A stretch of 38,835 nucleotides of DNA from Frankia sp. R82. Lineage in GTDB: Bacteria > Actinomycetota > Actinomycetes > Frankiales > Frankiaceae. Each line of letters opens with the position of its first letter. The first letter of the stretch is position 1. Shown here piece by piece: positions 1-38,835 of the stretch. Made by a program: the position numbers and the translations under genes. The DNA lies in NCBI RefSeq assembly GCF_023716925.1, contig NZ_JAMQQG010000037.1, forward strand, positions 1 to 38,835, written 5' to 3'. Below the pieces are notes generated by a model. That model saw only the letters and a list, made by a program, of their open reading frames with translations, ran no database searches and was not told where the DNA came from.

Positions 1-78
1 GCCGAGGCAGTGGTGGATGCCATGGCCGAAGGCGAGGTGGCCGCTCTCCCTGGCGGGCCGCACGATGTCCGCGTCGGG
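1..78 (-). CDS. Cytochrome P450, heme-binding C-terminal fragment (partial, runs off left edge)
   Basis: Translated on the minus strand, the first 78 bases end in HLAFGHGIHHCLG at the window edge. This matches the P450 heme-ligand signature FxxGxHxCxG, with the cysteine as axial iron ligand. The residues before it, around DADIVRPARESG, look like the usual stretch ahead of that loop. The rest of the C-terminus would lie left of the window. The upstream two-thirds of the gene should lie to the right, but the frame runs straight into a poly-G (poly-C on this strand) tract and then unrelated sequence. Either the gene is broken or the join is an assembly artefact. Family assignment is firm from the motif; substrate is unknown. 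Confidence 0.75.
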
Positions 79-108
79 GGGCCCGGGGGGGGGGGGGGGG
101 GGCGGGGG
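76..108. other. Poly-G tract near left end
   Basis: Runs of 6, 18 and 5 G lie almost back to back (76-81, 85-102, 104-108). They sit exactly where the P450 reading frame stops making sense. A comparable tract lies at the other end of the window, which suggests low-quality or misjoined contig ends rather than biology. Confidence 0.8.
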
Positions 109-157
109 CCCACGGCCGGGACGTGGCGCCGCTGGTCAGCTGATGGTCAGCCGCTGG

Positions 158-2605
158 TCAGGTGGGCGGCATCGACCAGTGCGGAACGGGGTAGTTCGGC
201 TGCCGCGTGCCGCCCGGACGGTCGATCACCGGATCATTGGCGGCGCTGTGGCGCGCCGGTGCGGGCTGATCGCCGGGCAGGTCGGGGTGGTCGCGCCACA
301 CGCGGTTCTCGAGCAGGGTGAGCACGGCCGGCATGAGCAGCACCCGGATGACAGTGGCGTCGAGCAGGATGGCGGCGCCGAGTCCGACGCCGAGCTGCTT
401 CATGCTGACCTGGGAGAGCGTCGCGAAGATCGAGAAGACCGCGACCATGATGACGGCGGCGCTGGTCACCACCCCGGCGCTGCGACGCATGCCGACGGTC
501 ACCGCGTCCCGCATGGACAGGCCGGCCGTACGGGCCTCACGCACCCGGCTGAGCACGAAGACCTGGTAGTCCATGGACAGGCCGAACAGGATCACGAAGA
601 GCATCAGGGGCAACCAGATGGTGATCGCCCCGGTGGAGGTGTAGCCGAGCAGCCCGTCGGCCCAGTGGTGCTGGAAGACGGCGGCGAGCAGGCCGTAGGC
701 GGCGCCGACGGAGAGCAGGTTCAGACCGACGGCGATGGCGGCGACCAGCGCGCTGCGAAACGCGGCCAGCAGCAGGACGAACGCGAGCACCAGCACGAAA
801 CCGATGATCAGCGGCGTGCGGGTGTGCAGGCGGTCGTTGAAGTCGACGGAGCCGGCGGTGGTCCCGGCGACATCGGCGTGCAGGTGAGCGGTCGCCGACG
901 CCCCGATCGTCGCCGGGATCACGGTGGAGCGCAGCTCGTGCAGGGCCCGCACCGATGCGCCGTCGGTGCCGCTGCCCGCGACCGGGATCGAGATCTTGGC
1001 GACCTGGTGGTCGGCGGTGTAGACGACGTGCACCGGCTCGAACATCACGCCGGTGGCGATCGCCCGTCGGTGCAGATCCTCGAGTGTGCGCTGTGCCGCC
1101 GGGGTGGTCAGGACGGAACCGTCGGTGCTGGAGACGACCACGGACGCCGCGACCTGGCCGCCGGGGAAGGCCGCCGACAACCGCTCGTACGTCTTCATGA
1201 TCGGAAGCTTGCGGGGGATGTCGTCCACGCCGGGCTCGGCGGTGTGCATCCCAAGGGCGGGCAGGGCGAGCAGGAGCAGCAGGCCTCCGGTGATCGCCGC
1301 GAGCCGCTTCGGGTGGCGCAGCAGCCGTCCCAGCACACCCGGCCTCGCCAGCTCGGCCTGGTAGGCGGTCGCACCATGGCGAGGGGGCGCACCGTGGTGG
1401 GGGAGCGCGCCGTGGCGGGCGACGGTCGCGCGGCGGCGGCGCCAGGGCAGACGCAGCAGTTCGACCCGGTCGCCGAGCAGGGACAGCACGGCCGGCAGGA
1501 CGGTCAGCGAGCCGAGCACGGCCACCAGCACGACGATGATCGTGCCGACGGCGACGCCGGTGAACACCGAGATGCCGGTCAGCAGCAGGCCGGCCATCGA
1601 CACGGCCACGGTCAGGCCGGAGACGAGCACGGCGTGCCCGGACGTGTCGGCGGCGATCTCCAGCGCGCGCTCGGGGCTGTGCCCGGCGGCGCGTTCCTCG
1701 CGTTCCCGGCGGATGTAGAACAGGGCGTAGTCGACGCCGACAGCGAGACCGATCAGCAGCATCACCGAGGTGGCGGTCTCGTCGGTGGGGAACGCCCGGC
1801 TGGCGAACGCGACCAGGCCGATCGCGGCCACGAACGAGGTCAGGGCCAGCGCCATGGGGATCAGCGCGGCGACGACCGCGCCGAACACGGCGAGCAGAAT
1901 GCCGAGCGTCAGCGGGATCGCGAGCAGTTCGGCGTGCTTGAAGTCCTTGCCGACGGTGGCGCTGAGTGCCTTGTCGGAGCTGGCGTCACCGAACTGCTCG
2001 ACGGACACCCCGGGATGCGCCGCGTGCACCGCGGCGACCGCGGCCAGGGTTGGATCGACCTTCGCGTCCGGCCTGAGCTCGAAGGCCACCAGCACCGAAC
2101 GCAGGTCGTGGGAGACCAGCCCCGGATCGGTGCGCGCCCCCGGCACCCCGGGTGCCGCCACCGGGGTGCGCAGTTCGAGGGCCACCCCGGTGGCCTGGAT
2201 GCGGGTGACGGTGTCGGCGAGCGCCGCGCGGATCTGCGGGTCGGCGAGCAGCGCCTGCCGGTCCGCCGCCGGGGTCGCCCGCTGGATGAGGACGTTCTCG
2301 CTGTCCGTGTCGACCCAGCCGTGGGCGACCAGGGTCTTTTCGGCCCGACCCGACTCGCCGAGACCCTCGTCGGCATCGGTGAGGGTGTGGGTGCCGATCA
2401 GGCTGCCGAGGAAGATCGTGAGGACGACTCCCACCAGCCAGCCGCCGACGGCCAGTTTCCGGTGGCGCACACTCCAGCGCGCCGCTCGCGCGGCGAGGTG
2501 GTTCGGCCGCCGGGGCGGGCTGTCCCGCTGCCCCGAGCCGGTCGGCTGCGCTGGTTCGGTCGCCTGACCTGGGAGATGGGCTGATGTCTGGGGCCTCGTT
2601 CGCAT
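158..2605 (-). CDS. MMPL/RND family transporter (815 aa)
   Basis: Polytopic inner-membrane protein of the MMPL branch of the RND superfamily, proton-driven exporters of lipids or drugs in actinobacteria. After a basic N-terminal tail comes a first membrane helix (around residues 52-72), then a large extracytoplasmic loop. Two blocks of clustered helices follow, at roughly 230-375 and 575-745. The second contains the LFGLSMDYQVFVLSRVREA motif, and the first the matching VGVDYALFYIRREREE. These GxxxDY signatures mark the proton-relay helices. About 815 residues is full length for the two-repeat MMPL architecture. The ATG at 2605 has no clear ribosome site, and family members often start nearer the first helix, so the first 40 residues are uncertain. 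It stands alone, downstream of the purC terminator. Substrate unknown. Confidence 0.9.
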   Translation of the reverse strand: MRTRPQTSAHLPGQATEPAQPTGSGQRDSPPRRPNHLAARAARWSVRHRKLAVGGWLVGVVLTIFLGSLIGTHTLTDADEGLGESGRAEKTLVAHGWVDTDSENVLIQRATPAADRQALLADPQIRAALADTVTRIQATGVALELRTPVAAPGVPGARTDPGLVSHDLRSVLVAFELRPDAKVDPTLAAVAAVHAAHPGVSVEQFGDASSDKALSATVGKDFKHAELLAIPLTLGILLAVFGAVVAALIPMALALTSFVAAIGLVAFASRAFPTDETATSVMLLIGLAVGVDYALFYIRREREERAAGHSPERALEIAADTSGHAVLVSGLTVAVSMAGLLLTGISVFTGVAVGTIIVVLVAVLGSLTVLPAVLSLLGDRVELLRLPWRRRRATVARHGALPHHGAPPRHGATAYQAELARPGVLGRLLRHPKRLAAITGGLLLLLALPALGMHTAEPGVDDIPRKLPIMKTYERLSAAFPGGQVAASVVVSSTDGSVLTTPAAQRTLEDLHRRAIATGVMFEPVHVVYTADHQVAKISIPVAGSGTDGASVRALHELRSTVIPATIGASATAHLHADVAGTTAGSVDFNDRLHTRTPLIIGFVLVLAFVLLLAAFRSALVAAIAVGLNLLSVGAAYGLLAAVFQHHWADGLLGYTSTGAITIWLPLMLFVILFGLSMDYQVFVLSRVREARTAGLSMRDAVTVGMRRSAGVVTSAAVIMVAVFSIFATLSQVSMKQLGVGLGAAILLDATVIRVLLMPAVLTLLENRVWRDHPDLPGDQPAPARHSAANDPVIDRPGGTRQPNYPVPHWSMPPT

Positions 2606-2606
2606 G

Positions 2607-2623
2607 GAACGACGATCTCGTTC
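2607..2623. promoter_or_regulatory. Inverted repeat just before the MMPL gene, possible operator
   Basis: A perfect 6-bp inverted repeat, GAACGA-N5-TCGTTC, ends one base from the assigned MMPL start codon. A partial third arm (GATCGTTC) follows at about 2625-2632. TetR-type repressors often control such transporters through similar sites, but no regulator gene is nearby. The role is inferred from position only. Confidence 0.3.
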
Positions 2624-2704
2624 GGATCGTTCAAGGTCACTGCGGTGAGCTACCGAATGCCTGCTCCGGTCGTCCGCCGCTGGTGGGCTGTGGCCTTCCG
2701 CCGT

Positions 2705-2732
2705 ACCGGGGTGGGGCTGTCCCCACCCCGGT
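2705..2732 (-). terminator. Strong hairpin terminator after purC
   Basis: A perfect 12-bp stem, ACCGGGGTGGGG / CCCCACCCCGGT, closes a 4-base loop 52 bases beyond the purC stop codon. No U-tract follows, as is usual for intrinsic terminators in high-GC actinobacteria. It separates purC from the MMPL gene on the same strand. Confidence 0.7.
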
Positions 2733-2783
2733 GGGCGTGCTCGTTCTTGCCGGCCCGACTCTCCTGGTCAGGCGCTGTCCTGG

Positions 2784-3695
2784 TCAGACCCCGGCGAGGT
2801 AGTCCTTGAACGAGATGCCGGTGAGGCGCTCGTAGGCCTCGACGTACCGGGCGCGGGTCGCCTCGACGACGTCGTCCGGCAGCTGCGGGCCGGGCTCGGT
2901 CTTGTCCCAGCCGGTGCTGATCAGGTAGTCCCGGATGAACTGCTTGTCGAACGACGGCTGTGAGCTGCCCGGCGCCCAGGTGTCCTCCGGCCAGAACCGG
3001 GACGAGTCGGGGGTGAGCACCTCGTCGGCGAGGCGCAGGGTGCCCTCGGCGTCGTGGCCGAACTCGAACTTGGTGTCGGCGAGCAGGATGCCGCGCTCGG
3101 CGGCCAGATCGCTGGCCCGGCCGAAGATCTGCAGGGTGAGCCGCTCGAGCTCCGCGGCGAGCTCGGCGCCGACGCGGCCGGCGGCGTCGTCCCGGCTGAT
3201 GTTCTCGTCGTGCTGGCCGATCGGTGCCTTCGTCGACGGGGTGTAGATCGTCGTGGGCAGCTTGCTGCCGTCGACCAGGCCCGCGGGCAGCGGGTGGCCG
3301 CTGACCGCGCCGGTGCGGTTGTAGTCCTTCAGACCGCTGCCGGTGAGGTAGCCGCGGGCGACGCACTCGATCAGCACCATGTCCAGACGACGGCACAGCA
3401 TGGACCGGCCGCGCAGCTGCTCGGCGTACGGCGCGAGCTCGGCGGGGTACTCGTCCACGTTGGCACTGATGACGTGGGACGGGACGAGGTCGGCGAGCTG
3501 GTCGAACCACCACAGCGACAGGCCGGTCAGCACGGCGCCCTTGTCCGGGATCTCGGTGGGCAGGACCACGTCGAACGCCGAGATCCGGTCGCTGGCGACC
3601 AGGAGCACGGCGTCGTCCCCGACGGCGAACAGCTCCCGCACCTTGCCGGAACCCAGATGCGTGAGCCCGGCGAACTCCTCATGTGTCAGCGGCAT
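2784..3695 (-). CDS. purC: Phosphoribosylaminoimidazole-succinocarboxamide synthase (SAICAR synthase)
   Basis: Cytosolic enzyme that joins CAIR and aspartate with ATP to give SAICAR in IMP synthesis. The 303 residues match the monofunctional family length. Recognisable blocks are GSGKVRELFAVGDDAVLLVASDRISAFDVVLP near the N-terminus (nucleotide-binding loop), the RRLDMVLIECVARGYLTGSG core, and the LADTKFEFGHD and DEVLTPDSSRFW stretches that bind substrate and metal. The ATG at 3695 is supported by family alignment. A TACGGT box six bases upstream suggests a leaderless or near-leaderless transcript. purB and purE, which act in the same pathway, lie 8.4 kb away behind an accessory block. A strong hairpin follows the gene, so it is probably transcribed alone. 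Confidence 0.97.
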   Translation of the reverse strand: MPLTHEEFAGLTHLGSGKVRELFAVGDDAVLLVASDRISAFDVVLPTEIPDKGAVLTGLSLWWFDQLADLVPSHVISANVDEYPAELAPYAEQLRGRSMLCRRLDMVLIECVARGYLTGSGLKDYNRTGAVSGHPLPAGLVDGSKLPTTIYTPSTKAPIGQHDENISRDDAAGRVGAELAAELERLTLQIFGRASDLAAERGILLADTKFEFGHDAEGTLRLADEVLTPDSSRFWPEDTWAPGSSQPSFDKQFIRDYLISTGWDKTEPGPQLPDDVVEATRARYVEAYERLTGISFKDYLAGV

Positions 3696-3701
3696 GTCCT
3701 G

Positions 3702-3707
3702 ACCGTA
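3702..3707 (-). promoter_or_regulatory. Candidate -10 box for purC, leaderless type
   Basis: On the minus strand TACGGT (TANNNT) lies six bases before the purC ATG. That places the transcription start at or next to the start codon. No convincing -35 box is visible. Other genes here (the leader peptide, the PHP gene, psuG) show the same spacing. Confidence 0.4.
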
Positions 3708-3861
3708 CCCATCCCCACCTGCTGTGGGTTCGGTTCCGCCGCGTCCGGCGAATCACGGGCCGATGGCTTCGGCATCCGTGGCGATCGGCAGATCATGGTC
3801 GATGGTGAGGGCAGCCGGGCAGTGGCGGCTGCCGGGACGGGACGAGTGGGAACGGAGCAGC

Positions 3862-4368
3862 GTGGGAACCTGGCGCGCTTGGCTGGCCAGTGCGGGGCGA
3901 CCTGAGCACGGGATCTACGGGACGGTGTTGACCTCGGGGCTGATCGCCGCACAGGATCCGAAGACCGATCCGCTCGGGGAGATCGTCGCTGATGTCCTGG
4001 TCACGGTGGCGGTGTTCTGGCTGGCCCACGGTTATGCGCATGCGGTCGCCCGGCCGCTCGGGCCCGGGGGCGCGATGGGGTCGCCGCGGCGGGGACTGCG
4101 ACTGGCCGAGTCGGCCATGGTGGAGAACTGGCCGCTGGCGCGGGCCTCGATCCTCCCGCTCGCGGTGATGGTGCTGGTGCGGCTGGCCGGGGCGTCGGTG
4201 GACGACGCGCAGGACGCCGCGCTGTGGACCTGCGTCGTGCTGCTGACCCTGTGGGGTCTGCGGGCTGGCCAGGCGGCGGGTCTGACCGGGCGGAGGCTGG
4301 TTCGCTACACCTCCGGCAGCACCCTGCTTGGGCTGGTGCTCGTCCTTCTCGAGATCGCGATCCACTGA
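3862..4368 (+). CDS. Unrecognised integral membrane protein (168 aa)
   Basis: No family is recognised. From the GTG at 3862 the protein has about four hydrophobic segments: one near residues 40-58 (IVADVLVTVAVFWLAHGYAH), one around 95-112, one around 117-136, and a last one at the extreme C-terminus ending LLGLVLVLLEIAIH. This fits a small multi-pass membrane protein with a cytoplasmic N-terminus. GGAG at 3854-3857 gives a ribosome site with short spacing. The frame is open back to 3724, so an earlier ATG at 3802 cannot be excluded. The gene is divergent from purC and stands alone, with an AT-richer gap after it. GC-rich codon use is typical of the host. Confidence 0.65.
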   Translation: MGTWRAWLASAGRPEHGIYGTVLTSGLIAAQDPKTDPLGEIVADVLVTVAVFWLAHGYAHAVARPLGPGGAMGSPRRGLRLAESAMVENWPLARASILPLAVMVLVRLAGASVDDAQDAALWTCVVLLTLWGLRAGQAAGLTGRRLVRYTSGSTLLGLVLVLLEIAIH

Positions 4369-4890
4369 GAATTTCTCAGGGCTCACGACGGGTGACCACA
4401 ACAGGTGTCATCTCACATACGGTGACCGCAAAAGGGTCGATAGTCTCTGCCGGAAAACTTACCCAGCTAAGTGTCACCAATTGGCAGCTAATAACGGTGC
4501 GTTACGCTGTCTGGCTATCGCCCTGTGGATGTAGGTCACAAAATGTGTACGGAAATGTTGGTGGCGTGACGGACGTGTCATGATTGAGGGTCGAAACACG
4601 CCACCGGTAAGACTCGAAAACGGATCGTGATTCCGCTGGCGGGATGGATCTGCCAGTGCGTGCACGCCCCTCGGTCTTCGGCGTGCCGTTGCTTCGCCAC
4701 CGAAAAGCTCAACACTATCGGATGGGTGCGACATCCTTACCGACTGTCATGTGAGGTCGTTTTCGGGGTCTTGACAACCCGGCGGTTGATGCTCGTGTCC
4801 GGCGTGAATCTGGGACGTCCGACCGACTCCGCTGCGATGATCGAAGGGCAGGGGTGATCCGGAGGACTGTTCGGATCAGGAGTGGAGGGC
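4369..4890. other. AT-richer intergenic region before the HIT gene
   Basis: About 520 bases without a convincing gene. The stretch from about 4400 to 4800 is clearly poorer in GC than its surroundings, with runs such as GCTAATAACGGTGCGTTACG. It holds several -10-like words and a TTGACA at 4771-4776 without a good partner -10 at standard spacing. It probably carries the promoter of the HIT-Nudix pair and could hide a small RNA. No conserved RNA fold was recognised. AGGAG at 4878-4882 is the ribosome site of the next gene. Confidence 0.5.
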
Positions 4891-5385
4891 ATGCGGACCG
4901 TGAGCGGCGAGTGGCTGGCCATGCTGCGGCGGGGCGAGGAACCGAATGCCCTGTTCCGGCTGCGTACCGGGTGGGCGGTCCTGGGAGACACCCAGCATCT
5001 TCCCGGATACTGCGTACTGGTACATGCGGACGACGTTGATCATCTGAACGATCTTCCGTATGCAGAGCGTTCCGCTTTCCTGCTGGATCTCTCGCTGCCC
5101 GGGGAGGCCATCGGTCGAGTCTGTGCGGCCAACAATCCAGGTTTTCTGCGGATCAACTACGAGGTTCTCGGAAACCTCTGGCCACATCTGCACGGCCACG
5201 TGCGCGCCCGGTATGCCTGGGAGGAGGAGCGTTTCCGGGTGGGGCCCGTGCATCTGTACGGCGATGTACGTCGCGATGCGCGGTACGCCGCCGGCCCGGC
5301 GCGCGACGCCCTGCGTGCCGAGCTCGCCGATGCACTCCGCGCAGTCACCCGGGATGCCTATGGCGAGAACGGAGGCTCCCGTTGA
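4891..5385 (+). CDS. HIT-family nucleotide hydrolase/transferase-like protein (164 aa)
   Basis: Histidine-triad fold protein; relatives hydrolyse dinucleoside polyphosphates or nucleoside phosphoramidates through a nucleotidyl-histidine intermediate. The triad PHLHGHV (His99, His101, His103) is intact and preceded by the usual INYEVLGNLW segment, where the family has a conserved Asn. The N-terminal part (TGWAVLGDTQHLPGYCVLV) fits the HIT core strand that recognises nucleotide. The C-terminal 50 residues are a family-specific tail. The ATG at 4891 is chosen because AGGAG lies eight bases upstream; a GTG at 4882 is the alternative. It is followed 133 bases later by a Nudix gene on the same strand, so a joint role in nucleotide clean-up is plausible. 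Exact substrate unknown. Confidence 0.85.
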   Translation: MRTVSGEWLAMLRRGEEPNALFRLRTGWAVLGDTQHLPGYCVLVHADDVDHLNDLPYAERSAFLLDLSLPGEAIGRVCAANNPGFLRINYEVLGNLWPHLHGHVRARYAWEEERFRVGPVHLYGDVRRDARYAAGPARDALRAELADALRAVTRDAYGENGGSR

Positions 5386-5518
5386 CACCGCCGATGAAAG
5401 GCGAGGCGTCTCGCGCGGGCGGGGCAACGCGAGAAGGGCCTGACGTCGCCATGGGCGGGCATTGGGACAGGGATCCGACGTCGCGCGGACGGGGCCGCCC
5501 GAGCAGGAAGACAGGGCT

Positions 5519-6082
5519 GTGCGCTGGAAGGTGACGGGGCGGCGCCTCGCCTTCGCCACGCCGTGGCTCGGCGTGTGGTTTCTGGACGTCGAACGGCCTG
5601 ACGGCACGGCCGGTGAATATCACGTGGTGCAGCTGCGGGACCTGGCGGTGGTCGCGGCCGTGGACGACGCGGATCGGGTGCTGATGATGTGGCGGCACCG
5701 GATCGCCACGGACAGCTGGGGGTGGGAACTCCCGATGGGGCTGGTCGAGGATGGTGAGGATCCGCAGGCCGCCGGGGCGCGGGAACTCGAGGAGGAGACC
5801 GGCTGGCGGCCCGGGGCAATCAGCCCACTGATCTATGCGGAGCCTGCCGGCGGAATCACCAACGCCCGCCATTTTCTTTTCCGGGCGGACGGCTGTGTCC
5901 AGGTCGGTGCACCCACTGAACGCAACGAATCCGACCGCCTCGAGTGGATCCCACTCGCCGAGCTCCGCGGGATGATCGAACGCCGGGAGGTCGTCAGCGG
6001 TGCCACGATCCTCGGTGTGCTGTCGCTGCTGCTCGGCAGTTCTGACGGCCCGCCACCGAGGCCGGACCGTCTCCAGAGATGA
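5519..6082 (+). CDS. Nudix hydrolase (187 aa)
   Basis: Hydrolyses nucleoside diphosphates linked to another moiety. The Nudix box is complete at residues 74-96 from the GTG at 5519: Gly74, Glu80, Arg88-Glu89, Glu92-Glu93 and Gly95 fit GX5EX7REUXEEXGU. Strands before it (VVAAVDDADRVLMMWRHR) and the PAGGITNARHFLF segment after it resemble the ADP-ribose/ADP-sugar pyrophosphatase subgroup, but this is only a resemblance. The start is uncertain: the frame extends to a TTG at 5462, which would add 19 poorly conserved residues. It is probably co-transcribed with the HIT gene upstream. A regulatory palindrome for the next transcription unit lies about 60 bases after its stop. Confidence 0.88.
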   Translation: MRWKVTGRRLAFATPWLGVWFLDVERPDGTAGEYHVVQLRDLAVVAAVDDADRVLMMWRHRIATDSWGWELPMGLVEDGEDPQAAGARELEEETGWRPGAISPLIYAEPAGGITNARHFLFRADGCVQVGAPTERNESDRLEWIPLAELRGMIERREVVSGATILGVLSLLLGSSDGPPPRPDRLQR

Positions 6083-6140
6083 TCAACCAACCGGCTCCTG
6101 TCGCCGGTGACCCGGCAGCCCGGAGTCCTGGGTGATAAGT

Positions 6141-6165
6141 GTTCGCGATTACATCGATCGCGAAC
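6141..6165. promoter_or_regulatory. Perfect 9-bp palindrome, probable operator
   Basis: GTTCGCGAT and ATCGCGAAC flank a 7-base centre. The site ends six bases before a -35-like hexamer that serves the leader peptide and the monooxygenase behind it. There is no T-tract after it on either strand, so an operator fits better than a terminator of the Nudix gene. The cognate regulator is not in the window. Confidence 0.5.
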
Positions 6166-6171
6166 TGTTGC

Positions 6172-6201
6172 TGGACGGCCAGGAATATTCACAACTACGT
6201 T
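6172..6201 (+). promoter_or_regulatory. Promoter of leader peptide and luciferase-like monooxygenase
   Basis: TGGACG (6172-6177) and TACGTT (6196-6201) are 18 bases apart and resemble a housekeeping sigma promoter. The -10 box ends seven bases before the ATG at 6209, so the transcript probably begins at the start codon of the leader peptide. Confidence 0.5.
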
Positions 6202-6208
6202 GACGAAC

Positions 6209-6355
6209 ATGGTTGAGGTTGCTGTCGGCACCCTGGCGGGCGTTCCCCGCCGGCCTGCCGCGCTCTCGACCGGGATCCTGCAGGCGCCGGGGTGGCGCCT
6301 GGTCCAGCGGCGGGTGGTCGATTTCATGCGCCGCGGCACGGCCTGCTGTCGCTGA
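6209..6355 (+). CDS. Small leader peptide ending in Cys-Cys-Arg (48 aa), putative cysteine-responsive attenuator
   Basis: The C-terminus reads RRVVDFMRRGTACCR and then stops. It matches a pattern I know from actinobacterial leader peptides placed before sulfur-acquisition genes (RRxVDxxRxxxAxCR). In mycobacteria similar Cys-rich upstream ORFs stall when cysteine is short and so switch on the genes behind them. Here the tandem cysteines sit two codons from the stop. A hairpin-forming stretch follows at once, and the next gene is a luciferase-like flavin monooxygenase, a class that includes sulfonate-scavenging enzymes. The ATG at 6209 lies seven bases after a -10 box, consistent with leaderless translation; a shorter start within the frame is possible. 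The pattern is seen; the cysteine response is inferred. Confidence 0.6.
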   Translation: MVEVAVGTLAGVPRRPAALSTGILQAPGWRLVQRRVVDFMRRGTACCR

Positions 6356-6363
6356 CCCACCAG

Positions 6364-6397
6364 TGACCGGGCCGCCGGGCCACCCCGTCATCGGTCA
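6364..6397 (+). promoter_or_regulatory. Putative attenuator hairpin after the leader peptide
   Basis: TGACCG (6364-6369) pairs with CGGTCA (6392-6397). Between them, GGCC/GGCC arms can form a competing inner stem. It begins nine bases after the leader peptide stop, where ribosome stalling at the cysteine codons could change folding. Confidence 0.35.
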
Positions 6398-6431
6398 TCT
6401 CCCGATTGACACTCCATGCTTCCGACCCACA

Positions 6432-6516
6432 GCACATCCGACGCCCCGGCACATCCGACTCTGCAGCACATCCGACTCTGCAGCACATCCGACTCTGCAG
6501 CACTTCCGACTCCGCC
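6432..6516. repeat. 17-bp tandem repeat, 5 copies
   Basis: Five head-to-tail copies of GCACATCCGACTCTGCA. The middle three are identical; the first and last differ at a few positions. The array lies in the untranslated stretch between the leader peptide and the monooxygenase gene, so it lengthens the mRNA leader. No gene function is evident. Confidence 0.9.
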
Positions 6517-6617
6517 TGTTCAGGTCGGAACGCCCGGTTTCGGGCCCCTCGAATGCGCGGGATTTTCCGTCCGATCGCCGCGCCGCCCGCAGGATCGACA
6601 CGATCGAAGGACACCGG

Positions 6618-7715
6618 ATGACGACACTGACCAGTTCGGGGGCCGCCGGCGCGCAGGCGGCCCGGCCGACGACGCGGCTCGGGTTCAACACCCGGGTCTC
6701 CTTCAACGCCGGTGCGGCGGGACGCGGCCTGCGCGACGGCATCGAGCTGTTCAAAGCGGCCGAGGAGCTCGGTTACCAGTCCGGCTGGGCCTACCAGCGG
6801 CACTTCGACAACTACCTGTCCTCGCCGCTGCCGTTCTTCGCCGCCGCCGGGCAGCACACCAGTCGGATCACCTTCGGCAGCGCGGTCATTCCGATGCGCT
6901 ACCAGGAGCCGATCCTGCTGGCCGAGGCGGCCGGCACCACCGATCTGCTCACCGGCGGCCGGCTCCAGCTGGCCTTCTCCAGTGGTTCCGACGCCTGGGA
7001 CGACGTCTTCGGCGCCGTCGACACGGATGCCCGGACCGAGGGTCAGCGGCGACTGCGCCGGTTCCTGGCCGGCATCTCCGGTGAGGTGCTGCACACCGTC
7101 ACCGAGCACCGGCCGCCCGGTCCCCCGGCCGGTACCGAGCTGCGGGTGACCCCGCACAGCCCGGGCCTGCGCGAACGCATCTGGTACGGCTCCGGTCACA
7201 TCGACTCGGCGGTGAACGCGGCCCGGCTCGGGCTGCGGCTGATCACCGGGACCATCCTGCGCGGCCTGGCCGAGGGGGAGACCTTCGGTGCGTACCAGGC
7301 CCGGCTGATCGGCGAGTACCGGGCCGCCTGGACGGCCACCCACGGCACCCCGCCGCCGCCGGTCGCGGTGTCCGCGTCCGTGCTGCCCGGGCCGACCGGC
7401 GAGCTGCGCGAGACCTATGCCGCCTACGACCTGGAGCGACGTACCTACGGGCCGGCCGCGTCCCGGCCGCAGGGCGCCCTGCCGCCGGTCAGGCTCGCCG
7501 AACTGCCGCCCGGGTTCGCGGCGAGCCCGGTCTACCACGGAGATCCGGAGGCGGTGACCGCCGCGGTGCTCGCCGACCCGGGCATCTCGGTCGCCGACGA
7601 ACTGGTGCTGTTCCTGCCGCCGGCCTTCGGCCTCGACCAGAACATCCGCCTGATCACCGACCTGGCCGCCACCGTCGCCCCGGCTCTCGGCTGGACCCCG
7701 GCCGATCCTACGTAG
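6618..7715 (+). CDS. LLM-class (luciferase-like) flavin-dependent monooxygenase (365 aa)
   Basis: Bacterial luciferase-like TIM-barrel oxidoreductase that would use reduced FMN or F420. The N-terminal strand RLGFNTRVSF, the segment EELGYQSGWAYQRHFDNY, the block ITFGSAVIPMRYQEPILLAEAAGTTDLLTGGRLQLAFSSG and the late YHGDPEAVTAAVLADP element occur in family order. The ATG at 6618 is preceded by GAAGGA at 6606-6611; the much longer upstream frame has no support. Length matches the family. It lies 262 bases behind a Cys-ending leader peptide, which suggests that sulfur limitation switches it on and that it may cleave organosulfur compounds. No transporter or flavin reductase is adjacent, unlike classical ssu clusters. 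Cofactor and substrate cannot be read from sequence. Confidence 0.88.
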   Translation: MTTLTSSGAAGAQAARPTTRLGFNTRVSFNAGAAGRGLRDGIELFKAAEELGYQSGWAYQRHFDNYLSSPLPFFAAAGQHTSRITFGSAVIPMRYQEPILLAEAAGTTDLLTGGRLQLAFSSGSDAWDDVFGAVDTDARTEGQRRLRRFLAGISGEVLHTVTEHRPPGPPAGTELRVTPHSPGLRERIWYGSGHIDSAVNAARLGLRLITGTILRGLAEGETFGAYQARLIGEYRAAWTATHGTPPPPVAVSASVLPGPTGELRETYAAYDLERRTYGPAASRPQGALPPVRLAELPPGFAASPVYHGDPEAVTAAVLADPGISVADELVLFLPPAFGLDQNIRLITDLAATVAPALGWTPADPT

Positions 7716-7741
7716 GCCATGTCCGACCGGAGTTGATCGAC

Positions 7742-7747
7742 TACGCT
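7742..7747 (+). promoter_or_regulatory. Candidate -10 box of the PHP gene
   Basis: TACGCT ends seven bases before the GTG start at 7755, the spacing expected of a leaderless transcript. No good -35 box is visible. There is no Shine-Dalgarno sequence before the GTG. Confidence 0.35.
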
Positions 7748-7754
7748 TCGACGA

Positions 7755-8696
7755 GTGGATGACGGGCTCGCTGACGCGGCGCCGGACCAGCCAGGGACCG
7801 GCCTTCCGTTCGGTAGGCCTGGACGGTTCTGGCGGGGAAATCTGCATACGCATACGGACCGGTCCGACGGGGCGCTGTCGCCCGCCGAGACGGCGCGGCA
7901 CTACCGGGAGGCCGGTTACGACTTCCTGGCGATCACCGATCATTTCCGGGCCAGGTTCGGCTTTCCGGTGGTCGACACCCGTGACCTGCGCACCGACGGA
8001 TTCACCACTCTGATCGGTGCCGAGCTGCACGCACCGCGCACGGAGTTCTCCGACGAGTGGCACATCATCGCGGTCGGCCTGCCGCTGGGCTTCCCGCCGC
8101 CCGACCCCGAGGAGACCGGCCCGGCACTGGCTCGCCGGGCGCGGGCCGCGGGAGCGTTCATCGGTATGGCGCATCCGGCGGCGTCCCTGCTCACGGTGGC
8201 GGACGCCGAAAGCCTCGACTCGGCTCACGCCGTCGAGGTGTTCAACGCGCTGGCGGCGCTGGAGAACCGGGGCGACAGCTGGCATCTCACTGACATCCTG
8301 CTGGGCCGCGGGCATCGGCTGGGTGCCTATGCCGCCGACGACGCGCATTTCCAGCCGCGGGATCCGCCGGCCTGCGCCGGTTGGGTGCACGTCCGCGCCG
8401 TCTCCCTCGACCCGGACGAGCTCCTGGCCGCCCTCAAGGCCGGCCACTACTACGCGAGCACCGGCCCCGAACTGCACGATGTCGAGCTGCGCGATGGCAT
8501 GCTCACCGTCCGGTGTTCACCGGTGCGCAAGATCCTGCTGACCGGCGGCGTCCCGGGCAAGCAGGTGCTGGCGGGAAAAGAGCTGACGGAAGGCGCACTC
8601 CCGGTCGCGATGTTCGGCGACGGCCACTGCCGGGTCACCGTCGAGGACGCCGCCGGCGGCCGCGCCTGGACCAACCCCATCCACCTTCAGCCCTGA
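7755..8696 (+). CDS. PHP-domain metal-dependent phosphoesterase (313 aa)
   Basis: Polymerase-and-histidinol-phosphatase fold, a metal-dependent phosphoester hydrolase. Motif I is NLHTHTDRSDG (His31, His33, Asp38), motif II AITDH (His63), then GAELHAP with the metal-binding Glu, MAHPAAS with a further His, and DDAH late in the domain. All expected metal ligands appear present. Relatives act on small phosphate esters; some hydrolyse 3',5'-nucleoside bisphosphates, but that activity is not established here. The last 70 residues form a small beta-rich extension. The GTG start has no ribosome site but a -10 box close by. The 3' end overlaps the convergent kinase pseudogene by 10 bases. Confidence 0.88.
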   Translation: MDDGLADAAPDQPGTGLPFGRPGRFWRGNLHTHTDRSDGALSPAETARHYREAGYDFLAITDHFRARFGFPVVDTRDLRTDGFTTLIGAELHAPRTEFSDEWHIIAVGLPLGFPPPDPEETGPALARRARAAGAFIGMAHPAASLLTVADAESLDSAHAVEVFNALAALENRGDSWHLTDILLGRGHRLGAYAADDAHFQPRDPPACAGWVHVRAVSLDPDELLAALKAGHYYASTGPELHDVELRDGMLTVRCSPVRKILLTGGVPGKQVLAGKELTEGALPVAMFGDGHCRVTVEDAAGGRAWTNPIHLQP

Positions 8697-9613
8697 GGGT
8701 CGACGGCGACGAGGTCGGCGGTGGTGGGGTGGCGGCTGGTGCCGGGGAAACCGACCGTCCAGCCGGCGGCGAGCACCGCGGTGGCGAGGGCCCGGTCCGG
8801 GTCCTGGGTGCGCAGCCAGGCGTGCAGGAAACCTGCGAACAGGGCGTCACCGGCGCCGGTGGTGTCCACCACGCCGAACGGCGCCCGGGTGGCGATGACG
8901 CGGGGTTCGCGATCCGGGAGGGCCAGCAGGCAGCCCGCGGCGCCCAGGCCGACCACGACAATCCGGGCCCGGCCATGCGTCAGCACCTCCCGGGCGAACA
9001 CGGCCGGGTCCACCGTGAGGTTCTCCGCCGAGCAGAACACGATCGACGCGTGGTCGATCCAGTCCGTGAGGTAGCTGTCCTGCAGGCCGCTGGTCGCCTG
9101 CAGGTCCACGGCGATCGGAACCCGCGCGGCGGCGGCGACGGGCAGCAGGCCACGGGCGAACCCGATCGTGGAGATCGACGCCAGCGTCGCCCCGTCCACC
9201 AGCTGCTCGAACACGGAGATCGGATAGTGGCGCTCGGGCAGGTCCTTGAGATCGGTGATGATCTGCCGGCGCCCGTCCGGGTCGACGAGCACCGCCGACT
9301 GCGCGATGGCATCCGCAGTCAGAATCCCCGGACCGGTGAGCCCCGCACGGATCAGGGTTTCCCTGGCCAGCCGACCTGCATTGTCTGCCCCGAGGAACGT
9401 TGCAAGCCGCACACCACTACCCAGCGCCGCCAGGCCTCGTGCGACGTTGCTGCCAACCCCGGCCGCCTCAAGTCGCAGCGCGGTCGGCGTGTACCGCGCT
9501 GCGGTCTAGCTGACTGGGAAGCTGTCCACTGGAATCGACTGCTGTACGTTCACCACTCCGACGACCACGATCGGGCCGACGAGGTGCCCCGGCCGGACTA
9601 TGGCTGGTTCCAT
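8687..9613 (-). pseudogene. PfkB-family sugar/nucleoside kinase interrupted by an in-frame amber codon
   Basis: Reading back from the obvious C-terminal part shows a full PfkB kinase of 308 codons with one TAG at codon 36 (9506-9508). Before the stop the frame reads VVVGVVNVQQSIPVDSFPV, the typical first strand and lid region. After it come RYTPTALRLE and GVGSNVARGLAALG, the first PfkB signature. The second signature DTTGAGDALFAGF, with the catalytic Asp, is intact near the C-terminus. No frameshift is needed. The stop stands where relatives often have Tyr, so a single base change (TAC or TAT to TAG) would explain it. ATG 9613 overlaps the upstream nuclease-like gene by 16 bases, with GAGG upstream, so this is the third gene of that operon. 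A GTG at 9412 could restart a version lacking the first 68 residues, but it would lack the substrate-binding N-terminus. Substrate unknown. Confidence 0.8.
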
Positions 9614-10671
9614 GAGTTGTCGGCCTCGTCCAGGGTCAGCTGGGCCGGGAGCAGGCGGTCGGCCATGGTGTCGATCGGGGCCCGCGCCAGGAGGGAAAGC
9701 GCGTATCGCTGCTGGTCCTGGTCGGCGAGGTTGAGTTCAAGATACTCACGGCTTCGTCTGACTCTGCCACGGAGATCGCCCTTGTCGAGGATCGTGTAGA
9801 TCTCGGTGACCGCCTGCTCTCGCAGCTTGACGAGTTCCCGAGCTCGCCATCTCACGGACGTGTTGAATGTCGCCGATCGGACGGCGTCGTCGCCGGTGAT
9901 GTGGACATTGTCGGGGACGTCGGCTCGCCCGATCTCCCCCATGGAATATGTGCACAGGCGCTCACTGAGGAGGCGCTTGCAGTAAGCGAGCTCGGCTGGG
10001 GACTGGTTAGCCGCGGCTGCTGGATCGAAGGGAATTATGTAGAGTGGCCGGGCCCCGTCCTTGCTTCCCTCGGTCACCTGCACGGCTGTACACAGGTCGA
10101 GAATCTCGGTTCGTGCAGTCTTTTTGATGAGGCTGAGCTCTGCCCAGAGCCCGTCGGGCGTGATGGAGAGGCCGATGGTGCCGCTTTCGGCTGGCGACAG
10201 GCCGTGTCCGTTTAGCTCGGCGGTGAGATGCAGCAGCGTTGCGGTCTGAAGCTCCACATCCTCGGCCGGGATGACGTAGATGACGTATGCGTGTTGTGCT
10301 CCGCCAAGCGCAGCGTTCGGGTCAGAGCATGCGGCGAGCAGTTTGCGGCCCTGTTCGGCGGTCGAGCTCATCGGTGAGAAGCTGCCTGCCTTGCACTCCA
10401 GTACGAGATGGATACTGGACCGCGGATGGTTCAGGAGCACATCGGGTTCTGGTGGATCTGGTTTGAGTCCGAAGGTGACGAAGCTCTTCCTGATGGGTTC
10501 GGCCACGCCGAGTCGAGCACCGATGGAACGAAGCGCGAATCCGGCCTCTGCATACGGTGCCCGGCGACCTGGGGTGCCCCCGGCTGGCCGTTTTACCAAC
10601 CAGATGCAGGTGTTGAGCTGGAAGACGGGATCTCGTGTCAGGTGGGTTTCAGGCAACGGTCCGGGTGCCAT
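9598..10671 (-). CDS. PD-(D/E)XK nuclease-like protein (357 aa)
   Basis: The overall family is not recognised, but the N-terminal half has a plausible PD-(D/E)XK nuclease core. A Glu lies on a helix (PYAEAGFALRSIGARLG, Glu42), Asp77 in EPDVLL ends a strand, and HLVLECK carries Glu92 and Lys94. EQGRKLL follows, resembling the Gln-bearing helix of restriction-type nucleases. The remaining 200 residues are mixed alpha/beta with no known motif. It overlaps the upstream gene by 23 bases (ATG at 10671) and the downstream kinase by 16, so translation is probably coupled. GC content is visibly lower than in neighbouring purine genes, suggesting acquisition. A defence or DNA-processing role is an inference from fold and company. 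Confidence 0.65.
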   Translation of the reverse strand: MAPGPLPETHLTRDPVFQLNTCIWLVKRPAGGTPGRRAPYAEAGFALRSIGARLGVAEPIRKSFVTFGLKPDPPEPDVLLNHPRSSIHLVLECKAGSFSPMSSTAEQGRKLLAACSDPNAALGGAQHAYVIYVIPAEDVELQTATLLHLTAELNGHGLSPAESGTIGLSITPDGLWAELSLIKKTARTEILDLCTAVQVTEGSKDGARPLYIIPFDPAAAANQSPAELAYCKRLLSERLCTYSMGEIGRADVPDNVHITGDDAVRSATFNTSVRWRARELVKLREQAVTEIYTILDKGDLRGRVRRSREYLELNLADQDQQRYALSLLARAPIDTMADRLLPAQLTLDEADNSWNQP

Positions 10672-11827
10672 CCTTCGGGATCAGGGAGGAGTAGTCGCGT
10701 CCCGCCACATATGCACGGACGTTGGGATCGACATGTCGCTGGACACTCGAAAGCAGCCTGTTGATCAGGTTGCCGCAGGTACCTTCGGGCAGGACGGCAA
10801 CCAGGCGCTCTGGCGTGATCTCCAGAAGGAAAGGCTGCCAGAGATTCTGGTCGATCGCGCTCGCCTGCACCTTTCGGGTGCCGAGCCAGGTCGGAAAACC
10901 GGTGACATGAAAGCGATTTCTGGATGTACTGAAGAGACTTGTAACCCACCGGCGGAAAGTGCTCTCGAGTAGCGGGGCGCTGAACATGAACTCCGCGACT
11001 GATCCGTCGAGGGTGAGTTTTGAATTCTCTTCTCTGGCGGTGACCCACAGCAGCCGTTCGAGGTCCTTTGTGAGCTGTGAGTACATGTCGGTGACGTGCA
11101 GCAGGGCGCTTCGGTGGCCGAGGAAGGAATGACTCCTGTTCGTCACCTTGCCATCAAAATAGAGGTCGTGCCCGCCGCCGCCGAGGGCGGGAATTCTCAG
11201 GTGAGTGATCGAGCCGAGTGGCGCATATGTAGCCTGCAGCGGCGACATGCTCTGATCGATCACCTGCAGGCGGTCGATCATCGTAAACCGAGAGGTTCGC
11301 CCCTCGTCGTCCCCGTTGCCATCGCCCTCGGAATCAAACAGGGATTCGTGCTCGAAGGTTATCCGGCCATACCTGCGCCCGCTGTTTGTGGCGCGTACGT
11401 GCGCCCAGAGGGCCTTGAACGAATCCGTTGACAGCCAGATGTGGTCGAGTGCTGGATTCCTATTGACGGCTCGGTTGACGAGGGAGTCGGAAGCCTCGCT
11501 CCGCAGCAGCGTGTACAGCGCAAAAAAACGGTGGTCGAGCCGCTCGACGAGGGCGGTTCCGGATCCGTTTTCACTGATAATCCGAAAAAGTTCGGTGCTG
11601 TCCCCCACCGGCTCGGCCGTCAGGCCGCTCCGGCCGAGTAGGTGGATGAAGCCGTCGGTCCCCGGCGACGATCCGACATTCTCCAGGAGGTAGCTCTTCT
11701 GGAGGCCGCCGGGGGTCTCGCGGTCACGGTGCTCGACGGGAAGGTCGGTGGACATCCCATCGAACCAGTCGAAGTAGTCTTCCCTGGAACTGAGCGGAGG
11801 AATATCGGCCACGCGTGCCGCCGGCAT
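10649..11827 (-). CDS. Unrecognised 392-aa protein, first gene of the nuclease/kinase operon
   Basis: No family was recognised. It is predicted soluble, with no signal peptide or membrane helix. Notable stretches are RFFALYTLLRSEASDSLVNRAVN, NPALDHIWLSTDSFKALWAHV, an acidic low-complexity loop around SEGDGNGDDEG, and a C-terminal part with VTGFPTWLGTRKVQASAIDQ. Charged and aromatic residues are spread as in a folded globular protein, and base composition is less GC-rich than the host average. The start is set at ATG 11827, which has AGGGGG five bases upstream; the frame extends to a TTG at 11890 but without a ribosome site. A TAGCAT -10-like box lies about 35 bases upstream of the ATG. The stop overlaps the nuclease-like gene, so the two products probably work together. 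Confidence 0.7.
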   Translation of the reverse strand: MPAARVADIPPLSSREDYFDWFDGMSTDLPVEHRDRETPGGLQKSYLLENVGSSPGTDGFIHLLGRSGLTAEPVGDSTELFRIISENGSGTALVERLDHRFFALYTLLRSEASDSLVNRAVNRNPALDHIWLSTDSFKALWAHVRATNSGRRYGRITFEHESLFDSEGDGNGDDEGRTSRFTMIDRLQVIDQSMSPLQATYAPLGSITHLRIPALGGGGHDLYFDGKVTNRSHSFLGHRSALLHVTDMYSQLTKDLERLLWVTAREENSKLTLDGSVAEFMFSAPLLESTFRRWVTSLFSTSRNRFHVTGFPTWLGTRKVQASAIDQNLWQPFLLEITPERLVAVLPEGTCGNLINRLLSSVQRHVDPNVRAYVAGRDYSSLIPKDGTRTVA

Positions 11828-12107
11828 ACTCGCCCCCTCGCTCGTCCGATAGCCGCCAATTGTGCTGCATGCTACATCGGCCGCGTCCAAAAATCTCCGG
11901 CCCCGGCCGGCGGACTGGAGATCGGTGTTGTCCGGCAGGTACCAGGTATGGCGTCCCCGCCCTGGCTCGCTGGTGGGGCGGGCTGAGAGCGGTTTCGGGT
12001 GCGCCTGCCTGCCGGGCGGGAGCGTCCGACCGAGGAAGATACGGATCCCTCAGACGTGGCGCGGCCCGTCCGGCCTGAACCGGCTGATCACGGTGCGGCT
12101 TCCCCGG

Positions 12108-13415
12108 TCAGGTGAGCGCGGCGAGGGCGTCGAAGACGGGGGTGAGGCGTTCGGTGTAGCGCTCGGGGCGGCTGACCTCGTCCAGGCGGGGCTCGTCCAG
12201 GGGGAGGTTGCGTTCGGCGGCCTGTTTGCGCAGGGTGTCGCGGAACGGGACGCCGGTCTGCCAGGTCTCCATGGCCGCGGCCTGGGTGATGGCGTAGGCG
12301 TCCTCGCGGGACAGGCCCGTCTCGACCAGTTCGAGCAGCACCGCCGAGGTGTAGACCAGGCCGCCGGTGGCGTCCAGGTTCGCCCGCATCCGGGCGGTGT
12401 CGACGACCAGGCCGCGGACCAGGCGGGTGGTCAGGTGCAGCAGGTAGTCGACGCCGGCGGACGCGTCCGGCAGCGCCACCCGCTCGGTGGACGAGTGGGA
12501 GATGTCCCGCTCGTGCCACAGTGGCACACCCTCGAGCACCGGGACGTACTGGGCGCGGACGATCCGGGCAAGGCCGGCGATGCGCTCCGACATGATCGGG
12601 TTCTTCTTGTGCGGCATCGCCGAGGAACCCTTCTGCCCGGAGCCGAACGGCTCGGACAGTTCCCGGACCTCGGTGCGCTGGCCGTGGCGGACCTCCAGCG
12701 CGATCGCCTCACACACGGTGGCAAGCCCCGCGAGCGCGGCCACCCAGTTGGCGATGCCGTCGCGCAGCACCACCTGGGTCGCGACCGGGGTGGGGCGCAG
12801 GCCGAGCTTCTCGGCGACGTAGCTCTCGACGTCCGGCTCGATGTTGGAGTACGTCCCCACCGCACCGGAGATCTTTGCGAGGCCTACCTCCGTGCGGGCG
12901 GTGCGCAGCCGGTCGCGGCAGCGGGCCAGGCCGAACGCGAGGTCGGCGACCCGGTGGCCGAACACGGTCGGTTCGCCGTGGATGCCGTGGGTGCGTCCGA
13001 CCCGCAGCGTGTCCCGGTGTGCAAGGCCAAGATCACGCAGGGCGGCGACCAGGACGTCCGCCTTCGCCAGCAGGAGGTCGGTGGCCTCGACGAGCTGCAG
13101 GGCGAGCGCGGTGTCGAGCAGGTCCGACGACGTCATCCCGAAGTGGACGTAGGCGGCGGCCGAGCGTGGCTCGGTGTTGTCCGCCCAGGCGGACAGGAAG
13201 GCGATCACATCGTGCTGGGTGACGGCTTCGATCTCGGCGACCGCCTCGGGCGTCGGCGCGGGGGCCGCCCGGACCGGCTCGACCGAGTCGGCGGGGATCC
13301 GGCCGGCGGCGGCGTGCGCCTCGCTGACCAGCACCTCCACCTGACACCACAGCTCGTACTTGTGCGCCTCCGACCAGACCCGGCCCATCTCGGGCAGGGT
13401 GTAGCGGCCGATCAC
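12108..13415 (-). CDS. purB: Adenylosuccinate lyase
   Basis: Cleaves SAICAR to AICAR in IMP synthesis and adenylosuccinate to AMP, releasing fumarate each time. The fumarase/aspartase superfamily signature GSSAMPHKKNP is intact, on the mobile loop that holds the catalytic Ser. HFGMTSSDLLDTALALQ and VGRTHGIHGEPTVFGHR (with the conserved TxH) mark the other two active-site regions. 435 residues is normal. The N-terminus MIGRYTLPEMGRVWSE is the expected family start. The ATG overlaps the purE stop by four bases (ATGA), so translation is coupled to purE. Downstream lies a 280-base gap and then the lower-GC operon. Confidence 0.97.
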   Translation of the reverse strand: MIGRYTLPEMGRVWSEAHKYELWCQVEVLVSEAHAAAGRIPADSVEPVRAAPAPTPEAVAEIEAVTQHDVIAFLSAWADNTEPRSAAAYVHFGMTSSDLLDTALALQLVEATDLLLAKADVLVAALRDLGLAHRDTLRVGRTHGIHGEPTVFGHRVADLAFGLARCRDRLRTARTEVGLAKISGAVGTYSNIEPDVESYVAEKLGLRPTPVATQVVLRDGIANWVAALAGLATVCEAIALEVRHGQRTEVRELSEPFGSGQKGSSAMPHKKNPIMSERIAGLARIVRAQYVPVLEGVPLWHERDISHSSTERVALPDASAGVDYLLHLTTRLVRGLVVDTARMRANLDATGGLVYTSAVLLELVETGLSREDAYAITQAAAMETWQTGVPFRDTLRKQAAERNLPLDEPRLDEVSRPERYTERLTPVFDALAALT

Positions 13416-13963
13416 TGACCGGCGCCGACGGCGGTGCTGGCGCCGGCATCCGCGGTGGCGGCGAGCGCGGCCAGGCCCTCGGCGGCGTTGCGCTCGAAGT
13501 CGTCCTTGAACTCGGCGAGCTTCAGGCTCAGGTCCGGGTCGTTCAGCGCCAGGATCTGGGTGGCCAGGATCGCCGCGTTCGTCGAGTTGTTCAGCCCCAC
13601 GGTCGCGACCGGCACGCCCGGCGGCATCTGCGCGATCGCCAGCAGCGAGTCCATCCCGTCCAGCGCTCCGCCGGAGATCGGCACGCCGATGACCGGCAGC
13701 GTCGTGATCGACGCGACCGCGCCGGGCAGCGCGGCGGCCAGCCCCGCCCCGGCGATCACCACCGAGATCCCGCGGCTGCGCAGCTGGCCCACGTAGTCGG
13801 CCAGGGTGCGCGGCGCCCGGTGCGCCGAGATCGACACCTCTTCGTAGACCACGCCGAACCGCTCCAGGGTGGCCCCGGCCTTGCTCATCGTCTGGGCGTC
13901 CGACGGCGACCCGAAGACGATGGCCACCCGTGCCTGCCCCGGCGCGCTGCTGCTCTGCGACAC
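13412..13963 (-). CDS. purE: N5-carboxyaminoimidazole ribonucleotide mutase
   Basis: Class I PurE, which moves the carboxyl of N5-CAIR to C4 to give CAIR. Motifs seen are GSPSDAQTM near the N-terminus, SAHRAPRTLADY (with the catalytic His region), AGAGLAAALPGAVAS and the GVPISGGALDGMDSLLAIAQMP block that lines the active site. The GTG start has AAGGAG six bases upstream. The 183-residue length includes an Ala-rich tail after residue 160. It is coupled to purB by a 4-base overlap and follows purD after a short repeat-bearing gap. The partner purK was not seen in this window. Confidence 0.96.
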   Translation of the reverse strand: MSQSSSAPGQARVAIVFGSPSDAQTMSKAGATLERFGVVYEEVSISAHRAPRTLADYVGQLRSRGISVVIAGAGLAAALPGAVASITTLPVIGVPISGGALDGMDSLLAIAQMPPGVPVATVGLNNSTNAAILATQILALNDPDLSLKLAEFKDDFERNAAEGLAALAATADAGASTAVGAGQ

Positions 13964-14007
13964 GCTCTGCTCCTTATCCCTGTCGTTCCCGGTCGCCGTA
14001 CGTTCGC

Positions 14008-14100
14008 TCGCCGGCGATCATCTTCGCCGGCGATCATCCTCGCCGGCGGGACGCGGTGCCCGCCCGTCATCCGTCGGGCTGCCCGCCCGTCATCCGTCGG
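14008..14100. repeat. Short tandem/direct repeats between purE and purD
   Basis: A 16-bp unit TCGCCGGCGATCATCT occurs twice plus a partial copy (14008-14049). A 20-bp unit GCCCGCCCGTCATCCGTCGG then occurs twice (14058-14077, 14081-14100), the second copy covering the purD stop codon. They look like simple duplications. Confidence 0.8.
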
Positions 14101-15376
14101 AGGCGCCGCCCGGACGGCGTCCACCGTCGGTGGAGTGGCGCATCCGGGACGGATCCCCGATGTCGGTGCGGTAGTGGGCGCCGGCCAGCGAGATCCGGCT
14201 GACCGCCTCGTAGGCAGATCCTCGCGCGGATTCCAGGTTCGAGCCGATCGCCGTGACGGACAGCACGCGCCCCCCCGCCGACACCACCTGACCGTGCTCG
14301 TCCCGCCGAGTGCCGGCATGCAGGACGTCCACACCGGTGAGGGCACCGGCCGCGGCCAGGCCCCGGATCGGATCACCCAACTGCGGTGACTGCGGGTAAC
14401 CCTTGGCGGCGACGACGACGGTGATCGCGGCGCCCGAACGGAACCGCGGCGTCGCCCGTCCGGTCAGCACGTCGGTCAGCGGGGTCGCGAGCAGCGCGAG
14501 GACCGCCTGCGTCTCGGGGTCGCCGAACCGGACGTTGAACTCCACCACCCGCAGCCCTCTTGTGGTCAGCGCCAGCCCCGCATACAGCAGCCCGCTGAAC
14601 GGGGTGCCGCGCCGGGCCATCTCGTCGACTGTCGGCCGGATCACCGTCTGGACGATCTCGGTGGACAGCCCGTGCGACGCCCACGGCAACGGTGTGTACG
14701 CACCCATCCCGCCGGTGTTGGGCCCCGTGTCCCTGTCCCCGACCCGCTTGTGATCCTGGGCGGGGAGCAACGGCAGGATCGCCCCCGACTCGGTGACGAT
14801 CGCGAACAGCGACACCTCCGGCCCGTCCAGGTACTCCTCGAGGACGACCCGGTCGTCCGGCCCGCGCAGACTCGCCCGGACGGCGGCGACGGCCGCGTCG
14901 CGATCCTCGGTGACGGTGACGCCCTTACCCGCGGCCAGACCGTCGTACTTGACGACGTACGGCGGGCCGAACGCATCCAGATCCGCGAGCGCGGGCTCGA
15001 CCTCGGTGTGGTCGCGGGCGGCGGCGGTCGGCACCCCGGCGGCGCGCATCACCTGCTTCGCGAACGCCTTGCTGCCCTCCAGCCGCGCCGCTGCCGCACT
15101 CGGCCCGAACACGGTCAGCCCCCGGGCCCGCACCTCGTCCGCCGCCCCGGCGACCAACGGCACCTCCGGCCCGATCACCGTCAGGTCCGCACCCACCTGC
15201 TCGGCGAGCGCGGCGAGCGCGTCCGGATCGGCGACGTCCAGCGACCGCGGCTCGGCAAGCTCCGTCGTACCGGCGTTACCCGGTGCGCAGACCAGCGCAT
15301 CCACCCGTGGATCACGCGCCAGCGCCCGGCACAACGCGTGCTCGCGTCCACCCGAACCGACGACCAGAACCTTCAT
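14090..15376 (-). CDS. purD: Phosphoribosylamine-glycine ligase (GAR synthetase)
   Basis: ATP-grasp ligase that makes glycinamide ribonucleotide in the second step of purine synthesis. The N-terminal Rossmann-like start MKVLVVGSGGREHAL is diagnostic. The ATP-grasp part has KYDGLAAGKGVTVT, then EEYLDGPEVSLFAI, QDHKRVGDRDTGPNTGGMGAY and the metal-binding VEFNVRFGDPETQ. Its 428 residues match the family. The ATG at 15376 is chosen for its family N-terminus and the GAGGGGAG ribosome site; a longer frame upstream only translates the 15-bp repeats. First gene of the purD-purE-purB run on the minus strand. Confidence 0.97.
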   Translation of the reverse strand: MKVLVVGSGGREHALCRALARDPRVDALVCAPGNAGTTELAEPRSLDVADPDALAALAEQVGADLTVIGPEVPLVAGAADEVRARGLTVFGPSAAAARLEGSKAFAKQVMRAAGVPTAAARDHTEVEPALADLDAFGPPYVVKYDGLAAGKGVTVTEDRDAAVAAVRASLRGPDDRVVLEEYLDGPEVSLFAIVTESGAILPLLPAQDHKRVGDRDTGPNTGGMGAYTPLPWASHGLSTEIVQTVIRPTVDEMARRGTPFSGLLYAGLALTTRGLRVVEFNVRFGDPETQAVLALLATPLTDVLTGRATPRFRSGAAITVVVAAKGYPQSPQLGDPIRGLAAAGALTGVDVLHAGTRRDEHGQVVSAGGRVLSVTAIGSNLESARGSAYEAVSRISLAGAHYRTDIGDPSRMRHSTDGGRRPGGASDG

Positions 15377-15444
15377 ACGCTCCCCTCGTCGACGGCGGAC
15401 CGCCGGCACCGGCCCACGGGCGCCACCCCGGCCCGCCGGCTTCC

Positions 15445-15519
15445 GGCACTGCGGTCTCCGGCACTGCGGTCTCCGGCACTGCGGTCTCCGGCACTGCGGT
15501 CTCCGGCACTGCGGTCTCC
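15445..15519. repeat. 15-bp tandem repeat, 5 perfect copies
   Basis: GGCACTGCGGTCTCC is repeated five times without a mismatch, about 70 bases before the purD start codon. The unit is a multiple of three, so it stays open in all frames and creates a spurious PETAV-type extension of purD. Copy number is likely to vary. Confidence 0.95.
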
Positions 15520-15633
15520 GGCACCCGAACACCGACATGCGAGCCAGCCGGGTCGAGTCACCCTGCCACCCTAGCGTGGCAGCTGATCATCCTGGCCGCC
15601 GTGCGAACTTGCTCGCTTCCAGCCCCGAATCCC

Positions 15634-15709
15634 GTCCCGTCTGCCTCGTCCGCCGTCTGCCTCGTCTGCCCCGTCCGCCTTGTCTGCCTCGTTCATGCCG
15701 TCTGCCTCG
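15634..15709. repeat. Degenerate pyrimidine-rich repeat
   Basis: Variants of CGTCTGCCTCGT recur about five times with irregular spacing. They appear to derive from slippage and have no visible function. Confidence 0.6.
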
Positions 15710-15799
15710 TGGGGGGGTCTGATCGCATCCTGCCGAGGGCAGTTCGGGGCCATGCCGGGGGTAGTTCAGGGATCCGGGGCCTGAATCCGGAACAACCTT

Positions 15800-15995
15800 C
15801 GGCATCCCGAGGCCATGGTCGTCAGCTTGGCGTTGTGGCTGGGTTCGGGCCACTCCGAGGCCTGATCGCAGCGCGTCAAGGCCGGTTCGAGCCGGCGCCG
15901 GGACCGGATCAGACTGCGCCCATGGGTGGTGGGGGCATCCCCGGGATCATGGTCGCTGACTTGGTGTTGTGGCTCGGTTCGCGTGGTCCGGAGTC
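15800..15995. repeat. Two direct copies of a decayed ~62-bp element
   Basis: 15800-15861 and 15934-15995 align across their whole length at roughly 80% by eye, sharing GGCATCC, CATGGTCG, GTTGTGGCT and GGTTCG in the same order. The offset is 134 bases. The unit is not a recognised element. Confidence 0.6.
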
Positions 15996-16076
15996 GTTGT
16001 GATCACCGTCCGGACCTCGTCCGATCGTGGACGGGCCGGCGAGGTTGGTGGTTGGGGCGGTCCGACGCCGAAGGCG

Positions 16077-17117
16077 TTACAGGCCGACCCCGGAACGCCA
16101 CAGCAGGTGGGACATGCCGTGCACCAGTTGGAGTGCGCAACGTCGGGCGTCGACCTCGGCCATGCCGGCGACGATGGCGGCGGCGTCCACGGGCCAGACC
16201 CGGACCTCCCGTCCCAGCACCGTCAGCGGGGCCGGATCGTCGCGGCCTTCGAAGGTGCGACCGTCCGGCTCGACGAACAGGTGCAGGGAACGGCCCGCGG
16301 CAGGGAACGACTCGCATCGCCAGTAGAGCAGCGGCCAGGCCTGCAGCCGCTCCCGCCGACGCGGACGGCGCCGGCGCCGCGGATCGTCGGGGCGGTGCAG
16401 TTCGTCGGGGCGGCGCAGTTCGTCGAAGCGGTGCGGGTCCTCGAAACGGCGGGGATCGTCGGGGCGGTGCAGATCGTCGAGGCGGTGCGGGTCCTCGAGG
16501 TGGTGCAGGGGATCGAGGTGGCGGGGGCTGTCCAGGCGGTGCGGGTCGTCGGGGTGGCGTACGGAGTCGATGTCGTGCCGGGGGTCCAGTCGGCGCCGGG
16601 GATCGAGGCCGGCCCCCGCAACGGCAGCGATGTCGGCATCAGCTCCCGCGCCGGCACCGAAGTCGACGCCGGCGCCGAGGCCGGCACCGAGTGTGGCATC
16701 GGAACGGGCGCGGGCGTGGTGCCGGGCGGCCCGGCGGCGCGGTCGGGTGCCGTAGGCACGGACGGTTACGGGGGGGACGAGGTGTTCGGCGGCGCAGAAG
16801 TCCAGAAAGTCGCGGATCTGGGCGTCGACGTGGTGTGCGACGGCCGCCGCGCGTTCGAGGCGCTGGGCCTCCGCCCGCTTCGAGCTGCGGATGGCGTGGC
16901 TGCCGCGGAGCAGGACGTCGGTCAGGGTCTCCGGCAACGCCTCGCCGGTGGGGGAGAAGCCGACCGGCCAGGCATCGGAGTCGGCCGGGTCCGCGGGGTG
17001 CAGATAGCGGCGCCGCACCGCGGGGGCGAGCGCCGTGGACGGCACCGGAGGCGCCTGGCCGGGCACGGAGCGATCATCGCCGGACGACCGCGATCCGATT
17101 GTGGTCACCGTCCCCAC
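16077..17117 (-). CDS. Hypothetical protein with charged hexapeptide repeats (346 aa)
   Basis: No family was recognised. Two compact regions flank a low-complexity middle. Residues 1-130 include a likely helical segment, SKRAEAQRLERAAAVAHHVDAQ. The C-terminal 90 residues, with LQAWPLLYWRC, SLHLFVEPDG, PLTVLGREVRVWPVD and ALQLVHGMSHLLW, look like a folded beta-rich domain. Between them Ala/Gly-rich sequence leads into about eight copies of a six-residue repeat of the form [DE][DE]x[HR]R[LPF] and an Arg-rich stretch. The start is a GTG at 17117; a GTG nine bases downstream is the alternative. It stands alone between repeats. The flanking domains suggest a real gene whose linker has expanded by slippage. 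Confidence 0.55.
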   Translation of the reverse strand: MGTVTTIGSRSSGDDRSVPGQAPPVPSTALAPAVRRRYLHPADPADSDAWPVGFSPTGEALPETLTDVLLRGSHAIRSSKRAEAQRLERAAAVAHHVDAQIRDFLDFCAAEHLVPPVTVRAYGTRPRRRAARHHARARSDATLGAGLGAGVDFGAGAGADADIAAVAGAGLDPRRRLDPRHDIDSVRHPDDPHRLDSPRHLDPLHHLEDPHRLDDLHRPDDPRRFEDPHRFDELRRPDELHRPDDPRRRRRPRRRERLQAWPLLYWRCESFPAAGRSLHLFVEPDGRTFEGRDDPAPLTVLGREVRVWPVDAAAIVAGMAEVDARRCALQLVHGMSHLLWRSGVGL

Positions 17118-17194
17118 CCCACCTCGCCATCGCCCTCCGTGACTACTCCAGCGTCATCGGTAACTCTGCGTTATGCAAGTGCGGAGCGTGGACG

Positions 17195-17242
17195 GGGTGA
17201 CCTGTCGGGTGACCTGTCGGGTGACCTGTCGGGTGAGGTGAC
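17195..17242. repeat. 12-bp tandem repeat downstream of purA
   Basis: GGGTGACCTGTC occurs three times exactly, then once as GGGTGAGGTGAC. It lies 45 bases beyond the purA stop codon, where a terminator would be expected; no clear hairpin is visible. Confidence 0.9.
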
Positions 17243-17286
17243 GGCGTCGAGTCGAGTCGGGGTGGGGACGGGGTGGGCGTTCGGTG

Positions 17287-18570
17287 TCAGACCAGGTTGT
17301 TGATGACGAGGGTCTGGTCGCGGCCGGGGCCGACGCCGATGGCGGACACGGGGGCGCCAGAGAAGTCCTCGAGGGCGCGGATGTAGTCCTTGGCGGCAGC
17401 GGGGAGGTCGGCGTAGCTGCGTACGGCGGACAGGTCCTCGTGCCAGCCGGGCAGTTCGGTGTAGATCGGCCTGGCGTGGTGGAAGTCCGTCTGGGTCATC
17501 GGCATCTCGTCGACGCGGGTGCCGCCGATGTCGTAGCCGACGCAGATCGGCACCCGGTCGAACCCGGAGAGCACGTCCAGCTTGGTGAGGAACAGGTCGG
17601 TCAGGCCGTTGACCCGGACCGCATAGCGGGCGATCACCGCGTCGAACCAGCCGGTGCGCCGGGCGCGGCCGGTGGTCACGCCGAACTCGCCGCCGATGCG
17701 GCGCAGCTCCTCGCCGACCTTGTCGTCGAGCTCGGTGGGGAACGGGCCGGAGCCCACCCGGGTGGTGTAGGCCTTGATGATGCCGATCACCCGGTTGATC
17801 TTCGTCGGGCCGATGCCGGCGCCGGTGGCGGCGTAGCCGGCGGTCGGGTTGGACGAGGTGACGAACGGGTAGGTGCCGTGGTCGACGTCCAGCAGGGTGC
17901 CCTGCGAGCCTTCCAACAGGACGACCTTGCCGGCCCGCAGGGCGGTGTCCAGGATGAGGCCGGTGTCGGCGATGTGCGGGCCGAGGCGTTCGGCATAGCC
18001 GGCGTACTCGTCGCACACCTCGTCGAGTTCGATCTTCCGCCGGTTGTAGACCTTGGCGAGGACCTGGTTCTTCTCCCGGAGCACGAGCTCGAGCTTCTTG
18101 CGGAAGATGCCGGGGTCGAGCAGGTCCTGCACACGGATGCCGGTGCGGGCGACCTTGTCGCCGTAGGTCGGACCGATGCCGCGACCGGTGGTGCCGATGC
18201 GGGCCTTGCCGAGGTAGCGCTCGATCACCCGGTCCAGCGCCCGGTGGTGCGGCATGATCAGGTGCGCGTTGGCGCTGATCAGCAGGCGGGAGACGTCGAT
18301 CCCGCGGGCGGCCAGACCGTCCATCTCGGTGAGCAGGACACCGGGGTCGATGACAACCCCGTTGCCGATCACCGGGATGCAGTCGGCACGCAGGATGCCG
18401 CTGGGGATCAGGTGCAGCGCGTAGCTGTCCTCCCCGATGACCACCGTGTGGCCGGCGTTGTTGCCGCCCTGGTAGCGGACGACGTAGTCGACGGCGCCGC
18501 CCAGCAGGTCGGTCGCCTTTCCTTTTCCCTCGTCGCCCCACTGGGCGCCGATGAGGACGAGAGCGGGCAC
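17287..18570 (-). CDS. purA: Adenylosuccinate synthetase
   Basis: GTP-dependent enzyme that condenses IMP with aspartate on the way to AMP. The GTG at 18570 gives the canonical N-terminus [17 protein letters not shown], with the P-loop-like GDEGKGK and the catalytic Asp. [11 protein letters not shown] follows, then [11 protein letters not shown], the [21 protein letters not shown] signature and a C-terminal region ending LVINNLV. The 427 residues match the family. No Shine-Dalgarno is seen, but a TAGTAA box lies ten bases before the GTG, so translation may be leaderless. DUF3151 and fba lie upstream, an order known from other actinobacteria. Confidence 0.97.
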
Positions 18571-18580
18571 TCGGGGGAGA

Positions 18581-18586
18581 TTACTA
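18581..18586 (-). promoter_or_regulatory. Candidate -10 box of purA
   Basis: TAGTAA on the minus strand ends ten bases before the purA GTG, in a stretch that is locally AT-rich for this genome. The -35 region is weak (TTCGGC at about 19 bases). A leaderless or very short-leader transcript is expected. Confidence 0.4.
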
Positions 18587-18662
18587 GGGATGACCGCCGC
18601 GCGTGGCCGAAGGGTCAGGCCGGACGGCCTGCGGACACCACATACCGCCCGCCGGACGAGGA

Positions 18663-19124
18663 TCAGGCGAGGCCGAGTGCGGCCGGGGCCGCGGGGTCGC
18701 TGTCGGCGAGAAAGGTGCGGCAGCGGTCGGCCTCCGCGGTCTCGCCGATGGCGGCGGCGGCCTGGCCGAGGGCGGCCAGGGCGCGCAGGAAGCCACGGTT
18801 GGGCTCGTGTGACCAGGGGATCGGACCGGTACCCCGCCAGCCGGCGCGGCGCAACGCGTCCAGCCCGCGGTGGTAGCCGGTGCGGGCGTACGCGTAGGCC
18901 TCGACCGGTCGGCCGGCGGCGAGCGCCCGTTCGGCGAGTGCTGCCCACGGTGCGCTCAGGGCCGGCGTGGCCGCCGCGACCGCGGTGGGATCCTCGCCGG
19001 CCGACAGCGGCCCGGTGGCCGCGGCATCCGAGGGCAGCAGGGCGGGCGGCGGGCCGGACAGCAGGTTGCGGCCGGCCGGGCCGGCCGCGGGGCTGGCGTG
19101 GCCCGGATCCGACGACGTCGTCAT
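18663..19124 (-). CDS. DUF3151 family protein (153 aa)
   Basis: Conserved actinobacterial protein of unknown function. The family hallmarks are present in order: [11 protein letters not shown] near the N-terminus, [61 protein letters not shown] in the centre, and an Ala-rich helical end. The central region is predicted helical and TPR-like. The ATG at 19124 has AGGATGAGG just upstream. In mycobacteria a homologue also sits close to purA and fba, and the same neighbourhood is kept here. It is soluble with no signal peptide. The role is not established. Confidence 0.9.
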
Positions 19125-19166
19125 GACCTCATCCTGCCGTACCCGGCGACGCGCTGCCGCACCGGG

Positions 19167-19895
19167 TCACGAACGGACGGTGACGTTCCACAGGTTCTGG
19201 CCGACCGCGCCGGTCTGGCCGTCGCTGGTGCGGGTGAGATAGCCGTACAGGGCGGCGATGCCCTGCGACTGCGGGCCGAACTTGCCGTCGACGGTGAGCA
19301 TGAAGCCCTTGTTGCGCATCGCGGCCTGCCAGACGAACGCGTCGGGACGGACGTCCCCGCTGTAGCTGGCGTTCAGGACGGTGCCGCTGAACGAGCCGTC
19401 GCCCATCTCCTGGCGGGCCCGGTCGAGGGTCATCGGCTGCTCGGCCGGGGTGATGGCCTGCTCGATGACGTCACCTGAGCCGGAGTTCACGCTGGCCGGG
19501 CCGTTGTTGACCAACCCCATCTTGCGGGAGCAGGACGGCCACGGCTGCCAGCCGCGGGAGTTGTAGAGCTTGGCGGCGGCCTCGTCCTGGGTGGCCGGAG
19601 CCGCCTGGTACGGGCGGCCGGAGTAGCCCAGTCCGTGCCAGGTCTGATCATCGAACTGGTAGGCGCCGGTGAAGCCGTTGCCCGTGTTGATCGCGTAGTT
19701 GCCGCCGGACTCGCACTGGCGGAGCTTGGCGAAGTCGTCGGGGGTGGCCGCGCCGGCCGAGGTGGCGCCGACGGCGGTGACTGCGAGGCCGCTGCCCATC
19801 AGAGCGGTGACCGCGCCGGTCGTGCGCAGGATGCGGGTCGCAGCCGAGGGGGCCTGCGTAGCCCGGTGCTTACCTCCACGCCGTGCTGACGGCAT
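19167..19895 (-). CDS. Secreted Rpf-like transglycosylase with C-terminal peptidoglycan-binding domain (242 aa)
   Basis: Resuscitation-promoting-factor type muralytic enzyme that cleaves peptidoglycan glycan strands. A signal peptide spans about residues 20-50 (ALMGSGLAVTAVGATSAGAA). The Rpf/transglycosylase-like domain at 53-123 reads FAKLRQCESGGNYAINTGNG, with catalytic Glu62, and carries the Cys61/Cys122 pair expected to form a disulfide. A weak peptidoglycan-binding-like region ends in VDGKFGPQSQGIAAL. The ATG at 19895 follows the riboswitch below; the longer frame upstream only translates it. A second, distinct copy lies 600 bases upstream on the same strand with its own riboswitch. Confidence 0.9.
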   Translation of the reverse strand: MPSARRGGKHRATQAPSAATRILRTTGAVTALMGSGLAVTAVGATSAGAATPDDFAKLRQCESGGNYAINTGNGFTGAYQFDDQTWHGLGYSGRPYQAAPATQDEAAAKLYNSRGWQPWPSCSRKMGLVNNGPASVNSGSGDVIEQAITPAEQPMTLDRARQEMGDGSFSGTVLNASYSGDVRPDAFVWQAAMRNKGFMLTVDGKFGPQSQGIAALYGYLTRTSDGQTGAVGQNLWNVTVRS

Positions 19896-19913
19896 GTCAG
19901 TCCAATCCCGTGT

Positions 19914-20072
19914 CGCCTGCGGGGTGAGCTGTCGGGTTCGGACTGGGATGGCCCGGCCGGCGTGAGCCGACTTAACCCCAAGGACGTCCGGAGACGCCCG
20001 GTGGTGGTTCCCCCACTCCTGCCCATGTCGGTGCGCTCGACCAGCCGCCTGGATGGTGGGCAGGACTCGGCG
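19914..20072 (-). ncRNA. ydaO/yuaA-type cyclic di-AMP riboswitch, copy 1
   Basis: On the minus strand the leader has the conserved blocks of this class in order: CGCCGAGTCCTGCC at the 5' end, GGGGGAACCACC, CTTGGGGTTAAG, then CCGAACCCGACAGCTCACCCC and GCAGGCG at the 3' end. The start codon follows 18 bases later. This class binds c-di-AMP and is known upstream of Rpf and other cell-wall genes in actinobacteria, where ligand usually lowers expression. The alternative fold (terminator or masked start) cannot be told by eye. Confidence 0.85.
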
Positions 20073-20110
20073 TCCGTCCCGGCGGCATCGCCTGATGGCG
20101 AGTGAGCGGC

Positions 20111-20140
20111 ACTCTAGCGATACCGGTTCATGCCGCGCAA
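20111..20140 (-). promoter_or_regulatory. Promoter before riboswitch copy 1
   Basis: On the minus strand TTGCGC and TAGAGT are separated by 18 bases and lie about 40 bases upstream of the riboswitch core. The -10 box is a good TANNNT match; the -35 is partial. Confidence 0.45.
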
Positions 20141-20530
20141 ACCGGGGTGGTTCTCGACAACCAGTGCGGACGCGCAGATGGCGTGGCCCGATCGGGCCGC
20201 CTGATCGGGGAGCGCCGGTGTACCCGACCGGTTGGCCGGGTACCAGCACGGTGCTCGGGGGTGCCCCGGTGGGGGTGGTGCGCCCGACCGGCCCGTTTCC
20301 CTCCCGCGGGCCGGAGATCATCCGGACTGTGCGGGGGACCGGTCGGGTCGCGGTGTCGCGATGCTCGGCCTGTCTGGCCGGGGGTGGGACGTCCGGCTCC
20401 GCCCGGGGCTTGTGTCCCCGTGCCCCGGGCGGGTTGGACCAGGCGTGGATGGTGCCGGATGGCGGCGTCGCAACCGGTCCAAGGACGCGTTGCGGGTGGC
20501 GTGCGGCTCAGCGGGAGTGGGGCGCGCGGC
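20141..20530. other. Gene-free stretch downstream of the second Rpf-like gene
   Basis: About 390 bases with no supported gene. A hairpin with 7-bp arms GTACCCG/CGGGTAC (20220-20226 and 20237-20243) could end transcription of the Rpf-like gene to its right, though it lies nearly 290 bases past the stop codon. Open frames here have no family resemblance. Confidence 0.45.
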
Positions 20531-21199
20531 TCAGCCGAAGGTGGCGTGCCACGTCGCCGGGCCGACGACGCCGTCGACGGCGAGCCCCTGGGCGGACTGC
20601 AGCGCGCGGGCGGCGACCGCGCAGCGCGGGCCGAAGTGGCCGTCCGCGACGAGCGGGTAGCCGATCTGGCTCATTCGCGCCTGCCAGGCGCGCACGTCGG
20701 CGCGGTCCTGCCCGGCCAACGCGGTGGACAGTGCACGGGTGTACGACGGGGTCGGGAGGGCGGTCAGGGCGACCCTCAGCGCGGTGCGGGACGCCTGCGC
20801 CGCGGCGCCGGATGATGATCCACCGGCGAGCTGGGTGGCGCCCATGCCGCGACCGCAGACCGGCCACTGGCCGAAGCCGGAGCGCTGGGCCAGGCGCAGC
20901 GCGGCCTCGTCCTGGACTGCGGGTGAGGCCTGGTGGGGCAGGCCGGAATAGCCAAGGCTGTGCCAGGTGCTGGCTGAGAACTGGTAGGCGCCGGAATAGC
21001 CGTTGCCCGTGTTGATCGTGTAGTCACCGCCGGACTCGCACTGCCGCAGACCTTCCCAGGTGCTCGCTGCCTGCGCCGGCTGGGTGGCGACAAGTGAGCC
21101 GCCGACCGCTGCCGCGAGAACTGGAGCAACCATGAGAACCCGCGCCCGTATACGGGTGCCGGCGCTCCATTGTCGACCACTGGTACGCGCGTCGGACAT
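20531..21199 (-). CDS. Secreted Rpf-like transglycosylase with peptidoglycan-binding domain (222 aa)
   Basis: Second resuscitation-promoting-factor type enzyme. The signal peptide (VLMVAPVLAAAVGGSLVATQ) ends near the AQA at residue 44. The catalytic domain at 46-115 carries LRQCESGGDYTINTGNGYSG with Glu55 and a Cys54/Cys115 pair. The C-terminal peptidoglycan-binding domain at about 168-220 is clearer than in the other copy (VRAWQARMSQIGYPL, DGHFGPR, GLAVDGVVGPATW). The ATG at 21199 has GGGGAAGGA about ten bases upstream, overlapping the end of the riboswitch, so ligand could act on ribosome access. The two copies differ greatly outside the catalytic domain, so they are paralogues rather than a recent duplication. 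Confidence 0.92.
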   Translation of the reverse strand: MSDARTSGRQWSAGTRIRARVLMVAPVLAAAVGGSLVATQPAQAASTWEGLRQCESGGDYTINTGNGYSGAYQFSASTWHSLGYSGLPHQASPAVQDEAALRLAQRSGFGQWPVCGRGMGATQLAGGSSSGAAAQASRTALRVALTALPTPSYTRALSTALAGQDRADVRAWQARMSQIGYPLVADGHFGPRCAVAARALQSAQGLAVDGVVGPATWHATFG

Positions 21200-21219
21200 G
21201 TATGTGTAGTCCTTCCCCA

Positions 21220-21431
21220 CGCCTACGAGGTGAGCTGTCGGATTCGGGCTGGGAACTGCCCGGCCAGGCCAGGGACTTCCTGGGTCGTGTACACAAACCG
21301 AATCTCCGGTCGGTCTGGGTCACTCATGGCTTCACCCCGAGAGCATCGAAACCTTTCGATGCTCGGAGATGGTTCCCCCGATCCTGCCGCCTGGTGGAGG
21401 AGAAATCGTCGGCCGGGGGCAGGATTCGGCG
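21220..21431 (-). ncRNA. ydaO/yuaA-type cyclic di-AMP riboswitch, copy 2
   Basis: The same conserved blocks as copy 1 appear in order: CGCCGAATCCTGCC, GGGGGAACCAT, TCGGGGTGAAGCC, then CCGAATCCGACAGCTCACC and GTAGGCG. Between the second and third blocks stands a perfect 11-bp stem GAGCATCGAAA/TTTCGATGCTC with a 2-base loop gap, longer than the matching stem in copy 1. The GGGGAAGGA ribosome site begins just after the 3' end. Confidence 0.88.
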
Positions 21432-22475
21432 TGCCGTCCGACGAATGCCGCACGTTGTCGTTCGGCACGGCGATGACCATAACCACGCCGTCCGGCGAGT
21501 CGCCAAGCATTGAATAGGGTGCGTGAGTAACAGCACACTCGGCGTGGCTGCTTGAGGTTCGGGTGTGGTGACTGGTAACGCGCGTGCGCGCCCGCTCATC
21601 AACCTGGCGACATCCTCGGATGGCCGTTTTGTACGCGCCTGATCACGGTGTTTGCCGATGGGGCAAGGCGGGCGGAGCGTAATGGTTTATGCCGAACGCG
21701 TCACCTGATCGGTGACGCTCCATGCTGGTCGTCCGTATCCGACTGACGGCTTTGCGTGCAGATTGCGGCCTGATGGCCATCGAAGTGGCATTACGCCGCT
21801 GGTGACCGTCGGGCGCCCGCCTGTGAGATACGCAATGATCTGCGACGCGTTGGTTACATGGCTGTAACTTGAATGCGTAACGTGATTTTGATGTGTCTCT
21901 GTGTGACAGCTTGCGCCGGGCTGCGGACTCTGACGGGCGGGATGTCCGGTCCGTGTCGGCTGGCGGGGTCCCGACCGGGCGGGTCCATGACCTGCGGTTC
22001 GATGCTGCGCATCGCCGAGGTCGGGCCGGGCGGGCAGTGGGGCGGACGCACCACGCAGGACGAGCCGGTCGCTGTCCGGACAGATCTGCGGTCAGCGGAG
22101 ACAACGGTGCCCACCGGCGGACTGGCCGCCTACGGGCGACAGTGACACCGACCGGGAGAAGAGGAGGCCCACCCGGAGAAGAGGTGGGCTACCCGGAGAA
22201 GAGGCGGTCTACCCGGAGAAGAGGCGGTCTACCCGGAGAAGCGGTGCGGGACCGGGAGAACTGGTGCGCTACCCGGAGAACTGGTGCGCTACCCGGAGAA
22301 CTGGTGCGCTACCCGGAGAACTGGTGCGCTACCCGGAGAACTGGTGGGTCACCCGGAGAAGAGGTGGGTCCGGTGAGGGAGGGGTACCTGGTCTGCGGGA
22401 AGTGGACGTGGCCGCTGGCGCGGTCCGGTCCAGGGAGCGGCTGTCGGCGGCGGGACAGGCCAGCCGCAATGCAGT
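21432..22475. other. About 1 kb without a recognisable gene, with hairpins and a repeat array
   Basis: Lies between riboswitch 2 and the fba terminator. The part at about 21500-21900 is AT-richer than the genome and contains two clean inverted repeats: GCGTCACC-N5-GGTGACGC (21698-21718) and GTTACA-TGGC-TGTAAC (21853-21868). The second is followed by AT-rich sequence that could be a promoter. The last third is a 20-bp repeat array. Open frames exist on both strands but none resembles a family. A small RNA or a binding-site cluster is possible. Confidence 0.5.
22151..22360. repeat. 20-bp phased repeat array, 11 copies of ACCCGGAGAA
   Basis: ACCCGGAGAA (twice ACCGGGAGAA) recurs at exactly 20-base steps from 22151 to 22360. 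The ten bases between copies vary in two groups, GAGGxGGxCT and CTGGTGCGCT; four adjacent units of the latter are identical. Because 20 is not a multiple of three, the phase is set by DNA, not by a coding frame. It lies downstream of fba and past its terminator. Confidence 0.95.
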
Positions 22476-22508
22476 GGTCCCCCAGCCGCAGGCGGCAACT
22501 GGGGGACC
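22476..22508 (-). terminator. Terminator of fba
   Basis: GGTCCCCCAG pairs perfectly with CTGGGGGACC around a 13-base loop, 46 bases beyond the fba stop codon. There is no U-tract. Confidence 0.65.
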
Positions 22509-22554
22509 GGCGGTTCCGTGCGGGCTGGGCCCGCGAAGGTGGCAGCGGCTCGGG

Positions 22555-23592
22555 TTATGCCTTCCCGAGCGAACGGCCCGCGGAACGCAGGTCGTCACAG
22601 GCCTGGGCGACCCGGGCTGCCATACCCGCCTCGGCGAGCTTTCCGTAGGTTCGCGGGTCGTACGCCTTCTTGACGCCGACCTCGCCGTCCACTTTGAGGA
22701 CACCGGCGTAGTTCTTGAACGCGTGGTCCACGATGGGGCGGGTAAACGCGTACTGGGTGTCGGTGTCCACGTTCATCTTGACGACGCCGTAGTCCAGCGT
22801 TTCCCGGATCTCGCTCAGGTCCGATCCGCTTCCGCCGTGGAAGACCAGTTCGAACGGCTTGGAACCGGTTGGAAGGCCCAGCTTCTGTGCAACGTGGTCC
22901 TGGCCGTCCCGAAGAATCGTCGGGCGCAGTTTGACGTTTCCGGGCTTGTAGACGCCGTGCACGTTGCCGAAGGTCGCAGCCAGCAGGTAACGGCCCTTGT
23001 CGCCTGAGCCGAGAACCTCGGCGGTCCGCCACATGTCGCCGGGGGTGGTGTAGAGCTTTTCGTCGATCGCGCCGACGACGCCGTCCTCCTCGCCACCGAC
23101 GACCCCGATCTCGACCTCGAGAACGATCCGGGCAGCGGCTGCGTCGGCGAGCAGCTCCTCGGCGATCTTGAGGTTCTCCTCGAGCTCGACCGCCGAACCG
23201 TCCCACATGTGCGACTGGAACAGCGGGTCGCGCCCGGCCGCCACCCGCTCCCGGGAGATCGCGATCAGCGGCCGGATGTAGGTGTCGAGCTTGTCCGCCG
23301 GGCAGTGGTCGGTGTGCAGTGCGATGTTGACCGGGTAGGCCTTCGCGACGTGGTGGGCGAACTCGGCCAGTGCCTCGGCGCCGAGCACCATGTTCTTCAC
23401 CGTGGAACCGGACAGGTACTCGGCTCCGCCGGTGGACACCTGCACGATTCCGTCACTGCCCGCCTCGGCGAAGCCTCGCAGGGCGGCGTTCAGGGTCTGG
23501 GACGAGGACACGTTGATCGCCGGGTAGGCGAAGGCCTCGGACTTCGCGCGGTCGAGCATCTCGCCGTAGATCTCTGGCGTGGCGATGGGCAT
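22555..23592 (-). CDS. fba: Class II fructose-bisphosphate aldolase
   Basis: Zinc-dependent aldolase of glycolysis and gluconeogenesis, joining dihydroxyacetone phosphate and glyceraldehyde 3-phosphate. The N-terminal TPEIYGEMLDRAKSEAFAYPAINV is typical of the actinobacterial type. The zinc and catalytic region NIALHTDHCPADKLD is intact, as are SHMWDGSAVELEENL, VEIGVVGGEEDGV, the metal-binding TFGNVHGVY and the phosphate-binding FHGGSGS and VKMNVDTDTQYAFTRPI. 345 residues is full length. The ATG at 23592 follows a clear AAGGAG. A hairpin terminator lies downstream. The gene is near DUF3151 and purA, with the Rpf-like genes between them. Confidence 0.97.
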   Translation of the reverse strand: MPIATPEIYGEMLDRAKSEAFAYPAINVSSSQTLNAALRGFAEAGSDGIVQVSTGGAEYLSGSTVKNMVLGAEALAEFAHHVAKAYPVNIALHTDHCPADKLDTYIRPLIAISRERVAAGRDPLFQSHMWDGSAVELEENLKIAEELLADAAAARIVLEVEIGVVGGEEDGVVGAIDEKLYTTPGDMWRTAEVLGSGDKGRYLLAATFGNVHGVYKPGNVKLRPTILRDGQDHVAQKLGLPTGSKPFELVFHGGSGSDLSEIRETLDYGVVKMNVDTDTQYAFTRPIVDHAFKNYAGVLKVDGEVGVKKAYDPRTYGKLAEAGMAARVAQACDDLRSAGRSLGKA

Positions 23593-23932
23593 CGGTGGGG
23601 CTCCTTGTCGAAGCTGTCGGGGCGCCGATCAGCCATAAACGGCGGCATGGGCCGGCCCGATCGGGCGCAAGCGCACCCGCACGACTGTTGGTGGGCGAAG
23701 GGTATGACGGCACGCGTCGTTCAGGTGGCCGGATGCGGCGGACGTCGCCGCCCAGTTCTGCCGGCGCCGGTCGGGCTGTGTCTGGACATGGCGCGTCCGG
23801 GCGAGGTCGCGACGTTCGGATTGCCCGGGACGACCCGGGGACAGCAGGGAGACAGTGCGGGATGTGGTCCACCGTCCGTGTCGACGGCTGGCTGCGAGAC
23901 CATCCACGACACCGAGCCGGCACACTGGACAG
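23593..23932. other. Divergent intergenic region between fba and the DedA gene
   Basis: About 340 bases that must carry the divergent promoters. The fba ribosome site is just outside its start. No strong -35/-10 pair, operator or RNA was recognised. Confidence 0.4.
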
Positions 23933-24592
23933 GTGGATGTCGGTCATCTGTCCGGGACGAGCCTGTACGTCGTCGTGTTCGTGATGATCTTCATCGAGAG
24001 CGGCGTGCTGATCGGTTTCTGGCTACCCGGGGACACGATTCTGTTCGCCGCCGGTCTGGTCGCCGCCGACGGCACGGCCGATGTCTCCATCTATGCCCTG
24101 TCCGGCGGGGTCGCGGTCGCCGCGAGCGCCGGTGCGGCGGCGGGCTACTACACCGGAGCCAGGCTGGGCCGGCCCTATTTGGAACGGCGACACGGGACGG
24201 CTCTGGCCCGAACGGACGAGTTCTATCGCCGGTTCGGCGCGGTGACGCTGATCGTGGCACGCTTCGTTCCCTGGGCGCGGACGTTCGCGCCCGTGCTCGC
24301 CGGCGCGGTGGGGATGCCGCGGCACCGGTTTCTGGCCGCCGCCGTCGCCGGTGCGCTGGTCTGGGGCAGTGGCCTGATTCTGGTCGGCTACCTGGCGGCG
24401 GACATTCCGGGCCTGCGGGATGCCGTCGGCTGGCTCGCCGGGGTGGTCGTGGGCGTCTCGGTGCTGGCCGGACTGGGCGGTGAGTGGCTTCGTCGACGGG
24501 CGGTCCGGCGCCGTGCCCCGCTGGTGACCGATCCGTCAGCGGCGGTGCCCGCGGCGGTGGTGGTCGACGCGCCGTCGGCGGAGGAACGGTAG
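23933..24592 (+). CDS. DedA-family membrane protein (219 aa)
   Basis: SNARE-associated/DedA family integral membrane protein; members act as lipid or undecaprenyl-phosphate flippases. Hallmarks are FIESGVLIGFWLPGDTILFAAG (re-entrant loop region near the N-terminus) and ARFVPWARTFAPVLAGAVGMPRHRF, with the conserved Arg residues. About four hydrophobic segments are seen. The GTG at 23933 opens the family N-terminus; it has no good ribosome site, so a leaderless transcript is possible. The charged, Ala-rich C-terminal tail is not conserved. It stands alone, divergent from fba. Lipid substrate unknown. Confidence 0.9.
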   Translation: MDVGHLSGTSLYVVVFVMIFIESGVLIGFWLPGDTILFAAGLVAADGTADVSIYALSGGVAVAASAGAAAGYYTGARLGRPYLERRHGTALARTDEFYRRFGAVTLIVARFVPWARTFAPVLAGAVGMPRHRFLAAAVAGALVWGSGLILVGYLAADIPGLRDAVGWLAGVVVGVSVLAGLGGEWLRRRAVRRRAPLVTDPSAAVPAAVVVDAPSAEER

Positions 24593-24680
24593 CCGATGCC
24601 GAGACGTGGTTCGCCCCCGTTGGGCTAGGCTGTGATCGATCCGGTGACTTGGGTCGGGGGCCGACCAGGCGAAGGATTCG

Positions 24681-25157
24681 ATGCGACGTTCTCGTTTCCG
24701 GCGCTCGCCCGTGGGGTGCCGCCGAAGCCCGGGGGCGGGCTCGTCCGGGCCGGCGGCGCCTGCGCGCACGCCGCCCATGGCGGCTACCCTGGGTAGCGAT
24801 CCTGCCGCGTCGGCGGGTTCCGGCGGCGGTCCGCATCCGCCGCTGACCCTGGTGGCGCAGGCGCACAACACTGATATGGCGAGGGCGAACCACGTCGTGC
24901 ACAACAGTCGGAACGGCACCATGCCGTTTCGGCGCATCACCGCGGCCGGTATGCGCTGCGTGATCGCTGCGGAGAACATCGCCGCCGGTCAGTCGACGAG
25001 TCGCACCGGATCATCGCCGTTGGACCGGCGCCACCGGCGCACGCGTGCCCCGGCCCGGGACGGGAGCGACAGGAAGAGAGGAAGGGCCCGGCTGCTCGGG
25101 GGTGCCGTGGCCGGTCCGGGAACGCGGGGTCCGGGCACAGGCCGGACGATCCCGTAG
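24681..25157 (+). pseudogene. CAP (SCP/PR-1-like) domain remnant
   Basis: Residues 54-104 of this frame (about 24840-24992) read like the middle of a bacterial CAP domain: PPLTL, then VAQAHNTDMARANHVVHN, GTMPFRRITAAGM and AAENIAAGQ. A functional domain would have more residues between PPLTL and the helix. It would also need, after ENIAAGQ, the WMxSPGHRxNI stretch and a last strand. Here the frame turns into Arg-rich sequence that matches nothing. There is no signal peptide before it, although CAP proteins of this type are secreted. A deleted and truncated relic is the simplest reading. The rest of the gap up to 25278 shows no other gene. Confidence 0.5.
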
Positions 25158-25278
25158 GGTCGGAACGTCGTCGCCGATGGCATCCGGGCCGTCTCCCGGC
25201 ACCGTGACGGCGTCGACCGCGACAACACGCCGTCACACGGGTGGCCCGCCGCGGGTGCCCCGGGCAGGAGGAGAGGCC

Positions 25279-26484
25279 GTGGTTCGGGCGGTGGTCACCG
25301 GTGCGGCCGGTTTTCTCGGTGGAGCGATCACACACGCGCTGCGTCAGTCGGGCGCCGAGGTGACCGCCTTGGACATTCGGCGGGCACCGGGTGTGACCGT
25401 GGCCGACATCACCCGGCCGGGGGAGTGGGAGCGGGCCCTGGACGGCGCCGACCTGGTCGTCCACGCGGCGGCGGTGGGCACGGGCGGGGTCGCGGAGCTC
25501 ACCCCGGTCCGTGCGGGCCGGGCCGGCGGGCCGGTGCGGGTACCCGCTGGCGAGGTCCGGCGGGTGCTGCTCGCCGGAACGGCGAACCTGCTCGATGCGG
25601 CTGGGCGCTCGGGCGTCGACCGGTTTGTGCATCTTTCCTGCGTGAACGTGGTCGGCGCGGCGTCCGCGGCCAGCCCGGGTACGGCGCGTTCGGACAGGTC
25701 GGGTCCGGCGGCTTCGGGCCCGGCAGCCGGTCCCGGCACGCTGGTCGACGAGTCGGCGCCGGTCGGACTCACCGGGGACGTCCGGGCGGACGCGCTGGCC
25801 GCGGCGGAGCAGACCGTCGCCTCGGCGGCCGCGCACGGGCTCGGAGCGAGTGTCGTCCGCGTCGGGGACGCCTACGGTGCCCGGGCGGGGCGCTGGACGC
25901 TGTGGCCGGTCCTCCTGCTGCGGGCGGGGCGGTTCGTGCTGGTCAGCGGCGGGCGCGGCATCCTCAGCCCGGTGCACGTCGACGACGTCGTCGGGGCGGT
26001 GGCGGCGGTGGCGGCGGCCCCGCGGGACACCGTCGCCGGCGAGGTGCTGCAGGTCACCGGTGGTGAGTCGGTGTCGGCCGCGGACTTCTTCGGGTATTAC
26101 GTCGACATGCTGGGCCTGCCGGCGCCGCGATCGGTGCCCGTGGGGGTCGTCGGGGCGCTCGACGGCTGGGAACGGCTACGCGCGCTCGCCGAAGACCGAC
26201 GTGTCGGGTCCGGGTCCGGGTCCACGGCGGCGGGCGGCGGGCGATCGCTGGTGCGCGGGGTGGGAGCCCGGCTCGGGGCGGGGGTCGATCCGCGGGCGCG
26301 GGTGGACATCGGGCCGCTCGGGGTGCGGGAGCTGACCCGCGAGCGCGGCTTCTCGACCGCGCGGATCCGCGAGCTGATCGGCTGGGCGCCGAGCGTGCCG
26401 CTGGCCGACGGGATGTCCCGCACGCAGGACTGGTTGCAGGAGCGGGGGCTGCTCGGCGTGCGGGAGCCGTCCCGTCGTGGGTGA
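25279..26484 (+). CDS. Extended SDR / NAD-dependent epimerase-like protein lacking YxxxK (401 aa)
   Basis: Rossmann-fold protein of the nucleotide-sugar epimerase/3-beta-HSD type. The NAD(P)-binding TGAAGFLGG (Gly8, Gly11, Gly14) is intact, DLVVHAAA follows, and FVHLSCVNVVG matches the strand carrying the active-site Ser. SPVHVDDVVGAV and the C-terminal IRELIGWAPSVPLADGM fit extended SDRs. The catalytic Tyr-x3-Lys is missing: the expected place reads RADALAAAEQTVASAA. The region after residue 300 has a Gly/Ser-rich insert. The GTG at 25279 has GGAGGAGAGG right before it. Its stop overlaps the next gene by 8 bases. It may bind cofactor without classical dehydrogenase activity. Confidence 0.82.
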   Translation: MVRAVVTGAAGFLGGAITHALRQSGAEVTALDIRRAPGVTVADITRPGEWERALDGADLVVHAAAVGTGGVAELTPVRAGRAGGPVRVPAGEVRRVLLAGTANLLDAAGRSGVDRFVHLSCVNVVGAASAASPGTARSDRSGPAASGPAAGPGTLVDESAPVGLTGDVRADALAAAEQTVASAAAHGLGASVVRVGDAYGARAGRWTLWPVLLLRAGRFVLVSGGRGILSPVHVDDVVGAVAAVAAAPRDTVAGEVLQVTGGESVSAADFFGYYVDMLGLPAPRSVPVGVVGALDGWERLRALAEDRRVGSGSGSTAAGGGRSLVRGVGARLGAGVDPRARVDIGPLGVRELTRERGFSTARIRELIGWAPSVPLADGMSRTQDWLQERGLLGVREPSRRG

Positions 26485-27046
26485 AGGGCCGACGCTCACC
26501 ACGTCCCGGTTACTAGCTCTGCCCCTGACCGTGTGGAACGCGGGTTATGTCGCCGAGGAGCTGGCGCCTACGCTGGCCTTCACCTCGGTCGTTGCCCGTT
26601 CGGGTGGATTCGGAGCAACACCTTCGGGTCCTGACGGGGGCATTGTCGGCACCGATCCCTACGCCGAGCGGCCCGACCCGCAGGACCCGTCCGGGTCGCT
26701 GCGCCGTGAACTGCGCCGCCGGGCCGGGGCCGGGCGGTCCGTGCTGACCTGGGTGCTACGACGGCGCTCGGAGTCGGCGGCGGTTGGCCTGCTGGTGGCC
26801 GACACACAGGGCCAACGGGCGGTGGTCGGGGTTTCGATCGCGTTCGGCTGCCGCCGGGAGGGCTACGCCACCGAGGCGGTGCGCGCGGCTGCCGGCTGGC
26901 TGGAGTACCGCGGCGCCCTCGTCGAGACGCGGATCCGTCGTGGTGACGCCGTGGGCAAGCGCCTGGGTCAGGCGACCTCGTTCGTGCCGACCCCCGTGCT
27001 GGTGGCCGGTTGGTGGCGGGTCTGGCTGCGCCCGCCGGCCGACTGA
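26477..27046 (+). CDS. GNAT-type acetyltransferase-like protein (189 aa)
   Basis: Resembles RimJ/RimL-like N-acetyltransferases. LTTSRLLALPLT at the N-terminus is the usual first strand, and GCRREGYATEAVRAAAGWL fits the acetyl-CoA-binding loop and helix (R/Q-x-x-G-x-G/A). The middle has an insertion rich in Gly, Pro and Asp, and the core strand before the CoA loop (VVGVSIAFG) is weak. It starts at a GTG inside the SDR gene's last codons (8-base overlap), so the two are translationally coupled. Substrate unknown; the call is moderate. Confidence 0.6.
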   Translation: MGEGPTLTTSRLLALPLTVWNAGYVAEELAPTLAFTSVVARSGGFGATPSGPDGGIVGTDPYAERPDPQDPSGSLRRELRRRAGAGRSVLTWVLRRRSESAAVGLLVADTQGQRAVVGVSIAFGCRREGYATEAVRAAAGWLEYRGALVETRIRRGDAVGKRLGQATSFVPTPVLVAGWWRVWLRPPAD

Positions 27047-27497
27047 ACCCGTCGTCCAGAATCGTCCAGAATCGTCCAGAATCGTCCCGGATCGCACCGT
27101 GGATGCCACCGGTGGACTACCGCACGGCTCGCGCCGTCCAGCCCATTGGGGCCATCTGGGGATGCCCGGCGGGTCATCCGAAAACCCCTGGCCAGGGGAC
27201 CCACGCGGGTCGCGGAGCATTGTGTGTTTGTTGCTGTGAAGGTGGCTTCCTGGCCGGAAGCTGGCCGCAGCCTTCTCGTAGCTTTCTCGTCACTGGACGA
27301 GTAACGGACACGCCGCGCCGACAGCCCCCTGTTCAGACCGTGACGCCCTGGGGCACCATGTAAAGCGATGTCGCGACCAAGGCCGACGGGCCGAGGGTAG
27401 GGCGGGGCGACCGGGGCGGGCCGTGGGAGGTCCGTCGCGCGTCCGGGGAGGGGAGCCCGAACGTTTCGGCGCCACCTGCGCCTGGGAGGTCAGCAGC
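27047..27497. other. 450-base gap before the nucleotidyltransferase
   Basis: No gene was seen. A 10-bp tandem repeat lies at its left end. The middle (about 27215-27300) is locally T-rich and may carry the promoter of the next gene, but no clear -35/-10 pair was found. GGGAGG at 27484-27489 is the ribosome site for ATG 27498. Confidence 0.4.
27051..27090. repeat. 10-bp tandem repeat, about 4 copies
   Basis: ATCGTCCAGA occurs twice exactly, preceded by GTCGTCCAGA and followed by ATCGTCCCGG. It begins five bases after the GNAT stop codon. Confidence 0.85.
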
Positions 27498-28577
27498 ATG
27501 AGCGTGGACACCCCTCGGGGTACACCGGCCGAACCCCGGCCCGGCGAGGTCACCTATGACCATCTGGTCATTCCGTCGCACTGGCGGCGGCCGCACGCAT
27601 CCACGCCCGGCGAGCCCAATGCGTTGTTCCCGGCCGAGGACGGCGCTCCCGGGCAGCCCCAGCCTGGCGCGGTGCCGCTTGGTCCGCCGTCGGGGGCGAT
27701 GACCGGGCCGCTGCTGGTCGGGACGACCGCGCGGGCGTTCGCCAAGCTCGACGACATGATCCGGCTCAGCGCCGAGGAGAAGGCGGTGATCGCCGCCCGC
27801 CGCGACGAGGCCGAGCGGGCACTGCGGGCGATCTTCCCGCCGCGCTGCGCCCTGCCGCTGGTCGGTGTGGCCACGATCGGGTCCGCCGGTCGTGACACGA
27901 TGATCCGACCGTTGGACGAGGTTGACATCTTCGCGGTGTTCTCCGCGGCCAACAGCGCCTGGAAACGGTTCCGCTGGGATTCGCGCGACCTCGTCCTGTG
28001 CGTGCGCAACGCGATCGGCGGTGAGCGGATCCAGACCATCGGCAGTCGCGGCCAGGCGCTGCGCATCGTCTACGACGCCCCGCCGGACGTGCATCTCGTC
28101 CCCGCGTTCGACCACCCGCGGGCCGGCTATGTCATGCCCGACCGGGTCGGCGGCTGGTTGCCCACCCGTCCCGAGCGGCACCTGGGCTGGACGGCCGATC
28201 TCGGCCCCCGGGTGATCTCGGCGGTGCGGCTGCTCAAGGCGTGGAACCGAGTGTGCGGCAGCCATCTGCGCTCGTTCCACCTGGAGGCGCTGGCCGGCCA
28301 GGTTCTCGCCGGGCGCGGGCTGAACACCCGCCAGGGCCTGGCCGAGGTCTTCCGGTACATGGACGAGGTGGGGCTGCGGGTGGCCGACCCGGCCGACGTC
28401 GGCGGGGATCTGTCCAGCTACGTCCGTCCCGAGGATCTGGACGTGCTCGGGGAGAACGTCCGCCTCGCCCGGCTCTACTCGGCCAAGGCTCTGGCCGCCG
28501 AGCAGGCCGGCGACCACGGGGAGGCCGTTGCCCTGTGGGGCTCGGTGTTCGGCCCGGAGTTCCCCACCTTCGGCTGA
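27498..28577 (+). CDS. CD-NTase/OAS-like nucleotidyltransferase without an adjacent effector (359 aa)
   Basis: Polymerase-beta superfamily protein resembling cGAS/DncV-like enzymes, which make cyclic or linear oligonucleotide signals. The active-site loop VGVATIGSAGRDTMIRPLDEVDIF has Gly128-Ser129 and the acidic pair Glu141/Asp143; the third acid is Asp197 in PDVHLVPAF. RLLKAWNR (Lys247) and LRSFHLEALA match the helical part that contacts nucleotide in this family. The first 70 residues are Pro-rich and unmatched. The ATG at 27498 has GGGAGG eight bases upstream. Typical CBASS partners (Cap2-Cap4, patatin, a TM effector) are absent: the neighbours are a GNAT gene and convergent PH-domain proteins. 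It could equally be a housekeeping or tRNA-type nucleotidyltransferase. Confidence 0.7.
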   Translation: MSVDTPRGTPAEPRPGEVTYDHLVIPSHWRRPHASTPGEPNALFPAEDGAPGQPQPGAVPLGPPSGAMTGPLLVGTTARAFAKLDDMIRLSAEEKAVIAARRDEAERALRAIFPPRCALPLVGVATIGSAGRDTMIRPLDEVDIFAVFSAANSAWKRFRWDSRDLVLCVRNAIGGERIQTIGSRGQALRIVYDAPPDVHLVPAFDHPRAGYVMPDRVGGWLPTRPERHLGWTADLGPRVISAVRLLKAWNRVCGSHLRSFHLEALAGQVLAGRGLNTRQGLAEVFRYMDEVGLRVADPADVGGDLSSYVRPEDLDVLGENVRLARLYSAKALAAEQAGDHGEAVALWGSVFGPEFPTFG

Positions 28578-28587
28578 GCACCGCCGG

Positions 28588-30015
28588 TCAGTGGTCGGGG
28601 TGGCCGGGCTGGTCGGGGTGTCGGCCGAGCCGGGAGCGCTCGGCCTGCGCGAAGACCAGGCGGGTAGCCTCCTGCCGGTCGCGTGGGCCGCTGCGGATCC
28701 GGACCGGCCCGTGCGTGGTGTCCAGGTGGACGTCGGCCAGGCGCAGCAGCCGGGCCAGCGGGTTCGCGACCAGCCGGATGCTCTGCACCTTGCCGTGCGC
28801 GATGATGTCGGTCTGTCGGTGTAGCAGACCGTGTCGGGCGACGAAGATCCGCTCGTCGGCGCCGCAGGCGAGCACCCACCAGTGCGCCGGCGCGAGCAGC
28901 AGGGCCCGGCGCGGCGGGCGGGTCAGCGCGACGGCAGCGACGTCCACCCCGGGCAGCAGTGCGCCGACCAGTGCCATCGCCTCGTCATGGCGGGCCACCG
29001 GCAGCAGAACGGACGGCCCGCTGCCCGCCACGTTCATCCGGACGTTCACCCAGCCGAACGGCCGCCACAGCAGCGGCGCGGTGATACGCAGCGCCTGCAC
29101 CCGTCCCGGTGGGACGGTCGCATGGGCCCGTTCGATCAGGCCGCTGTCCAGACGCAGCCCGTCCGCCGATTCCGACACCGTGTACGGATAGCCGATGGCG
29201 AACACGCGGACCGTGCGGTGCCATAGCCAGCCGAGCAGCGGAATCGCCCCGAGCACGCCGGCGCGGGTCCCGGTCAGCAGGGACGGCACGGCGATCGCCG
29301 CAACGCCGAACACCGCCACCCAGGGCGCCGGGGACAGCGCGATCGCCGCGGCCAGCCGGGTCGGCGGCACCTCGGCCAGCGTCGCCGAGGTCTGCGGCGC
29401 CGCCGGGTGCACCGTGATGGCCAACAGCTGCGTGCGCAGCCGCTGGGCCTGGCCCAGCGAGAGGTAACGCAGGTCGGAGGTGGCGTTTCCACTCTCGGAG
29501 TCGGACCGGTCCCGGCGTTCGTGGCCCGCGAAGTCCAGCCGCACGACGGCGAGCCCGGCCAGCCGGGCCAGTAGCGGCTGGACGAGGTCGACGGACTGCA
29601 ACCGGTCGAGGCGGACGTAGCGGGTTCGGCGCACCAGCAGGCCGGTGTCCAGCCGCAGGCCGTCGCGATCGAGCCGGTAGCGGGTGAACCGCCAGACGCA
29701 GTATCCGTAGGCGCCGGCCGCCGGTACCAGGAAGATCAGCGTGAGTCCGATCGCCCGGGCGGTCACCTCCTCGGCGAACGTGCGCCCGACGGTTGCGGCG
29801 AAGGCGGCGACGATCACCCAGCCGCGCAGGAACGGCGTCAGGGGATGAAGTCGGCGATACCCATCGTCACCTGAGCCGGCCGAGTCCACCACGTCCGGTC
29901 CCGTCGGTTGACCTGAGGTGGCCGGCGCACACGCCACGGCGGGCTCTGCCACGGCGGGCTCTGCCACGGCGGGCTCTGCCACGGCCGGGTCGGCGGTCTC
30001 CCGAAAGGCGGTCAC
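28588..30015 (-). CDS. PH-domain (YdbT-like) membrane protein (475 aa)
   Basis: Three bacterial PH (bPH2/YdbS-like) repeats embedded in a membrane protein. They can be read at about 105-175 (YRLDRDGLRLDTGLLVRRTRYVRLDRLQSVDL), about 285-345 (PYTVSESADGLRLDSGLIERAHATVPPGRVQALRI) and about 400-465 (ERIFVARHGLLHRQTDIIAHGKVQSIRLV). Hydrophobic segments sit before repeats one and two. The N-terminal 40 residues hold an Ala-Glu-Pro-Ala-Val repeat made by a DNA tandem repeat. It overlaps the smaller PH gene by 4 bases; the pair resembles Bacillus ydbS-ydbT, whose products are linked to bacteriocin resistance. It is convergent with the nucleotidyltransferase gene with a 10-base gap. Confidence 0.88.
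   Translation of the reverse strand: MTAFRETADPAVAEPAVAEPAVAEPAVACAPATSGQPTGPDVVDSAGSGDDGYRRLHPLTPFLRGWVIVAAFAATVGRTFAEEVTARAIGLTLIFLVPAAGAYGYCVWRFTRYRLDRDGLRLDTGLLVRRTRYVRLDRLQSVDLVQPLLARLAGLAVVRLDFAGHERRDRSDSESGNATSDLRYLSLGQAQRLRTQLLAITVHPAAPQTSATLAEVPPTRLAAAIALSPAPWVAVFGVAAIAVPSLLTGTRAGVLGAIPLLGWLWHRTVRVFAIGYPYTVSESADGLRLDSGLIERAHATVPPGRVQALRITAPLLWRPFGWVNVRMNVAGSGPSVLLPVARHDEAMALVGALLPGVDVAAVALTRPPRRALLLAPAHWWVLACGADERIFVARHGLLHRQTDIIAHGKVQSIRLVANPLARLLRLADVHLDTTHGPVRIRSGPRDRQEATRLVFAQAERSRLGRHPDQPGHPDH
29933..29992. repeat. 15-bp tandem repeat inside the PH gene
   Basis: GCCACGGCGGGCTCT occurs three times, plus a diverged fourth copy. It encodes AEPAV repeats on the minus strand in frame, so copy number changes would lengthen the N-terminus without breaking the gene. 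Confidence 0.9.
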
Positions 30016-30497
30016 AGGCCCGCCGATCTGGCCTCGCCGCGGGCGGTCAGGGCGTCGCGTAGCCGGGCGGCCTCGGCGGGTCGCAGCCCCGGGATGACGG
30101 CGTCACTGGTGGCGGCGGCGGTGTGCAGCTGGACCCGGGCAATGCCGAACCGCCGGGCGAGCGGCCCGGCGCTGACATCGACCAGTTGCATCCGACCGTA
30201 GGGGACGACGACCAGGCGTTGGACGAGAACACCCCGGCTGATCAGTAGATCGTCCTCCCGCTCCGCGTAGCGCCAGGCGTGCCAGACCCGCCCGATCGAC
30301 TGCCACGCCATCCCGCCCACGACGGGCGGGATGGCGGTCAGCAGCAGCCACGGCCAGTCGTCCAACATCACCGTGATCACAGCGGTGAGCACGGTGGCCG
30401 GCACGGTCACCGCGAGCAGCACGGTCCGCCGCAGGCGCCGTAGTTGCGGGGGCAGGACCTGCCAGGGCGCCGGGTCCGGGATCTGGGCGTCGGCCAT
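30012..30497 (-). CDS. PH-domain (YdbS-like) membrane protein (161 aa)
   Basis: Small partner of the downstream three-repeat protein. Two hydrophobic segments (about residues 25-60) are followed by one bPH2 domain: WRYAEREDDLLISRGVLVQRLVVVPYGRMQLVDVSAGPLARRFGIARVQLHTAAA. This is the typical YdbS layout. Its stop overlaps the downstream start by 4 bases (ATGA), so the two form a translationally coupled pair acting at the membrane. The ATG at 30497 gives the expected N-terminus. The MMPL gene to its right is on the same strand and could lie in the same operon (25-base gap), with the PH genes downstream. Confidence 0.88.
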   Translation of the reverse strand: MADAQIPDPAPWQVLPPQLRRLRRTVLLAVTVPATVLTAVITVMLDDWPWLLLTAIPPVVGGMAWQSIGRVWHAWRYAEREDDLLISRGVLVQRLVVVPYGRMQLVDVSAGPLARRFGIARVQLHTAAATSDAVIPGLRPAEAARLRDALTARGEARSAGL

Positions 30498-30522
30498 GGG
30501 GCAACGATAGGTCGCGCGCTGA

Positions 30523-32736
30523 TCACGTCCGCCTGGATTGGTGCCAGCGGGGCAGACGCACTGTTCTGGGACGAGCCGTGCCGTCCGGACGGGCGAGCCG
30601 CCCCGGCCACCAGATGCGCCGGCCGATGTCCAGACTCAGCGCCGGAACCAGTACCGAGCGGACGACCAGCGTGTCGAGCAGTACACCGAAGGCGACCACG
30701 AAGCCGATCTCGGCGAGCTGGACCAGCGGAAAGATGATCAATGCCGAGAACGTCGCGGCGAGCACGATACCCGCAGAGGTGATCACCCCGCCGGTGACGG
30801 CGAGTGCGTGCAGCACCCCGGGCCGGGCCCCGATCCGCTGCGACTCCTCGCGGACCCGGGTCATCAGGAAGATGTTGTAGTCGACGCCGAGCGCCACCAG
30901 GAAGATGAACGCGAACAGCGGCAGCGACGGATCGGCGGCGGGGAACCCGAACAGCCAGCGGTAGGCGACGGCGCTGGTGCCGAGCGCGGCCAGAAACGAC
31001 AGCACGACCGTCACCATCAGCAGCAACGGCGCGACGATCGCCCGCAGCAGGAAGATCAGCACCGCGAACACGACCAGGAGCACCAGCGGGATGACCACGG
31101 TGCGGTCGCGGACGGCGGCCCGGCGCACGTCGAGGTTCACCGCCGTGTTCCCGCCGACCATCGCCTGCGCGTGCGGGATCCGGTGCACCCGCTGGCGCAG
31201 GTCATCCACCGTGGCGAAGGAGGCGGCGCTGTCCGGGTGGTCCCGCAGGATCACGATGAACTGCACCTGGGCGCCGGCCCGCCCGTTCTCGGCCCGTCCG
31301 CTCTCGGCCAGGCCGGCCACCCCGGGCACCTGCCGAATCGTCCGTTCGACCGCCGTCGCCGCCGACGCGTTCGCGATCACAAAGGCCGGCGCCGCGACTC
31401 CCGGCGGGAAGTCGGCGGCCACCAGATCGACGCCACGGACCGACTCCACGCCGCGGCGGAACCCCTGATCGCCCCGCAGCGAGGTGTCCATCGCCAGCAG
31501 TCCAAGGGTGAGCACGCCGAGCAGCAGCGACGTGGTCACCCAGACCGTGCGTGGCCGGCGGTCGATCGTCGTGCCGATCCGGACCCAGCGTCCCGGCTCC
31601 TCGGCGAGGTCGAACTCGGTGAGATCCTCATGGCCGGGGACGGTCGGGGCGGCGAGCGCCGCAGCATGCGCCGACCGGGCGGCGGCGCCGTGGCGCGCCG
31701 CCTCGGTGACCGGCGGATGTTCGCCGAAGCGGGGGATGCGTGGCCAGAACAGCCGCCGTCCGCACAGCACCATCGCCGCCGGCAACAGAGTGGTCATCGT
31801 GACCAGGGCGGTGGAGATCCCGATCGCGCCGACCGGGCCGAGGCCGCGGTCGGAGGCGAGCACGCCGACCAGCAGGCACAGCATGCCGATGACGACGGTG
31901 CCGGCGGACGCGACGATCGCGGGGCCGGCGCGCCGCAGCGCCTGGCGCATCGCCTGCCGCGGATCGCGGTGACGGGTCAGCTCCTCCCGGTAGCGGGCGA
32001 TCAGCAGCAGGGCGTAGTCCGTGCCCGCGCCGAACACGAGAACCCGCAGGATGCCGGAACTCTGCCCGTTCACGGTGAGGGCGGTGTTGCGGGCGAGCAG
32101 ATCGATGATGCCGGCGGCGGCCTGGTCCGCGATGCCCACCGACGCCAGCGGTACCAGCCACAGCAGCGGACTGCGGTACACCACCAGCAGGATCACCGCG
32201 ACGATCCCGGCGGTGACCAGCAGCAGCCGCGACTCGATGGTGCTGAACAGGTGGTAGGTGTCGGCGACCAGGCCGGCCGGGCCGGTCACGGCGACTTCGG
32301 TGCCCGGTGGCGCCAGCGCCGCGGCGAGCCGGCGCATCTGTTGCACCTCGTCGGTGAAGCGCACCACATTGTCCGACTGTGCCAGCGGCACGGTGAGCAC
32401 CAGTGTCCGGCCGTTTGGCGAGAGCACCGGGCCGAGGACCTGCCCGGCGGCGTAAGGCGCAAGTTTTCTGCCGATCGCGGTGGCCGCAGTCCGGTCGCCG
32501 GCGGTGAGCCCGCCGGGTCTGGTCATCACGACGACGGTGGGAACGGCGTCACCGCTCGGGAAGCGACGCTGTGCGGCAAGCAGCCGAGTGGACTCGGCCT
32601 GCGCCGGCAGGAACGCGGCGGCGTCGTTCTTCTCCGCCTGCGGCAGATGGGACGCCAGCGGGCTGAGCACCGCCGCGACGACGATCCAGAACGCGATGAC
32701 GAACCAGGCCGACCGACGGCCGAGGATCCACGACAT
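30523..32736 (-). CDS. MMPL/RND family transporter, second copy (737 aa)
   Basis: Membrane exporter of the MMPL class. The N-terminus MSWILGRRSAWFVIAFWIVVAAVLSPLA gives the first helix. The two helix bundles hold FGAGTDYALLLIARYREE (about residue 240) and LGVDYNIFLMTRVREES (about residue 630), the paired proton-relay signatures. The two extracytoplasmic loops lie at about 35-170 and 410-540. The ATG at 32736 has GGGAGGGG eight bases upstream; a GTG nine codons earlier is less likely. It is only distantly similar to the MMPL protein at the left end. Only 25 bases separate its stop from the PH gene downstream, so MMPL-ydbS-ydbT may be one operon. Substrate unknown. Confidence 0.92.
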   Translation of the reverse strand: MSWILGRRSAWFVIAFWIVVAAVLSPLASHLPQAEKNDAAAFLPAQAESTRLLAAQRRFPSGDAVPTVVVMTRPGGLTAGDRTAATAIGRKLAPYAAGQVLGPVLSPNGRTLVLTVPLAQSDNVVRFTDEVQQMRRLAAALAPPGTEVAVTGPAGLVADTYHLFSTIESRLLLVTAGIVAVILLVVYRSPLLWLVPLASVGIADQAAAGIIDLLARNTALTVNGQSSGILRVLVFGAGTDYALLLIARYREELTRHRDPRQAMRQALRRAGPAIVASAGTVVIGMLCLLVGVLASDRGLGPVGAIGISTALVTMTTLLPAAMVLCGRRLFWPRIPRFGEHPPVTEAARHGAAARSAHAAALAAPTVPGHEDLTEFDLAEEPGRWVRIGTTIDRRPRTVWVTTSLLLGVLTLGLLAMDTSLRGDQGFRRGVESVRGVDLVAADFPPGVAAPAFVIANASAATAVERTIRQVPGVAGLAESGRAENGRAGAQVQFIVILRDHPDSAASFATVDDLRQRVHRIPHAQAMVGGNTAVNLDVRRAAVRDRTVVIPLVLLVVFAVLIFLLRAIVAPLLLMVTVVLSFLAALGTSAVAYRWLFGFPAADPSLPLFAFIFLVALGVDYNIFLMTRVREESQRIGARPGVLHALAVTGGVITSAGIVLAATFSALIIFPLVQLAEIGFVVAFGVLLDTLVVRSVLVPALSLDIGRRIWWPGRLARPDGTARPRTVRLPRWHQSRRT

Positions 32737-32818
32737 GTCGACCGCCCCTCCCTGTCCGCTCACCCACCGTCACGGCGCTGGGCAAAATCGTCGCAGGTCC
32801 GAGGCTCGGGCGCTGGTC

Positions 32819-33739
32819 TCAGGTCGTCGCGGCCCAGGCGCGGGCGACCTCCGCGGCGACGGCGACGTTGTTGCGCACCGCGTTGATGTTGACCTCGAGG
32901 CTGGCCCCGCCGGTCTCGCGATGGAACGTCTCGAGCAGGAACGGAGTGACCGACTTCCCGCGGATGCCGCGTTCGGACGCCCAGGTCAGGGCATCGGCCA
33001 GCACCCGGTCGTGCAGCCCGGGGTCGAGCGCGAGCTCCACGGGCAACGGGGTGGCGACGACGATCGCGCTGCGCAGCCCCAGATCGTCGGCCGCGGTCAT
33101 GGCGGCGGCGACCTGGGTGGGCTCGCTGACCCGCCAGTCCAGGTCATAGGAGGTGTGCGGCAGGTAGAACCCGGGGAATGTTGACGTTCGGTAGCCGACG
33201 ACGGTGACGCCGAGGGTCTCGAGCCGTTCGAGGGTTGCGCCGACGTCAAGAATCGACTTCACGCCGGCACACACCACCGTGATCGGGGTGCTGGCGAGCG
33301 TTACCAGATCCGCAGACTCGTCGTAGCTGTCGCCGGCACCGCGGTGCACGCCGCCGAGCCCGCCGGTGGCGAACACTCGCACGCCGACCCGGGCGGCGAG
33401 CAGCGACGTCGCCGCGACGGTTGTCGCCCCGGTCCGCCCGGTGGCGCAGGCGACCGGCAGGTCCCGGACGGACAGCTTGACCACATGCGGGTCATCGGCG
33501 ATCCGCAGCAGGTCCGCGTCGTCCAGCCCGACCCGGGGAACGCCGTCGACGACCGCGACGGTCGCCGGAGTCACCCCCTGGTCGCGCAGGTTGCCCTCGA
33601 GATCGAGGGCAACCTGCCGGTTGCGCGGCCGTGGCAGCCCGTGCGCGATCAGGGTCGACTCCAGAGCCACCACCGGTGCCCCGGCGGCCAGGGCCTGGCG
33701 CACGGCCGCCGACACGACGATGTTCGATCTGCCCGCCAT
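32819..33739 (-). CDS. psuG: Pseudouridine-5'-phosphate glycosidase
   Basis: Splits pseudouridine 5'-phosphate reversibly into uracil and ribose 5-phosphate, a step in pseudouridine breakdown. Diagnostic segments are VALESTLIAHGLPRPRN near the N-terminus, VFATGGLGGVHRGA, DESADL with metal-binding acids, VVCAGVKSILDVGATLERLETLGV with the catalytic Lys, and a C-terminal VNINAVRNN. The 306 residues match the family. The ATG at 33739 lies six bases after TAGGGT, suggesting a leaderless transcript. Its usual partner, a PfkB-family pseudouridine kinase, is not adjacent. The only PfkB gene in the window is the broken one 23 kb away. Confidence 0.95.
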   Translation of the reverse strand: MAGRSNIVVSAAVRQALAAGAPVVALESTLIAHGLPRPRNRQVALDLEGNLRDQGVTPATVAVVDGVPRVGLDDADLLRIADDPHVVKLSVRDLPVACATGRTGATTVAATSLLAARVGVRVFATGGLGGVHRGAGDSYDESADLVTLASTPITVVCAGVKSILDVGATLERLETLGVTVVGYRTSTFPGFYLPHTSYDLDWRVSEPTQVAAAMTAADDLGLRSAIVVATPLPVELALDPGLHDRVLADALTWASERGIRGKSVTPFLLETFHRETGGASLEVNINAVRNNVAVAAEVARAWAATT

Positions 33740-33745
33740 GCGCCG

Positions 33746-33751
33746 ACCCTA
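33746..33751 (-). promoter_or_regulatory. Candidate -10 box of psuG, leaderless type
   Basis: On the minus strand TAGGGT lies six bases before the psuG ATG. There is no Shine-Dalgarno sequence. Confidence 0.4.
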
Positions 33752-33819
33752 TTCGACTCACTGATTGATCTGAGGCGGCCCTTTTGGCGCTCCAGTGCTG
33801 CCATTCCCTATCGCATGTC

Positions 33820-36447
<2,628 letters not shown>

Positions 36448-36521
36448 CGTTCACCATCCATCGTTCGCCATCCAGGCGGATCCCAGAGGTCACGGAAGCG
36501 GGTTCGATCTGTACAACGCTC

Positions 36522-36548
36522 ATCATACCTGAGTCGTTCCCGCTCAAC
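36522..36548 (-). promoter_or_regulatory. HAIR operator and -10 box of clpB
   Basis: CCTGAGT-N7-GCTCAAC (36528-36548 on the plus strand) matches the HspR-associated inverted repeat CTTGAGT-N7-ACTCAAG at 11 of 14 arm positions. On the minus strand it is followed directly by TATGAT, a near-perfect -10 box. HspR bound here would cover the -35 region and block transcription. The clpB start lies about 75 bases downstream. Confidence 0.7.
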
Positions 36549-36751
36549 TCGGATGCGGCGCCGGAATGGCGGGACCGCTGATGGCAGAGTCGGCAACGCT
36601 GGGCTGGTGGCAGCGGACCTGGCCGAAGACGGCGAAGGGGCCGCTCCGCTCCGCCGGACGGCGGGGGGAGAAGCCCCTGGTGGGTGCAGGCCGGCCGGCT
36701 CCTTCGCCGACGGCCCGACAATCGGTACTGCGACCAGCGCGGACGCCGTGG

Positions 36752-37372
36752 TCAGCGCCGCGGCAGCGGTCGCCACACCACCACCGCCCCGCGGTCGATC
36801 GGGACGAGGTCGCGCCGATGGCTCGCATGTGCCTCGGCCACCCTGCGCTCCGCATCGGCACGGGCGTGCGCCAGTTCGTCGGCGAGCTGGCGGACCTGGG
36901 CCTGCAGGGCAATCACCTGGGCGCCGAGACGCAGAATCTGCCGGATGCCCTCGAGATTGACGCCTTCTTCCTGGGAAAGACGCTGTACCTCCCGCAACAG
37001 GGCGACGTCCCGGGCGGAGTAACGCCGCCCACGACCCGCGGTGCGCCCCGGTGTGACCAGGCCGAGCCGATCGTAGGAACGCAGGGTCTGCGGATGCATC
37101 CCGGCGAGCTGCGCGGCGATCGAGATCACGTAGACGGGTGCGTCCTCGTCGTGCGCGAGGCCAGGCAGCGGACCGGTGGGGAAGTAGCCTTCAGGTCGCA
37201 CCTCGGTCGCCGATGTCCGGGCCGACGCCGGTGTGTTTCCCGGTGCCGATCCGGTATTCGGCGCTGACGCAGCCCCGGCGGCTGTTCCCGGCCGCACGGC
37301 TGTTCCCGGCGGGATGCGTGGCCGGGTGGACGAGCCGGGCGGGTCGGACGTGCGGTTCGGTCGTGCGGTCAT
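36752..37372 (-). CDS. hspR: HspR, MerR-family heat-shock repressor (206 aa)
   Basis: Represses dnaK-operon and clpB promoters by binding HAIR sites, with DnaK as co-repressor in relatives. The winged-helix part at about 78-125 reads [46 protein letters not shown], the classical HspR signature. The helix [19 protein letters not shown] and a coiled-coil ([25 protein letters not shown]) follow. The N-terminal 75 residues are an Ala/Pro/Thr-rich extension not usual in mycobacterial HspR. ATG 37372 overlaps the dnaJ stop by 4 bases, so translation is coupled; a later start cannot be ruled out. Confidence 0.93.
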
Positions 37373-38583
37373 TCCCCAGTCTCCATCTGGTCCATCATGG
37401 CTGCCCGGGGATCCTCGGGATGGGCCTGAGCAAACTCGAGCAGCGCGGTACGGGCGCGTGCGGACAGCGACGACGGCTTGGGCACGACCACCTCCAGGGT
37501 GACGATCAGATCGCCATGGCCGCCGCCCGCGGTCGGGACGCCTCGGCCACGGGCCCGCAGCCGACGCCCGCTGGAGGTGCCGGCGGGCACCTTCACCGTG
37601 AGCGGGGCACCGTCCAGCGTCGGAACCCGCACCGACGCGCCCAGGGCGGCCTCGGTGATGGTCACGGGTAGCGTGACCATCAGGTTGCTGCCTTCCCGGT
37701 CGAAGATCGGATGGCGTTGTACGTGCACCGTGACCTCGAGGTCACCGCCCGGGCCGCCGCGTTCGCCGGGTGTGCCGCGACCACGGACCCGCAGCCGCTG
37801 CCCGTCACTGACCCCCGGTGGAATGCGAATGCGCTGCTCGCGTTCCCGTCGGCCGGTGCCCCGGCAGTCCGGGCAGGGATGATCGATCATGGTGCCTTTG
37901 CCGAGGCAGTCACGGCACGGTTCGGACAGGGCGAAACCGCCCTGGGCGCGGGACACCACACCGAGCCCGCGGCAGGTCGCGCAGGTCCGCGGAGCGGTCC
38001 CCGGACGGGCGCCGCTGCCCTCGCAGGTGGTGCATGTCGCGGCGCCGGGGAGCCGGACCGAGGCCTCAAGACCGGTCAGCGACTTCTCGAACGAGATCGT
38101 GATCTCGGCCTCGATGTCCCCACCACGCCGGGGGCCACGCCCCGGCGACGACGAACGTTGGAACATGTCGAAGAAGCCGCCGAGGCCGCCGCCAGAGTTA
38201 CCGAGAAGATCCTCGAAGTTGAGGTTCTGCCCGTTCCCGTTTCCGTAGCCGGCTCCCGGCGCGCCGAAGCCGCCGGTCGGCCCGAATCCGCCGCCGTAAC
38301 CCCCACCGGGCCGGCCGCCCCCGAAGGAACCGGACCGCCCACCCGCGGCAAACAGCGCCCGGGCCTCGTCGTACTCACGGCGACGGTTTTCGTCGGAGAG
38401 CACGTCGTAGGCCTCCGACACCTCCTTGAAGCGGGCCTCCGCCTTGGCATCACCCGGGTTCTTGTCGGGGTGCAGCTCGCGGGCCAGCTTGCGATAGGCC
38501 TTTTTGATGTCGGCCGCTGAGGCGTCCTTGGGAACGCCGAGAGCGGCGTAATAGTCCTTCTCGACCATGTCGCGAACACTCAC
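37369..38583 (-). CDS. dnaJ: Chaperone protein DnaJ (404 aa)
   Basis: Co-chaperone that stimulates DnaK ATPase. The J domain (about 6-75) has the HPD motif in [13 protein letters not shown] Gly/Phe-rich linker with several GGG repeats follows. The zinc-binding domain has four CxxCxGxG motifs: [24 protein letters not shown] and CPDCRGTG. The C-terminal substrate domains contain [19 protein letters not shown] and [19 protein letters not shown]. The GTG at 38583 has AGGAGGGG four bases upstream and gives the [11 protein letters not shown] start seen in the family's actinobacterial DnaJ1 type. In related genomes grpE and dnaK lie upstream; here the sequence runs into a homopolymer junction first. 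Confidence 0.96.

Positions 38584-38835
<252 letters not shown>

Follow-up and report, generated by a model that had tools for sequence, protein, structure and literature searches.

What is the role of the genes located between the PHP gene and purB in the window, i.e. the whole stretch of 38,835 nucleotides analysed here? An earlier note on this DNA had proposed a unit of three genes encoding a protein of no known family, a PD-(D/E)XK nuclease-like protein and a PfkB kinase, possibly a nucleotide- or nucleoside-linked system combining nuclease and kinase. The first two genes, A and B (Table 1), do form a real two-gene unit; the kinase gene is not its third member. This pair is probably a so far undescribed defence module, because A and B travelled together and often adjoin known anti-virus systems. 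That it is a two-gene module of genome defence spread by horizontal transfer is the reading that we favour, with somewhat better than an even chance of being right.

Table 1. Coordinates of genes A and B and of the features around them in the window
Feature	Position	Strand	Description
Gene A	10649..11827	-	392 aa, ATG 11827, stop 10649; new family, two-part predicted fold
Gene B	9598..10671	-	357 aa, PD-(D/E)XK nuclease-like; core about residues 14-200
C-terminal parts of gene B			C-terminal domain, then low-confidence tail with clamp-ligand-like peptide
PfkB-family kinase ORF (PF00294)	8687..9412	-	241 aa, N-terminally incomplete; neighbour of A-B, non-member
Variable slot between PHP gene and purB	8697..12107	n/a	Comparison with relatives

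Both genes are open frames, and the checked coordinates bear out the 23-base overlap previously reported between them. Their GC contents (0.609 for A and 0.627 for B) are lower than those of the pfkB region (8687-9613, 0.710), the PHP gene (0.710) and purB (0.722), and the same holds for GC3 (0.75 and 0.73, respectively, versus 0.85-0.94 in the neighbours). The low GC noticed from the sequence is thus confirmed and the acquisition that it had suggested is supported, the pair looking acquired. In the relatives G004 and G006, the slot harbours an ORF of about 520-540 aa instead of A-B, which resembles an ATPase according to motifs read by eye. In the window, the genes neighbouring B are A, the PfkB remnant and those of a PHP hydrolase and an adenylosuccinate lyase. 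The scanned flanking genes are metabolic, and the sole PADLOC match among the scanned genes is a NUDIX gene (5462-6082; candidate family PDC-S07, E 3.5e-9). As these neighbours hold no cognate DNA methyltransferase, a type II restriction-modification (RM) system is ruled out at the window.

The kinase ORF matches PF00294 (E 6.8e-18) over profile positions 55-297 of 302 only, the domain being incomplete. The frame starting from ATG 9613, which had been taken as the third gene, is interrupted in this assembly by an in-frame TAG (9506-9508), the next start being GTG 9412; therefore, the ORF lacks its N-terminal part, and the 16-base overlap assigned to B and the kinase gene joins B and a broken frame. 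Furthermore, tblastn on 37 stretches covering the 33 A loci found no PfkB gene at any A locus other than that of the window, so that the anticipated conserved pairing does not hold. PfkB is also present in relatives without any A-B match, in G004 at a different position. Because PfkB is interrupted, not found at the other A loci by tblastn and independent of A-B in relatives, its membership is ruled out and the idea of a nucleoside-linked nuclease and kinase system falls.

Gene B has no match in Pfam, NCBIfam or PADLOC at E up to 1, save one in NCBIfam (E 0.065) that is far under the cut-off. By its motif and predicted fold, its product is PD-(D/E)XK nuclease-like. Indeed, D/E77, E92, K94 and Q107 are each found in 18 of 19 aligned rows, the exception being the B protein of L037, which is altered at all four active-site positions. 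The core residues Asp77, Glu92 and Lys94 picked out in the earlier note are thus real and conserved; Glu42, which it had added to them, is a Glu in just 7 of the 19 rows and is ruled out as a catalytic residue. In a second B subfamily (six rows), D, K and Q never vary and E is found in five rows, and an independent profile check between the two subfamilies gives E 8e-15. The model of B (pLDDT 89.3, and 90-98 from residue 41 to 140) displays the core order alpha-beta-beta-beta-alpha-beta (H39-42, E46-50, E78-82, E87-93, H103-114 and E127-135), so that the fold proposed for the 357-aa protein withstands examination of the predicted model. Foldseek alone gives no significant match; after re-alignment, the top structures are nuclease or nuclease-like proteins, i.e. 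NucS (Z 7.8), EndoMS (7.5), BsmI (7.3) and FokI (7.2).

B therefore shares with the PD-(D/E)XK superfamily, including NucS/EndoMS and the cleavage domains of FokI and BsmI, the core topology and the P-(D/E)...E-x-K...Q motif. However, it differs from it by a C-terminal domain of its own, by its constant partner A and by its sequence, the B profile matching no solved structure among PDB sequences. Membership of NucS/EndoMS is ruled out, since NucS carries an N-terminal DNA-binding domain and a C-terminal nuclease whereas the core of B is N-terminal; the NucS family PF01939 matches only one of 40 A and B members (E 0.057). In the tail of B, a loose clamp-ligand pattern is found in 15 of the 17 non-archaeal rows (shuffled mean 0.66) and in neither of the two archaeal rows, versus 2 of 17 non-archaeal rows for the strict clamp consensus and 6 of 17 for the LF form, all these patterns having been chosen after seeing the tails. 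It may be speculated from this peptide that targeting is coupled to replication.

As stated from the first reading of the sequence, protein A belongs to no known family: it has no match in Pfam, NCBIfam or PADLOC at E up to 1 and, judging by sequence, is a new, undescribed family, for which an independent profile check between two subfamilies gives E 9e-36. In the predicted fold, residues 13-254 are nearest to CENP-L/Iml3/RdgC, and residues from about 255 to 377 to CENP-N (chain residues 79-195) and to residues 93-198 of RnlA from the RnlAB system, which we take to lie outside the HEPN domain of RnlA; the match to RnlA is weak and spans residues from about 254 to 381 of A. By VIA, the matches reach Z 8.7 for CENP-L over 193 residues (rmsd 4.6), 7.2 for Iml3, 6.3 for RdgC, 6.0 for CENP-N (residues 273-377 of the model) and 4.8 for RexA; since unrelated models typically reach 7-8, the predicted likeness to CENP-L stands only slightly above their level. 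The best Foldseek E is 9e-4, and the best 10 PDB rows comprise five human CENP-L, one yeast Iml3, two RnlA, one KICSTOR and one phytochrome. The A profile retrieves no chain among PDB sequences at E up to 10, and a Pfam search with 40 A and B proteins (21 of them A) hit 20 families at E up to 1, with no CENP-L, CENP-N or RdgC model among them. A may resemble the RexA/RdgC/IML3-CHL4 (CENP-L/CENP-N) group by its predicted fold but differs from it by the lack of detectable sequence relation, by its acidity and by its partner, which is a nuclease and not RexB. RexA is a phage exclusion protein whose fold is common to RdgC and IML3/CHL4 (PMC11077077). The acidity of A (pI about 6) is unlike that of a simple DNA binder. 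Its conserved polar motifs, GK-x-T-N-R-S...H and P-x-G-T-C-G-N, correspond to predicted loops at helix N-termini.

Relatives of A are found in Actinomycetota, Bacillota, Chloroflexota, Nitrospirota, Verrucomicrobiota and archaea. At 25 of the 33 A loci, an intact B is the immediate same-strand neighbour of A (following it in 23 cases and preceding it in two), and the two genes overlap or abut across loci; the homologues are therefore together at most A loci, the opposite of the finding that the earlier note had named as fatal to the unit. The well-supported clades of separate A and B trees (19 loci) agree. The two genes are co-inherited and have moved jointly between archaea and widely differing bacteria. 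A-B is carried by four plasmids and two viral contigs, and its presence is sporadic (2 of 396 and 4 of 393 genomes, own genome included). B is decayed or missing at L016-L020, A being kept with a decayed B at L016, L017 and L018; given these losses and the altered B of L037, A may be able to do without an active B at some loci. At 7 of the 33 loci, all of Bacillales type, a MazF/PemK-like gene lies upstream, and at L024 a small cyclase-like ORF (weak PycC and Guanylate_cyc matches) precedes A.

Other searches were negative within their scope: tblastn of B in plasmids and phages, Metabacillus A in phages and a third viral scan found nothing, and B alone in genome contigs gave 23 pattern matches and zero relatives. 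B as a single-sequence query found nothing in 145 relatives, and neither did the A9 profile in 34 other genomes of the order. Both searches miss the B of G030, which is accepted because of its position and because its subfamily is matched profile to profile, so that these absences apply to close B relatives only.

Near 13 of the 33 A loci, PADLOC models pick out known or candidate defence genes, among the matches listed. A followed by B or a B remnant lies directly before drmD at three loci (L015/L010, L016 and L018), L016 and L018 carrying a remnant and not an intact B. The complete array A-B-drmD-drmMI-drmA-drmB of L015/L010 relates these loci to class 1 DISARM, and in G387 drmMI, drmA and a DUF1998/MZB gene follow drmD. 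At the remaining A loci, tblastn (E 1e-30, 37 stretches) picked up no relatives of the L010/L013 DISARM set, and membership of the window locus in DISARM is ruled out, as the DrmD, DrmA and MZB/DUF1998 matches of the window's genome (G000) all lie on other contigs. The other neighbours are type I RM at L011, L020, L033 and L036 (A-B following hsdR at L011, with 155 b between), HsdS at L034, type II RM at L031, GajA/OLD-like genes at L007 and L020 with homologues at L019 (fragment) and L021, and PDC-S28 at L006; one DRT2-like and three MADS-type matches from the 15-locus scan are not tied to single loci.

The association with defence and mobile genes suggested in the earlier note is supported by these neighbours, the plasmids and the viral contigs. 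The count of 13 of 33 is only suggestive and carries no claim of statistical enrichment, because the case loci were covered unevenly and partly chosen after matches were known, the list of control proteins was cut short, and each scan is listed as its best 25 families. The first case scan covered 124 of 135 proteins from 15 loci and the second 60 of 61 from nine loci (best 25 of 105 or 335 families listed), leaving out proteins under 150 aa and those beyond 8 kb. The proteins omitted from the first (two each at L022, L035, L037 and L038; one each at L026, L030 and L031) were in part covered by other scans; L003, L017, L091 and L092 lay outside the scans and other loci were scanned in part. The control comprises 123 proteins, all but one from 11 arbitrarily placed actinobacterial regions and the last from a twelfth, out of 15 regions whose list was shortened by a residue limit (best 25 of 35 families listed). 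It differs from the case loci in taxonomy and manner of choice, and itself yielded, among the matches listed, a type IV restriction enzyme as well as families of the kinase, MADS, MkoA and effector types.

How could such a pair act? As a mobile anti-phage or anti-plasmid module, it would rely on B as the effector cutting DNA and on A for sensing or licensing. A would bind B, then restrain or target it, and would probably recognise a nucleic-acid state of the invader through its two polar loops. In bacteria, the tail of B may dock on the beta sliding clamp, leading to action on replicating foreign DNA. In Bacillales, the MazF/PemK-like gene, a domain shared with MazEF-type systems, would join the unit as a third gene, and in some Acidimicrobiia A-B would have been taken up at the head of a class 1 DISARM operon. 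This two-gene logic of effector nuclease and sensor recalls Hachiman (HamAB; PMC12278908); however, the Hachiman sensor is a helicase, whereas A matches no helicase or ATPase family.

A-B could instead be a non-autonomous accessory to larger restriction systems (DISARM, type I RM), in which A would pass DNA or a signal on to the adjacent system while B would replace or add a nuclease. The position of the pair before drmD at L015, that of A and the B remnant at L016 and L018, and the vicinity of hsdR at L011 argue for this dependence, and action in trans is possible because a drmD-drmMI-drmA-drmB set exists elsewhere in the genome of the window, on a different contig. However, the other 20 of the 33 loci have no assigned PADLOC defence system among the matches listed for the loci and proteins scanned, and the partner changes from one locus to the next (DISARM, type I RM, type II RM, OLD-like), a pattern that a defence island would produce and one fixed partner would not; we regard this explanation as rather unlikely. 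The pair might also serve replication or repair, as a NucS-like maintenance nuclease or in the stability of plasmids and other elements, and not immunity. NucS/EndoMS is among the nearest structural matches of B, the tail of B has its clamp-ligand-like peptide (15 of 17 non-archaeal rows, the pattern being fitted post hoc), NucS itself bears a clamp motif at its C-terminus (PMC8228993), and the predicted fold of A may be common to RdgC. This role is improbable: the sporadic, low-GC distribution is unlike that of a maintenance gene, the nuclease core lies on opposite sides in B and NucS, and the strict clamp consensus fits just two rows.

A toxin-antitoxin-like addiction pair, in which A would be a toxin-like enzyme and B its modulator, with MazF in a three-gene unit in Bacillales, is very improbable. 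The strong conservation of the polar motifs of A, its weak match to the endoribonuclease RnlA and the MazF/PemK-like gene at seven loci are in keeping with it, but the nuclease active site is complete in all but one of the 19 B rows, which is unusual for an antitoxin, and the retention of A where B decayed is the reverse of toxin loss. A bolder extension of the defence reading, which we consider quite unlikely, would make A a prokaryotic relative of kinetochore CENP-L/CENP-N (Iml3/Chl4) and of RexA, acting as the subunit that senses DNA or forks in an ancient archaeal-bacterial nuclease defence whose clamp-tethered B destroys replicating foreign DNA; the eukaryotic inner kinetochore would then have recruited its fold from prokaryotic conflict systems.

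No description of the A-B pair was found in the openly licensed PMC papers searched. The reading of the locus is corrected in that the kinase stands outside the A-B system. If the defence reading is true, a module absent from the PADLOC library would extend from Methanocaldococcus and Halobacterium plasmids to Streptomyces and Bacillus and would be built into DISARM, with a partner protein, A, that has no known family; it would also offer a possible prokaryotic context for the CENP-L/RdgC/RexA fold.

Only A and B are intact among the three minus-strand frames that the earlier note had joined into one unit; they overlap by 23 bases. All three frames are present, but that of PfkB is broken: its proposed 16-base overlap with B holds if it starts at the ATG at 9613, a frame interrupted by an in-frame TAG at 9506–9508, the next start being a GTG at 9412. 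This TAG sits between the ATG and the conserved kinase body (9506–9613), relatives have intact copies, and it could be either a real mutation or an assembly error.

Coordinates of the genes and open frames discussed
Feature	Position	Strand	Remarks
Gene A	11827 (ATG) to 10649	-	392 aa; ORF readable from TTG 11890
Gene B	10671 (ATG) to 9598	-	357 aa
PfkB open frame	8687-9412	-	PF00294 match begins only at profile position 55
Slot ORF in relatives	L077 5917-7545 and L078 2945-4516		G004 and G006

The suspected acquisition of A and B is supported by their composition, lower in GC (0.61 and 0.63 vs 0.71–0.72) and in GC3 (0.75 and 0.73 vs 0.85–0.94) than pfkB, PHP and purB, by their absence from 12/12 same-genus genomes in single-sequence searches, and by the content of their slot in relatives. 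In G006 and G004, the nearest two of the same-genus genomes that contain this locus (purB identity 97 and 96%), an ORF of about 520–540 aa, and not A-B, occupies the PHP–purB slot. G004 has an intact pfkB at another position, between its flavin-monooxygenase and PHP genes; the search of G006, an 85% complete genome, gave no pfkB match. Therefore, A-B appears to have entered a variable slot, and pfkB is an independent gene, so that PfkB, with its interrupted frame, no longer counts as a third member. Read by eye, the slot ORF of the two relatives displays ATPase-like and FELK nuclease-like motifs, which makes it another, distinct candidate for a defence or mobile gene. Among 145 other genomes near that of the window, single-sequence searches gave matches to A in two, both from the same taxonomic family as the window's genome, and none for B, an absence resting on a search that missed the distant B adjoining A in one of these two genomes (G030).

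Relatives of A are sporadically spread across phyla. Tblastn with A reached plasmids of Metabacillus, Lysinibacillus and Methanocaldococcus jannaschii, and the Metabacillus protein reached a Halobacterium hubeiense plasmid. A three-row A profile gave 23 loci (L015–L037) on genome contigs from Acidimicrobiia, Streptomyces, Planobispora, Bacillales, Chloroflexi, Nitrospira, Stahlbacteria, Verrucomicrobia, Methanothrix and Clostridiales; viral contigs supplied L038 and L091, and one further genome L092. This makes 33 A loci, window included, L010/L015 and L004/L011 each being counted once. An intact B lies directly beside A on the same strand in 25 of them, in the order A-B in 23 and B-A in two (L004/L011, L092), computed overlaps at L021, L034 and L035 being inflated by the choice of start. 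The eight loci without intact adjacent B include one cut by a contig end (L029) and an A fragment (L003). Only B remnants are found at L016, L017 and L018, the last of which (11248–11477) has lost the middle of B, just residues 1–29 and 310–359 aligning, and has kept the flanking A and drmD; L037 carries a diverged B at the expected place, and no B lies beside A at L019 and L020.

As some B rows had first entered by position, the two subfamilies of A and B sequences were checked independently and match in profile-profile comparison (E 7.8e-15 for B, 9.3e-36 for A). Separate maximum-likelihood trees for the 19 loci having both genes agree on their well-supported groups (window+L027+L028; L015+L022; L023+L025; L006+L091; L004+L092; nine rows including and surrounding the window); the Bacillales-type rows group together as one clade for B, and the A tree leaves them unresolved. 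Adjacency and agreeing tree groups bear out the joint occurrence of the two genes: A and B are inherited as a pair.

B displays a nuclease-type active site. Each of D/E77, E92, K94 and Q107 is conserved in 18 of its 19 aligned rows, which upholds the proposed Asp77, Glu92 and Lys94; Glu42, Glu in 7/19 rows, drops out of the core. The exception, at L037 (11091–12104), is altered at all four positions and is possibly inactive. Six rows from the second subfamily all have D, K and Q, and five of them also have E. The AlphaFold2 model (pLDDT 89.3) has helix 39–42, strands 46–50, 78–82 and 87–93, helix 103–114 and strand 127–135. With Foldseek alone, nothing in the PDB matched significantly; VIA re-alignment placed NucS (Z 7.8), EndoMS (7.5), AF1548, BsmI, XisH and FokI near the top, at Z values where a common arrangement can suffice, consistent with the motif. 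Strand and helix order, motif and these neighbours argue for the nuclease fold initially proposed. Among 40 A and B members, weak Pfam matches included HSDR_N_2 (four, best E 0.0034), NucS_C (one) and PDDEXK_11 (one).

The last 15 residues of B have low model confidence. A loose peptide, Q-hydrophobic-x-hydrophobic-(F/D/E/N) or Q-x-x-L-F, patterns composed once the tails had been seen, ends 15/17 non-archaeal rows (LF form 6/17, strict form 2/17) and neither archaeal row; the window tail is QLTLD, without phenylalanine. Actinobacterial NucS is reported to have (E/K)-(L/Y)-(T/R)-L-F at its C-terminus and to require its C-terminal region for clamp binding (PMC8228993).

As the earlier note held, A matches no known family: its family is absent from Pfam, NCBIfam and PADLOC, a library of defence-gene models, the scans of A and B yielding a single NCBIfam match, for B (E 0.065). 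The sole PADLOC match among window genes scanned is a NUDIX gene (5462–6082; PDC-S07 candidate family, E 3.5e-9), directly preceded by a HIT-domain gene. The A model (pLDDT 86.5) has two parts, and its first ten Foldseek PDB rows comprise human CENP-L (five; best E 9.3e-4, probability 1.00), RnlA (two), yeast Iml3, KICSTOR and phytochrome. With VIA, CENP-L gave Z 8.7 (193 residues, rmsd 4.6, model 13–254), followed by Iml3 (7.2), GGDEF-type proteins (at most 7.1), RdgC (6.3), CENP-N (6.0, model 273–377) and RexA/RnlA (4.8). A common fold tied to DNA binding is described for RexA, RdgC and IML3/CHL4 in two papers (PMC11077077, PMC4080450). Since a PDB sequence search and the Pfam scan of the 40 members found no sequence relation to these proteins, and since A is acidic, the predicted CENP-L/RdgC/RexA-type fold is a lead, not membership. 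The best conserved A residues lie in two loops preceding helices (218–239 and 347–363), possible binding sites for phosphate or nucleic acid.

Defence-type neighbours occur at 13/33 loci, L003, L017, L091 and L092 being outside the scan. At L015/L010, A and B precede drmD, drmMI, drmA and, where drmB would stand, a DUF1998/MZB gene, A/B and B/drmD each overlapping by 4 bases, and at L016 and L018 A and a decayed B lie ahead of drmD. The pair has type I RM neighbours at L011, L020, L033 and L036 (HsdS at L034) and type II RM neighbours at L031. L007 and L020 carry a GajA/OLD-like ATPase, of which L021 has a homologue and L019 a fragment of one; the match at L006 is PDC-S28. Taken singly, the DISARM and type I RM loci are strong evidence of defence context. 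In the control, 123 proteins of 11 arbitrary actinobacterial regions (one from a twelfth), one type IV restriction enzyme matched, as did kinase-type, MADS, MkoA and effector-type models; as the two sets differ in taxonomy and manner of choice, enrichment across loci is only suggestive.

Mobile context was also observed. At L091 (4996–7084), read by eye as a Bacillus-type viral or ICE-like contig, the pair has integrase, ImmA-like and repressor-like genes nearby, surroundings that are a usual site for cargo genes. At L011/L004 (G030), it comes after a type I RM operon, beside truB; a short stretch resembling the truB end, repeated on its far side (read by eye), suggests insertion at the truB 3' end.

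As rival explanations, A-B may serve as an accessory to larger systems, act as a nuclease pair in repair, or form a toxin-antitoxin-like unit. Contig C312 of the window's own genome (L111 638–13812) carries a class 1 DISARM set (drmD, drmMI, drmA and drmB homologues), with neither A nor B in the 19 kb examined. A conserved gene with a PemK/MazF domain (about 240 aa, long N-terminal extension, 42–78% identity between loci) lies upstream of A at seven Bacillales-type loci (L005, L030–L033, L036, L038), the domain scan covering L005 and L033, and at 0/26 others; at L038 a transposase gene intervenes.

No prior description of the pair was found in openly licensed PMC literature, subscription papers and outside preprints being beyond this scope; the nearest paper on DISARM-type systems reports, in the sections concerned, PLD nucleases for DISARM and no A-B pair (PMC12458937). 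A-B follows the nuclease-plus-partner plan of known defence modules and differs by a partner family new to the three family libraries scanned. In the mechanism proposed for this module, B would cut DNA, A would license or target B, the B tail may link B to the replication clamp, and the whole would protect against phage or plasmids.
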